From assembly GCA_017458125.1 (NCBI GenBank), contig JAFTGB010000007.1:1-36009 (forward strand): 36,009 bases of DNA, in the 5' to 3' direction. Made by a program: the position numbers and the translations under genes. This document shows positions 1 to 36,009 of this stretch, piece by piece (the stretch's first letter is position 1; each line of letters starts with the position of its first letter). This DNA is from Prevotella sp. Its GTDB lineage: Bacteria > Bacteroidota > Bacteroidia > Bacteroidales > Bacteroidaceae. The notes beneath the pieces are model-generated. The model worked only from the letters and a program-made list of their open reading frames with translations, searched no databases and was not told where the DNA came from.

Positions 1-1248
1 GCTGACATGAAGCAGGAGGCCAAGAACTGGGAGTACCTGGTGAAGGAAGTGAAGTCTAAGCAGGACCTCGTTGACATCCGCTCGAACGTCAAGAACTCTC
101 AGTTCGCTCAGCCGCTGTTCGAGTTCTCTGGCGCTTGCTCTGGTTGCGGTGAGACTCCTTACGTGAAACTCATCTCTCAGCTCTTCGGTGACCGTCAGAT
201 GATTGCCAACGCTACAGGTTGTTCTTCTATCTACTCCGCTTCTATCCCCTCGACTCCTTACACGAAGAACGAGAAGGGTCAGGGCCCAGTCTTCAACAAC
301 TCCCTGTTCGAGGATTTCTGCGAGTTTGGTCTCGGTATGGCCCTCGGTAACAAGAAGATGAAGGAGCGCGTGGCCAAACTCCTCCAGGAAGCCGCCGTGT
401 CCGAGGGTTCTCCCGAGGAATTCAAGGCTCTCGCCGAGGAGTGGATTGCCAACAAGGACGACGCTGACAAGACCAAGGAAATCGCTCCAAAGCTCCGCGC
501 CTGCATCGCAGCCGGCGCCGAGAAGGGCTGTCCCATCTGCACCGAGCTCAAGACCCTCGACCACTATCTGGTGAAGCGCTCACAGTGGATCATCGGTGGT
601 GACGGTGCCTCTTATGACATCGGTTACGGCGGTCTCGACCACGTGATTGCTTCTGGCGAAGATGTAAATATCCTCGTGCTCGATACTGAGGTTTACTCTA
701 ACACTGGTGGTCAGGCCTCCAAGGCTACTCCGCTCGGTGCCATCGCTCAGTTCGCTGCCCAGGGTAAGCGCATCCGCAAGAAGGACCTCGGCATGATTGC
801 CACCACCTACGGCTACGTCTATGTCGCACAGATTGCTATGGGTGCTGACCACGCTCAGACCCTGAAGGCAATCCGCGAGGCCGAGGCTTGGCACGGACCT
901 TCCATCGTCATCGCCTACGCTCCATGTATCAACCACGGTCTGAAGGCCAAGGGCGGTATGGGCAAGAGCCAGGCCGAGGAGAAGAAGGCCGTTGAGTGCG
1001 GTTACTGGCACCTGTGGCGTTACAATCCCGCTCTGGCTGAGGAAGGCAAGAACCCGTTCAGCCTTGACTCCAAGGAACCCAACTGGGCAAACTTCCACGA
1101 CTTCCTGCTCGGCGAGGTCCGTTACCTCTCCGTCAAGAAGGCCTACCCCAACGAGGCCGAGGAACTCTTCGCCGAGGCCCAGAAGATGGCTCAGCTCCGC
1201 TACAAGACCTACGTCCGCAAGCAGGCCGAGGACTGGAGCAACGAGTAA
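1..1248 (+). CDS. nifJ: Pyruvate:ferredoxin (flavodoxin) oxidoreductase, C-terminal part (5' end outside window)
   Basis: The reading frame is open from base 1, so this is the C-terminal ~415 residues of a much larger protein. The enzyme oxidises pyruvate with CoA to acetyl-CoA and CO2 and passes electrons to ferredoxin; it is cytoplasmic and central to anaerobic energy metabolism. What is present is the thiamine-diphosphate domain. It shows the cluster-binding segment SGACSGCGETPY, the further cysteines in ATGCSS and APCINHG, the GDGASYDIGYGG segment and the NTGGQASKATP loop that closes the ThDP motif. These cysteines fit the ligands of the proximal 4Fe-4S cluster known in this family. The C-terminus (LRYKTYVRKQAEDW) is intact. 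The gene converges on the minus-strand unit that ends at 1348, with a bidirectional terminator between them. Function is certain; only the start is missing. Confidence 0.97.
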   Translation, partial: ADMKQEAKNWEYLVKEVKSKQDLVDIRSNVKNSQFAQPLFEFSGACSGCGETPYVKLISQLFGDRQMIANATGCSSIYSASIPSTPYTKNEKGQGPVFNNSLFEDFCEFGLGMALGNKKMKERVAKLLQEAAVSEGSPEEFKALAEEWIANKDDADKTKEIAPKLRACIAAGAEKGCPICTELKTLDHYLVKRSQWIIGGDGASYDIGYGGLDHVIASGEDVNILVLDTEVYSNTGGQASKATPLGAIAQFAAQGKRIRKKDLGMIATTYGYVYVAQIAMGADHAQTLKAIREAEAWHGPSIVIAYAPCINHGLKAKGGMGKSQAEEKKAVECGYWHLWRYNPALAEEGKNPFSLDSKEPNWANFHDFLLGEVRYLSVKKAYPNEAEELFAEAQKMAQLRYKTYVRKQAEDWSNE

Positions 1249-1264
1249 AAATCTATGACTAGTT

Positions 1265-1288
1265 GTAGGGGATTCCCCTATCCCCTAC
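1265..1288. other. Perfect inverted repeat downstream of nifJ
   Basis: GTAGGGGAT at 1265-1273 is a perfect inverted copy of ATCCCCTAC at 1280-1288, with a 6-nt loop. It lies 16 nt after the nifJ stop. No T-tract follows directly, so it is more likely a 3'-end stabilising hairpin or pause structure ahead of the terminator at 1298-1333 than a terminator on its own. Confidence 0.6.
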
Positions 1289-1297
1289 TCTATAATG

Positions 1298-1333
1298 AAA
1301 AGAGGGTGTGTCAAAATAGGCACATCCTCTTTT
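1298..1333. terminator. Bidirectional intrinsic terminator between nifJ and the minus-strand unit
   Basis: AAAAGAGGGTGTG (1298-1310) pairs with CACATCCTCTTTT (1321-1333), with a single G-T wobble and a 10-nt loop. The A-run and T-run flanking the stem give a U-tract in either direction. It sits between the convergent nifJ end (1248) and the end of the pRiA4b-like gene (1348), so it can serve both. Confidence 0.85.
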
Positions 1334-1347
1334 CTTATACTTTCAAA

Positions 1348-2271
1348 TTACATTTCTTCCTTGATTTCAAGCCAAAGAGCCTCTACGTCATCTTGTAGCC
1401 ATTCAAGGTCGCAGTCTTCTGGGTCATAACCTTTGGGAATGTCGTACCATTCCAGACGTTCTTTTTCTTCGGCAGATTTCCTCTTCTTTTTGTTCAATTC
1501 GAGGAGTTCAGCATATCCCCATACACCACCACAGTCTTCAGGAGGGCATTCGCCGTGTGCTTTCAGTAACTTGATAACAGGTTCCTCATTGGGGGCATAG
1601 TCTCGAGCGCCCTTTACCCAAAGGTCATGTTCCCAAGAATCGCCAAAGTCGTATTCAAACTTCAGACGTTCCCCCTTGACTTTTGGTCGAGCCTGCTCTT
1701 GCTCGGCAGAACCGATGCTTACATCGTTCTGTCCTCGCTTACTCGCAGCCTTTGGCTGCAGCGCCATCTCCAAACTTATCTTTTCGCTATTCTTGTGTTC
1801 AGAACGGGAGAAGAAGCCGAAGAAGCTGCTTTCCTGTTCCTTTAATTGCCGAGAGTTGACAAAGAACACATTGTTTTTCCCCTTGAACTGATACAGGTGT
1901 TCATGCTTCCATCCCATTGCATCAATCAGCACAAAGGCCAGCAACTCCAATGTAATATTTGACGGAACGACGAGTTCGCGCCAGATATTGACGGGAGCAT
2001 TGTTTAACTTGATGCGAATATGAAACTCTCGCTTTGGTGTGCCTATAAACTTTTGCTTGGGCAATTTCAAGCCAAGCAGATAATCTTCATCCTCGAATCC
2101 ATTATTGTCATCCAAGTCTTCTTCATCATCACTCTCAAATTCTTGAGTTGTTTCATCATCCATGTCAATCCCCAACTCATTTTGGAGTAAATTCATGAAA
2201 TCTTCGAATGACAAGGATTCAATATTCTTACCCTCCTTGTTCGACGGGTTTAACTTTTTCACTTTTGCCAT
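1348..2271 (-). CDS. Plasmid pRiA4b ORF-3-like family protein
   Basis: 307 residues. An acidic N-terminal tail of about 75 residues (many D/E) is followed by the family's core: RIKLNNAPVNIWRELVVPSN, then the AMGWKHEHLYQF stretch, then FEYDFGDSWEHDLWV and the C-terminal GECPPEDCGGVWGY and YDPEDCDLEWL motifs. These are the signature blocks of the pRiA4b ORF-3-like family, also found as passengers of plasmids and transposons; the molecular function is unknown. It is the last gene of the minus-strand unit, starting 12 nt after the stop of the SLOG/endonuclease-like gene. Between the HLYQF and EYDFGD blocks lies an unusually long spacer whose last ~30 residues are encoded by a palindromic repeat (1675-1765). 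Family assignment is firm, role unknown. Confidence 0.85.
   Translation of the reverse strand: MAKVKKLNPSNKEGKNIESLSFEDFMNLLQNELGIDMDDETTQEFESDDEEDLDDNNGFEDEDYLLGLKLPKQKFIGTPKREFHIRIKLNNAPVNIWRELVVPSNITLELLAFVLIDAMGWKHEHLYQFKGKNNVFFVNSRQLKEQESSFFGFFSRSEHKNSEKISLEMALQPKAASKRGQNDVSIGSAEQEQARPKVKGERLKFEYDFGDSWEHDLWVKGARDYAPNEEPVIKLLKAHGECPPEDCGGVWGYAELLELNKKKRKSAEEKERLEWYDIPKGYDPEDCDLEWLQDDVEALWLEIKEEM
1675..1765 (-). repeat. In-frame palindromic repeat element inside the pRiA4b-like gene (copy E1)
   Basis: Read on the minus strand, this stretch holds three consecutive hairpins: GCAGCC-AAA-GGCTGC; AGAACGATG-TAAG-CATCGGTTCT (one bulge); and CGAG-(10 nt)-CTCG. It ends CTCGACCAAAAGTCAAGGGG and encodes ...EQEQARPKVKG. 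The same 3' end and the same RPKVKG peptide occur in an unrelated gene, glycerate kinase (25160-25231), and a weaker match occurs at 8473-8556. The exact 5' boundary is uncertain. It looks like a small repeat tolerated as an in-frame insertion just upstream of the conserved FEYDFGD motif. Confidence 0.65.
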
Positions 2272-2283
2272 TACATTTTACTT

Positions 2284-3564
2284 TCATTTTAGTTTGTTCA
2301 ATCTTGATGTTATTGCACCTTCATTTCTGCCAAATCTCTCACAAAGTTCTGAAATGCTTTTGCCTGAGGCGGATAATTGCAGAAGTCTGTCATCATCTTC
2401 TTTCGTCCATGGGCGATAGGCGTTAGGATGCTTGGCACGCTTTTCTTCCATTGTATATGCTTTCTGTTTATTGGAACTATCAGCAGGTATGAAGTCTGTG
2501 ATTTGGAATAGACTTTCTACTGATGGTCTAAGGAATTCTACGATGGACTTTGTATGAGAAAGGACTGACGGGACTTCGGACAGAGGGATAGTATAGAGTA
2601 ACTCAGGATTGGATGGTTCGCCTCCAACTCCTAATACAATAAAGACTGGTATGTTTCTTTCTATAGAGAAATGATTATAGATTGAGACCTTTCATTCCGG
2701 CAAAATGTCACGGCAGAGATCATGTGGAAGTTTTTCCCGCCATTTGCACTCGACAGCGAAGCCCTTACCTTGATAGTTGAAGACAAAGTCGGGATGACGA
2801 TTGCTTTCTGGACAGATGTCACCAAGTGTTTTATCACCCTGCCATTCTTTCAAGACAAAACCATTATCCTCATGGAGATTGAACAATTCCAAGACAAAGT
2901 CTTCGAACTCACGGCCTTTCAGGAACTCTTCGGGTTGGGTGATGGAACGGATACGGGTATAGATTGCCAAGTAGGTACGACGTAATTGTTTATGAATGGC
3001 ATGAATGCCCATGTCGGCATAATACATTCGCAAAAGCACTTTGTCTTGGGCTACAGTCCAACGTTCACGTTTTGTTTCTGGCTCTGCTGCTAACGAAACA
3101 GCCTTTTCATCTATAAGATTCCTAATACCTGTTCGCCCTGCTAATACAGAAAACACACTGCCATTCTTGTTGACATAGCCACAAACAACATGCTGACAAA
3201 TAGATAAGACATACTCGTTCCTCAGCCTAGGTGTCTGTCCCTTGCCTCGTGGTTCGTCTCGTTTCAACACGACGATGAGCATTCGGTTTGCCTTCAAAGC
3301 ATGCTCTATCTGAATGTTATTCACGTCTGTGAAACGATTCATTACAAACAGGACTGTTGGAATCTTAGCAACCAGCAGGGCTTTCAACACTTCTGATTCC
3401 ATTTCGGTAGAATTGAAACAGGCAACGCAATCATTTTCCGTCAGACTATCCGTCCATCGGAATATATAATCATACAAGTTGATAGGTGTATGCTTAGAAC
3501 AGAGAAATAGCGTTTTATCTCTGTTCATTAACCCTTGGTTACCTTTTGTTTTAATTATCTGCAT
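2284..3564 (-). pseudogene. SLOG/DprA-like + HTH + restriction-endonuclease-like + HTH protein, interrupted by one in-frame TGA
   Basis: The frame runs from 3564 to a TGA at 2692-2694 (290 residues) and then continues in the same frame for 135 more codons to a stop at 2284-2286. The continuation is clearly coding: it reads IYNHFSIERNIPVFIVLGVGG, ending in a Myb/HTH-like segment (PWTKEDDDRLLQL...GAITSRLNKLK). N-terminal ~130 residues resemble a Rossmann SLOG/DprA-like domain (LRNEYVLSICQHVVCGYV...GSVFSVLAGR). Residues ~165-210 form a first HTH (WTVAQDKVLLRMYY). Residues ~215-320 resemble a PD-(D/E)xK endonuclease core (HPDFVF...AVECKWR). The TGA interrupts this last domain, where TGG (Trp) would be a one-base change. 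A start at Met13 (3528), preceded by AAGGG, is an alternative. Nonsense mutation, sequencing error and recoding cannot be told apart here. Domain names rest on motif reading only. Confidence 0.7.
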
Positions 3565-3572
3565 AGGCTATA

Positions 3573-3926
3573 TCACTTAGGATTTACCGTCACAATCTCC
3601 CGCATCCGTTCCTTCAAGTCGCGAACATCTTCTAACAGATTCCAGACGGCATCTTCGGAGAGGACACCGCGCTTCAGGTCTTGCGACAGGAGGCCCTTTG
3701 AGTCGGCGGCGAAGTCGTGCTTCCACGCGTCGCTGCCATAGTAGTCGCTCAACTGGCGGAGGGCATCCTGTGCCTCGGCATACTCGTCGAGAGCCGCCGA
3801 GAGGCGCATCACGGCCTGCGACGCACGGTCAAGACTGCGCTCCATCTGCATGATTCGTTCTGTCTGCTCCGTCTGCGGGCTTCGTTCCGTCTGCCCCATG
3901 TGCGAATTTCCTTCTAAATGTTTCAT
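3573..3926 (-). CDS. DUF4298 family protein
   Basis: 117 residues, soluble and largely helical. The family signature is clear: ERIMQMERSLDRA near the N-terminus, then DYYGSDAWKHDFAADSKG and the strongly conserved DLKRGVLSEDAVWNLLED. Function of the family is unknown. It starts 4 nt after the lipocalin stop, suggesting translational coupling, and ends 8 nt before the SLOG/endonuclease-like gene. The first ~20 residues are encoded by an imperfect tandem repeat built on GCAGACGGA (GQTERSPQTEQTERIMQME), longer than the usual N-terminus of this family. An alternative start at 3899 has AGAAGGAAA upstream. Confidence 0.85.
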   Translation of the reverse strand: MKHLEGNSHMGQTERSPQTEQTERIMQMERSLDRASQAVMRLSAALDEYAEAQDALRQLSDYYGSDAWKHDFAADSKGLLSQDLKRGVLSEDAVWNLLEDVRDLKERMREIVTVNPK

Positions 3927-3930
3927 GGGC

Positions 3931-4431
3931 TTAGTCTTGTTTCACCCAAATCAGTTTGTCGGTGTCGTAGCCACGACTCTTGGCATCGCTGAGGATGGCG
4001 GTGCGGTCGCTGTCGGCGAGTTGCGGCGTGCGCGAGAGAATCCAGAGGTAGCCGTCGGAGCCGCTGCCGATGAGCATGTAGCGGTAGTCGGCATCGACGA
4101 GCATGACGCGATAGTCGGAGTAGAACGGGCCGAAGAAGGACACACGCAGCAGCGAAGGGATGTCGGTCAGTTTCGCCTTGCCCTTGGCCGTCTTGGGCTT
4201 GCCATTCTTGATGCCCGTGTTGATGACGTCGATGTTGCCATCGTCGCGGAGCACGTAGTTGGCCCTGGTCTGCGACATGCCGCGCTCGAAGAAATGGTCG
4301 AAGCGCGCCACCTCGTACCAACTGCCCAGGAAGCGGTCGAGGTCGAGTTCGCGCACCACCGAATTATCCACCGTCAGCCGACTGCCCGTCAGCCAACTGA
4401 GCATGCGCGTAAAAAATGCTGTTGTCTTCAT
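3931..4431 (-). CDS. blc: Lipocalin family protein, Blc-like
   Basis: 166 residues from ATG at 4431, the only start consistent with the upstream gene ending at 4437. The lipocalin GxW motif is at residues 36-46 (GSWYEVARFDH), followed by TRANYVLRDDGNIDVINTG and YRYMLIGSGSDGYLWILSRTP, the usual order of bacterial Blc-type lipocalins, which bind fatty acids or lysophospholipids. E. coli Blc is an outer-membrane lipoprotein; here I see no lipobox cysteine. The short hydrophobic N-terminus (AFFTRMLSWL) is a poor signal peptide, so location is uncertain. It lies 5 nt downstream of the flavoprotein gene in the same unit. Fold assignment is firm, ligand inferred from the family. Confidence 0.9.
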   Translation of the reverse strand: MKTTAFFTRMLSWLTGSRLTVDNSVVRELDLDRFLGSWYEVARFDHFFERGMSQTRANYVLRDDGNIDVINTGIKNGKPKTAKGKAKLTDIPSLLRVSFFGPFYSDYRVMLVDADYRYMLIGSGSDGYLWILSRTPQLADSDRTAILSDAKSRGYDTDKLIWVKQD

Positions 4432-4436
4432 GTGTC

Positions 4437-4982
4437 TTACAATGCTTTTAGAACGGCATCGGCCTCGGCTATGAGGTTCTTCTGGTCTTCGTCGGTCAGG
4501 ATGAGCGTGTCGGTGGTCCAACATTCGGGCTGGAGGGCGATGCCGGTCTGCAGGGGGAGGACTTCGGCCTTCAGGAATTCCAAGAGTTCGGTGAGTTTCT
4601 GACGGCAGTTGACGGTTGCGGCCTTGCCGCCGGCACCGCTGACGGCGACCTTCTTGCCGTTGATGCAAGTGGGCGTGGCGTAGTCCATCGGCTTGACGGG
4701 GCGCGACAGCCAGTCGAACAGGTTCTTCACGTGGCCGGGGTAACTGAAATTGTATTCGGGCGTGAAAATCCAGAGACCGTCGGCAACAGTGATTTCCTCA
4801 CGGACGCGAGCCACAGCGGCAGGAGCCGGAAACTCCTTGTCCTGATTCATCCACGGCAGGTCGGCATAGTCGAGATACTTTACCTCGGCCATCCCCTCTA
4901 ACAATGCCTCGGCCTTCTTGGCCAACTGTCGGTAGAACGACTTCTCGCGCAGCGAACCGACGATAAACAATACTTTCTTCAT
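4437..4982 (-). CDS. NAD(P)H-dependent FMN reductase-like flavoprotein
   Basis: 181 residues with the flavodoxin-like fold of the NADPH-dependent FMN/azo-reductase family. The N-terminal VGSLREKSFYRQLA is the phosphate-binding loop for FMN. TPEYNFSYPG at residues 74-83 is the hallmark FMN-contacting motif, and KNLFDWLSRP follows as expected. Cytoplasmic; expected to reduce FMN, quinones or similar acceptors with NAD(P)H, though the true substrate cannot be read from sequence. It starts 15 nt after the TfoX-like gene and is followed by the lipocalin after 5 nt. Confidence 0.9.
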   Translation of the reverse strand: MKKVLFIVGSLREKSFYRQLAKKAEALLEGMAEVKYLDYADLPWMNQDKEFPAPAAVARVREEITVADGLWIFTPEYNFSYPGHVKNLFDWLSRPVKPMDYATPTCINGKKVAVSGAGGKAATVNCRQKLTELLEFLKAEVLPLQTGIALQPECWTTDTLILTDEDQKNLIAEADAVLKAL

Positions 4983-4997
4983 AAGTCTTTAATTATG

Positions 4998-5354
4998 TTA
5001 CTTTTTTGATTTCTTGGGTTTCGGTTCAGGCAAGGCTTTGCAGGTCTCACGGACGAGGGCGGAGAGATAATCGCGGTCATCGACATCAGCGATGTAGAAG
5101 TACGGCTTCGCACCCTCGTAAGGCGGTTGCAAGTCGATGGTTCGGAGCAACGCCCTACCCGCCTCCGTCGGCTTGATATAGAGCCGGTCGTCACAGATGA
5201 GTCCGAAGATTTTCCCATCACAATAGATGCCGTAGTCGCCAAACATCTTCTTGGCGACAATCATTCCCGACGTTCCGTCGCCTACCCGTAGCCTTTCCCC
5301 TGCCCCACTACACTGGTCGACGATATACTGCACGAAGTCTGCGTTGCTTGCCAT
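4998..5354 (-). CDS. TfoX N-terminal domain-like protein
   Basis: 118 residues from ATG at 5354. MFGDYGIYCDGKIFGLICDDRLYIKPTEAGRAL is characteristic of the TfoX N-terminal domain family; the C-terminal TfoX domain is absent and the protein ends in a lysine-rich tail (PKPKKSKK). Enterobacterial TfoX/Sxy acts in competence regulation, but stand-alone N-domain proteins in Bacteroidetes have no known role. Just before KKMFGDYG is an extra segment, RLRVGDGTSGM, encoded by two small palindromes (5262-5294) and probably an insertion. First gene of the six-gene minus-strand unit; its promoter is at 5384-5392. Confidence 0.85.
   Translation of the reverse strand: MASNADFVQYIVDQCSGAGERLRVGDGTSGMIVAKKMFGDYGIYCDGKIFGLICDDRLYIKPTEAGRALLRTIDLQPPYEGAKPYFYIADVDDRDYLSALVRETCKALPEPKPKKSKK
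5262..5294 (-). repeat. Probable in-frame palindromic insertion in the TfoX-like gene (E4)
   Basis: On the minus strand this reads CTAC-GG-GTAG followed by CGACG-GAA-CGTCG, two back-to-back small palindromes encoding RLRVGDGTSGM. The segment interrupts the short link between the first helix and KKMFGDYG. Its sequence differs from the E1/E2 copies, so it would belong to another repeat family. The insertion is inferred from recollection of family spacing, not from an alignment. Confidence 0.4.
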
Positions 5355-5383
5355 AATCCTGCTCCGATTTGATTTAACTGAGG

Positions 5384-5392
5384 GCAAAGATA
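5384..5392 (-). promoter_or_regulatory. -7 promoter box for the TfoX-to-pRiA4b unit
   Basis: On the minus strand TATCTTTGC matches the Bacteroidetes -7 consensus TAnnTTTG exactly. It lies 30 nt upstream of the TfoX-like start, back to back with the plus-strand box at 5457-5465. Confidence 0.75.
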
Positions 5393-5456
5393 CAAAAATT
5401 CCGTCAATAATATATAAATAAGGAAGGAAAAAGATATAGTTTTCACAAAAAAACCT

Positions 5457-5465
5457 TAACTTTGC
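5457..5465 (+). promoter_or_regulatory. -7 promoter box for the zeta-like gene; near-leaderless
   Basis: TAACTTTGC fits the Bacteroidetes -7 box. The ATG chosen for the downstream gene is at 5474, only 8 nt beyond the box, so the transcript is predicted to have almost no 5' leader. The upstream in-frame TTG at 5462 overlaps the box and is rejected as a start. Confidence 0.65.
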
Positions 5466-5473
5466 CGCTGAAT

Positions 5474-6049
5474 ATGGACAAGAATCTATACATCATCAGC
5501 GGTTGTAATGGTGCTGGAAAAACAACAGCATCTTACACTGTCCTTCCCGAAATCCTTCATTGCAGGGAGTTCGTGAATGCAGATGAGATTGCCAAAGGAC
5601 TTTCGCCTTTCAACCCTGAGAGCGTTGCGATTGAGGCCGGACGACTGATGCTGAAACGCATTGATGAACTATTGGAGAAGGATGAGACTTTCTCCATTGA
5701 GACCACTCTTGCCACGAAATCATATATCAGTCTTGTTCGCAAAGCGCAGGCAAAGGGTTATAGCGTGAAAGTGTTGTTCTTCTGGCTGAACTCACCTGAA
5801 TTGGCTATGATGCGCGTTGCCGAACGAGTTGCTAATGGCGGTCATAATATTCCAGAAGAAATCATTAGAAGAAGATACGTTGCAGGCATCAGTAATCTGT
5901 TCAATCTGTTTGCAAAGGAAGTAGACTCGTGGGTGATTTTTGACAATAGTGAGAACCCTCGCAAACAGATTGCCTCTGGCGGTAAAAATGCCGAAACAAT
6001 GTTAGATGAAGAAATGTTGTACTCAATGATGCTGAGTTATGTCAAATAA
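5474..6049 (+). CDS. Zeta-toxin-like P-loop kinase (predicted ABC-type ATPase, COG4185-like)
   Basis: 191 residues from ATG at 5474. The N-terminus has a Walker A loop, GCNGAGKTTAS. It is followed by VNADEIAKGLSPFNPES and FSIETTLATKSY, the segments conserved in zeta-toxin-like and COG4185 kinases, and by the arginine-rich lid AERVANGGHNIPEEIIRRRYVAGISNLF. Epsilon/zeta toxins phosphorylate UDP-sugar peptidoglycan precursors; whether this relative does so is unknown. The last 11 nt overlap the next gene (61 residues), the tight arrangement seen in toxin-antitoxin pairs, here with the kinase first. Confidence 0.8.
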   Translation: MDKNLYIISGCNGAGKTTASYTVLPEILHCREFVNADEIAKGLSPFNPESVAIEAGRLMLKRIDELLEKDETFSIETTLATKSYISLVRKAQAKGYSVKVLFFWLNSPELAMMRVAERVANGGHNIPEEIIRRRYVAGISNLFNLFAKEVDSWVIFDNSENPRKQIASGGKNAETMLDEEMLYSMMLSYVK

Positions 6050-6224
6050 AGAAATACAAGAGTTTAATGAGAAATTGCGTCACGGATTGGAGATTGCAGA
6101 GAAGAAAATGCTTCATGAAAAAGCATTGAGAGGTCAGGACGTTGTCGTCAGTGGCGCAGACCATGTCATAAAACGTATTCCTGCAGCACAGGTTATTGCC
6201 GAAAACGCAATCTTTCAGGATTGA
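6039..6224 (+). CDS. Small partner of the zeta-like kinase, possible antitoxin
   Basis: 61 residues, starting inside the 3' end of the kinase gene (11-nt overlap, so translationally coupled). The sequence is highly charged and helical (EIQEFNEKLRHGLEIAEKKMLHEKALRGQD) and ends in VIKRIPAAQVIAENAIFQD. I recognise no named domain. Size, charge and overlap fit an antitoxin or cognate regulator; that role is inferred from context only. Confidence 0.7.
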   Translation: MSNKEIQEFNEKLRHGLEIAEKKMLHEKALRGQDVVVSGADHVIKRIPAAQVIAENAIFQD

Positions 6225-6296
6225 GTGGCTTTTGTTCCCTATGGCGAAGTATCAGAAGGAAGCAGTACTATTGTGCACGTTTTTAGCAGTATTGTT

Positions 6297-7211
6297 ATGA
6301 GACAACTGAGATACATGATTCTGTTCTTTGCCACGCTTGCCTTTGTGAATGCAGGGGCACAGTGGCAGGTGACTATCAAGGATAGTGTCACACAAGAGCC
6401 TGTACCCTACGTGAGTGCCTACTGGGGCCAAGGAACGGGAGGCTATTCTGACGAATCAGGTATTATCGTCTTGCCCGAAGGGACTGAACAGGTGCAGCTG
6501 TCGCATATCTGTTACGAAACCAAAAACATTTCTATGTCTGACTTTGGCAATCAGGTCGTTATACTCATTCCGAAAAACATCGTTCTTGACGAGGTCAATG
6601 TAAGTGCGAAGACACCGAAACGGACAAAGACACAGCGAATAGGACTGGTAAAAGAGAAAACGCAGACAGCGCACAGAGGCACCAACGGCTTTGAGATGGC
6701 GCTGTTTATTCCGTACGACAGCGCATGGACGGAAGCGCCCTATATCCACTCGATACTGGCAAGTCTTGACTATTCCACTCATTGGATGACGTTTACAACG
6801 ATTAAGTCTCCTATTTATGCCACACTCCGTTTTGACCTGCGCCTGCCAGACACCCAAACTGGAGCACCAAGAGACGAATCCCTGATTGACGGTGGAATAC
6901 TTTGCCCAAGCAACCAGAGAGTCGGAAAAGACGGTATCCGTCTCAACCATCCTATACCGTTTCCTAAGACAGGCATCTTCGTTGTCGTTGAATGGATAAG
7001 TACGGCATCCGTTTCCGAATCTCAAAGTCTCGTGCCTGCGCTTAATATGACACTCAATGCTGAGGGGAACAGAACTTGGAACAAGAAGTCTTTCCGTGGG
7101 ATGGATTGGATGCGAGAGCAGGATGAGCCGATTTATCACGAAGAATCAGCCGGCAATTTTTACAAAGGGAGAACGCCTACAGCCAAACTGGGGTTGGTAA
7201 TATCAAAATAA
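6297..7211 (+). CDS. Secreted protein with carboxypeptidase-regulatory-like (CarboxypepD_reg) domain
   Basis: 304 residues from ATG at 6297, chosen because a signal peptide follows at once (RYMILFFATLAFVNAGAQ, likely cleaved after GAQ). Residues ~20-105 form the beta-sandwich regulatory domain common at the N-terminus of Bacteroidetes envelope proteins: VTIKDSVTQEPVPYVSAYW...GGYSDESGIIVLPEG...VQLSHICYETK...VVILIPKNIVLDEVNVSA. The remaining ~190 residues I do not recognise; they look beta-rich. Its stop is 4 nt before the aspartyl protease gene, so both are probably co-transcribed and exported together. Confidence 0.75.
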   Translation: MRQLRYMILFFATLAFVNAGAQWQVTIKDSVTQEPVPYVSAYWGQGTGGYSDESGIIVLPEGTEQVQLSHICYETKNISMSDFGNQVVILIPKNIVLDEVNVSAKTPKRTKTQRIGLVKEKTQTAHRGTNGFEMALFIPYDSAWTEAPYIHSILASLDYSTHWMTFTTIKSPIYATLRFDLRLPDTQTGAPRDESLIDGGILCPSNQRVGKDGIRLNHPIPFPKTGIFVVVEWISTASVSESQSLVPALNMTLNAEGNRTWNKKSFRGMDWMREQDEPIYHEESAGNFYKGRTPTAKLGLVISK

Positions 7212-7215
7212 AAGA

Positions 7216-8460
7216 ATGCACTGGATGAAGCTGATACGAATATGGAGCGTTGCGGCATGTTTGCTTGTCGTGACATCCGTTGCGGCCCAGAACCTGGTAA
7301 CAGAGGCGACGGAGACGGTCAGGTTCTCAAAGAGGGACTTTGCAGACACCATCAAGATTAAGGTGATGGACGGGGCGGTCGTCGTGCCCGTCGAGATAGA
7401 AGGACGAACGTGGAACCTGCTGTTCGACACCGGCTCGCCGCTCGGACTATGGGTCGGACAAGAGGACTGGATGAGACGGATGACGACGGACAGCCTGACA
7501 ATCGGAGACATCAACCAGGAGTTTCGCAAGCAAACTATCTACCAGATTCCGACGATGCGGATGGGCAGTATCCTGATAGAGAACTATCCGACGATTGTGG
7601 AAAGCGCCGTGGGAATGGTGTCTTGCAACAGGTTTGACGGTGTTCTGGGGTTCAATCTCGTTGGCAAAGGACTCTCGTTCAAGTTGGACACGAAGGACAG
7701 CCTGCTCATCGTCACCGACCGGAAGAAGTTCTTTGCTGCTGAGGAGAAGGGACTTCCGACGGCCAAATTCAGAATGAAGCGGGCCCCAGCTTTCCGTCCG
7801 TTGATTTACGTCGATACGCCCATCGGATGGGTGGAAACGGTGTTTGACACGGGGGCGCTGAACACGTGGCTCGCTCTGCCACAGGAGCAGTTGGACCATT
7901 GGCTCGCGAAATCGCCCAAGAAACAGAAGATTCTTGACGACCTGACGATACAGACGGACACGACCATCAATTCGAGCGTGGGATTATATGGTCTATCTGC
8001 CGAAACCATCGTCGGGCGGTTCCTCCACCTCCCCCAGATTCGGATAGACGAACTGCCCGTCAACGACCTCTACATCACCACCGCCCATAGGACTTCGAGA
8101 GTCGGGAGCGCCGTGCTGAAGCATGCCTCACTGATTATTGATGCGCCTCGGAAGCAGTTCATGTTTGTGCCTCATGACCAGCAGGACATCACGGTGGGCA
8201 ACAGCGAGGCCGGTAGCGTCACGTTCATTTCCACAGAGGCTGGCAACACGCTCGGAGTGCTCAAAGCCGTCGTCCGCAAAGGCTCTGCCGCCTATCAGAA
8301 AGGCGTTCGCACGGGCGACTTTCTGATAGAAGTGAACGGCATGCCCATCACGGATGTCTGCACTTACATGTTGATGGATAGATACGACGAGGAAGCCCTA
8401 TTCAAGTTCCGCAGCCCCGACGGAACCGAGAAGTCTGTCAGATTTAAAAGAACGCATTGA
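7216..8460 (+). CDS. Exported retropepsin-like aspartyl protease with C-terminal PDZ domain
   Basis: 414 residues with an N-terminal signal peptide (IWSVAACLLVVTSVAAQ). Two D-T-G active-site motifs are present in one chain: LLFDTGSP (Asp71) and TVFDTGALN (Asp211), each followed by a retropepsin-like lobe. A PDZ domain fills roughly residues 330-414 (LGVLKAVVRKGSAAYQKGVRTGDFLIEVNGMPITD). Such two-lobed aspartyl protease plus PDZ proteins are common in Bacteroidetes and are expected to act in the periplasm; substrates are unknown. It follows the regulatory-domain protein by 4 nt and precedes the YgjP-like peptidase by 3 nt. Confidence 0.88.
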   Translation: MHWMKLIRIWSVAACLLVVTSVAAQNLVTEATETVRFSKRDFADTIKIKVMDGAVVVPVEIEGRTWNLLFDTGSPLGLWVGQEDWMRRMTTDSLTIGDINQEFRKQTIYQIPTMRMGSILIENYPTIVESAVGMVSCNRFDGVLGFNLVGKGLSFKLDTKDSLLIVTDRKKFFAAEEKGLPTAKFRMKRAPAFRPLIYVDTPIGWVETVFDTGALNTWLALPQEQLDHWLAKSPKKQKILDDLTIQTDTTINSSVGLYGLSAETIVGRFLHLPQIRIDELPVNDLYITTAHRTSRVGSAVLKHASLIIDAPRKQFMFVPHDQQDITVGNSEAGSVTFISTEAGNTLGVLKAVVRKGSAAYQKGVRTGDFLIEVNGMPITDVCTYMLMDRYDEEALFKFRSPDGTEKSVRFKRTH

Positions 8461-8463
8461 ATC

Positions 8464-9105
8464 ATGGCGATACAAGTGACAGAGCAGCAAGAGCAGAGCC
8501 AAACAAGTTTGAGCTCTGCCGAGTCGCGAAGGAACTCGAACATAGTTCAAGTGACATACAGGCGGACGCGACGGCTGTCGATGCGCATCGTGAAGAACGG
8601 CGATGTGCATGTGTCGGCACCCATCGGTATGCCTAAGGACGAGGTGATGAAGTTTATTGATGAGCACCGCGACTGGATAGCCGAGGCGCGGAAGAAAACG
8701 CAGGAGCACCAGGCGAAGCGTGCAGCCTTCTTCAATCAACTGCCCTTGCAGACGCGCGCCCAAGCCGACGAAGCCCTCCAACGACTGAAAGCCCTGATAG
8801 AACCGATGCTGGAACGCCACGCCAGGGAGATGCACGTCGCTCCCTCGCGCATCTACTACAAAGCCATGATTTCCCGCTGGGGCGTCTGCAACGTCAAGGA
8901 CAAGTCCATCTGCTTCTCCGCCTACCTCCTACTCCTGCCCGACTGGTGCGCCGAGCACGTCGTCGTCCACGAACTCTGCCACCTGTTAGAGCCCAGTCAC
9001 AACGCTCGCTTCCATGCCCTCATGGATCGCTACTTCCCCCGCTGGAGAGAGGCACGCAAAGAGACTCACCGCATCTGCAGGATGGAAGGAGATGAGGAGG
9101 AATGA
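8464..9105 (+). CDS. YgjP-like (DUF45) zinc metallopeptidase
   Basis: 213 residues, soluble. The zinc site is VVHELCHLLEPSH at residues 167-179 (HExxH plus a downstream His), preceded by the family's SRWGVCN...ICFSAYLLLLPDW block. N-terminal VTYRRTRRLSMRI is the usual start of the YgjP fold. Between the first six residues and this block is a 25-codon insertion (8473-8547) carrying palindromes and flanked by a 9-bp direct repeat, so the ancestral start likely read MAIQVTYRRTRR. It is the third gene of the plus-strand group and converges on the SNF2 helicase at 9154. Confidence 0.88.
   Translation: MAIQVTEQQEQSQTSLSSAESRRNSNIVQVTYRRTRRLSMRIVKNGDVHVSAPIGMPKDEVMKFIDEHRDWIAEARKKTQEHQAKRAAFFNQLPLQTRAQADEALQRLKALIEPMLERHAREMHVAPSRIYYKAMISRWGVCNVKDKSICFSAYLLLLPDWCAEHVVVHELCHLLEPSHNARFHALMDRYFPRWREARKETHRICRMEGDEEE
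8473..8556 (+). repeat. In-frame palindromic insertion with 9-bp direct repeats (copy E3)
   Basis: CAAGTGACA occurs at 8473-8481 and again at 8548-8556, 75 bp (25 codons) apart. Between them lies a hairpin (GCAGAGCCAAAC-AA-GTTTGAGCTCTGC, one bulge) and then CGAG-(11 nt)-CTCG ending in GTTCAAG. That order matches E1 and E2: hairpin, then (C)TGCCGAG...CTCGA, then a G-T-Y-AAG end. Both direct-repeat copies encode QVT, so removing one unit restores an uninterrupted reading frame. Confidence 0.65.
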
Positions 9106-9153
9106 TAAGCTTTGGAGGTAATCTCTATCCTTATAAAATCATTCTTCATCTTT

Positions 9154-12100
9154 TTACCCGAACAATTCCCGCAGTTCCTTGTTGCTCAGTTTGCCTATCC
9201 AACTCTCGCCAGTAGCAACGGTGAGGTTGGCAAGGTGGCGCTTGTCCTGAATCATCTGGTTGATGCGCTCCTCAAAGGTGTTTTGTGTGATGAAGCGGTG
9301 GACGAGGACGTTCTGGTGCTGACCGATGCGATAGGCACGGTCGGTGGCCTGTGCTTCAACAGCGGGGTTCCACCAAAGGTCGTAGTGGATGACGTGGCTG
9401 GCAGCGGTGAGGTTGAGTCCCGTGCCTGCGGCTTTCAGCGAGAGGAGGAAGATGCGGTCGGTGCGGGGGTTGTTCTGGAAACGGTCCACCATCTCCTGTC
9501 GTTGTTTGATGCTACAGCCGCCGTGCAGGAAGAGGGGGCGTTCGCCCAAACGATGTTCTATCATCTGCGAGAGCATATCGCCCATCTCGCGGAACTGTGT
9601 AAAGACGAGCACCTTCTGTCCACTCTCGACGATGCTCTCCAAGAGCGAGAGTAGCATCTCGGTCTTGCCGGATAACTCAGGATTGAAGTTGCCGTTCTTC
9701 AGAAAAAGAGCCGGGTGGTTGCAAATTTGCTTGAGGGCGAGAATCATTTGGAGGACGAGTCCCTGACGTTTGAAGAGCGACTGCTGGTCGGTGGCTTCGA
9801 TTTCCTCAATTGCCTGCATGGCATTTTGCAGCGTCTCGTGGTAAAGGGCGGTCTGACTTTCGGTAAGCAGGGCCAACTCGTTCTGCTCAATCTTGTCGGG
9901 CAAATCATTGATGATGGTCTTGTCGGTCTTCAGACGGCGCATGAGGAAGGGGGCGGTGATGCGACGGAAACGCTCAGCCACATGCTCGTCGCCCTGTCGC
10001 TGAATGGGGTTGGAAAAGTCTTCCTTGAAACTCTTGGCCGTACCAAGGTAACCGCAGTTGCAGAAGTCCATGATGCTCCAGAATTCGGACAGGCGGTTCT
10101 CTACGGGCGTGCCACTCATGGCGATGTGGGTGTCGGCAGGAATGCTGCGGACGGCTTTGCTCTGGGCGGTATCGGCATTCTTGATGTTCTGCGCCTCATC
10201 GATGATAGCAACGCGCCAAGGGAGTTTTTTCAGTTTGGTGATGTCAGAACGGAGCACGCCGTAGGTAGTGAGGAGGATGTCGGGACGCGCGGCGGAAGAG
10301 TCGCTGGGCGCGGTGGCTGTGGTGAAGTGCTTCAGCGAACGCTGCGGACCATGATAGGTGAAGACAGTGAGACTGGGGGCAAAGCGTTGCAGTTCTGCCT
10401 GCCAGTTGGTAATGAGGCCTGTGGGCACAACAATGAGCGCCCGCTTATCGGCAAGTTGGCCGTCGTCCTTGATGCGTTGCAAGAGGGTGATAACCTGTAG
10501 CGTCTTACCGAGACCCATATCGTCGGCAATGATGCTGCCAAAGCCAATGCGCATGTTGCGGTACATCCACGAATAGCCCCGTTCCTGATAGGGACGAAGC
10601 GTTGCGTGGATGTCAACTGGTACGGGTATCTCTGCCTGTGCAGTCAGTTCGCGAATCAATTGTCGCACCTCGTCGGATAGTTCCACACGTGCCCTACCAT
10701 AACTCTCGGTCAGAGCAGCTTGCAGCATTTCTGTAGGCAACATGGGACGCGCACCCTCAAACGCCTTAGTCAGTTTGGCAATGTCGGCCTCGCTGACGTA
10801 GATGTACTGCTGCTTAAAGCGGATGAGTCCCAAGGCACGGCGAGTCAGTTTCTCGAATTCAGCAGGCGTTACGAGTTTGTCGCCAAGCGCCACCTGCCAG
10901 TCAAACTGTAGCATCTGGTCGAGTCGAAGGTAGGTTTTCCCGTCGGTCTGCTTCTTTGAAATCTTCATGCTGACACGCGGACGTATCAACTCTTGCAAGG
11001 ACTTGGGCAGCATCACTTTCACACCAAGCAGTCGAATGGCAGGAATGGCCTCGAAGAGGAACGGCACGAACTCGCCAGATGTGAACATCACGGGCGTTGA
11101 ACCGCTGCGGTTGATGTATTGCTCCAGCCCACGGATGAGCGATGAGAGCAGCGAGAGTTCCTTTAGAATAGCGAAGCGTTGGCTCTTGAAAGCCTTGTCA
11201 GTGAGGATGTCTTTCAGCAGTATGGCCTCACCGCCGCGGTCAATAGCCACATCGAGTGCAAACCCTCCTAAACCGTCCTCTGCAATGAGCAGCGACGGAC
11301 GGTACTGCCGCTGCGACAGGAAGAAGCGGTCGAGCCAGGAACGGATGCTGCCAGGAATAGCCGTCTCGCCAACGCCACTGAATCTGTCACCCTGACCTTT
11401 GAAGAACAGCGACTTGAAACGGTCGCTGCCAGCAGAGGCTGAGAGGGCGGGAATCAGACGGTCGAGCAAATAAGATACGATGCACTCCGTCTGGTTTTTC
11501 AGCGCAATGGGCAGTTTGCGGTCTGGCAGACGGGCCGTCATCAACGTTTGGGGCAAAATACCATCAAGAGCCGTCATCACCTGTACCACCTCATGGTCTA
11601 TAGTTGCCGGTAGCCAGCGCATGGCAAAGGCACCTGACTTCAGCCGGACAATCTGAGGCACTATGGCGCCGTTGGCCAGCAGATGCAGCGCACACAGCAG
11701 AGCCTGGTGCATTGCCGCCACTGTCGGGTGATAGTCAGCCAGATAGTCGTCGGGCAGACGGTACAGAGCCGTCAACAGTTCGTCGCCTAATGGTCGTGGA
11801 CGGGAGTCTGGCGTACCCTGGAACACATATCCAGGTATGACTACCATGTCAGCATCCATGCTAAAACAAAGCTCATCGTCGCGGTGAAGGTCACATCGTG
11901 GGAAACTTGTCGGAGGCAATTGCAAGTCCGTTTTTCCATCGAGAATCCTGCGGGCATTCTTCGCCATGCGCACCATCTCGGTCTGATATGATTTCTGGAA
12001 GTCGCCGTTCGGACAGAAGACGGGTTCTTTTGGCAGAATATTGGCCAGCGGCTCCGCTATGTCGTGCAACCTCGAGAAATCTATGCGGTGGAACTCCGGC

Positions 12101-12699
12101 AGCGTGTGGTCAATCTCTTTCGGCATACGCTTCACAAATAGCGATGCCATTTCAGGTACGTCCATCACTTCCTGTTTTTCGATGCCCACACCACGTTTCT
12201 TCAGTTCCTCCAACAAATCGACTCCATGCATCGAGAACACCAGGAACGGGTCGTTGTCTATCTCGCGGCTCATCATGTAGATGACCGCTGCCAGATGCTT
12301 GCACGGCACAGCCCAGTCGGGACAGGAGCACGACATATCAAGGTCGTTCCAACGTTGTGGGAAGACCAGTAATCCCAGATGCTTGCAAATTTGCAGGATT
12401 TCCGGATCCAACTCGCGGTTGAGCAACTTTGAGATGAGTGCCGATTGATGCATCAACTTCTCCATCAGCCGGTCTATCCCTGTCTGCGAGAAGGCAGGTA
12501 CTTTGATGGTCACTCTGTAGGGAGTTGGACGACTTCCGCTCACTTTCGCGAATATAATGTTACCCTTCACTTCGATACTCCTCACCGCGCCCTTTCTGGC
12601 GTATGCCGAACCACGCGGAATGCGGTTTGCGTAGTCAATGTGGGTCAGGGCCTTCAGCCATTCACCGCCCCACCATGTCTTTCCAAATGTCTGTGCCAT
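9154..12699 (-). CDS. SWIM-zinc-finger SNF2-family helicase (large)
   Basis: 1181 residues. A SWIM zinc finger lies near residues 120-140 (CSCPDWAVPCKHLAAV). About 500 residues of family-specific middle region follow. The SNF2/SF2 helicase core begins near 690: RPYQERGYSWMY, motif I DDMGLGKTLQ (~728), motif II DEAQNIKN (~836), motif III AMSGTPVENRL, then the second RecA lobe with VFTQFREMGD, LSLKAAGTGLNLTAA and QATDRAYRIGQ. These proteins are ATP-driven DNA translocases of the HepA/RapA-related group; the bacterial SWIM-SNF2 type has no firm function. It is preceded by a 341-residue gene 32 nt upstream and converges on the metallopeptidase gene. Confidence 0.93.
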   Translation of the reverse strand: MAQTFGKTWWGGEWLKALTHIDYANRIPRGSAYARKGAVRSIEVKGNIIFAKVSGSRPTPYRVTIKVPAFSQTGIDRLMEKLMHQSALISKLLNRELDPEILQICKHLGLLVFPQRWNDLDMSCSCPDWAVPCKHLAAVIYMMSREIDNDPFLVFSMHGVDLLEELKKRGVGIEKQEVMDVPEMASLFVKRMPKEIDHTLPEFHRIDFSRLHDIAEPLANILPKEPVFCPNGDFQKSYQTEMVRMAKNARRILDGKTDLQLPPTSFPRCDLHRDDELCFSMDADMVVIPGYVFQGTPDSRPRPLGDELLTALYRLPDDYLADYHPTVAAMHQALLCALHLLANGAIVPQIVRLKSGAFAMRWLPATIDHEVVQVMTALDGILPQTLMTARLPDRKLPIALKNQTECIVSYLLDRLIPALSASAGSDRFKSLFFKGQGDRFSGVGETAIPGSIRSWLDRFFLSQRQYRPSLLIAEDGLGGFALDVAIDRGGEAILLKDILTDKAFKSQRFAILKELSLLSSLIRGLEQYINRSGSTPVMFTSGEFVPFLFEAIPAIRLLGVKVMLPKSLQELIRPRVSMKISKKQTDGKTYLRLDQMLQFDWQVALGDKLVTPAEFEKLTRRALGLIRFKQQYIYVSEADIAKLTKAFEGARPMLPTEMLQAALTESYGRARVELSDEVRQLIRELTAQAEIPVPVDIHATLRPYQERGYSWMYRNMRIGFGSIIADDMGLGKTLQVITLLQRIKDDGQLADKRALIVVPTGLITNWQAELQRFAPSLTVFTYHGPQRSLKHFTTATAPSDSSAARPDILLTTYGVLRSDITKLKKLPWRVAIIDEAQNIKNADTAQSKAVRSIPADTHIAMSGTPVENRLSEFWSIMDFCNCGYLGTAKSFKEDFSNPIQRQGDEHVAERFRRITAPFLMRRLKTDKTIINDLPDKIEQNELALLTESQTALYHETLQNAMQAIEEIEATDQQSLFKRQGLVLQMILALKQICNHPALFLKNGNFNPELSGKTEMLLSLLESIVESGQKVLVFTQFREMGDMLSQMIEHRLGERPLFLHGGCSIKQRQEMVDRFQNNPRTDRIFLLSLKAAGTGLNLTAASHVIHYDLWWNPAVEAQATDRAYRIGQHQNVLVHRFITQNTFEERINQMIQDKRHLANLTVATGESWIGKLSNKELRELFG

Positions 12700-12731
12700 A
12701 ATATCAGGTCCTAACTTACGTTCATAAGAGT

Positions 12732-13757
12732 TTAGTTATACTCCATCTTCTCCCGCAGTTTCGAGAGGTCGTCAGCGCTATAACCACTGAAGCGCCATTG
12801 CGGAGCATGGTTCAGGTAATCCACAAGAATTGGCATCACCTGCATGACTCGCTGATCTTTCTTCAACAGATGCTGGATAACTTCTGCCGGACCGTCCATG
12901 TTTTGCAGCAGTTGCCAGACGGAGAACTCCATCAGTATGGCTTCTTGCTCAGTCATGTCAAGGTTGGTTTGGAAAGCATTTATCAGTTTGTCGTCGAAGG
13001 CATTGGGCAATGTCGGTGTTGGCATACCACCAGCCTCTTTCACTTCGTCCTTGTCGAAAGGTTTCAACTGCTTGATCTCCGGATGTTCATCACGTTCTAT
13101 GAGCACACTGTCAATGGTGAAGATAAAGGGCGATGCATACATCGTCTCCTCGTATTCTTCATAGTCGTAACAGCACAACTGGAGTGCTGCCGACTGTAGA
13201 TAGATGTATTCAAACACACCGCTGCCGTCATCCTCCAACTCGAGGAGTTCTTTCAGCATGGTCTTCAACTGCGTCTCCGTACAGCATCCATAGATATTCA
13301 GCATACCCAGTAGCAGACTCTCGACATAGAAACGAAACTTATTCTCGAAGTCATTTTTCGCCTGTTCCAAGTGAGGGCGGATGGCTTCCCGTAGGTCATC
13401 GGTCATCGTATAATAGTCCTTGCGCTCTTCAAGATTACTGCTACAGTCTATCAGTCCAAGCATCACACAGGGAGGCACGGCACCGTTCATAAAATAGACG
13501 GCACTCATTCCCGGACCGGCATCTACCAGTTGCTGCATGAGTACAAGGTCTTCCACTGACATGCGGTTGAGCACTTGAACAGGGTTCTGCAGTATCTGTT
13601 TGGCCAGATATTGTTTCATCTGGTAGGGCTTCATCCTGTCCATCTCGCCATTATCATTGAATCCGAGCACTTCTGCGTTCAACAACAAATCTTCCACAAC
13701 GGTGTCTTGCATCAGTTCCACCAATGTCTGCGGTTCCTTTTTCTTCATCTTTACCAT
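12732..13757 (-). CDS. Conserved hypothetical partner of the SNF2 helicase
   Basis: 341 residues, acidic and helical, with no signal peptide or membrane segment. I recognise no domain. Notable stretches are TLVELMQDTVVEDLLLNAEVLGF near the start and LLKKDQRVMQVMPILVDYLNHAPQWRFSGYSADDLSKLREKM at the end. It sits directly upstream of the SWIM-SNF2 gene (32-nt gap) behind its own promoter (13779-13787), so the pair is probably one operon and may act together on DNA. Start at 13757; Met4 is an alternative. Confidence 0.8.
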   Translation of the reverse strand: MVKMKKKEPQTLVELMQDTVVEDLLLNAEVLGFNDNGEMDRMKPYQMKQYLAKQILQNPVQVLNRMSVEDLVLMQQLVDAGPGMSAVYFMNGAVPPCVMLGLIDCSSNLEERKDYYTMTDDLREAIRPHLEQAKNDFENKFRFYVESLLLGMLNIYGCCTETQLKTMLKELLELEDDGSGVFEYIYLQSAALQLCCYDYEEYEETMYASPFIFTIDSVLIERDEHPEIKQLKPFDKDEVKEAGGMPTPTLPNAFDDKLINAFQTNLDMTEQEAILMEFSVWQLLQNMDGPAEVIQHLLKKDQRVMQVMPILVDYLNHAPQWRFSGYSADDLSKLREKMEYN

Positions 13758-13778
13758 AGTTATTTGTCTTTTAGGCTG

Positions 13779-13787
13779 ACAAAGTTA
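13779..13787 (-). promoter_or_regulatory. -7 promoter box for the hypothetical-SNF2 operon
   Basis: Minus-strand TAACTTTGT fits the Bacteroidetes -7 box and lies 21 nt upstream of the start at 13757. Confidence 0.6.
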
Positions 13788-13813
13788 GTCATTTATTTGG
13801 AAAAAGCGTCAAA

Positions 13814-14824
13814 ATGAAGAAAAAAACATCATTTTTACATGTAATATTTCTGCTTTTCTCATACTATAAGGCTAACTTCGTGCTGGGCTCGCATGCCAAT
13901 GACCATTGGTCTGTGCATTGTCATACTAATGGTTCACCCAGATGGATTCTTCCTATCGACAGGAATACTGAATACGGAGAGATAACGGAGAGTGATGCTC
14001 GTTTCATTCCTATATATGCTGTGGTGAAGTTGACCGATGTAGAGCCTTGTCCGCATCAGTCTCATAGTGAGGATGTATTCTTCTCACAAATGTCTTCTGC
14101 CGGTATGATTCATCCATCAAGCGAAGTGCTCAGGTCGTTCGAGGACAAAACGCATCACGAAATATTCTATAGCACAGACTTGCGCTTTTCTCCTGAAGTC
14201 TATGCACAAGGCGACTACTCGCTGATGTTAATTCATCCTGACGGGTTTAAGTTCGTCGAAGACCCTACGAAGAATCGGGCCAAATATCGTATGACGTTCT
14301 CATATAACGGAGTAACGTACGATTTCTCCGTCACCGATCCGACGTTCTACGATCTCGTTGCTCAACATCCCGATGCTATCAATACATTGAATGATTTGTA
14401 TCTCACACTTTCCATCGGGTTGGAATATGAAGGTCGCCACCATAAACTTATCGCAGGCATCATCATTCCTTCGGGAAGTCATTATGTAGCAGACTCTCAT
14501 GCCATCATTCACGAAGGTGACTTTCGACAAATTTCATCACGTCCATTTACAAGAGCAGAAATGAAAGCCTGCAAACGTGCATTTATCGTTCCAAGTCAGG
14601 AAGGATTGTCGGTTTGTATTAGGAAGAAATCTGGAGCAGAAGAATTCATTCTGTTGAATTCAGGATGTGAGGCTAAGCCTTGGCAAGCGGTAAACCTGAA
14701 GAAATCCGTTCTGGTAGTTTACCAAGATTCTATGGGTAGAGAGAAGAGGCGACTCAGATTAACAAAGCCAAATCGATCATTATTCTTCAAATGGCTACGG
14801 ATACTTATAAAACAGGAATTTTAA
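13814..14824 (+). CDS. Dual-OB-domain-like protein
   Basis: 336 residues. From residue ~20 the pattern FVLGSHANDHWSVHC...RWILPIDR...GEIT, then IYAVVKLTDVEPCPHQSHSEDVF, then DYSLMLIHPDGFKFVED...KYRMTFSYNGVTYDFSVTDP, resembles the dual OB-fold (DuOB) family linked to prokaryotic conflict systems. The resemblance is read by eye and the first OB half is divergent (no GGRCIAG-like motif). The last ~100 residues look like an added basic domain ending KWLRILIKQEF. The first 19 residues may not be translated, as a GTG start is possible at codon 23. It lies between the SNF2 operon (divergent) and cassette 1. Confidence 0.55.
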   Translation: MKKKTSFLHVIFLLFSYYKANFVLGSHANDHWSVHCHTNGSPRWILPIDRNTEYGEITESDARFIPIYAVVKLTDVEPCPHQSHSEDVFFSQMSSAGMIHPSSEVLRSFEDKTHHEIFYSTDLRFSPEVYAQGDYSLMLIHPDGFKFVEDPTKNRAKYRMTFSYNGVTYDFSVTDPTFYDLVAQHPDAINTLNDLYLTLSIGLEYEGRHHKLIAGIIIPSGSHYVADSHAIIHEGDFRQISSRPFTRAEMKACKRAFIVPSQEGLSVCIRKKSGAEEFILLNSGCEAKPWQAVNLKKSVLVVYQDSMGREKRRLRLTKPNRSLFFKWLRILIKQEF

Positions 14825-14873
14825 CAGACTGGTGGCAATTTCAGAATTTCTAAATCTAATAAGATTGACAGTC

Positions 14874-14900
14874 ACCTCTATCATATAGTCTCAGCCTTCA
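14874..14900. repeat. 27-bp repeat at the left border of cassette 1 (copy a)
   Basis: This 27-bp stretch, beginning ACCTCTATCATATAG, matches 20515-20541 with two mismatches. At 20515 it covers the end and stop codon of a phosphoribosyltransferase remnant; here, read on the minus strand, it would encode MKAETI-stop. It ends exactly where the cassette 1 left block starts, so a phosphoribosyltransferase-like gene may have been cut by whatever brought the cassette. Confidence 0.6.
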
Positions 14901-14968
14901 TTACAACTTTTTTCTCCGTGTTTTTTAATATTTTTGTCTTTTTCTGCTGCGATTTCGGATAATTTGTG

Positions 14969-14977
14969 TAATTTTGC
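14969..14977 (+). promoter_or_regulatory. -7 promoter box of cassette 1
   Basis: TAATTTTGC fits the Bacteroidetes -7 box and is preserved identically at 25901-25909 in cassette 2. Transcription from here would give a leader of roughly 400 nt before the ATG at 15382. Confidence 0.65.
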
Positions 14978-14992
14978 CATCGCTTTACTCAC

Positions 14993-15195
14993 GCCGAGCC
15001 GACTTCGTAAGATGTCGGAGCGGCTATAGGGAGGGAGCACTACATTTTGAGAATGCGTCGCTGACGCTTTGTTTTTGGCAATTCGAAATTACCACAAAAG
15101 AATATAGGGTCAAGAACATAGCAGAGGTAGATGCTGCGGGTAGGTATATACCGTCCCGTTGGCGTGCCGAGGGCAAACTGTGCCCTCACGCACGC
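14993..15195 (+). ncRNA. Candidate structured leader RNA, copy 1
   Basis: The first hairpin (14993-15024) has a GTAA tetraloop; in copy 2 (25925-25956) it is GCAA, so the GNRA rule is kept while the base changes. The hairpin GCGTGC...GAGGGC / GCCCTC...GCACGC (15162-15195) becomes GGGGGC / GCCCTC in copy 2, an A-U to G-U change that keeps pairing. GGTATATA (from 15143) could pair with TATATACC near 15212-15220, and the following CCGTT with AACGG, a pseudoknot-like order. I cannot assign it to a named RNA family. Confidence 0.5.
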
Positions 15196-15381
15196 TTTTA
15201 CGGGCGTAAATTATATACCAACGGCGTGGGTATCACTCTGTCTCGTTTACTCCTATAGGCTGTGGTAGGCCTCGAATTGCGAACGAGCAGAAGCCAGATA
15301 CCCCGCTTTTCTTTTGTAGTCACCAATGTAAAAATTTAACCAGTCCGATTCGGGGTGTTTGGCGGACATACTTGCAATAGT

Positions 15382-16332
15382 ATGAAAGAAAGAATTCTCC
15401 AGTTGGATTATTTGAAGGGCATTTTTATTCTTTTGATGGTTACGTTCCATCTTGCGTTGGTTGAACAGGCGTATCCAATGTTACGTAAAGCAGTTTACAC
15501 TTTTCACATGTCAGCTTTCCTTATTATCTCAGGCTATTTGGCAAATATTGAAAAGGATGGTAAAACATTTGGACGTGGCATGCTGAGGCTCATTGTTCCT
15601 TACGTGATTTTTGAAGCTATTTACATACTTATGGTTTTCTTCTTAGGAAAAGCAATGCATACGTCCAATTCAATAGACAATCTAACTGTCTTAAGTTTCG
15701 TCGATAGAATTGCCGAACATCCAACAGGACCATATTGGTACATTCATACACTTGTCATTTGCACTATTGTTTACTATTTTGTTTATTATGTTTTTAAACT
15801 AAAGGGAATGACGGCTTTAATTTTGACAGGATTTACTCTATATGGGTTAACACTTGTTGTTGCAGGTTTTAGTTGGAGTAACGTGATTTATTTTCTAATA
15901 GGTGTCTATATTCTCAGATGCGGTAAAAGTTTCATGGAGATGATAACCCCGTCTTTGCTTGCATTTTTGCCTTTGTGTATATTATTTGCTTCAAGTGACA
16001 ATTATCATAGGGGGGCTCTGGCAGGCGTGGCAATTACAATATTAGTTATTAGTCTATTGCTTGCTTTATTCAACTATTGTCCTGATAATGCCAAGAGGTT
16101 CTTATATTATTTAGGTAAGAATTCTTTTGCTATCGTTGTCTTCTCTCCTATCTTTACGGTCGTAACAAAAATGGCTGGCCCATATTTCAGTTTTGACCCC
16201 ACGGCTATTTCTTTCGTCATAGTTGCATTAATCTTTGTAATCATATGCTGTCTTTTCAGTGCTTGGGTATGTGACAAGATTGGCATTAGCAAATATATTT
16301 TCTGTAAGGACAATTTTTATATATCCTTTTAA
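15382..16332 (+). CDS. Acyltransferase-3 family membrane protein (cassette 1 cargo)
   Basis: 316 residues from ATG at 15382, just outside the conserved left block. It belongs to the acyltransferase-3 (OafA/OatA-type) family. The N-terminus has LDYLKGIFILLMVTFHL with the catalytic His at residue 23 in TM1, then FHMSAFLIISGYLA and PYWYIHTLVICTIVYYF, with about ten hydrophobic helices in all. Such proteins move acyl groups from the cytoplasm to surface glycans. No SGNH domain is fused here; a separate SGNH protein is encoded in cassette 2. The gene is clearly richer in A+T than its neighbours, suggesting transfer. It is followed after 16 nt by the conserved right block. Confidence 0.88.
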   Translation: MKERILQLDYLKGIFILLMVTFHLALVEQAYPMLRKAVYTFHMSAFLIISGYLANIEKDGKTFGRGMLRLIVPYVIFEAIYILMVFFLGKAMHTSNSIDNLTVLSFVDRIAEHPTGPYWYIHTLVICTIVYYFVYYVFKLKGMTALILTGFTLYGLTLVVAGFSWSNVIYFLIGVYILRCGKSFMEMITPSLLAFLPLCILFASSDNYHRGALAGVAITILVISLLLALFNYCPDNAKRFLYYLGKNSFAIVVFSPIFTVVTKMAGPYFSFDPTAISFVIVALIFVIICCLFSAWVCDKIGISKYIFCKDNFYISF

Positions 16333-16348
16333 ATAATCAGTCAAATGA

Positions 16349-16484
16349 GAGTAGGAATCCGTGCCAACATCCTTGGTCACTGTTCCCGTCCTTTGTTTCT
16401 CCAAATTTAATAATGGCCGTCCGTCGTGGCGGTCTTTTTCTATGCCTAATCAAAGAAATCATCACAAAAGTGGTGCTATTTGGA
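16349..16484 (+). repeat. Cassette 1 right block with hairpin and terminator
   Basis: 136 bp, matching 27073-27208 with the same total length. It opens with a long imperfect hairpin (GAGTAGGAA...GCCAA-CATCC-TTGGT...TTCCCGTC). Then comes a terminator-like GCCGT-CCGTC-GTGGC stem with a T-run (16416-16440), and it ends with a conserved segment AAAAGTGGTGCTATTTGGA. Conservation continues ~45 bp past the terminator, so the block is more than a transcription stop and probably marks the DNA end of the element. Confidence 0.8.
16416..16440 (+). terminator. Intrinsic terminator in cassette 1 right block
   Basis: GCCGT (16416-16420) and GTGGC (16426-16430) form a short stem with two G-U pairs around CCGTC, followed by GGTCTTTTTC. 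The same stem and a longer T-run occur at 27144-27165. Confidence 0.6.
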
Positions 16485-16543
16485 AAATAATTGAAACTCA
16501 AACAAAATGCTACAAGTTACAGTTCACAAGACAGCAATTTTAC

Positions 16544-16590
16544 TTTCTAAAGTTAAAAACACGTCTAAAATTTGTTTTTCTAAAGTAAAA
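16544..16590 (+). promoter_or_regulatory. Repeated operator-like sites in the ATPase promoter
   Basis: TTTCTAAAGT occurs at 16544-16553 and again at 16577-16586, the second lying between the -33 and -7 boxes of the ATPase gene. In addition TTTTACTTT (16538-16546) and AAAGTAAAA (16582-16590) are inverted copies. This looks like a repressor-binding arrangement, perhaps autoregulatory; no regulator is evident nearby. Confidence 0.45.
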
Positions 16591-16603
16591 TATGTATCTT
16601 TGC
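16571..16603 (+). promoter_or_regulatory. Promoter of the DUF4143 ATPase gene
   Basis: TTTG at 16571-16574 and TATCTTTGC at 16595-16603 are separated by 20 bp, matching the Bacteroidetes -33/-7 layout. The gene starts 25 nt downstream of the -7 box. Confidence 0.75.
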
Positions 16604-16628
16604 GGCATGTTTCATATTCTTTCTGCAA

Positions 16629-17822
16629 ATGGATAGATTGTTTAAGACTTATGGCCGCCTGCTGGCTGAGACTGATTTGAGTTTTACCAGGTATCTTTAT
16701 GAGAAGATAAACTGGGATAACAGGTTGATAGTCATCAAAGGGGCAAAGGGTGTCGGCAAGACAACAATGCTCCTTCAGCACATCCTGCGAACTTTCGAGG
16801 ATAAACAGAAGGCCTTGTACGCGTCGCTTGACCATATCTGGTTTGCCAACCACACGGTGCTTGACTTGGCAGAATACCACTATACGCATGGTGGTACCCA
16901 CCTGTTTCTGGATGAGGTACATAAGTACAAGGGATGGCAGCAAGAAATCAAGAACATCTACGATTCCTATCCTCAGTTACATCTTGTGGTGACTGGCTCT
17001 TCGATGTTAAAACTGGAGGAATCGCTGATGGGTGATCTCTCTCGTCGCCATAGGCAATACACTCTTGAGGGACTATCGTTTAGGGAATACTTGCAATTGG
17101 AACATGTGGCCGAGTTGCCAGTGCTTTCGTTGGAGACCATCTTGAAGGATCATTTCATGCAGGCATCGCAAATAACGGCAAAGGTGAAGGTGCTGCAGCA
17201 TTTCGAGAAATATCTTGAAACAGGCTATTATCCTTTCTATCGGGAGGAAGGCGACGGGTTCCTCGACCGACTTCAACAGGTGATAGAAACTATTGTCACC
17301 AGTGAAATACCCGCGGTGAGCAATATTGAGTATGATTCTGTTTATAAGGCAAAGCAGTTGCTGGCAGTTCTCGCAGAGAGTTCTCCATATACCTTGAACA
17401 TCTCTGGGCTCTGCACTACGCTTCAGGCTTCACGCAACAACGTACTGAAACTTATCGACTTGATGGACAAGGCTGCATTGGTGCGCCGGCTCTATGGTGC
17501 CGACAGCGGAATGAACATGTTGACAAAGCCGGAGAAGGTGTTGTTTTACAATACCAACCTGAAGCATTGTCTAACGCCACATGTAGAAGACGGGACTATG
17601 CGGGAGACATATTTTGCATCGCAGGTAGGCGTAGGCCACAAACTCTCAATGCCCTGTCAGGGAGATTTGGTCGTAGATGGCAGATGGCTTTTTGAAGTGG
17701 GTGGAAAGAACAAGGGATTTAAACAAATAAAGGGTATTGAGAACAGTTACGTTGTCAGCGATGGCATCGACATCGGACATGGGGAAAAAATACCCCTTTG
17801 GCTCTTTGGCTTGCTTTACTAA
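16629..17822 (+). CDS. AAA-family ATPase with C-terminal DUF4143 domain
   Basis: 397 residues. Walker A IKGAKGVGKTT is near residues 36-46 and Walker B THLFLDEVHKYKGW near 90-100. VVTGSSMLKLEE is the sensor-like strand, and RRHRQYTLEGLSFREYL is typical of this family. The C-terminal DUF4143 region (residues ~200-397) includes NISGLCTTLQASRNNVLKLIDLMDKAALVRRL, a winged-helix-like part, and a nuclease-like end with VVDGRWLFEVGGKNKG. These ATPases are very common in Bacteroidales and occur in many copies; their role is unknown, with links to toxin-antitoxin or defence suggested. It has its own promoter with operator-like repeats. Confidence 0.9.
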   Translation: MDRLFKTYGRLLAETDLSFTRYLYEKINWDNRLIVIKGAKGVGKTTMLLQHILRTFEDKQKALYASLDHIWFANHTVLDLAEYHYTHGGTHLFLDEVHKYKGWQQEIKNIYDSYPQLHLVVTGSSMLKLEESLMGDLSRRHRQYTLEGLSFREYLQLEHVAELPVLSLETILKDHFMQASQITAKVKVLQHFEKYLETGYYPFYREEGDGFLDRLQQVIETIVTSEIPAVSNIEYDSVYKAKQLLAVLAESSPYTLNISGLCTTLQASRNNVLKLIDLMDKAALVRRLYGADSGMNMLTKPEKVLFYNTNLKHCLTPHVEDGTMRETYFASQVGVGHKLSMPCQGDLVVDGRWLFEVGGKNKGFKQIKGIENSYVVSDGIDIGHGEKIPLWLFGLLY

Positions 17823-17880
17823 TGGATATTTGCTGCCTAACTATGCAACAATTCCCACGCTGGGAGAAGAATAATTATGC

Positions 17881-17906
17881 TTTTTTAGCGTTATTCTGCT
17901 AAAAAA
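17881..17906. promoter_or_regulatory. Perfect inverted repeat upstream of the second SNF2 gene
   Basis: TTTTTTAGC (17881-17889) and GCTAAAAAA (17898-17906) are perfect inverted copies with an 8-nt loop, ending 4 nt before the -7 box. It could be a weak bidirectional terminator for the ATPase gene or an operator; position favours the latter. Confidence 0.4.
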
Positions 17907-17910
17907 TGAC

Positions 17911-17919
17911 TACCTTTGC
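17911..17919 (+). promoter_or_regulatory. -7 promoter box of the second SNF2 gene
   Basis: TACCTTTGC fits the Bacteroidetes -7 box and lies 28 nt upstream of the ATG at 17948. Confidence 0.7.
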
Positions 17920-17947
17920 AACTGTAAAACTTAAAACGGTATAGACA

Positions 17948-20515
17948 ATGGCGAAGAAACAGACAGATACAACAGATAAGAAAAGAACGACGAAAAAGGC
18001 GGGAACTGCTAAAAAGACGACGAAGCGGACGAAGATTTCGTGGATAGTGAAACCTGAAGGGATGTCGCTGACCGAGTGGCAGATTGCGCTACGCAAACAG
18101 ATTGCCCAAGAAGAGCATTTCGGTATCTCGTGCGTCGACGACAAGTTGCAGCCTGGAGAGTACAGCGTGAAGAGTCCCAAGACGAAACAGGAATATAAGG
18201 TGGTGTATCGTGGTGCCAAGAGCGAATGGAACTACTGCTCGTGCTTCGACTTCAAGACGGCGCAACTGGGCACTTGCAAGCATCTGGAGGCTGTCAAACT
18301 GTGGCATAACGGCAACAGAAGGGTACGCGTTCATCAGGAGATTCCGCCCTATACGTCGGTCTATCTGAAGTATTTGCCTACGGAAGGCATGGCCGGTGAG
18401 GCTGGCGATGCGAGAAAGGTCTGCATTCGTATCGGCTCTGACCACAGAGAGGAATATCAGCAGTTGGCACAGAAGTATTTCGACCGCGATGGCGTGATGC
18501 TGGAGGATGCCTACCAGAAGGTGGATGAGTTTGCCAAGCAAGCCATTGCCATCAGCGACAACTTCCGCTTCTATCAGGATGCCATCGACTTCATCATCGA
18601 CAAGCGGGAAACGCAGTTCCGCAAGCACATTCTGCACTGCTATACAGACGAGATGCTCGACCAACTACTCACCACCCCACTCTATCCTTATCAGAAAGAA
18701 GGCATCCGATTCGCCTTCTCTAAAGGCAGGAGCATTATTGCCGACGAAATGGGTTTGGGAAAGACCATTCAGGCTATCGGTACTGCCGAACTGATGCGCA
18801 AGGAAAAGTTGATACAGTCGGCGCTCATCGTCTGCCCAACTTCGCTGAAATACCAATGGAAACGCGAAATTGAGCGATTCACGGGTCAGCAGGTTCACGT
18901 CATCGAGGGACTGCACCACAAGCGCATCAACCAATATCAACTGGACGTACCTTATAAAATCATCTCCTACAACAGTGCTTGCAACGACATCAAGATTCTG
19001 GGCAAGTTGGAGACCGACCTGCTCATCATGGACGAAGTGCAGCGACTGAAGAACTGGAACACGCAGATTTCGATGGCCATGCGCCGCGTGGTGTCTCAAT
19101 ATGCGGTGATTCTTTCCGGCACGCCTTTGGAGAATAAGTTAGAAGAACTCTACTCCGTGATGGAGTTTGCCGACAACTTCTGCCTCGGCCCGTTCTGGAA
19201 GTTCAAGGCCGAGTGCATCGTGAGCGACGAGACGGGCAAGGTGTTGGGCTACAAGAACCTGAACAAGGTGGGCGAGATGGCTCGCCAACGACTGATTCGA
19301 CGCACCAAGAAGGAGGTAGCCTTGCAGATGCCGAAACGTCAGGACAAGATTCTCTTTGTGCCGATGACCAAGGAGCAACGAGAGCAGCACGAAGAGTTGA
19401 GAAGTGTCGTCAGGCAAATCGTCTTGAAGTGGCGACGTATGCATTTCCTCTCAGAGAAAGACCGCAACCGATTGTTGCTCTGTCTCTCGCAGATGCGCAT
19501 GCTCTGCGACAGCACGTATATCCTCGACCAGAAGACACGCAACGACACGAAGGTAGACGAAGCGTTGAACATCATCACTTCCCTGATAGAGACAGAAGGC
19601 GAGAAAGTCGTCGTATTCAGCCAATGGGAGCGTATGACACGCCTTATCGCACATGAGTTGGAGAAGCGCGAAATAGGTTTCGAATACCTGCACGGCGGTG
19701 TACCTTCGGAGGCTCGCGGAAGGTTGATTACCAACTTTGCCGACAACCCTGACAGCCGAGTTTTCCTCTCTACCGATGCCGGTTCCACAGGTCTGAACCT
19801 CCAGTCGGCAGCCACCGTCATCAATCTCGATCTCCCTTGGAACCCTGCCGTTTTGGAGCAGCGCATCGCCCGCATCTATCGTTTAGGTCAGCAGCGCAAC
19901 GTACAGGTAATCAACTTGGTATCAGCAGGAACCATAGAAGAGCAGATGCTCGACAAACTTCGCTTCAAGTCAGCGATGTTCGAGGGTGTGCTCGACAACG
20001 GGCAGGACACCATCTTCCTCAGCGAAGGCTCGAAGTTCAGTCAGATGATGGATACACTCGGCGAAATGGTGGAAGAGACAGAGAAGCCTGCAGGGCAACA
20101 AGTTGCTACAGAAGAAACAACAGAACAGGCTTCAACAGGGACAGACACGGCAGGAACGTCCACAGAAGAATACATCACAGAAACTGAGGCCCCGCGAGAA
20201 GACGATGGTAAGAACCAATCGTCCGATGGTAAGCACCAATCGTCCGCTCAATCCCAACCTACTTTGCCAGCACAGTCCGATTCCGAACCACAGAATCCAC
20301 AAGTTCCCACGACACCCAAGGACCTCATTGCCCAAGGTGCGTCCTTCCTCAGCGGTCTTGCCGCCACGCTGAAATCGCCCGAAGCCACTGAACAACTCGT
20401 CAACTCGCTGATTGAGATTGATGCCGAAACGGGCCAGACGTCCCTGAAGATACCCGTTCCAGACAAGCAGACCGTCCGCAATCTGCTCGACATCGTAGGG
20501 AAACTATTTGGATAA
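17948..20515 (+). CDS. SWIM-zinc-finger SNF2-family helicase with low-complexity C-terminal tail
   Basis: 855 residues. The N-terminus is lysine/threonine-rich (KRTTKKAGTAKKTTKRTK), as in histone-like tails. A SWIM finger lies near residue 97 (CSCFDFKTAQLGTCKHLEAV). The helicase core runs from ~240 to ~690: YPYQKEGIRFAF, motif I ADEMGLGKTIQ (~264), motif II DEVQRLKN (~361), ILSGTPLENKL, then VFSQWERMTR, LSTDAGSTGLNLQSAA and RIARIYRLGQQRNVQV. Residues ~700-800 are a Thr/Glu/Ser/Gln-rich linker containing a 21-bp tandem duplication (20204-20245). A short helical end follows (PVPDKQTVRNLLDIVGKLF). It shares SWIM plus SNF2 domains with the protein at 9154-12699 but lacks the long middle region. 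Confidence 0.93.
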   Translation: MAKKQTDTTDKKRTTKKAGTAKKTTKRTKISWIVKPEGMSLTEWQIALRKQIAQEEHFGISCVDDKLQPGEYSVKSPKTKQEYKVVYRGAKSEWNYCSCFDFKTAQLGTCKHLEAVKLWHNGNRRVRVHQEIPPYTSVYLKYLPTEGMAGEAGDARKVCIRIGSDHREEYQQLAQKYFDRDGVMLEDAYQKVDEFAKQAIAISDNFRFYQDAIDFIIDKRETQFRKHILHCYTDEMLDQLLTTPLYPYQKEGIRFAFSKGRSIIADEMGLGKTIQAIGTAELMRKEKLIQSALIVCPTSLKYQWKREIERFTGQQVHVIEGLHHKRINQYQLDVPYKIISYNSACNDIKILGKLETDLLIMDEVQRLKNWNTQISMAMRRVVSQYAVILSGTPLENKLEELYSVMEFADNFCLGPFWKFKAECIVSDETGKVLGYKNLNKVGEMARQRLIRRTKKEVALQMPKRQDKILFVPMTKEQREQHEELRSVVRQIVLKWRRMHFLSEKDRNRLLLCLSQMRMLCDSTYILDQKTRNDTKVDEALNIITSLIETEGEKVVVFSQWERMTRLIAHELEKREIGFEYLHGGVPSEARGRLITNFADNPDSRVFLSTDAGSTGLNLQSAATVINLDLPWNPAVLEQRIARIYRLGQQRNVQVINLVSAGTIEEQMLDKLRFKSAMFEGVLDNGQDTIFLSEGSKFSQMMDTLGEMVEETEKPAGQQVATEETTEQASTGTDTAGTSTEEYITETEAPREDDGKNQSSDGKHQSSAQSQPTLPAQSDSEPQNPQVPTTPKDLIAQGASFLSGLAATLKSPEATEQLVNSLIEIDAETGQTSLKIPVPDKQTVRNLLDIVGKLFG
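20204..20245 (+). repeat. 21-bp tandem duplication in the SNF2 linker
   Basis: Two adjacent 21-bp units starting GATGGTAAG (20204-20224 and 20225-20245) differ at one base and encode DGKNQSS and DGKHQSS. Being a multiple of three, copy-number change would keep the frame. Confidence 0.8.
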
Positions 20516-20541
20516 CCTCTATCATATAGCCTCAGCCATCA
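20515..20541. repeat. 27-bp repeat, copy b
   Basis: Matches 14874-14900 with two mismatches. Here it overlaps the final bases of the SNF2 stop and the end of the phosphoribosyltransferase remnant on the minus strand. Confidence 0.6.
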
Positions 20542-20713
20542 AATCTCGTCTGCCTATCAGACTAAAGATTGTGATTTCGTTGTCTTCGTTGAGGATACGG
20601 AGGGTACGCAGAATCTCGCTAAGCGTAGAGCCACTGGTTGTTACGTCATCAATACCAGAACGTATATCATCCAGAACCGCATCGTGCGGATACTCTACAA
20701 CGACAGGCGGCAT
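20522..20713 (-). pseudogene. C-terminal remnant of a phosphoribosyltransferase (ComF/PRTase-like)
   Basis: A 63-residue open stretch containing IDDVTTSGSTLSEILRTLR, the PRPP-binding loop of type I phosphoribosyltransferases (DDVxTSGST), followed by a strand (EITIFSLIGRRD). The N-terminal two-thirds of such an enzyme is missing; the upstream 150 bp (20714-20863) shows no continuing domain in any frame that I can recognise. It therefore looks like a gene remnant converging on the SNF2 gene. Its 3' end is duplicated at the left border of cassette 1. The rest of the 348-bp gap to 20864 holds nothing I can name. Confidence 0.6.
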
Positions 20714-20863
20714 TCATTAATCAACTTCCAATTGGTCGACATACGACTCCTTCCGAACCATATCATACACAAGAGGAGAAAACCTGTAGAAGCGATAAAT
20801 TTAGCAGCGCCAGCCTCACGGCCAGCACTGCATCAACGAGAGAGATATTTATGTTTGATTAGA

Positions 20864-21469
20864 CTATTCTGCAGAGAGTTCGTCAATCTCGCGGATGGAG
20901 AGGTTCACGCGGTGCATCTCCCAGGCATAGAAGCCGAAGCAGAACAGCAGGCCGAAGAAGGCTCCAATGGCTGAAGTGACCAGACCAGCAGCGGCAGAAC
21001 CCGTCAGCTCACCGGTGAAGATGCCCTGTTGCCAATAGAAGGCGAGCAACCAGACGATGACGAGCGGCACGGCGATGAGTGTCCACAGGCGTTCCGTCCG
21101 TTTGAAGTGGAGCAGTCCGCGACGTACGGTCAGCAGGTCGTTGCCCTCGGTGAAGAGCCGTTGAAGCCGGCGATGGGCGGCGATGTTGTATACGAGTTCT
21201 ACGATGACCATCAGCAATATGAAGGCACCGATGTACCAGGGCACACCAATCGCATGGAGTCCAATGAGGATGATGGGCATGCAGAGCAGGCCGATGGCAT
21301 CCATGATGACGCTGGTCTTGGTGAAGATGCTCAGTCGCGCATTCATCGTGAGGCGCAAGAGTCGGTCGTTGACGATTTCCTGCTGATTCAGGCGCTGCTT
21401 AAAGAGTGCCAACTGCTGACGGAGTTCGTCTACTTCGTTCACGGGGATATTATTTGTCTGAGTTTCCAT
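20864..21469 (-). CDS. Four-helix membrane protein downstream of an ECF sigma factor
   Basis: 201 residues. The N-terminal ~60 residues are soluble and heptad-rich (VDELRQQLALFKQRLNQQEIVNDRLL), probably a coiled coil. Four hydrophobic segments follow: SVIMDAIGLLCMPIILIGLHAI, PWYIGAFILLMVIVELVYNI, LWTLIAVPLVIVWLLAFYW and AAGLVTSAIGAFFGLLFCFGFY. No named domain is recognised. It starts 58 nt after the sigma factor gene on the same strand, so it is probably co-expressed and could act as an anti-sigma or stress-envelope protein; that is inference from position only. Confidence 0.8.
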   Translation of the reverse strand: METQTNNIPVNEVDELRQQLALFKQRLNQQEIVNDRLLRLTMNARLSIFTKTSVIMDAIGLLCMPIILIGLHAIGVPWYIGAFILLMVIVELVYNIAAHRRLQRLFTEGNDLLTVRRGLLHFKRTERLWTLIAVPLVIVWLLAFYWQQGIFTGELTGSAAAGLVTSAIGAFFGLLFCFGFYAWEMHRVNLSIREIDELSAE

Positions 21470-21527
21470 AATTGTACGTTTTTTTATTTGGGTGAATACT
21501 TTGTAGTTCCGGAATCTACGACTTGTT

Positions 21528-22001
21528 TTATTTCATTCGTTTCAGTTGTTCTTTGATGCGCACCAGTCGCACGCTGACGTTCTTGGCCGAGATGCCAATG
21601 ACGGCACCAATTTCGTCGTAACTCATGTTCTCCAGCCACATCAGCACGAGGGCACGGTCGATAGGTGGCAATTGGTTGATGCGGTGGCGCAGAATCTCCA
21701 TCTGGCGCGAGTTCTGGTTGTCCTCCTCGTAGGGGTTGATGTCCATTGTCAGTGGGATGGTCGGGTGACGGCGGCGCTTGCGGTCAAGGCTGACGCAGAC
21801 GTTCAGGCTGATGCGGTAAATCCACGTCCGCACGTCGCTGCGTCCCTCGAAGTTCGGCCAACTGCGCCACAGGTTGATGAGGCACTCCTGGAACAGGTCG
21901 GCCACCTCGTCCTGATCCTTGCTGAACATATAGCAGACGGTATAGATGGTGGCCTTATGCGTCCGCACCAGTTGTTCAAAATCGTGTTCGTTCGGGTTCA
22001 T
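21528..22001 (-). CDS. ECF-type RNA polymerase sigma factor
   Basis: 157 residues from ATG at 22001; an upstream in-frame TTG is disfavoured. Region 2 is clear: FEQLVRTHKATIYTVCYMFSKDQDEVADLFQECLINLWRSW, then RTWIYRISLNVCVSLDRKRRR. Region 4 shows INQLPPIDRALVLMWLENMSYDEIGAVIGISAKNVSVRLVRIKEQL with its HTH. ECF sigma factors redirect RNA polymerase to stress or envelope genes. The next gene encodes a membrane protein that could control it. A -7 box (22042-22050) of the housekeeping type lies upstream. Confidence 0.93.
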   Translation of the reverse strand: MNPNEHDFEQLVRTHKATIYTVCYMFSKDQDEVADLFQECLINLWRSWPNFEGRSDVRTWIYRISLNVCVSLDRKRRRHPTIPLTMDINPYEEDNQNSRQMEILRHRINQLPPIDRALVLMWLENMSYDEIGAVIGISAKNVSVRLVRIKEQLKRMK

Positions 22002-22041
22002 TATCTCGATGTTTTTGTTCAAATTCTACCCTTTAGTCGCC

Positions 22042-22050
22042 ACAAAGGTA
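22042..22050 (-). promoter_or_regulatory. -7 promoter box of the ECF sigma operon
   Basis: Minus-strand TACCTTTGT fits the Bacteroidetes -7 box, 40 nt before the start at 22001. Confidence 0.65.
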
Positions 22051-22135
22051 CGATTTACTACAGAAATAATCGAAAAAGTTATACGATAAAAGAAGAAAAT
22101 GTGTAATTCTTAATCTATTTTACAGAAAAACTAGC

Positions 22136-22144
22136 TATCTTTGC
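22136..22144 (+). promoter_or_regulatory. -7 promoter box of the AlkD-sigma fusion gene
   Basis: TATCTTTGC matches the Bacteroidetes -7 box and lies 28 nt upstream of the ATG at 22173, back to back with the sigma-factor promoter. Confidence 0.75.
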
Positions 22145-22172
22145 AGACACGTACATAAACAATAATTAAAGA

Positions 22173-23846
22173 ATGACAAGGGCATCGGAGACTATCGAAT
22201 ACATGGAATCGCTGCAAGACGAAGAGCAGCGGCTGGGCTTGATGCGGTTCTTCAAGACTGGGGCAGGTGATTATGGTGAGGGCGATGAGTTCTTAGGCAT
22301 CAAAGTGCCGCAGACTCGAGAAGTCGTTAGGGCAGCAAGCAAAGACTTCCCGCTGGGCGAAATCCCTGAGTTACTGATGTCCCGCTGGCATGAGGTTCGA
22401 CTTTGCGGTTTCCTGATTCTTGTCGATCAGTTTGAACGACTGGCCTCAAAACGACTGGAGTATGACGAGCAGACCATCAAGAAGCGCGATGAAATCGTGA
22501 CGCTCTACCTGCAATATGCCGAGCAAGCCAACAACTGGGACTTGGTGGACTTGTCGGTCTATAAGATTCTGGGACACTGGCTGATGTTGCGATCTGCACT
22601 TGGCGATACCGACTACAAGCGGAATGTTCTCGACTCCTTAGCCAAAAGCCCATGTCTATGGAAGCAGCGCATGAGCATCGTCTGCACGTGGTATCCCTCG
22701 CATCATGGCGCCCCGGCGTGGTGTCTGCGCTATGCCGAAATCCATCTGCATCATCCCCACGACCTAATGCACAAGGCTGTCGGCTGGATGCTCCGTGAGA
22801 TGGGTAAGAAACATCTCGACCTCCTTCGCGACTTTCTCCGCCAGCACGCCCACGTAATGCCTCGCACCATGCTCCGCTATGCCATCGAGAAACTACCGGA
22901 GGCTGAGCGCAAGCAGTGGATGGCTGTTCCCACAGAACGATTTCAGAACGACTACGTTGTCAAGACCAGTCCCTTCGCCGGCATTCCCCTACCCGACTTC
23001 ATCGATATCATTCTCGCTCATGATGACAACAGTGATGAAGCCATGTACTACTTGCTCCGCCAGCGTCTGAACCGTCAGTTGGGTGAACATTATGAGGTGT
23101 TTCATCGCCAACTGCTCGACAGTTTTGAAGATATCATCGAAGACTTCTTTCTCTATCTTCGCGAGGGCAATAACGGTCAGAACCGCACTCCCTATCAGTC
23201 GTTTCAGCGCATTAAGAACAAGGACTCATTCGAAACGTGGCTGTTGAACACCTTTCGCAATTATCTCAGCAATAGGGCAAAGGCGGAAGAGACTTACCTG
23301 TCAATCGACCCGGACCGTCATGCCTCGAATGACGTTCCCAACTCTCTGATTACCGACGAACAGAAACTATTCGTCGCCTCCCAGTTGATTGCCTACGCCC
23401 ATCAAGTGTTCTTTCCTCGCGGTCGTTTCATCTTCCTTCGTTCGCTGCTCACCATACTCAACAAGCAGAAGGCCCTGCCTGATCGGGAAATGGCCACCGC
23501 CCTGGGGATGACCCATCTGTCCTACCGCGTCATGGTTCACCGCATGAAGCATAATCTGTCCAAGTTTCGCCAGCGTCTGCTCTGTGGAGAGCAACTTCGC
23601 CTTGACGAGCAGCATCAACACATGGCCCAACAGATCTACAATGATTTCACTCACCTCTACCCGACGCTGATGACCTACTATACCCAGTCCATCGCCACGC
23701 TGAAGTGTGCCGACGCCATCAGTCAACTGCGCCAGCACTATTATGAAGCCACGGGCTACATTGCCCACGAGCCAGAACCTTCAACAGCCATCACAATCAA
23801 TATGGCAGGATTCTGGGAGAAACTAGACCAAATGCTTATCTATTAG
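22173..23846 (+). CDS. AlkD-like DNA alkylation repair protein fused to an ECF-sigma-like domain
   Basis: 557 residues in a single uninterrupted frame. Residues 1-~235 are a HEAT-repeat DNA alkylation repair domain of the AlkD family: FFKTGAGDYGEGDEFLGIKVPQTREV, then NNWDLVDLSVYKILGHWL, then MHKAVGWMLREMGKK. AlkD-type enzymes excise alkylated bases without flipping them. The C-terminal ~295 residues are unrelated: FEDIIEDFFLYLREG...SFQRIKNKDSFETWLLNTFRNYLSNRAK (near 320-370) resembles sigma region 2, and DREMATALGMTHLSYRVMVHRMKHNL (near 437) resembles region 4. Each half is the length of a complete stand-alone protein. The fusion would link base-damage recognition to transcription; this is inference. 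It lies divergent from an ECF sigma gene and upstream of sodB. Confidence 0.8.
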   Translation: MTRASETIEYMESLQDEEQRLGLMRFFKTGAGDYGEGDEFLGIKVPQTREVVRAASKDFPLGEIPELLMSRWHEVRLCGFLILVDQFERLASKRLEYDEQTIKKRDEIVTLYLQYAEQANNWDLVDLSVYKILGHWLMLRSALGDTDYKRNVLDSLAKSPCLWKQRMSIVCTWYPSHHGAPAWCLRYAEIHLHHPHDLMHKAVGWMLREMGKKHLDLLRDFLRQHAHVMPRTMLRYAIEKLPEAERKQWMAVPTERFQNDYVVKTSPFAGIPLPDFIDIILAHDDNSDEAMYYLLRQRLNRQLGEHYEVFHRQLLDSFEDIIEDFFLYLREGNNGQNRTPYQSFQRIKNKDSFETWLLNTFRNYLSNRAKAEETYLSIDPDRHASNDVPNSLITDEQKLFVASQLIAYAHQVFFPRGRFIFLRSLLTILNKQKALPDREMATALGMTHLSYRVMVHRMKHNLSKFRQRLLCGEQLRLDEQHQHMAQQIYNDFTHLYPTLMTYYTQSIATLKCADAISQLRQHYYEATGYIAHEPEPSTAITINMAGFWEKLDQMLIY

Positions 23847-23890
23847 ACAACTTTTCTGCCAAATATCATGGATTTCTCGATAATTATTCG

Positions 23891-23899
23891 TATCTTTGC
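23891..23899 (+). promoter_or_regulatory. -7 promoter box of sodB
   Basis: TATCTTTGC matches the Bacteroidetes -7 box, 30 nt before the sodB ATG. Confidence 0.75.
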
Positions 23900-23929
23900 C
23901 GAAAAGTATTCACCTATTAATAAAGACCT

Positions 23930-24523
23930 ATGGCAAACGGAAAATTTGAACTGATGGCACTGCCTTATGAGGCCGATGCTTTAGAGCCAGTGATTAGCAA
24001 GGAGACGATTGGATTCCATCACGGGAAGCACCTTCTGGCGTATGTGAATAATCTCAATGGACTGTTAGAGAATAGTCCGTTGGCTGGTCTGCCATTAGAG
24101 GAGATCGTAGTGAAGGGAGAGGGCGGCATCCTGAACAATGCCGGACAGATTCTGAACCACGAGTTGTACTTCGGCCAGTTTGCTACGCCCAAGGAGAACA
24201 ATCAGCCCACAGGAAAGATGGCCAAGGCCATCGCAAGAGACTTCGGCTCGTTCGAGGCTTTCAAGGAGGAGTTCCAGAAGAAAGGTGCCACGCTTTTCGG
24301 CTCCGGCTGGGTGTGGCTGTCGGCAGATAAGGACGGCAAACTCGTCATCACGCAGGAGACAAATGCCGCCAACCCTGTGCAGCGCGGACTGAAGCCCCTG
24401 CTGACCTTCGATGTCTGGGAGCATGCCTACTATCTCGACTACCAGAACCGCCGTCCTGACCATCTGACTGCCCTTTGGCAGATTATCAACTGGGAGGAAA
24501 TTGAGAACCGCTACAATCAATAA
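23930..24523 (+). CDS. sodB: Superoxide dismutase (Fe/Mn type)
   Basis: 197 residues, normal length. Metal ligands are visible as His30 (GFHHGKH), His77 (ILNHELYF), and the Asp and His of DVWEHAYYLDYQN. GSGWVWLSAD and PLLTFDVWEHAY are the usual Fe/Mn-SOD signature segments. The enzyme converts superoxide to oxygen and hydrogen peroxide in the cytoplasm. Fe versus Mn preference cannot be settled; related Bacteroidales enzymes can use either. It has its own promoter and is followed after 9 nt by glycerate kinase, suggesting read-through. Confidence 0.95.
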   Translation: MANGKFELMALPYEADALEPVISKETIGFHHGKHLLAYVNNLNGLLENSPLAGLPLEEIVVKGEGGILNNAGQILNHELYFGQFATPKENNQPTGKMAKAIARDFGSFEAFKEEFQKKGATLFGSGWVWLSADKDGKLVITQETNAANPVQRGLKPLLTFDVWEHAYYLDYQNRRPDHLTALWQIINWEEIENRYNQ

Positions 24524-24532
24524 TCGCTTAAC

Positions 24533-25720
24533 ATGCACATCGCAAGCAAGGCTCAGAAGATTATTGTAGCGATTGACTCATTCAAGGGTTGCCTGACCTC
24601 CAAGGAGGCGAATCAGGCTGCAGCGGATGGCATCAGGAGCATTCTGTCTGAAAGGCTGCGGGAAGGCGTGCCAGCGGAAATGGCCGAGATTGTGCAAGTG
24701 CCCGTCAGCGATGGCGGCGAAGGCTTCTTGGATGCTTTCCACTCGGCTATCGGTGGTGAGCAGATAGAGGTGACGGTGCGAGATCCATTGATGCGCCCCA
24801 TCTCTGCCAAGTATCTGCTGCGGGATGAACTGGCCGTGATAGAAATCGCACAAGCCAGCGGTCTGACGCTACTTACCAATGAAGAGCGTAATCCGATGGT
24901 GGCTACCAGTTACGGCACAGGTCAGTTGGTGGCTGATGCCGTGCGGAAAGGCGCTAAGCACATCATTGTGGGACTTGGCGGCAGCGCCACCAGCGATGCC
25001 GGAATCGGCATGCTTCGGGCACTCAAAGACACATTTACAAAGAATGGCACTTGGGATGACATCGAGGCGTTGAAGCAAGTCCGTTTTACCATCGCCTCTG
25101 ATGTCAAGAATCCGCTATATGGCGAAAACGGTGCAGCCCACGTGTTTGCGCCACAAAAGTTTGCGATTCAGCGAGAGGAGTCGGAACTTGTTCAGACTTC
25201 CGAGCGTGAGCAAACTCGACCGAAGGTCAAGGGGGCTACACCCGATATGATACAACAATTGGATGAACGTGCACGTAAGTTCGCGGAAGTCTCTGCCAAA
25301 CACTTCGGCTACGACCGTTCGGAGGCAGCGGGCGCAGGAGCCGCTGGCGGCTTGGGCTACGCCTTCCTGCAATATCTGAATGCCGAGTGCAAACCAGGCA
25401 TTGAGTTGTTGCTCGACACCATCAATTTCAGTGAGATTATCAAGGATGCCGACCTTGTTATCACAGGCGAAGGCTCTGCTGACCGCCAGACACTGATGGG
25501 CAAACTTCCAATGGGAATCCTGCAGCAGTCAGGCGATGTACCTGTCTGTCTGATAGCAGGACGAATCAGCGATAAAGAATACCTCCTGAAGGCAGGCTTT
25601 GCTCATGTCGAGTGTATAAATCCAGAAGGTATCCCTCTTGAAGAAGCCATGCGCAAAGAGGTGGCCACACGGAATATCACCGATACAGTCAGACAACTGC
25701 TAAAAATGCAAAATAAGTAA
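24533..25720 (+). CDS. Glycerate kinase (GarK/GlxK family) carrying a 24-codon repeat insertion
   Basis: 395 residues. The family's N-terminal IVAIDSFKGCLTSKEANQAAADG, VPVSDGGEGFLDAF and GLGGSATSDAGIGMLRAL blocks are intact, as are GYDRSEAAGAGAAGGLGYAF and ITGEGSADRQTLMGKLP near the C-terminus. It phosphorylates D-glycerate, feeding glycolysis. In relatives FxPQK is followed directly by GA(S/T)P; here 24 codons (25160-25231) separate VFAPQK from GATPDM, exactly in frame. Without the insert the protein would be 371 residues, close to the usual length. It follows sodB by 9 nt. No terminator was seen before cassette 2. Confidence 0.93.
   Translation: MHIASKAQKIIVAIDSFKGCLTSKEANQAAADGIRSILSERLREGVPAEMAEIVQVPVSDGGEGFLDAFHSAIGGEQIEVTVRDPLMRPISAKYLLRDELAVIEIAQASGLTLLTNEERNPMVATSYGTGQLVADAVRKGAKHIIVGLGGSATSDAGIGMLRALKDTFTKNGTWDDIEALKQVRFTIASDVKNPLYGENGAAHVFAPQKFAIQREESELVQTSEREQTRPKVKGATPDMIQQLDERARKFAEVSAKHFGYDRSEAAGAGAAGGLGYAFLQYLNAECKPGIELLLDTINFSEIIKDADLVITGEGSADRQTLMGKLPMGILQQSGDVPVCLIAGRISDKEYLLKAGFAHVECINPEGIPLEEAMRKEVATRNITDTVRQLLKMQNK
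25160..25231 (+). repeat. In-frame palindromic repeat element inside glycerate kinase (copy E2)
   Basis: 72 bp between the codons for FAPQK and GATPDM. It contains the hairpin GGAGTCGGAAC-TT-GTTCAGACTTCC (two mismatches), then CGAG-(10 nt)-CTCG, ending CTCGACCGAAGGTCAAGGGG. That 3' end differs from copy E1 (1675-1765) at two of 20 positions, although the host genes are unrelated. It encodes SEREQTRPKVK, against AEQEQARPKVK in E1. Confidence 0.75.
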
Positions 25721-25900
25721 TAAACGCCTAAATATTTCATCATCCACCGTGTAATATATAGGATAATGCAGATTATCTTGCTATGAAGACAATGCATCAA
25801 TAGGACGATTTTTGGCAAGATACAGAATCGTATTACAACTTATTTCTTCGTGTTTCATAATATTTTTCTCTTTTCCTGCTGCAATTTCGGATAATTTGTG

Positions 25901-25909
25901 TAATTTTGC
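25901..25909 (+). promoter_or_regulatory. -7 promoter box of cassette 2
   Basis: TAATTTTGC, identical to cassette 1, within a 27-bp stretch that does not differ between copies. The predicted leader to the ATG at 26313 is about 395 nt. Confidence 0.65.
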
Positions 25910-25924
25910 CAACGCTTTACTCAC

Positions 25925-26126
25925 GCCGAGCCGACTTCGCAAGATGTCGGAGCGGCTACAGGGAGGGAGCACTACATTTTGAAAATGCGTCGCTGACGCT
26001 TTGTTTTGGCGATTCGAAACTTCCACAAACGAATGGTAGTCGAAACAATGCAGAAGTAGATGCTACGGGTAGGTATATACCGTCCCGTTAGCGTGCCGGG
26101 GGCTAACTATGCCCTCACGCACGCTT
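25925..26126 (+). ncRNA. Candidate structured leader RNA, copy 2
   Basis: Same helices as copy 1: GCAA-capped hairpin at 25925-25956, GCGTC-GCT-GACGC at 25987-25999, and the GCGTGC...GCACGC hairpin around 26092-26126. The preserved pairing with changed bases argues for a functional RNA or single-stranded DNA fold rather than coding sequence. Confidence 0.5.
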
Positions 26127-26312
26127 TTAGGGGCGTAAATATATACCAACGGCGTGGGTATCACTCTGCTCTGTTCACTACCATAGGCTGTGGAAGGCCT
26201 CGAATCGCGGACGAGCAGAAGCCAGATACCCCGCTTTTCTTTTGTAGTTACCGAAGTAACAATTTAACCAGTCCGATTCTGGGTGTTTGGCGGACGTAAT
26301 GTCTTTCTATCA

Positions 26313-27062
26313 ATGAAAAAAATAGGACTAAGAAATTGTTTATTATGGATTTCTGCTATCGGAAATGTATTTCTGCTTGCGCTTGTTATCTTCATAGGTT
26401 GCGTGAAGACGAACTATATAACAAGCAAGTTGGAACGTATGGGGATTATGAAGACAGATCCCCAAAAGCGAGGAGATTATTGGTGTATTCAAGGATGGAC
26501 AAATACACTTGAGAAATTGCATCTTGATGTGGATGTTGTGTTCTTTGGCAACTCCATCACAAGGGGTAGTTCTTTCGAGAAATACTTCCCCAACGTGACC
26601 ATCTGCAATCTCGGCTATCCAGGAGACAACTTAGACGGCATGTTACTCCGTGTTAATCAAATCAAGGCCGTTAATCCGGAAAAAGTCTTTGTGATGGCTG
26701 GCATTAACGGTCTATATATCCAAACTGAGCAGGTTTTCACCGAGAAATATGTCACAATGGTCGATTCTATCAAACAGGTAGTTCCTAATGCAAAGATTTA
26801 TCTTCAAAGTATTTTGCCAGTAAATCCTTCTATGAAGGATGGAAAGTTGTTCAACAAGGAAAAAATAGCAAAATGTAATGATATCATAAGAATAGTAGCA
26901 GGACAAAAGGGCTGCATTTACGTAGATTTGTATAGATTGTATGCCGTAAATGGTATTATGCCAACAGAATTAACGCGCGACGGGATTCACCTGTTTCCCG
27001 AATCATACGACAGATGGGCTGAAGAAATCAGAAAATATATCGAGGAACCGAGTGACTATTGA
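26313..27062 (+). CDS. Membrane-anchored SGNH/GDSL hydrolase-like protein (cassette 2 cargo)
   Basis: 249 residues from ATG at 26313. An N-terminal signal anchor (LLWISAIGNVFLLALVIFIGC) is followed by an extracytoplasmic SGNH fold. Block I is FFGNSITRG with nucleophile Ser81, the oxyanion residues are in NLGYPGDN and AGINGLY (Asn132), and block V is RDGIHLFPE with Asp223 and His226. SGNH domains act as esterases or, when paired with acyltransferase-3 proteins, as the transferase placing acetyl on surface glycans. The AT3 partner type is encoded in cassette 1. Cys30 lies at the end of the hydrophobic segment, but the preceding residues are a poor lipobox. A+T-rich relative to glycerate kinase. 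The conserved right block follows after 10 nt. Confidence 0.85.
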   Translation: MKKIGLRNCLLWISAIGNVFLLALVIFIGCVKTNYITSKLERMGIMKTDPQKRGDYWCIQGWTNTLEKLHLDVDVVFFGNSITRGSSFEKYFPNVTICNLGYPGDNLDGMLLRVNQIKAVNPEKVFVMAGINGLYIQTEQVFTEKYVTMVDSIKQVVPNAKIYLQSILPVNPSMKDGKLFNKEKIAKCNDIIRIVAGQKGCIYVDLYRLYAVNGIMPTELTRDGIHLFPESYDRWAEEIRKYIEEPSDY

Positions 27063-27072
27063 CGAATAAAAA

Positions 27073-27208
27073 GAGCGGGAACCTGCGCCGACATCTTCGG
27101 CCTCAGTTCCCGCTCGTTGTTTCTCCACATTATTATATTATAGGCCGTCCGTCGTGGCGTTTTTTATGCCTATCCAAAGAAATCATCGCAAAAGTGGTGC
27201 TATTTGGA
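27073..27208 (+). repeat. Cassette 2 right block with hairpin and terminator
   Basis: Counterpart of 16349-16484. The opening hairpin is stronger here: GAGCGGGAAC (27073-27082) pairs perfectly with GTTCCCGCTC (27106-27115), and inside it GCCGA pairs with TCGGC where copy 1 has GCCAA with TTGGT, so both sides changed together. A terminator stem (27144-27158) with a T-run and the conserved AAAAGTGGTGCTATTTGGA end follow. Confidence 0.8.
27144..27165 (+). terminator. Intrinsic terminator in cassette 2 right block
   Basis: GCCGT-CCGTC-GTGGC followed by a run of T residues, matching 16416-16440 in cassette 1. Confidence 0.65.
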
Positions 27209-27353
27209 CTTGCTGATAATGAAAGATTTAACCATATGACCCTTTTAACAAAAGCATCATATACCATCATCAACTGGTTTGACTGGTCTTTTAATGGCAG
27301 TTTAGATGCTTAAAGATAGGGAGTACCCAGAATAGGAACGATCTCTGCAAAAG

Positions 27354-27438
27354 CAAAACAAGTTGTTTTGGTCTCGTAGGGATGGTCTCCACAACATTAA
27401 AAGATATACTTTTAGGAACCAAAACAAGTTGTTTTGGT
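27354..27438. repeat. Two copies of a 19-bp palindrome upstream of the TIGR04076 gene
   Basis: CAAAACAAGTTGTTTTGGT occurs at 27354-27372 and 27420-27438, 66 bp apart; the second copy, with its preceding C, is the perfect palindrome CCAAAACAAGTTGTTTTGG. They could be operators or remnants of a vanished gene's control region. The remainder of 27209-27547 is A+T-rich and holds no gene I can support. Confidence 0.5.
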
Positions 27439-27547
27439 GTTATGATGGTATGATGCTTTTCGTAAATATAGTATCTGCAAAGCAGAAATGTTACATGTCA
27501 ATAGCAAGAAAAAGATGTATTTCTGTATATTATTGCCATTTTTTGCT

Positions 27548-27556
27548 TAATTTTGC
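27548..27556 (+). promoter_or_regulatory. -7 promoter box of the TIGR04076-DUF1349 pair
   Basis: TAATTTTGC fits the Bacteroidetes -7 box, 45 nt before the ATG at 27602. Confidence 0.6.
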
Positions 27557-27601
27557 AGCAGAAATAGCGAGGCTTGGGCTGAGTTAAAACAGGAATACGA
27601 A

Positions 27602-27907
27602 ATGAACAAGGTACGAATAACAGCCATACGGCAAACGGTCTACCCAGACCTGATGGCGAAGTTTGAGAACCCCATCGAGCATACTTGCGATGTGGTGGAG
27701 GGACAGCAGTGGGCTTCCATCGACGGCAAATGCCCTGAGGGGATGTGTCCGGCGGCCTGGTATTCCATGCGAGAGTTCGTGGAATCGCTGGCCCGTGGCG
27801 AAGGTAATTTCTATGACGGCTGGATGAAGAACCCGATGAGTGCAATGATCAGTTGCAACGATGGTTTCCGTCCGTTCAGTTTTTATATTGAGGTGATAAA
27901 CGAATAA
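27602..27907 (+). CDS. TIGR04076 family protein
   Basis: 101 residues, full length for the family. Characteristic are KVRITAIRQTV at the start, the cysteine-bearing HTCDVVEGQQW and KCPEGMCPAAWYSMREFVESLARGEG, and the C-terminal ISCNDGFRPFSFYIEVI. Four cysteines (HTC, KCP, MCP, SCN) are spaced as in relatives and might bind a metal; function is unknown. A DUF1349 lipoprotein gene follows 39 nt later. Confidence 0.85.
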   Translation: MNKVRITAIRQTVYPDLMAKFENPIEHTCDVVEGQQWASIDGKCPEGMCPAAWYSMREFVESLARGEGNFYDGWMKNPMSAMISCNDGFRPFSFYIEVINE

Positions 27908-27946
27908 GAAATGAGACCATTGACAATCATAAAAAAATATACAGAT

Positions 27947-28678
27947 ATGCGTAAAATAGTTTTCACCCTATTGGGCATCTGCTTCATGCTCACCGCATGC
28001 AAGCAACAGAACAACAAAGAAATGAATATGGATTTCGTGGACAATGTAAAGGTGGCACTGGCCAATGGTGGTCAGATTGACTTGAACAGCCTGCAATGGA
28101 CAAGAGAGCCAGCAGGGTTTGAGGTGAAGGGTGATAGCATCATCATCACGACTGCTCCCCATACCGACCTGTGGCAACGCACGTACTATCACTTCCAGAA
28201 CGACAATGCGCCAGTGTTGCAGATGAAGACCCGTGAGAAGTTCTTCAGTTTTGTGGTGAAGACCGACTTCACGCAGAGCCATCAGCGGTTTGACCAGTGC
28301 GGCATCGTGATGTATCTGAATAGTGAGAACTGGCTGAAGGGCTCTGTAGAGTATGAGAACCAGGAGTTTCAGCACCTGGGCACCGTGGCTACCAACAAGG
28401 GCTACTCCGACTGGGCTACGACGGCTATTCCTGCTGACGTGAAGACCATGTGGTATCGGTTCTCGCGCCGTGAGGACGACTACTGCATCGAGTGTTCTGC
28501 AGACGGTGTAGACTTCAGTCAGATGCGCATCTGCCACATGTATGAAGGTGCGGACGAAATCAGTTTCGGCATCTATGCCTGCTCACCCGAAGAGTCCTCT
28601 TTCAAGGCAGTCTTCACGGATATGAAGATTACAGAATGTGCATGGAAGGCGCACGACGGACAACAGCCTGACGAATAA
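27947..28678 (+). CDS. DUF1349 domain lipoprotein
   Basis: 243 residues from ATG at 27947; an upstream in-frame ATG (27911) would put ten charged or polar residues before the signal peptide and is less likely. A lipoprotein signal (IVFTLLGICFMLTAC) predicts lipidation at the Cys. The rest is the concanavalin-like DUF1349 fold: LQWTREPAGFEVKGDSIIITTAPHTDLWQRTYYHF, then FDQCGIVMYLNSENWLKGSVEY, then WYRFSRREDDYCIECSADGVDF and ISFGIYACSPE. Such proteins probably bind or modify carbohydrate; not demonstrated. The stop is directly followed by an alkD gene scar. Confidence 0.85.
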   Translation: MRKIVFTLLGICFMLTACKQQNNKEMNMDFVDNVKVALANGGQIDLNSLQWTREPAGFEVKGDSIIITTAPHTDLWQRTYYHFQNDNAPVLQMKTREKFFSFVVKTDFTQSHQRFDQCGIVMYLNSENWLKGSVEYENQEFQHLGTVATNKGYSDWATTAIPADVKTMWYRFSRREDDYCIECSADGVDFSQMRICHMYEGADEISFGIYACSPEESSFKAVFTDMKITECAWKAHDGQQPDE

Positions 28679-28790
28679 GGCTTTATGCGCTTCTTCAAGA
28701 CTGGTGCAGGTGACTATGGCGAGGGCGACGAGTTCTTAGGCATCAAAGTGCAGCAAACTCAAGAAGTCGTAAGCAACAATCAATAATCGC
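28679..28790 (+). pseudogene. Scar: alkD 5' fragment joined to a sodB 3'-end-like fragment
   Basis: From GGCTT (28679) to GTCGTAAG (~28773) the DNA closely matches 22230-22328 of the AlkD-sigma gene and still encodes FFKTGAGDYGEGDEFLGIKV. Immediately afterwards ACAATCAATAATCGC matches the last bases of sodB plus its downstream sequence (24513-24527). A duplicated alkD-sodB segment with a large internal deletion would explain this. No function expected. Confidence 0.7.
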
Positions 28791-28798
28791 AAAAAATA

Positions 28799-28832
28799 CA
28801 GGCGGCCACCCCATGAAAGAAGTGACCGCCTG
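28799..28832 (-). terminator. Intrinsic terminator of the ATP synthase operon
   Basis: Read on the minus strand, CAGGCGGTCAC (28832-28822) pairs with GTGGCCGCCTG (28809-28799) with one G-U pair, followed by TATTTTTT. It lies 32 nt beyond the atpG stop. On the plus strand the stem has a mismatch and no T-run, so it is specific for the atp operon. Confidence 0.9.
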
Positions 28833-28863
28833 CCCACACTATCGTTCAGAATGAAAAGAAAAA

Positions 28864-29835
28864 TCAATTGTTAACTGAACCTCCCACGATGTCGAGCAAC
28901 TCGTTGGTGATAGCCTGCTGACGACTCTTGTTGTACTGCAGGTTGAGTTGACGGAGCAACTCATCGGCATTGTCGGTAGCCGTCTGCATGGCCACCATAC
29001 GGGCAGCATGCTCTGAGGCATTCGAATCGAGCAGCGCGGTGTAGAGCATCAGGTGGGCGAGTTTCGGGATGAGTTGTGAGAGCACGGTATCCATATCTGG
29101 TTCCACGATGAAGTTGTCGTTGAGTGGCTTCACTTCTTCCCTCTCACCTCTGGCCTCTGGCCTCTCCCCTCGCCTCTTCAGATACTCCTGCGACTCCTTG
29201 GTGGCGATGACCGATGTCAGGTCGCGCTCGTGGTCGCGCTCCAACTCTTCCTCCACGTCGATGGGTAGGAAGGTTTTGCGAGTGAGCACCTGCGAGCCAG
29301 CCGACTTGAAGTGGTGGTAGATGAGTTCCACCTTATCAATCTGGCCGTCGGCGAACTTCTGTCCGAGTTCCATTGCGATGTCGATGCACTGGCTGACGTT
29401 GGGTTTGTCGGCAAGTGCAGAGAACTCGCCCTGCACGTTGTAGCCCAATTTCATTGCCTTCTCGTAGACCTTGCGCCCGACAGGATAGACCTCGATATCG
29501 GAGATGCCCTGCTCCCGGTACTCGGCCACCACCTTCTGCATCATCTTGATCGTGTTGGCATTGAAGCCACCGCAGAGCGATGAGTTGGAGGAGAAGACCA
29601 CCAGGGCAGCCCGCTTGACGGGACGCACCTTGTCGTAGATGGTCTGGGCCTCTGCCTCTGCTGCGAGGAACGACTTGAGGATGTGTTCCAGCATGGTCTC
29701 GTAGGGCAGCATGTTCTGGATAGCCACCTGTGCGTGGTGCAGTTTGCTGGAGGCCACCATCTTCATCGCCGACGTGATCTTGCGCGTGGAGTTGACTGAG
29801 GCTATGCGGCCTTTAATTTCTTTCAGGCTGGGCAT
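28864..29835 (-). CDS. atpG: ATP synthase F1 subunit gamma
   Basis: 323 residues, longer than the usual ~290. The rotor shaft of F1. N-terminal SLKEIKGRIASVNSTRKITSAMKMVASSKLHHA and C-terminal ASEHAARMVAMQTATDNADELLRQLNLQYNKSRQQAITNELLDIVGG are the invariant coiled-coil ends. The central Rossmann-like part includes SNSSLCGGFNANTIK. Between SQEYLK and PLNDNFIVEPD are 16 extra residues (RRGERPEARGEREEVK) encoded by GA-rich tandem 7-mers (29128-29175). Last gene of the operon, 6 nt after atpA, followed by the terminator. Confidence 0.96.
   Translation of the reverse strand: MPSLKEIKGRIASVNSTRKITSAMKMVASSKLHHAQVAIQNMLPYETMLEHILKSFLAAEAEAQTIYDKVRPVKRAALVVFSSNSSLCGGFNANTIKMMQKVVAEYREQGISDIEVYPVGRKVYEKAMKLGYNVQGEFSALADKPNVSQCIDIAMELGQKFADGQIDKVELIYHHFKSAGSQVLTRKTFLPIDVEEELERDHERDLTSVIATKESQEYLKRRGERPEARGEREEVKPLNDNFIVEPDMDTVLSQLIPKLAHLMLYTALLDSNASEHAARMVAMQTATDNADELLRQLNLQYNKSRQQAITNELLDIVGGSVNN
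29128..29175 (-). repeat. GA-rich heptamer repeat inserted in atpG
   Basis: 48 bp on the minus strand consisting largely of AGAGGYN-type heptamers (AGAGGCC, AGAGGCC, AGAGGTG, AGAGGGA), flanked by ordinary atpG sequence. It encodes 16 charged residues in a region that varies between gamma subunits, so the insertion is probably tolerated as a surface loop. Confidence 0.6.
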
Positions 29836-29841
29836 AGGCTA

Positions 29842-31428
29842 TCAGGCTTTATACGTTCCCGCGATGTCGGCCATCACAGCCTCGATCTTGCCGGTGGTCT
29901 CGTCGTCGATCTTTCCGCTGGCGAGCGTCTGGATGACTTCGGGATTTGCCGAGCGCAGTTTGTCGAGGAACTGGTTCTGGCACTCGCGCACCTTATCGAT
30001 GGGCACCTCACGCATCAGTCCATGGACGCCGCAGTAGAGGATGGCGATCTGCTCGCCTACGGGCATCGGGCTGTACTGCGGCTGGATGAGCAACTGGTTG
30101 TTCTTACGTCCACGGTCGAGCGTCATGGCCGTCACGGCATCCATATCGCTGGAGAACTTCGAGAAGGCCTCGAGTTCGCGGTACTGTGCCTGGTCGATCT
30201 TCAGTGTACCGGCCACCTTCTTCATGGACTTGATCTGTGCCGATCCACCCACACGGGATACAGAGATACCGACATTGATGGCGGGACGGAAGCCCTGGTT
30301 GAAGAGGTCGCTCTCGAGGAAGATCTGACCGTCGGTGATAGAGATCACGTTGGTCGGGATGTAAGCCGACACGTCGCCAGCCTGCGTCTCGATGATCGGA
30401 AGGGCGGTCAATGAGCCACCACCCTTCACATGACCCTTCATGCACTCAGGCAGGTCGTTCATCTGCTCGGCCACCTCCTGCTGCTCGTTCATCTTGGCAG
30501 CGCGCTCGAGGAGACGGCTGTGGAGATAGAACACGTCGCCGGGATAGGCCTCACGTCCTGATGGACGGCGGAGGATCAGCGATACCTCACGGTAGGCCAC
30601 GGCCTGCTTCGACAGGTCGTCGTAGACCACGAGGGCTGGCAGTCCGCGGTCGCGGAAGTACTCACCGATGGCAGCACCTGCGAACGGTGCGTAGTACTGC
30701 ATGGCAGCAGGATCAGCAGCCGTAGCGGCCACCACGATGGTGTAAGGCATGGCACCGTGCTCCTGGAGCGTGCTCACGAGGGCGGCGACTGTGGATGCCT
30801 TCTGGCCGATGGCGACATAGATACAATAGACAGGCTTGCCTGCCTCATAGAAACTCTTCTGGTTGATGATGGTATCCACGGCGATGGCGGTCTTACCCGT
30901 CTGACGGTCGCCGATGATGAGTTCGCGCTGTCCGCGGCCGATGGGGATCATCGAGTCGATGGCCTTCAGACCGGTCTGCAGCGGCTCCTTCACGGGCTGA
31001 CGGTAGATCACGCCGGGAGCCTTACGGTCGAGCGGCATCTCGAATGCGTCGCTCAGGTCGATATCTCCCTTGCCGTCGATAGCCTGTCCCAGCGGGTTGA
31101 TGACGCGGCCGAGCATGTTGTCGTTGACACGGATCGAGGCGATGCGCTTGGTGCGCTTCACGACCATGCCCTCCTTGATGCCCGACGTACCGCCGAGGAG
31201 CACACAACCGACGTTGTCTTCCTCGAGGTTCATCACGATGGCCATCGTCCCGTTCTCGAATTCCAACAACTCGTTGGCCTCGGCGTTGCGGAGTCCGTAG
31301 ATGCGGGCCACGCCGTCGCTCACGGTGAGCACGGTGCCGACCTCGTCGAACTTCTCAGCGTTGGAGATACCCTTGAGTTGGTCGAGCAGGACCTGGGATA
31401 CTTCGCTTGGTTTAATCTTATCTGACAT
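29842..31428 (-). CDS. atpA: ATP synthase F1 subunit alpha
   Basis: 528 residues. The non-catalytic nucleotide-binding subunit of F1. P-loop [15 protein letters not shown], the [36 protein letters not shown] block and the signature [29 protein letters not shown] with the conserved arginine are intact. N-terminal [31 protein letters not shown] is typical. It begins 6 nt after atpH and ends 6 nt before atpG, consistent with tight translational coupling. Confidence 0.98.
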
Positions 31429-31434
31429 TGTTGT

Positions 31435-31971
31435 TTACTTTTTTAGTGTATTAAGAATATTGTTGAGTTTCGCCTTGACACTCGCATCCATGCGATATGT
31501 GTCGTATTCGAGGATGAATCCACCGATGATGTCGGGGTTCACCTCAGTCTCAAACTCCACAGTTCCATTAGTCTTACTCTCCACCATCTTGCGCATCTTC
31601 TGCTCAGTGGCAGGAGAGACGGCAGCGGCGGTGATCAGTCTGCCACGGATGACGTTCTTCTGTTGGCGGTAAAGAGTGACGTACGAATTGGCGATGAATT
31701 GCATCACGTTCTCCCGGTCTTCCTTCAGCACGAGGCCGATGAATGCCTTGACCAGAGCAGAGGGCTTCTTGCCGACAGCCGTCAGCAGCAACTCCTGCTT
31801 CTTGTCCTTCGAGAGCATCGGGTTGTCAATCGTCTGCCGCAACTGTGGCACCTCGGCATAACTCTTGGCGAGGGTCTGCATCTCCTGATAGACCTCCGTC
31901 TCGATCTTTGCGTCGGTGGCACTCTTGAGCAGCGCCCTGGCATAACGAACCGATATAACTCCTATATCCAT
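31435..31971 (-). CDS. atpH: ATP synthase F1 subunit delta
   Basis: 178 residues from ATG at 31971; an in-frame TTG right after the atpF stop is a less likely start. Delta links F1 to the b-subunit stalk. Family features are ISVRYARALLKSATDAKIETEVYQEM at the N-terminus and EFETEVNPDIIGGFILEYDTYRMDASVKAKLNNILNTLKK at the C-terminus. Seven nt separate it from atpF. Confidence 0.95.
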   Translation of the reverse strand: MDIGVISVRYARALLKSATDAKIETEVYQEMQTLAKSYAEVPQLRQTIDNPMLSKDKKQELLLTAVGKKPSALVKAFIGLVLKEDRENVMQFIANSYVTLYRQQKNVIRGRLITAAAVSPATEQKMRKMVESKTNGTVEFETEVNPDIIGGFILEYDTYRMDASVKAKLNNILNTLKK

Positions 31972-31977
31972 ACGCAA

Positions 31978-32475
31978 TTACTCCTTGGAAGAAACCTCAT
32001 CCAGCATACGGTCGATCAGATCCATCTGCGCCTTGTCGCTCTTCAGGTTCTCCTTGAGCACCTTCTCGGCAATCTCGACGCTGAGGGTAGCTACTTGCTT
32101 GCGGATGTCGGCAATGGCGGCCTTCTTCTCCTGCTCGATGGCGACGCGGGCGTCTTCCATCAACCGGGCTCCTTCGGCACGGGCCTTGTCCTGGGCTTTC
32201 TCTACGATGGCATCGCGGGTCTCGGCAGCCTCCTTAAGGATCTGTGCCTGCTTCTCGCGAGCCTCCTGCAAGATGGATTCACCTTCTTTCTGTATATTGG
32301 CAAGTCGCTCGTTGGCCTCATGCGCCTTACGCAGTGAGTCATCGATGAAAGCCTGGCGCTCCTTCACCATTCCGGTGATGACAGGAAAGCCGAACTTCCA
32401 GAGGATGAACAGCACCACGAGGAACGTGATGGACATCCAGAACAACAGGCCAGTACTCGGAATCAATAAATCCAT
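31978..32475 (-). CDS. atpF: ATP synthase Fo subunit b
   Basis: 165 residues: one N-terminal membrane helix (GLLFWMSITFLVVLFILWKFGFPVI) followed by a long charged helix rich in Ala, Glu and Lys (EANERLANIQKEGESILQEAREKQ and onward), the peripheral stator stalk. Length and layout are normal. It precedes atpH by 7 nt and follows atpE by 46 nt. Confidence 0.96.
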   Translation of the reverse strand: MDLLIPSTGLLFWMSITFLVVLFILWKFGFPVITGMVKERQAFIDDSLRKAHEANERLANIQKEGESILQEAREKQAQILKEAAETRDAIVEKAQDKARAEGARLMEDARVAIEQEKKAAIADIRKQVATLSVEIAEKVLKENLKSDKAQMDLIDRMLDEVSSKE

Positions 32476-32521
32476 ACGCTGAATTTTAACCGTTTTAAGT
32501 TCTTACCTTCTTACCTTTGCC

Positions 32522-32776
<255 letters not shown>

Positions 32777-32798
32777 TTATTAATGTTTTAAATGTTAA

Positions 32799-33851
32799 TT
32801 ATTCATGTTCGGGTTCAACTCTCGCCAAGCCGATGAACACGGCGGAGAGCATGGTGAATACCATGGCCTGGATGAAGCAGACCAGACACTCCAGACACAT
32901 CATGAAGATGCTCATGATGACGCTGAGGGCTGACATCGATAACTGTACGGCGACAGCCTGCGAAGCCACCAGGAAGATGATACACGTGATAGCCACCGCA
33001 ATGGCATGACCTGCCATCATGTTGGCGAAAAGTCGGATCATCAGGGCGAAGGGCTTGGTGAAGATACCAACAAACTCAATCACTGGAATGATGGGAATCG
33101 GTGCCTTGAGCCATGTGGGAACCTCTGGCCAGAAGATGTCCTTCCAGTAGTGCTTATTGCCCGAGAACTGCACAATCAGGAAAGTGCAGAGGGCGAGGAA
33201 GAACGTCACGGCTATATTGCCTGTCACGTTACCTGAGCCTGGAGGGAACGGTATCAAGCCCATCACATTGCACGTGAAGATGAAGAAGAAGCAAGTGAGC
33301 AGATAGGGGGTGTACTTCTCGTAGCCCTTCCCTACTCCCGGCTTGATAATCTCATCGACCACGTACATCACGAGCATCTCGACGAAGCCGACGAAGCCAC
33401 CAGGAGCACCATCGGAGGCCTTGCGCTTCTTGTACCAGCGGGCGCTGAACAGGATGCAGCAGAGCAGGATGATGACGTTGATGAACATCACGGCGACCGT
33501 CTTGGTGATGGAAAGGTCGAGGACGGGCTGGCCATTCTCAACTATCTTGCCTGCATTGTCGCCTTCCGTGGCGATGGCCAGCCCGTAAGGGCCCTGGCGC
33601 AGTCCGCTGGCATCGGGATGGTGCTCAAACCTTGAGGAGCAGAACACGTGCCAGCCAGTAGAACTGTTGACGATGACGGGCAGGGGGATAACGAGTGACT
33701 TTCCCTCACCGAGGTCGGTCACATGCCAGTCGTGGGAGTCCTTGATATGCTCAAGCACCACCTCCTTGGCCGAAAAGTCTTCCGCCTGCGCCGCCGGTGC
33801 CATCACCAGCATCAGCAATACAACGCTTAGCAGTCGTTTGATGTGATTCAT
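32799..33851 (-). CDS. atpB: ATP synthase Fo subunit a with extended N-terminus
   Basis: 350 residues, longer than the ~270 of E. coli. The N-terminus is a cleavable-looking signal peptide (LLSVVLLMLVMAPAAQA) and an extra ~110-residue extracytoplasmic region (HVTDLGEGKSLVIPLPVIVN...WHVFCSSRFEHHPDASG), as in other Bacteroidetes. The membrane part follows, with the essential Arg in FALMIRLFANMMAGHAIAV and conserved NVMGLIPF. It forms the proton half-channels against the c-ring. Between the 87-residue membrane protein and atpE in the operon. Confidence 0.96.
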   Translation of the reverse strand: MNHIKRLLSVVLLMLVMAPAAQAEDFSAKEVVLEHIKDSHDWHVTDLGEGKSLVIPLPVIVNSSTGWHVFCSSRFEHHPDASGLRQGPYGLAIATEGDNAGKIVENGQPVLDLSITKTVAVMFINVIILLCCILFSARWYKKRKASDGAPGGFVGFVEMLVMYVVDEIIKPGVGKGYEKYTPYLLTCFFFIFTCNVMGLIPFPPGSGNVTGNIAVTFFLALCTFLIVQFSGNKHYWKDIFWPEVPTWLKAPIPIIPVIEFVGIFTKPFALMIRLFANMMAGHAIAVAITCIIFLVASQAVAVQLSMSALSVIMSIFMMCLECLVCFIQAMVFTMLSAVFIGLARVEPEHE

Positions 33852-33868
33852 TATTACCTAATTATTAC

Positions 33869-34132
33869 TTAATGTCTTAATTTCAGTGTCACAACCATCA
33901 TGATCGCGTACATTATTATAAATATGGCGGCGAATCGGATGGTGTCTTCTCTATTCTCGGTGAAGAATACGTAGAGCCCGACAACCGTTGCGACGAGCAG
34001 CATACGTATCGTTGCCATGATCAGATAGAAGTGGACGAGGTGATCGGGCGAATGCCGCTTGACCAGGTCGTATCCCTTCACGTAGGCCACACCTAACAGG
34101 GTGAAGAAGAGGGCGGAGAGGAAGTATTCCAA
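33869..34132 (-). CDS. Small membrane protein of the ATP synthase operon (AtpI-like position)
   Basis: 87 residues with about three hydrophobic segments: YFLSALFFTLLGVAYVKGY, LIMATIRMLLVATVVGLYVFF and FAAIFIIMYAIMMVVTLKL. Sequence is not clearly AtpI, but its place between atpC and atpB is where Bacteroidetes keep a small hydrophobic gene that may assist assembly of the a/c complex. Stop is 17 nt before atpB. Confidence 0.8.
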   Translation of the reverse strand: MEYFLSALFFTLLGVAYVKGYDLVKRHSPDHLVHFYLIMATIRMLLVATVVGLYVFFTENREDTIRFAAIFIIMYAIMMVVTLKLRH

Positions 34133-34142
34133 GACCGTAGGC

Positions 34143-34379
34143 TTAGTCTTCCTCCAGTTCTACGCAGAGCGAGACCTGATTCTTCTGTACCTCCACGAAT
34201 CCACCGAGGATCGGCAACTGTGTACCCGCATACTCCACCACACCTTTCATCAGGGTGGAGATGATGGGGGCATGACCGCTGAGAATCTCGAAGTTGCCCT
34301 GTGTGCCAGGCACTTTCACGCTCTCCACCTCACCAGTGAACTCTATCCTTTCGGGCGAAACTATCTTCAACTGCAACAT
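34143..34379 (-). CDS. atpC: ATP synthase F1 subunit epsilon, short form
   Basis: 78 residues, only the N-terminal beta-sandwich: LQLKIVSPERIEFTGEVESVKVPGTQGNFEILSGHAPIISTL, then GFVEVQKNQVSLCVE. The C-terminal two-helix domain that inhibits ATP hydrolysis in E. coli is absent. Such short epsilon subunits are usual in Bacteroidetes. It begins 30 nt after atpD and ends 10 nt before the small membrane protein gene. Confidence 0.93.
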   Translation of the reverse strand: MLQLKIVSPERIEFTGEVESVKVPGTQGNFEILSGHAPIISTLMKGVVEYAGTQLPILGGFVEVQKNQVSLCVELEED

Positions 34380-34409
34380 AATCTGATATACGATTACCGA
34401 TTTACCAAT

Positions 34410-35951
<1,542 letters not shown>

Positions 35952-35982
35952 TTAAATTTATAAATTTTTTAGTAACAGCCTT

Positions 35983-35991
35983 GCAAAGATA
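35983..35991 (-). promoter_or_regulatory. -7 promoter box of the ATP synthase operon
   Basis: Minus-strand TATCTTTGC, a perfect Bacteroidetes -7 box, 46 nt upstream of the atpD ATG. The leader between them is very A+T-rich. Confidence 0.8.
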
Positions 35992-36009
35992 GGTAATTTT
36001 TCCCAAATA

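Follow-up and report, generated by a model that had tools for sequence, protein, structure and literature searches.

Two unrelated genes in one Prevotella genome are enclosed by closely similar DNA on both sides, which raises the question of what the shared flanks are and why they are conserved. The window analysed here is 36,009 nucleotides of Prevotella sp. (assembly GCA_017458125.1, contig JAFTGB010000007.1, positions 1–36,009). The left blocks recur in it as direct repeats at 14900–15370 and 25832–26298 (three ungapped pieces of 90–94% identity in a repeat search of the window), and their gapped alignment has 90.3% identity over 473 columns (E = 1.95e-151). The right blocks share an ungapped direct-repeat core (16436–16484 and 27160–27208; 92% identity) and align with gaps at 78.7% identity over 141 columns (16348–16484 and 27072–27208; E = 2.8e-27). 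Both units have the blocks in the same order and on the same strand, as the initial annotation had reported, and its observation that the enclosed genes differ is likewise borne out:

15382–16332, forward strand: gene of unit 1, acyltransferase, Acyl_transf_3 (PF01757; Pfam match)
26313–27062, forward strand: gene of unit 2, GDSL lipase (PF13472; Pfam match)

Since one product is an Acyl_transf_3 protein and the other a GDSL lipase, the two genes are not homologous. The spacing between gene and block is short, although not the 14 and 16 nt first given: counted by eye with the first ATG as start, it is 11 nt on the left and 15 nt on the right in unit 1, and 14 nt and 9 nt in unit 2. No transposase or integrase lies inside either unit, which follows from their size. 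These features had been interpreted as a unit of gene capture or exchange with interchangeable cargo in a fixed frame.

The window also contains a 95-nt direct repeat (22236–22330 and 28679–28773; 89% identity). It is the start of a DNA alkylation repair gene (22173–23846), recurring directly behind a DUF1349 gene, and the second copy resembles a remnant of the start of the repair gene.

A probable promoter and structured leader in the left block

Judged from its sequence, the left block is a Bacteroidota-type promoter followed by a structured 5′ leader RNA of ~390 nt, and less a gene-swapping frame. In an alignment of 32 copies, conservation starts at the motif TAnnTTTG, which we take to be the Bacteroidota-type -7 promoter element; among the copies aligned, only the two of the window resemble each other over the ~69 nt upstream of it. 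The predicted parts of the leader are as follows.

14969–14976, forward strand: -7 promoter element TAnnTTTG, copy 1, invariant in the 28 leaders of alignment A1, which were cut at this motif
25901–25908, forward strand: promoter element, copy 2 (leader alignment)
14993–15025, forward strand: 5′ hairpin P0, copy 1 (minimum free energy fold and alignment by eye; absent from the RNAalifold consensus)
15039–15044, forward strand: 5′ strand of P1, ACUACA, with long-range pairing to 15315–15320 (RNAalifold, columns 125–128 with 436–439)
15055–15067, forward strand: P2 hairpin GCGUC GCU GACGC, copy 1 (alignment)
15090–15096, forward strand: P3 loop UACCACA, copy 1, predicted to kiss the P6 apex at 15261–15267 (kissing-pair search)
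26020–26027, forward strand: P3 loop CUUCCACA, copy 2 (kissing-pair search)
15162–15201, forward strand: P5 hairpin, copy 1 (two helices, with 98.5% and 95.2% of cells paired and changes on both sides)
15228–15234, forward strand: strand a, GGGUAUC, the 5′ arm of P6, copy 1 (covariation and a:b:c strand search)
26156–26162, forward strand: strand a, copy 2 (a:b:c strand search)
15261–15267, forward strand: P6 apical loop UGUGGUA, kissing partner, copy 1 (kissing-pair search)
26189–26196, forward strand: P6 apex UGUGGAAG, copy 2, compensating the altered P3 loop (kissing-pair search)
15297–15303, forward strand: strand b, GAUACCC, the 3′ arm of P6, copy 1, also able to pair with strand c (a:b:c strand search)
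15307–15315, forward strand: U-tract after P6, copy 1 (T at 15307–15309 invariant in the 28 leaders of alignment A2 and at least 90% conserved in the 35 sequences of alignment A3)
26225–26243, forward strand: strand b and U-tract, copy 2 (a:b:c strand search and alignment)
15343–15367, forward strand: P7 hairpin, copy 1 (stem GUCCG/CGGAC by eye on the alignment)
15353–15359, forward strand: strand c, GGGUGUU, the P7 loop, copy 1, ending 22 nt before the start codon (a:b:c strand search)
26271–26295, forward strand: P7 hairpin with strand c (26281–26287), copy 2 (alignment and a:b:c strand search)

Covariation of the helices

From the promoter onward the leader RNA has a fold z score of -6.6. 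The RNAalifold consensus of 28 leaders contains 52 pairs, 19 of them with changes on both sides; P0 and P7 are not returned from the full 28-leader alignment. For the P5–P6 pairs of these leaders, 67 cells have changed on both sides, compared with 24.1 when shuffled (none of 500 as high), the shuffle statistics here and below ignoring the relatedness of the sequences; structures slid along the alignment give 6–14 such cells. Further pair types show no excess (43 versus 42.5 shuffled), and a:b is the weakest of the five helices, with 86.1% of cells paired. In a wider set of 35 sequences the P6 core has 62 both-side-changed cells against 18.3, with none of 500 shuffles as high on any of the five measures and 6–22 in the slid controls. 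Among the P5–P6 pairs, G-U cells (138) far outnumber A-C cells (15) in a structure that came from an RNA folding program allowing G-U, as is expected for RNA transcribed from this strand. The conserved, covarying RNA secondary structure looked for in an attenuator leader is thus present.

A covarying kissing loop

The P3 loop and the P6 apex form at least 8 exact pairs in 65 of 85 leaders and six or fewer in 12; another 11 of the 96 leaders had no anchors and were left out of this count. The longest exact match between the two loops averages 7.6 nt within a leader, 5.5 nt between crossed leaders and 4.9 nt with a shuffled apex. The letters themselves covary, with variants that include CUACCACA/UGUGGUAG, CUUCCACA/UGUGGAAG and CUUAGGAA/UUCCUAAG, and also CCUGAGAAA/UUUCUCAGG, CCUAGGAAA/UUUCCUAGG and CGUAGGAAAC/GUUUCCUACG. 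The window pair is itself an example of a compensated change, with UACCACA/UGUGGUA in copy 1 and UUCCACA/UGUGGAA in copy 2.

The same complementarity is seen at sites outside the 85-leader set. At nine sites of the own genome beyond the window pair and C52, eight have at least 7 kissing pairs, compared with 47 of 450 shuffles, and two have loop letters unlike any variant of that set. Fifteen weak matches of leader model R1 were also opened, and all 15 have an upstream match of 7–9 nt to the searched part of P6 (in 300 shuffles and 210 crosses, at least 7 nt is reached 23 and 50 times, respectively). The match falls on the hairpin apex in 14 of them; L215 is misparsed, and L217 and L226 are near-copies.

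A third strand before the gene

Strand b is complementary both to strand a, the 5′ arm of P6, and to strand c, the P7 loop just before the gene. A clear a:b helix is present in 92 of 97 leaders, and in these b:c pairing (G-U allowed) is complete at 7 of 7 positions in 52, reaches 6 of 7 in 30 and is five or fewer in 10. Shuffles give 7 of 7 in 1.4% and 6 of 7 in 16.2%; downstream regions taken from other leaders give 23.7% and 39.1%, a weak control, since ACCC is common to the b strands. Where strand b is rare, however, strand c is rare to match (GACACUC/GUGUGUC, AUUCCCA/UGGGAGU, ACUUCCA/CGGGAGU and GGAUUCC/GGAGUCC).

Minimum free energy folds cannot represent kissing loops. When the RNA is cut at the U-tract, they pair b with a in 29 of 92 leaders and leave it free in 47; when 85 nt are added, they pair it downstream in 21 and with a in 24, leaving it free in 35. 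For both window copies the fold of the cut RNA leaves b free, and that of the longer RNA pairs it downstream. These counts suggest that the a:b hairpin P6 is not favoured by energy alone, and in the model folds strand b of the window copies pairs downstream once that sequence is available. At the sequence level the leader has a candidate terminator hairpin, P6 with its U-tract, together with a potential competing fold b:c, but energy folds favour P6 in only 29 of 92 leaders. Covariation in helix pairs, kissing loop and alternative strand pairing alike marks the leader as an RNA.

Because the conserved 5′ part is a promoter with a covarying RNA leader, regulation explains its conservation. We consider it quite likely that the left block is a promoter with a cis-acting attenuator leader RNA, one that probably decides whether the downstream genes are on.

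Distribution of the leader

BLAST matches to the left block occur in 74 of 200 sampled genomes of the genus. Within the family, model R1 detects the leader in 141 of 251 genomes, representing 23 of 30 genera, and within the order in 29 of 295; both counts include the own genome. It detects the leader in none of the 147 other genomes of a phylum-wide sample. These tallies are by genome; R1 also matches the antisense strand of the leader (29 bits), so weak R1 matches are not all new sites. Model R2, built partly from hand-chosen weak R1 matches with L217 and L226 excluded, finds it in 88 of 121 genomes of the family (15 of 16 genera; all but the own genome drawn at a completeness of at least 95%), with up to 18 sites in one genome, and in 1 of 117 other genomes of a phylum-wide sample. 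The own genome has 12 leader sites at E ≤0.01 and nine at E ≤0.001. An exact pattern search returned 60 stretches, all in records of Prevotella, Prevotellaceae, Bacteroidaceae or Bacteroidales, many of them from the rumen; the cultured strain Prevotella communis E15-14 is among the carriers of the motif. Spread by phages or plasmids finds no support, blastn of one leader against phages and of one restriction-modification (R-M) frame against plasmids giving no match.

Two leaders elsewhere in the own genome (C77:53509 and C45:1429; L234 and L235) precede similar proteins of ~150 aa (MCQVFDDCDPNEFT...). Truncated leaders also occur (L040, at G117:C1, L041 and L082); in L040 the 5′ third of the leader stands before an open reading frame (ORF) that reads like what we take to be a REP-associated transposase.

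Downstream genes and a second leader module

For 64 leaders of the genus, the picked gene start lies 10–20 nt after the leader in 27, 21–40 nt in six, 100–300 nt in 22 and elsewhere in nine, and many of the 22 have a second leader module in between. At 11 of the 15 weak R1 sites an ORF of at least 90 aa lies within about 400 nt. A same-strand gene at a constrained distance, as expected downstream of an attenuator leader, is thus found.

The genes are very different from one another, often encoding anti-phage restriction systems or cell-surface functions, so that the earlier idea of changing cargo holds to this extent. Many are DNA methyltransferases or restriction enzymes (C5, D12 and N6/N4 methyltransferases, HsdM, MmeI, TdeIII and MutH); PADLOC, run on ten cargos, returned two MTase_II and one weak AbiP. 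In a large R-M group, an extra ~230 nt between leader and gene constitutes a second attenuator related to the first. Twenty of 28 such units could be anchored and eight were left out; in all 20 the upstream loop and apex of module 2 form 7 pairs (five different pairs; at most 5 in 286 crosses). All 20 also contain GGGCGUGGA together with its partner CCACGCCC, and a terminator, CCCCCUUUU..GAGGGC-UUUU with small variants, located at or near the start codon, giving at the level of sequence an antiterminator a′:b′ against a terminator b′:c′.

Two small ORFs are associated with these units. L058 and L079 have an extra gene of 88–89 aa (MAKYTQ.SHITTVEEVK) between the first leader module and the methyltransferase. 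In module 2 (e.g. L047:1880–1940, L069 and L122) the attenuator is traversed by a conserved small ORF (MFTLIRAWTVRLLSDVG...), which shares the reading frame of the methyltransferase in some units but not in others.

The ~640-nt 5′ frames of one group of R-M units are 75–90% identical, end at or within ~20–40 nt of the start codon and stand before unrelated or weakly related proteins. Among 153 frame pairs from 18 R-M units, 56 are at least 75% identical, and the first proteins of these 56 have no BLASTP hit in nine pairs, less than 35% identity in 28 and at least 60% in six. These identities suggest that frames and cargo are often differently combined, and faster divergence of the methyltransferases may explain part of this. 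A quick tree of 96 leaders, in which 32 of 93 inner branches are weak, carries 49 leaders labelled R-M or other defence, 15 surface glycan, 16 envelope or secreted and 16 other; the labels come partly from Pfam and PADLOC, partly from DNA homology to labelled units and partly from reading N-termini, L058 and L079 are labelled R-M despite the 88–89-aa ORF ahead of the methyltransferase, and partial leaders (the second of L040, L041, L082 and L052) were left off. The R-M label needs 10 changes on this tree compared with 32.4 when shuffled (0 of 500), the surface label 11 compared with 14.2 (2 of 500) and the envelope label 12 compared with 15.0 (4 of 500). Cargo class follows leader type, so exchange would be mostly within a class.

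Being repeated, the leader frame could have been carried from gene to gene by homologous recombination or gene conversion, with change of cargo as a by-product and regulation as the frame's own function. This is compatible with an attenuator leader, and we regard it as evenly balanced. It would account for the 37 of 56 alike-frame pairs whose first proteins are unmatched or below 35% identity, and for window leaders that are 90% identical though 10.9 kb apart. Methyltransferases of the same fold can, however, diverge below 35% under a selected leader, so that unequal rates may explain part of the pattern, and the non-random distribution of cargo classes on the tree also counts against it.

The right block

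16348–16484, forward strand: right block, copy 1, with a hairpin (by eye), a terminator-like hairpin and U-tract (16415–16442) and a tail of ~45 nt
27072–27208, forward strand: right block, copy 2 (gapped alignment and own-genome search)

The initial annotation noted that the right block stays alike for ~45 bp past its terminator. This is correct for the two window copies, but none of the 13 other matches listed extends past the first ~19 nt of the tail. With the full tail common to the window copies only, the two loci would have exchanged or copied DNA on both sides of the gene, and the window pair still requires a copying event in which leader and 3′ block moved jointly to flank different genes.

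The own genome has four right-block matches. Two are those of the window, and the other two lie on C55, a contig without a match to either leader model. It had been expected that the two blocks would always be paired; the right block is absent from 14 of 20 leader-bearing relatives and present in six, standing behind a leader-borne gene in two of the 20, and recurrent paired sites around each cargo, as in integron-type or capture cassettes, are not seen. Ten right-block sites were opened with R2 (those of relatives being the best one per genome, six in all). A leader precedes the preceding gene at four of them: the two window copies, G062 and G041, the last a weak match of 24 bits in which a promoter motif and 8 nt of kissing complementarity were recognised by eye. 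The other six, two on C55 and one each in G097, G051, G044 and G198, have no detectable leader, which is the unpaired occurrence that the initial annotation had set against its own reading; four further G097 sites were left out of this tally, and BLAST finds no leader on their contigs. From this tally of four against six, the right block is on present sequences a dispersed terminator element, mostly apart from leaders, and at G062 and G041 it stands behind leader-borne genes more often than we would expect by chance for a scattered element.

Two of these sites have features of their own. L152 (G041:C64) is a leader–gene–right-block unit like those of the window, built around a 201-aa secreted protein. 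The C55 elements (C55:20786 and 22712; L147 and L148) are 1.9 kb apart and flank two small genes that read, by eye, like helix-turn-helix regulators of the antitoxin type.

A capture or exchange cassette, in which the blocks are recombination sites or homology arms and the cargo between them is swapped, is thus only partly supported, and we hold it to be improbable. The diversity of genes behind one 5′ block fits it, as do the R-M frames that end at or near the start codon, the ~69 nt before the promoter and ~45 nt after the terminator that only the window copies share in full among the copies aligned or listed, and the right blocks of G062 and G041. The searches for the right block in the own genome and in relatives nevertheless speak against a general paired cassette, as do the RNA-like covariation with its G-U excess and the clustering of cargo classes on the leader tree. 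The leader and GDSL gene of unit 2 are, moreover, common to another species at 78% identity (L036), which marks their pairing as, by sequence, an old association.

Proposed mechanism

For the attenuator leader the following course is proposed. Transcription would start at the TAnnTTTG promoter, and the RNA would fold into P0–P5, with the P3 loop making a kissing contact of 7–9 nt with the P6 apex. P6 would act as a terminator or gate, and this contact would tune its folding: while a:b is held, transcription would stop at the U-tract or the downstream gene would stay shut. In read-through RNA, strand b would leave strand a and pair with strand c in the P7 loop just before the start codon, and b:c may set access to that codon. 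The signal, a small molecule or protein, would stabilise or break the kissing complex. In module 2 of the R-M units, the kissing-apex hairpin a′:b′ would compete with the terminator b′:c′, whose U-tract is at or near the start codon. Because the kissed hairpin of module 2 is the antiterminator, the kissed state of module 1 could, by homology, be the ON state. The promoter motif, covarying helices, kissing pairs, b:c complementarity, U-tract and position before genes are seen at the sequence level; transcription start, termination, the direction of the switch and its signal we infer.

The leader could instead be a small RNA acting in trans and ending at the P6 U-tract, with the downstream gene incidental. 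P6 and its U-tract could form a natural 3′ end, and loops that differ among copies would allow separate specificities. Against this, of 64 leaders 33 have a gene 10–40 nt downstream and 22 have one at 100–300 nt, many of these with module 2; strand c, just before the gene, matches b; and module 2 would terminate at or near the start codon. We rate action in trans slightly lower again than the cassette. A structure acting as DNA (a cruciform, or a single-strand recombination site such as attC) has long palindromic arms in its favour, and covariation alone cannot separate DNA from RNA, but the inequality of G-U and A-C cells, the U-tract, the promoter and the fixed orientation before genes make it highly improbable.

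If correct, the attenuator reading would explain how repeated blocks around unrelated genes can come to resemble mobile cassettes, and a major group of gut and rumen bacteria would control anti-phage and surface genes through an RNA class absent from Rfam 15. The covarying kissing loop supplies compensatory mutants ready-made, by which the structure of the switch and its direction are testable together, and with so many copies in each genome there is a route to finding the signal. A wider proposal, which we put a little short of an even chance, is that a single class of kissing-loop attenuators, with up to 18 copies per genome, forms an undescribed global RNA switch of the Bacteroidaceae, placing R-M, surface-glycan and secreted-protein genes under one signal (e.g. 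phage attack or envelope state), with frames that also provide homology for cargo exchange.

Comparison with known systems

Neither the window leader nor the leaders at 36 related loci match any Rfam 15 family at its cut-off, the only match at these loci being a tRNA in L132; the best matches below cut-off are mir-1468 (E = 0.016) and ar35 (E = 0.0062, outside P6, in L229). T-box and hammerhead RNAs were dropped, there being no Rfam match and the loop letters covarying with an internal partner. Among the matches listed, the leader was not found described in the open-access literature. A structured attenuator leader is a known kind of element, and this class of leader appears to be new.

JUMPstart RNA is a leader element common to polysaccharide operons, and resembles the present leader in being shared among operons. 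It is gamma-proteobacterial according to a table in PMC2864571, and the window leader has no match at the cut-off of its family (RF01707). Structured RNAs of the same bacterial group are named in the same paper as Bacteroidales-1, Bacteroides-1 and Bacteroid-trp (RF01692–RF01694; PMC2864571). None of the three matches the window leader, either at cut-off or at E values up to 10, and none reaches cut-off in the 36 related loci.

The leader is like riboswitch and attenuator leaders with a loop–loop contact in having a structured 5′ part, kissing loops, a hairpin with a U-tract and an alternative strand before the gene. The purine riboswitch, for example, has kissing loops L2 and L3. The present leader differs from such RNAs in being much larger (~390 nt), in the covariation of its kissing letters and in preceding many unrelated genes. 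The capsule leaders of Bacteroides are long 5′ leaders before surface-polysaccharide genes, where read-through is controlled by UpxY antitermination. The leader described here is similar in belonging to the Bacteroidales, in being a long 5′ leader before surface-polysaccharide genes and in its proposed control of read-through, and differs from them in also standing before single genes, R-M systems and genes for secreted proteins.
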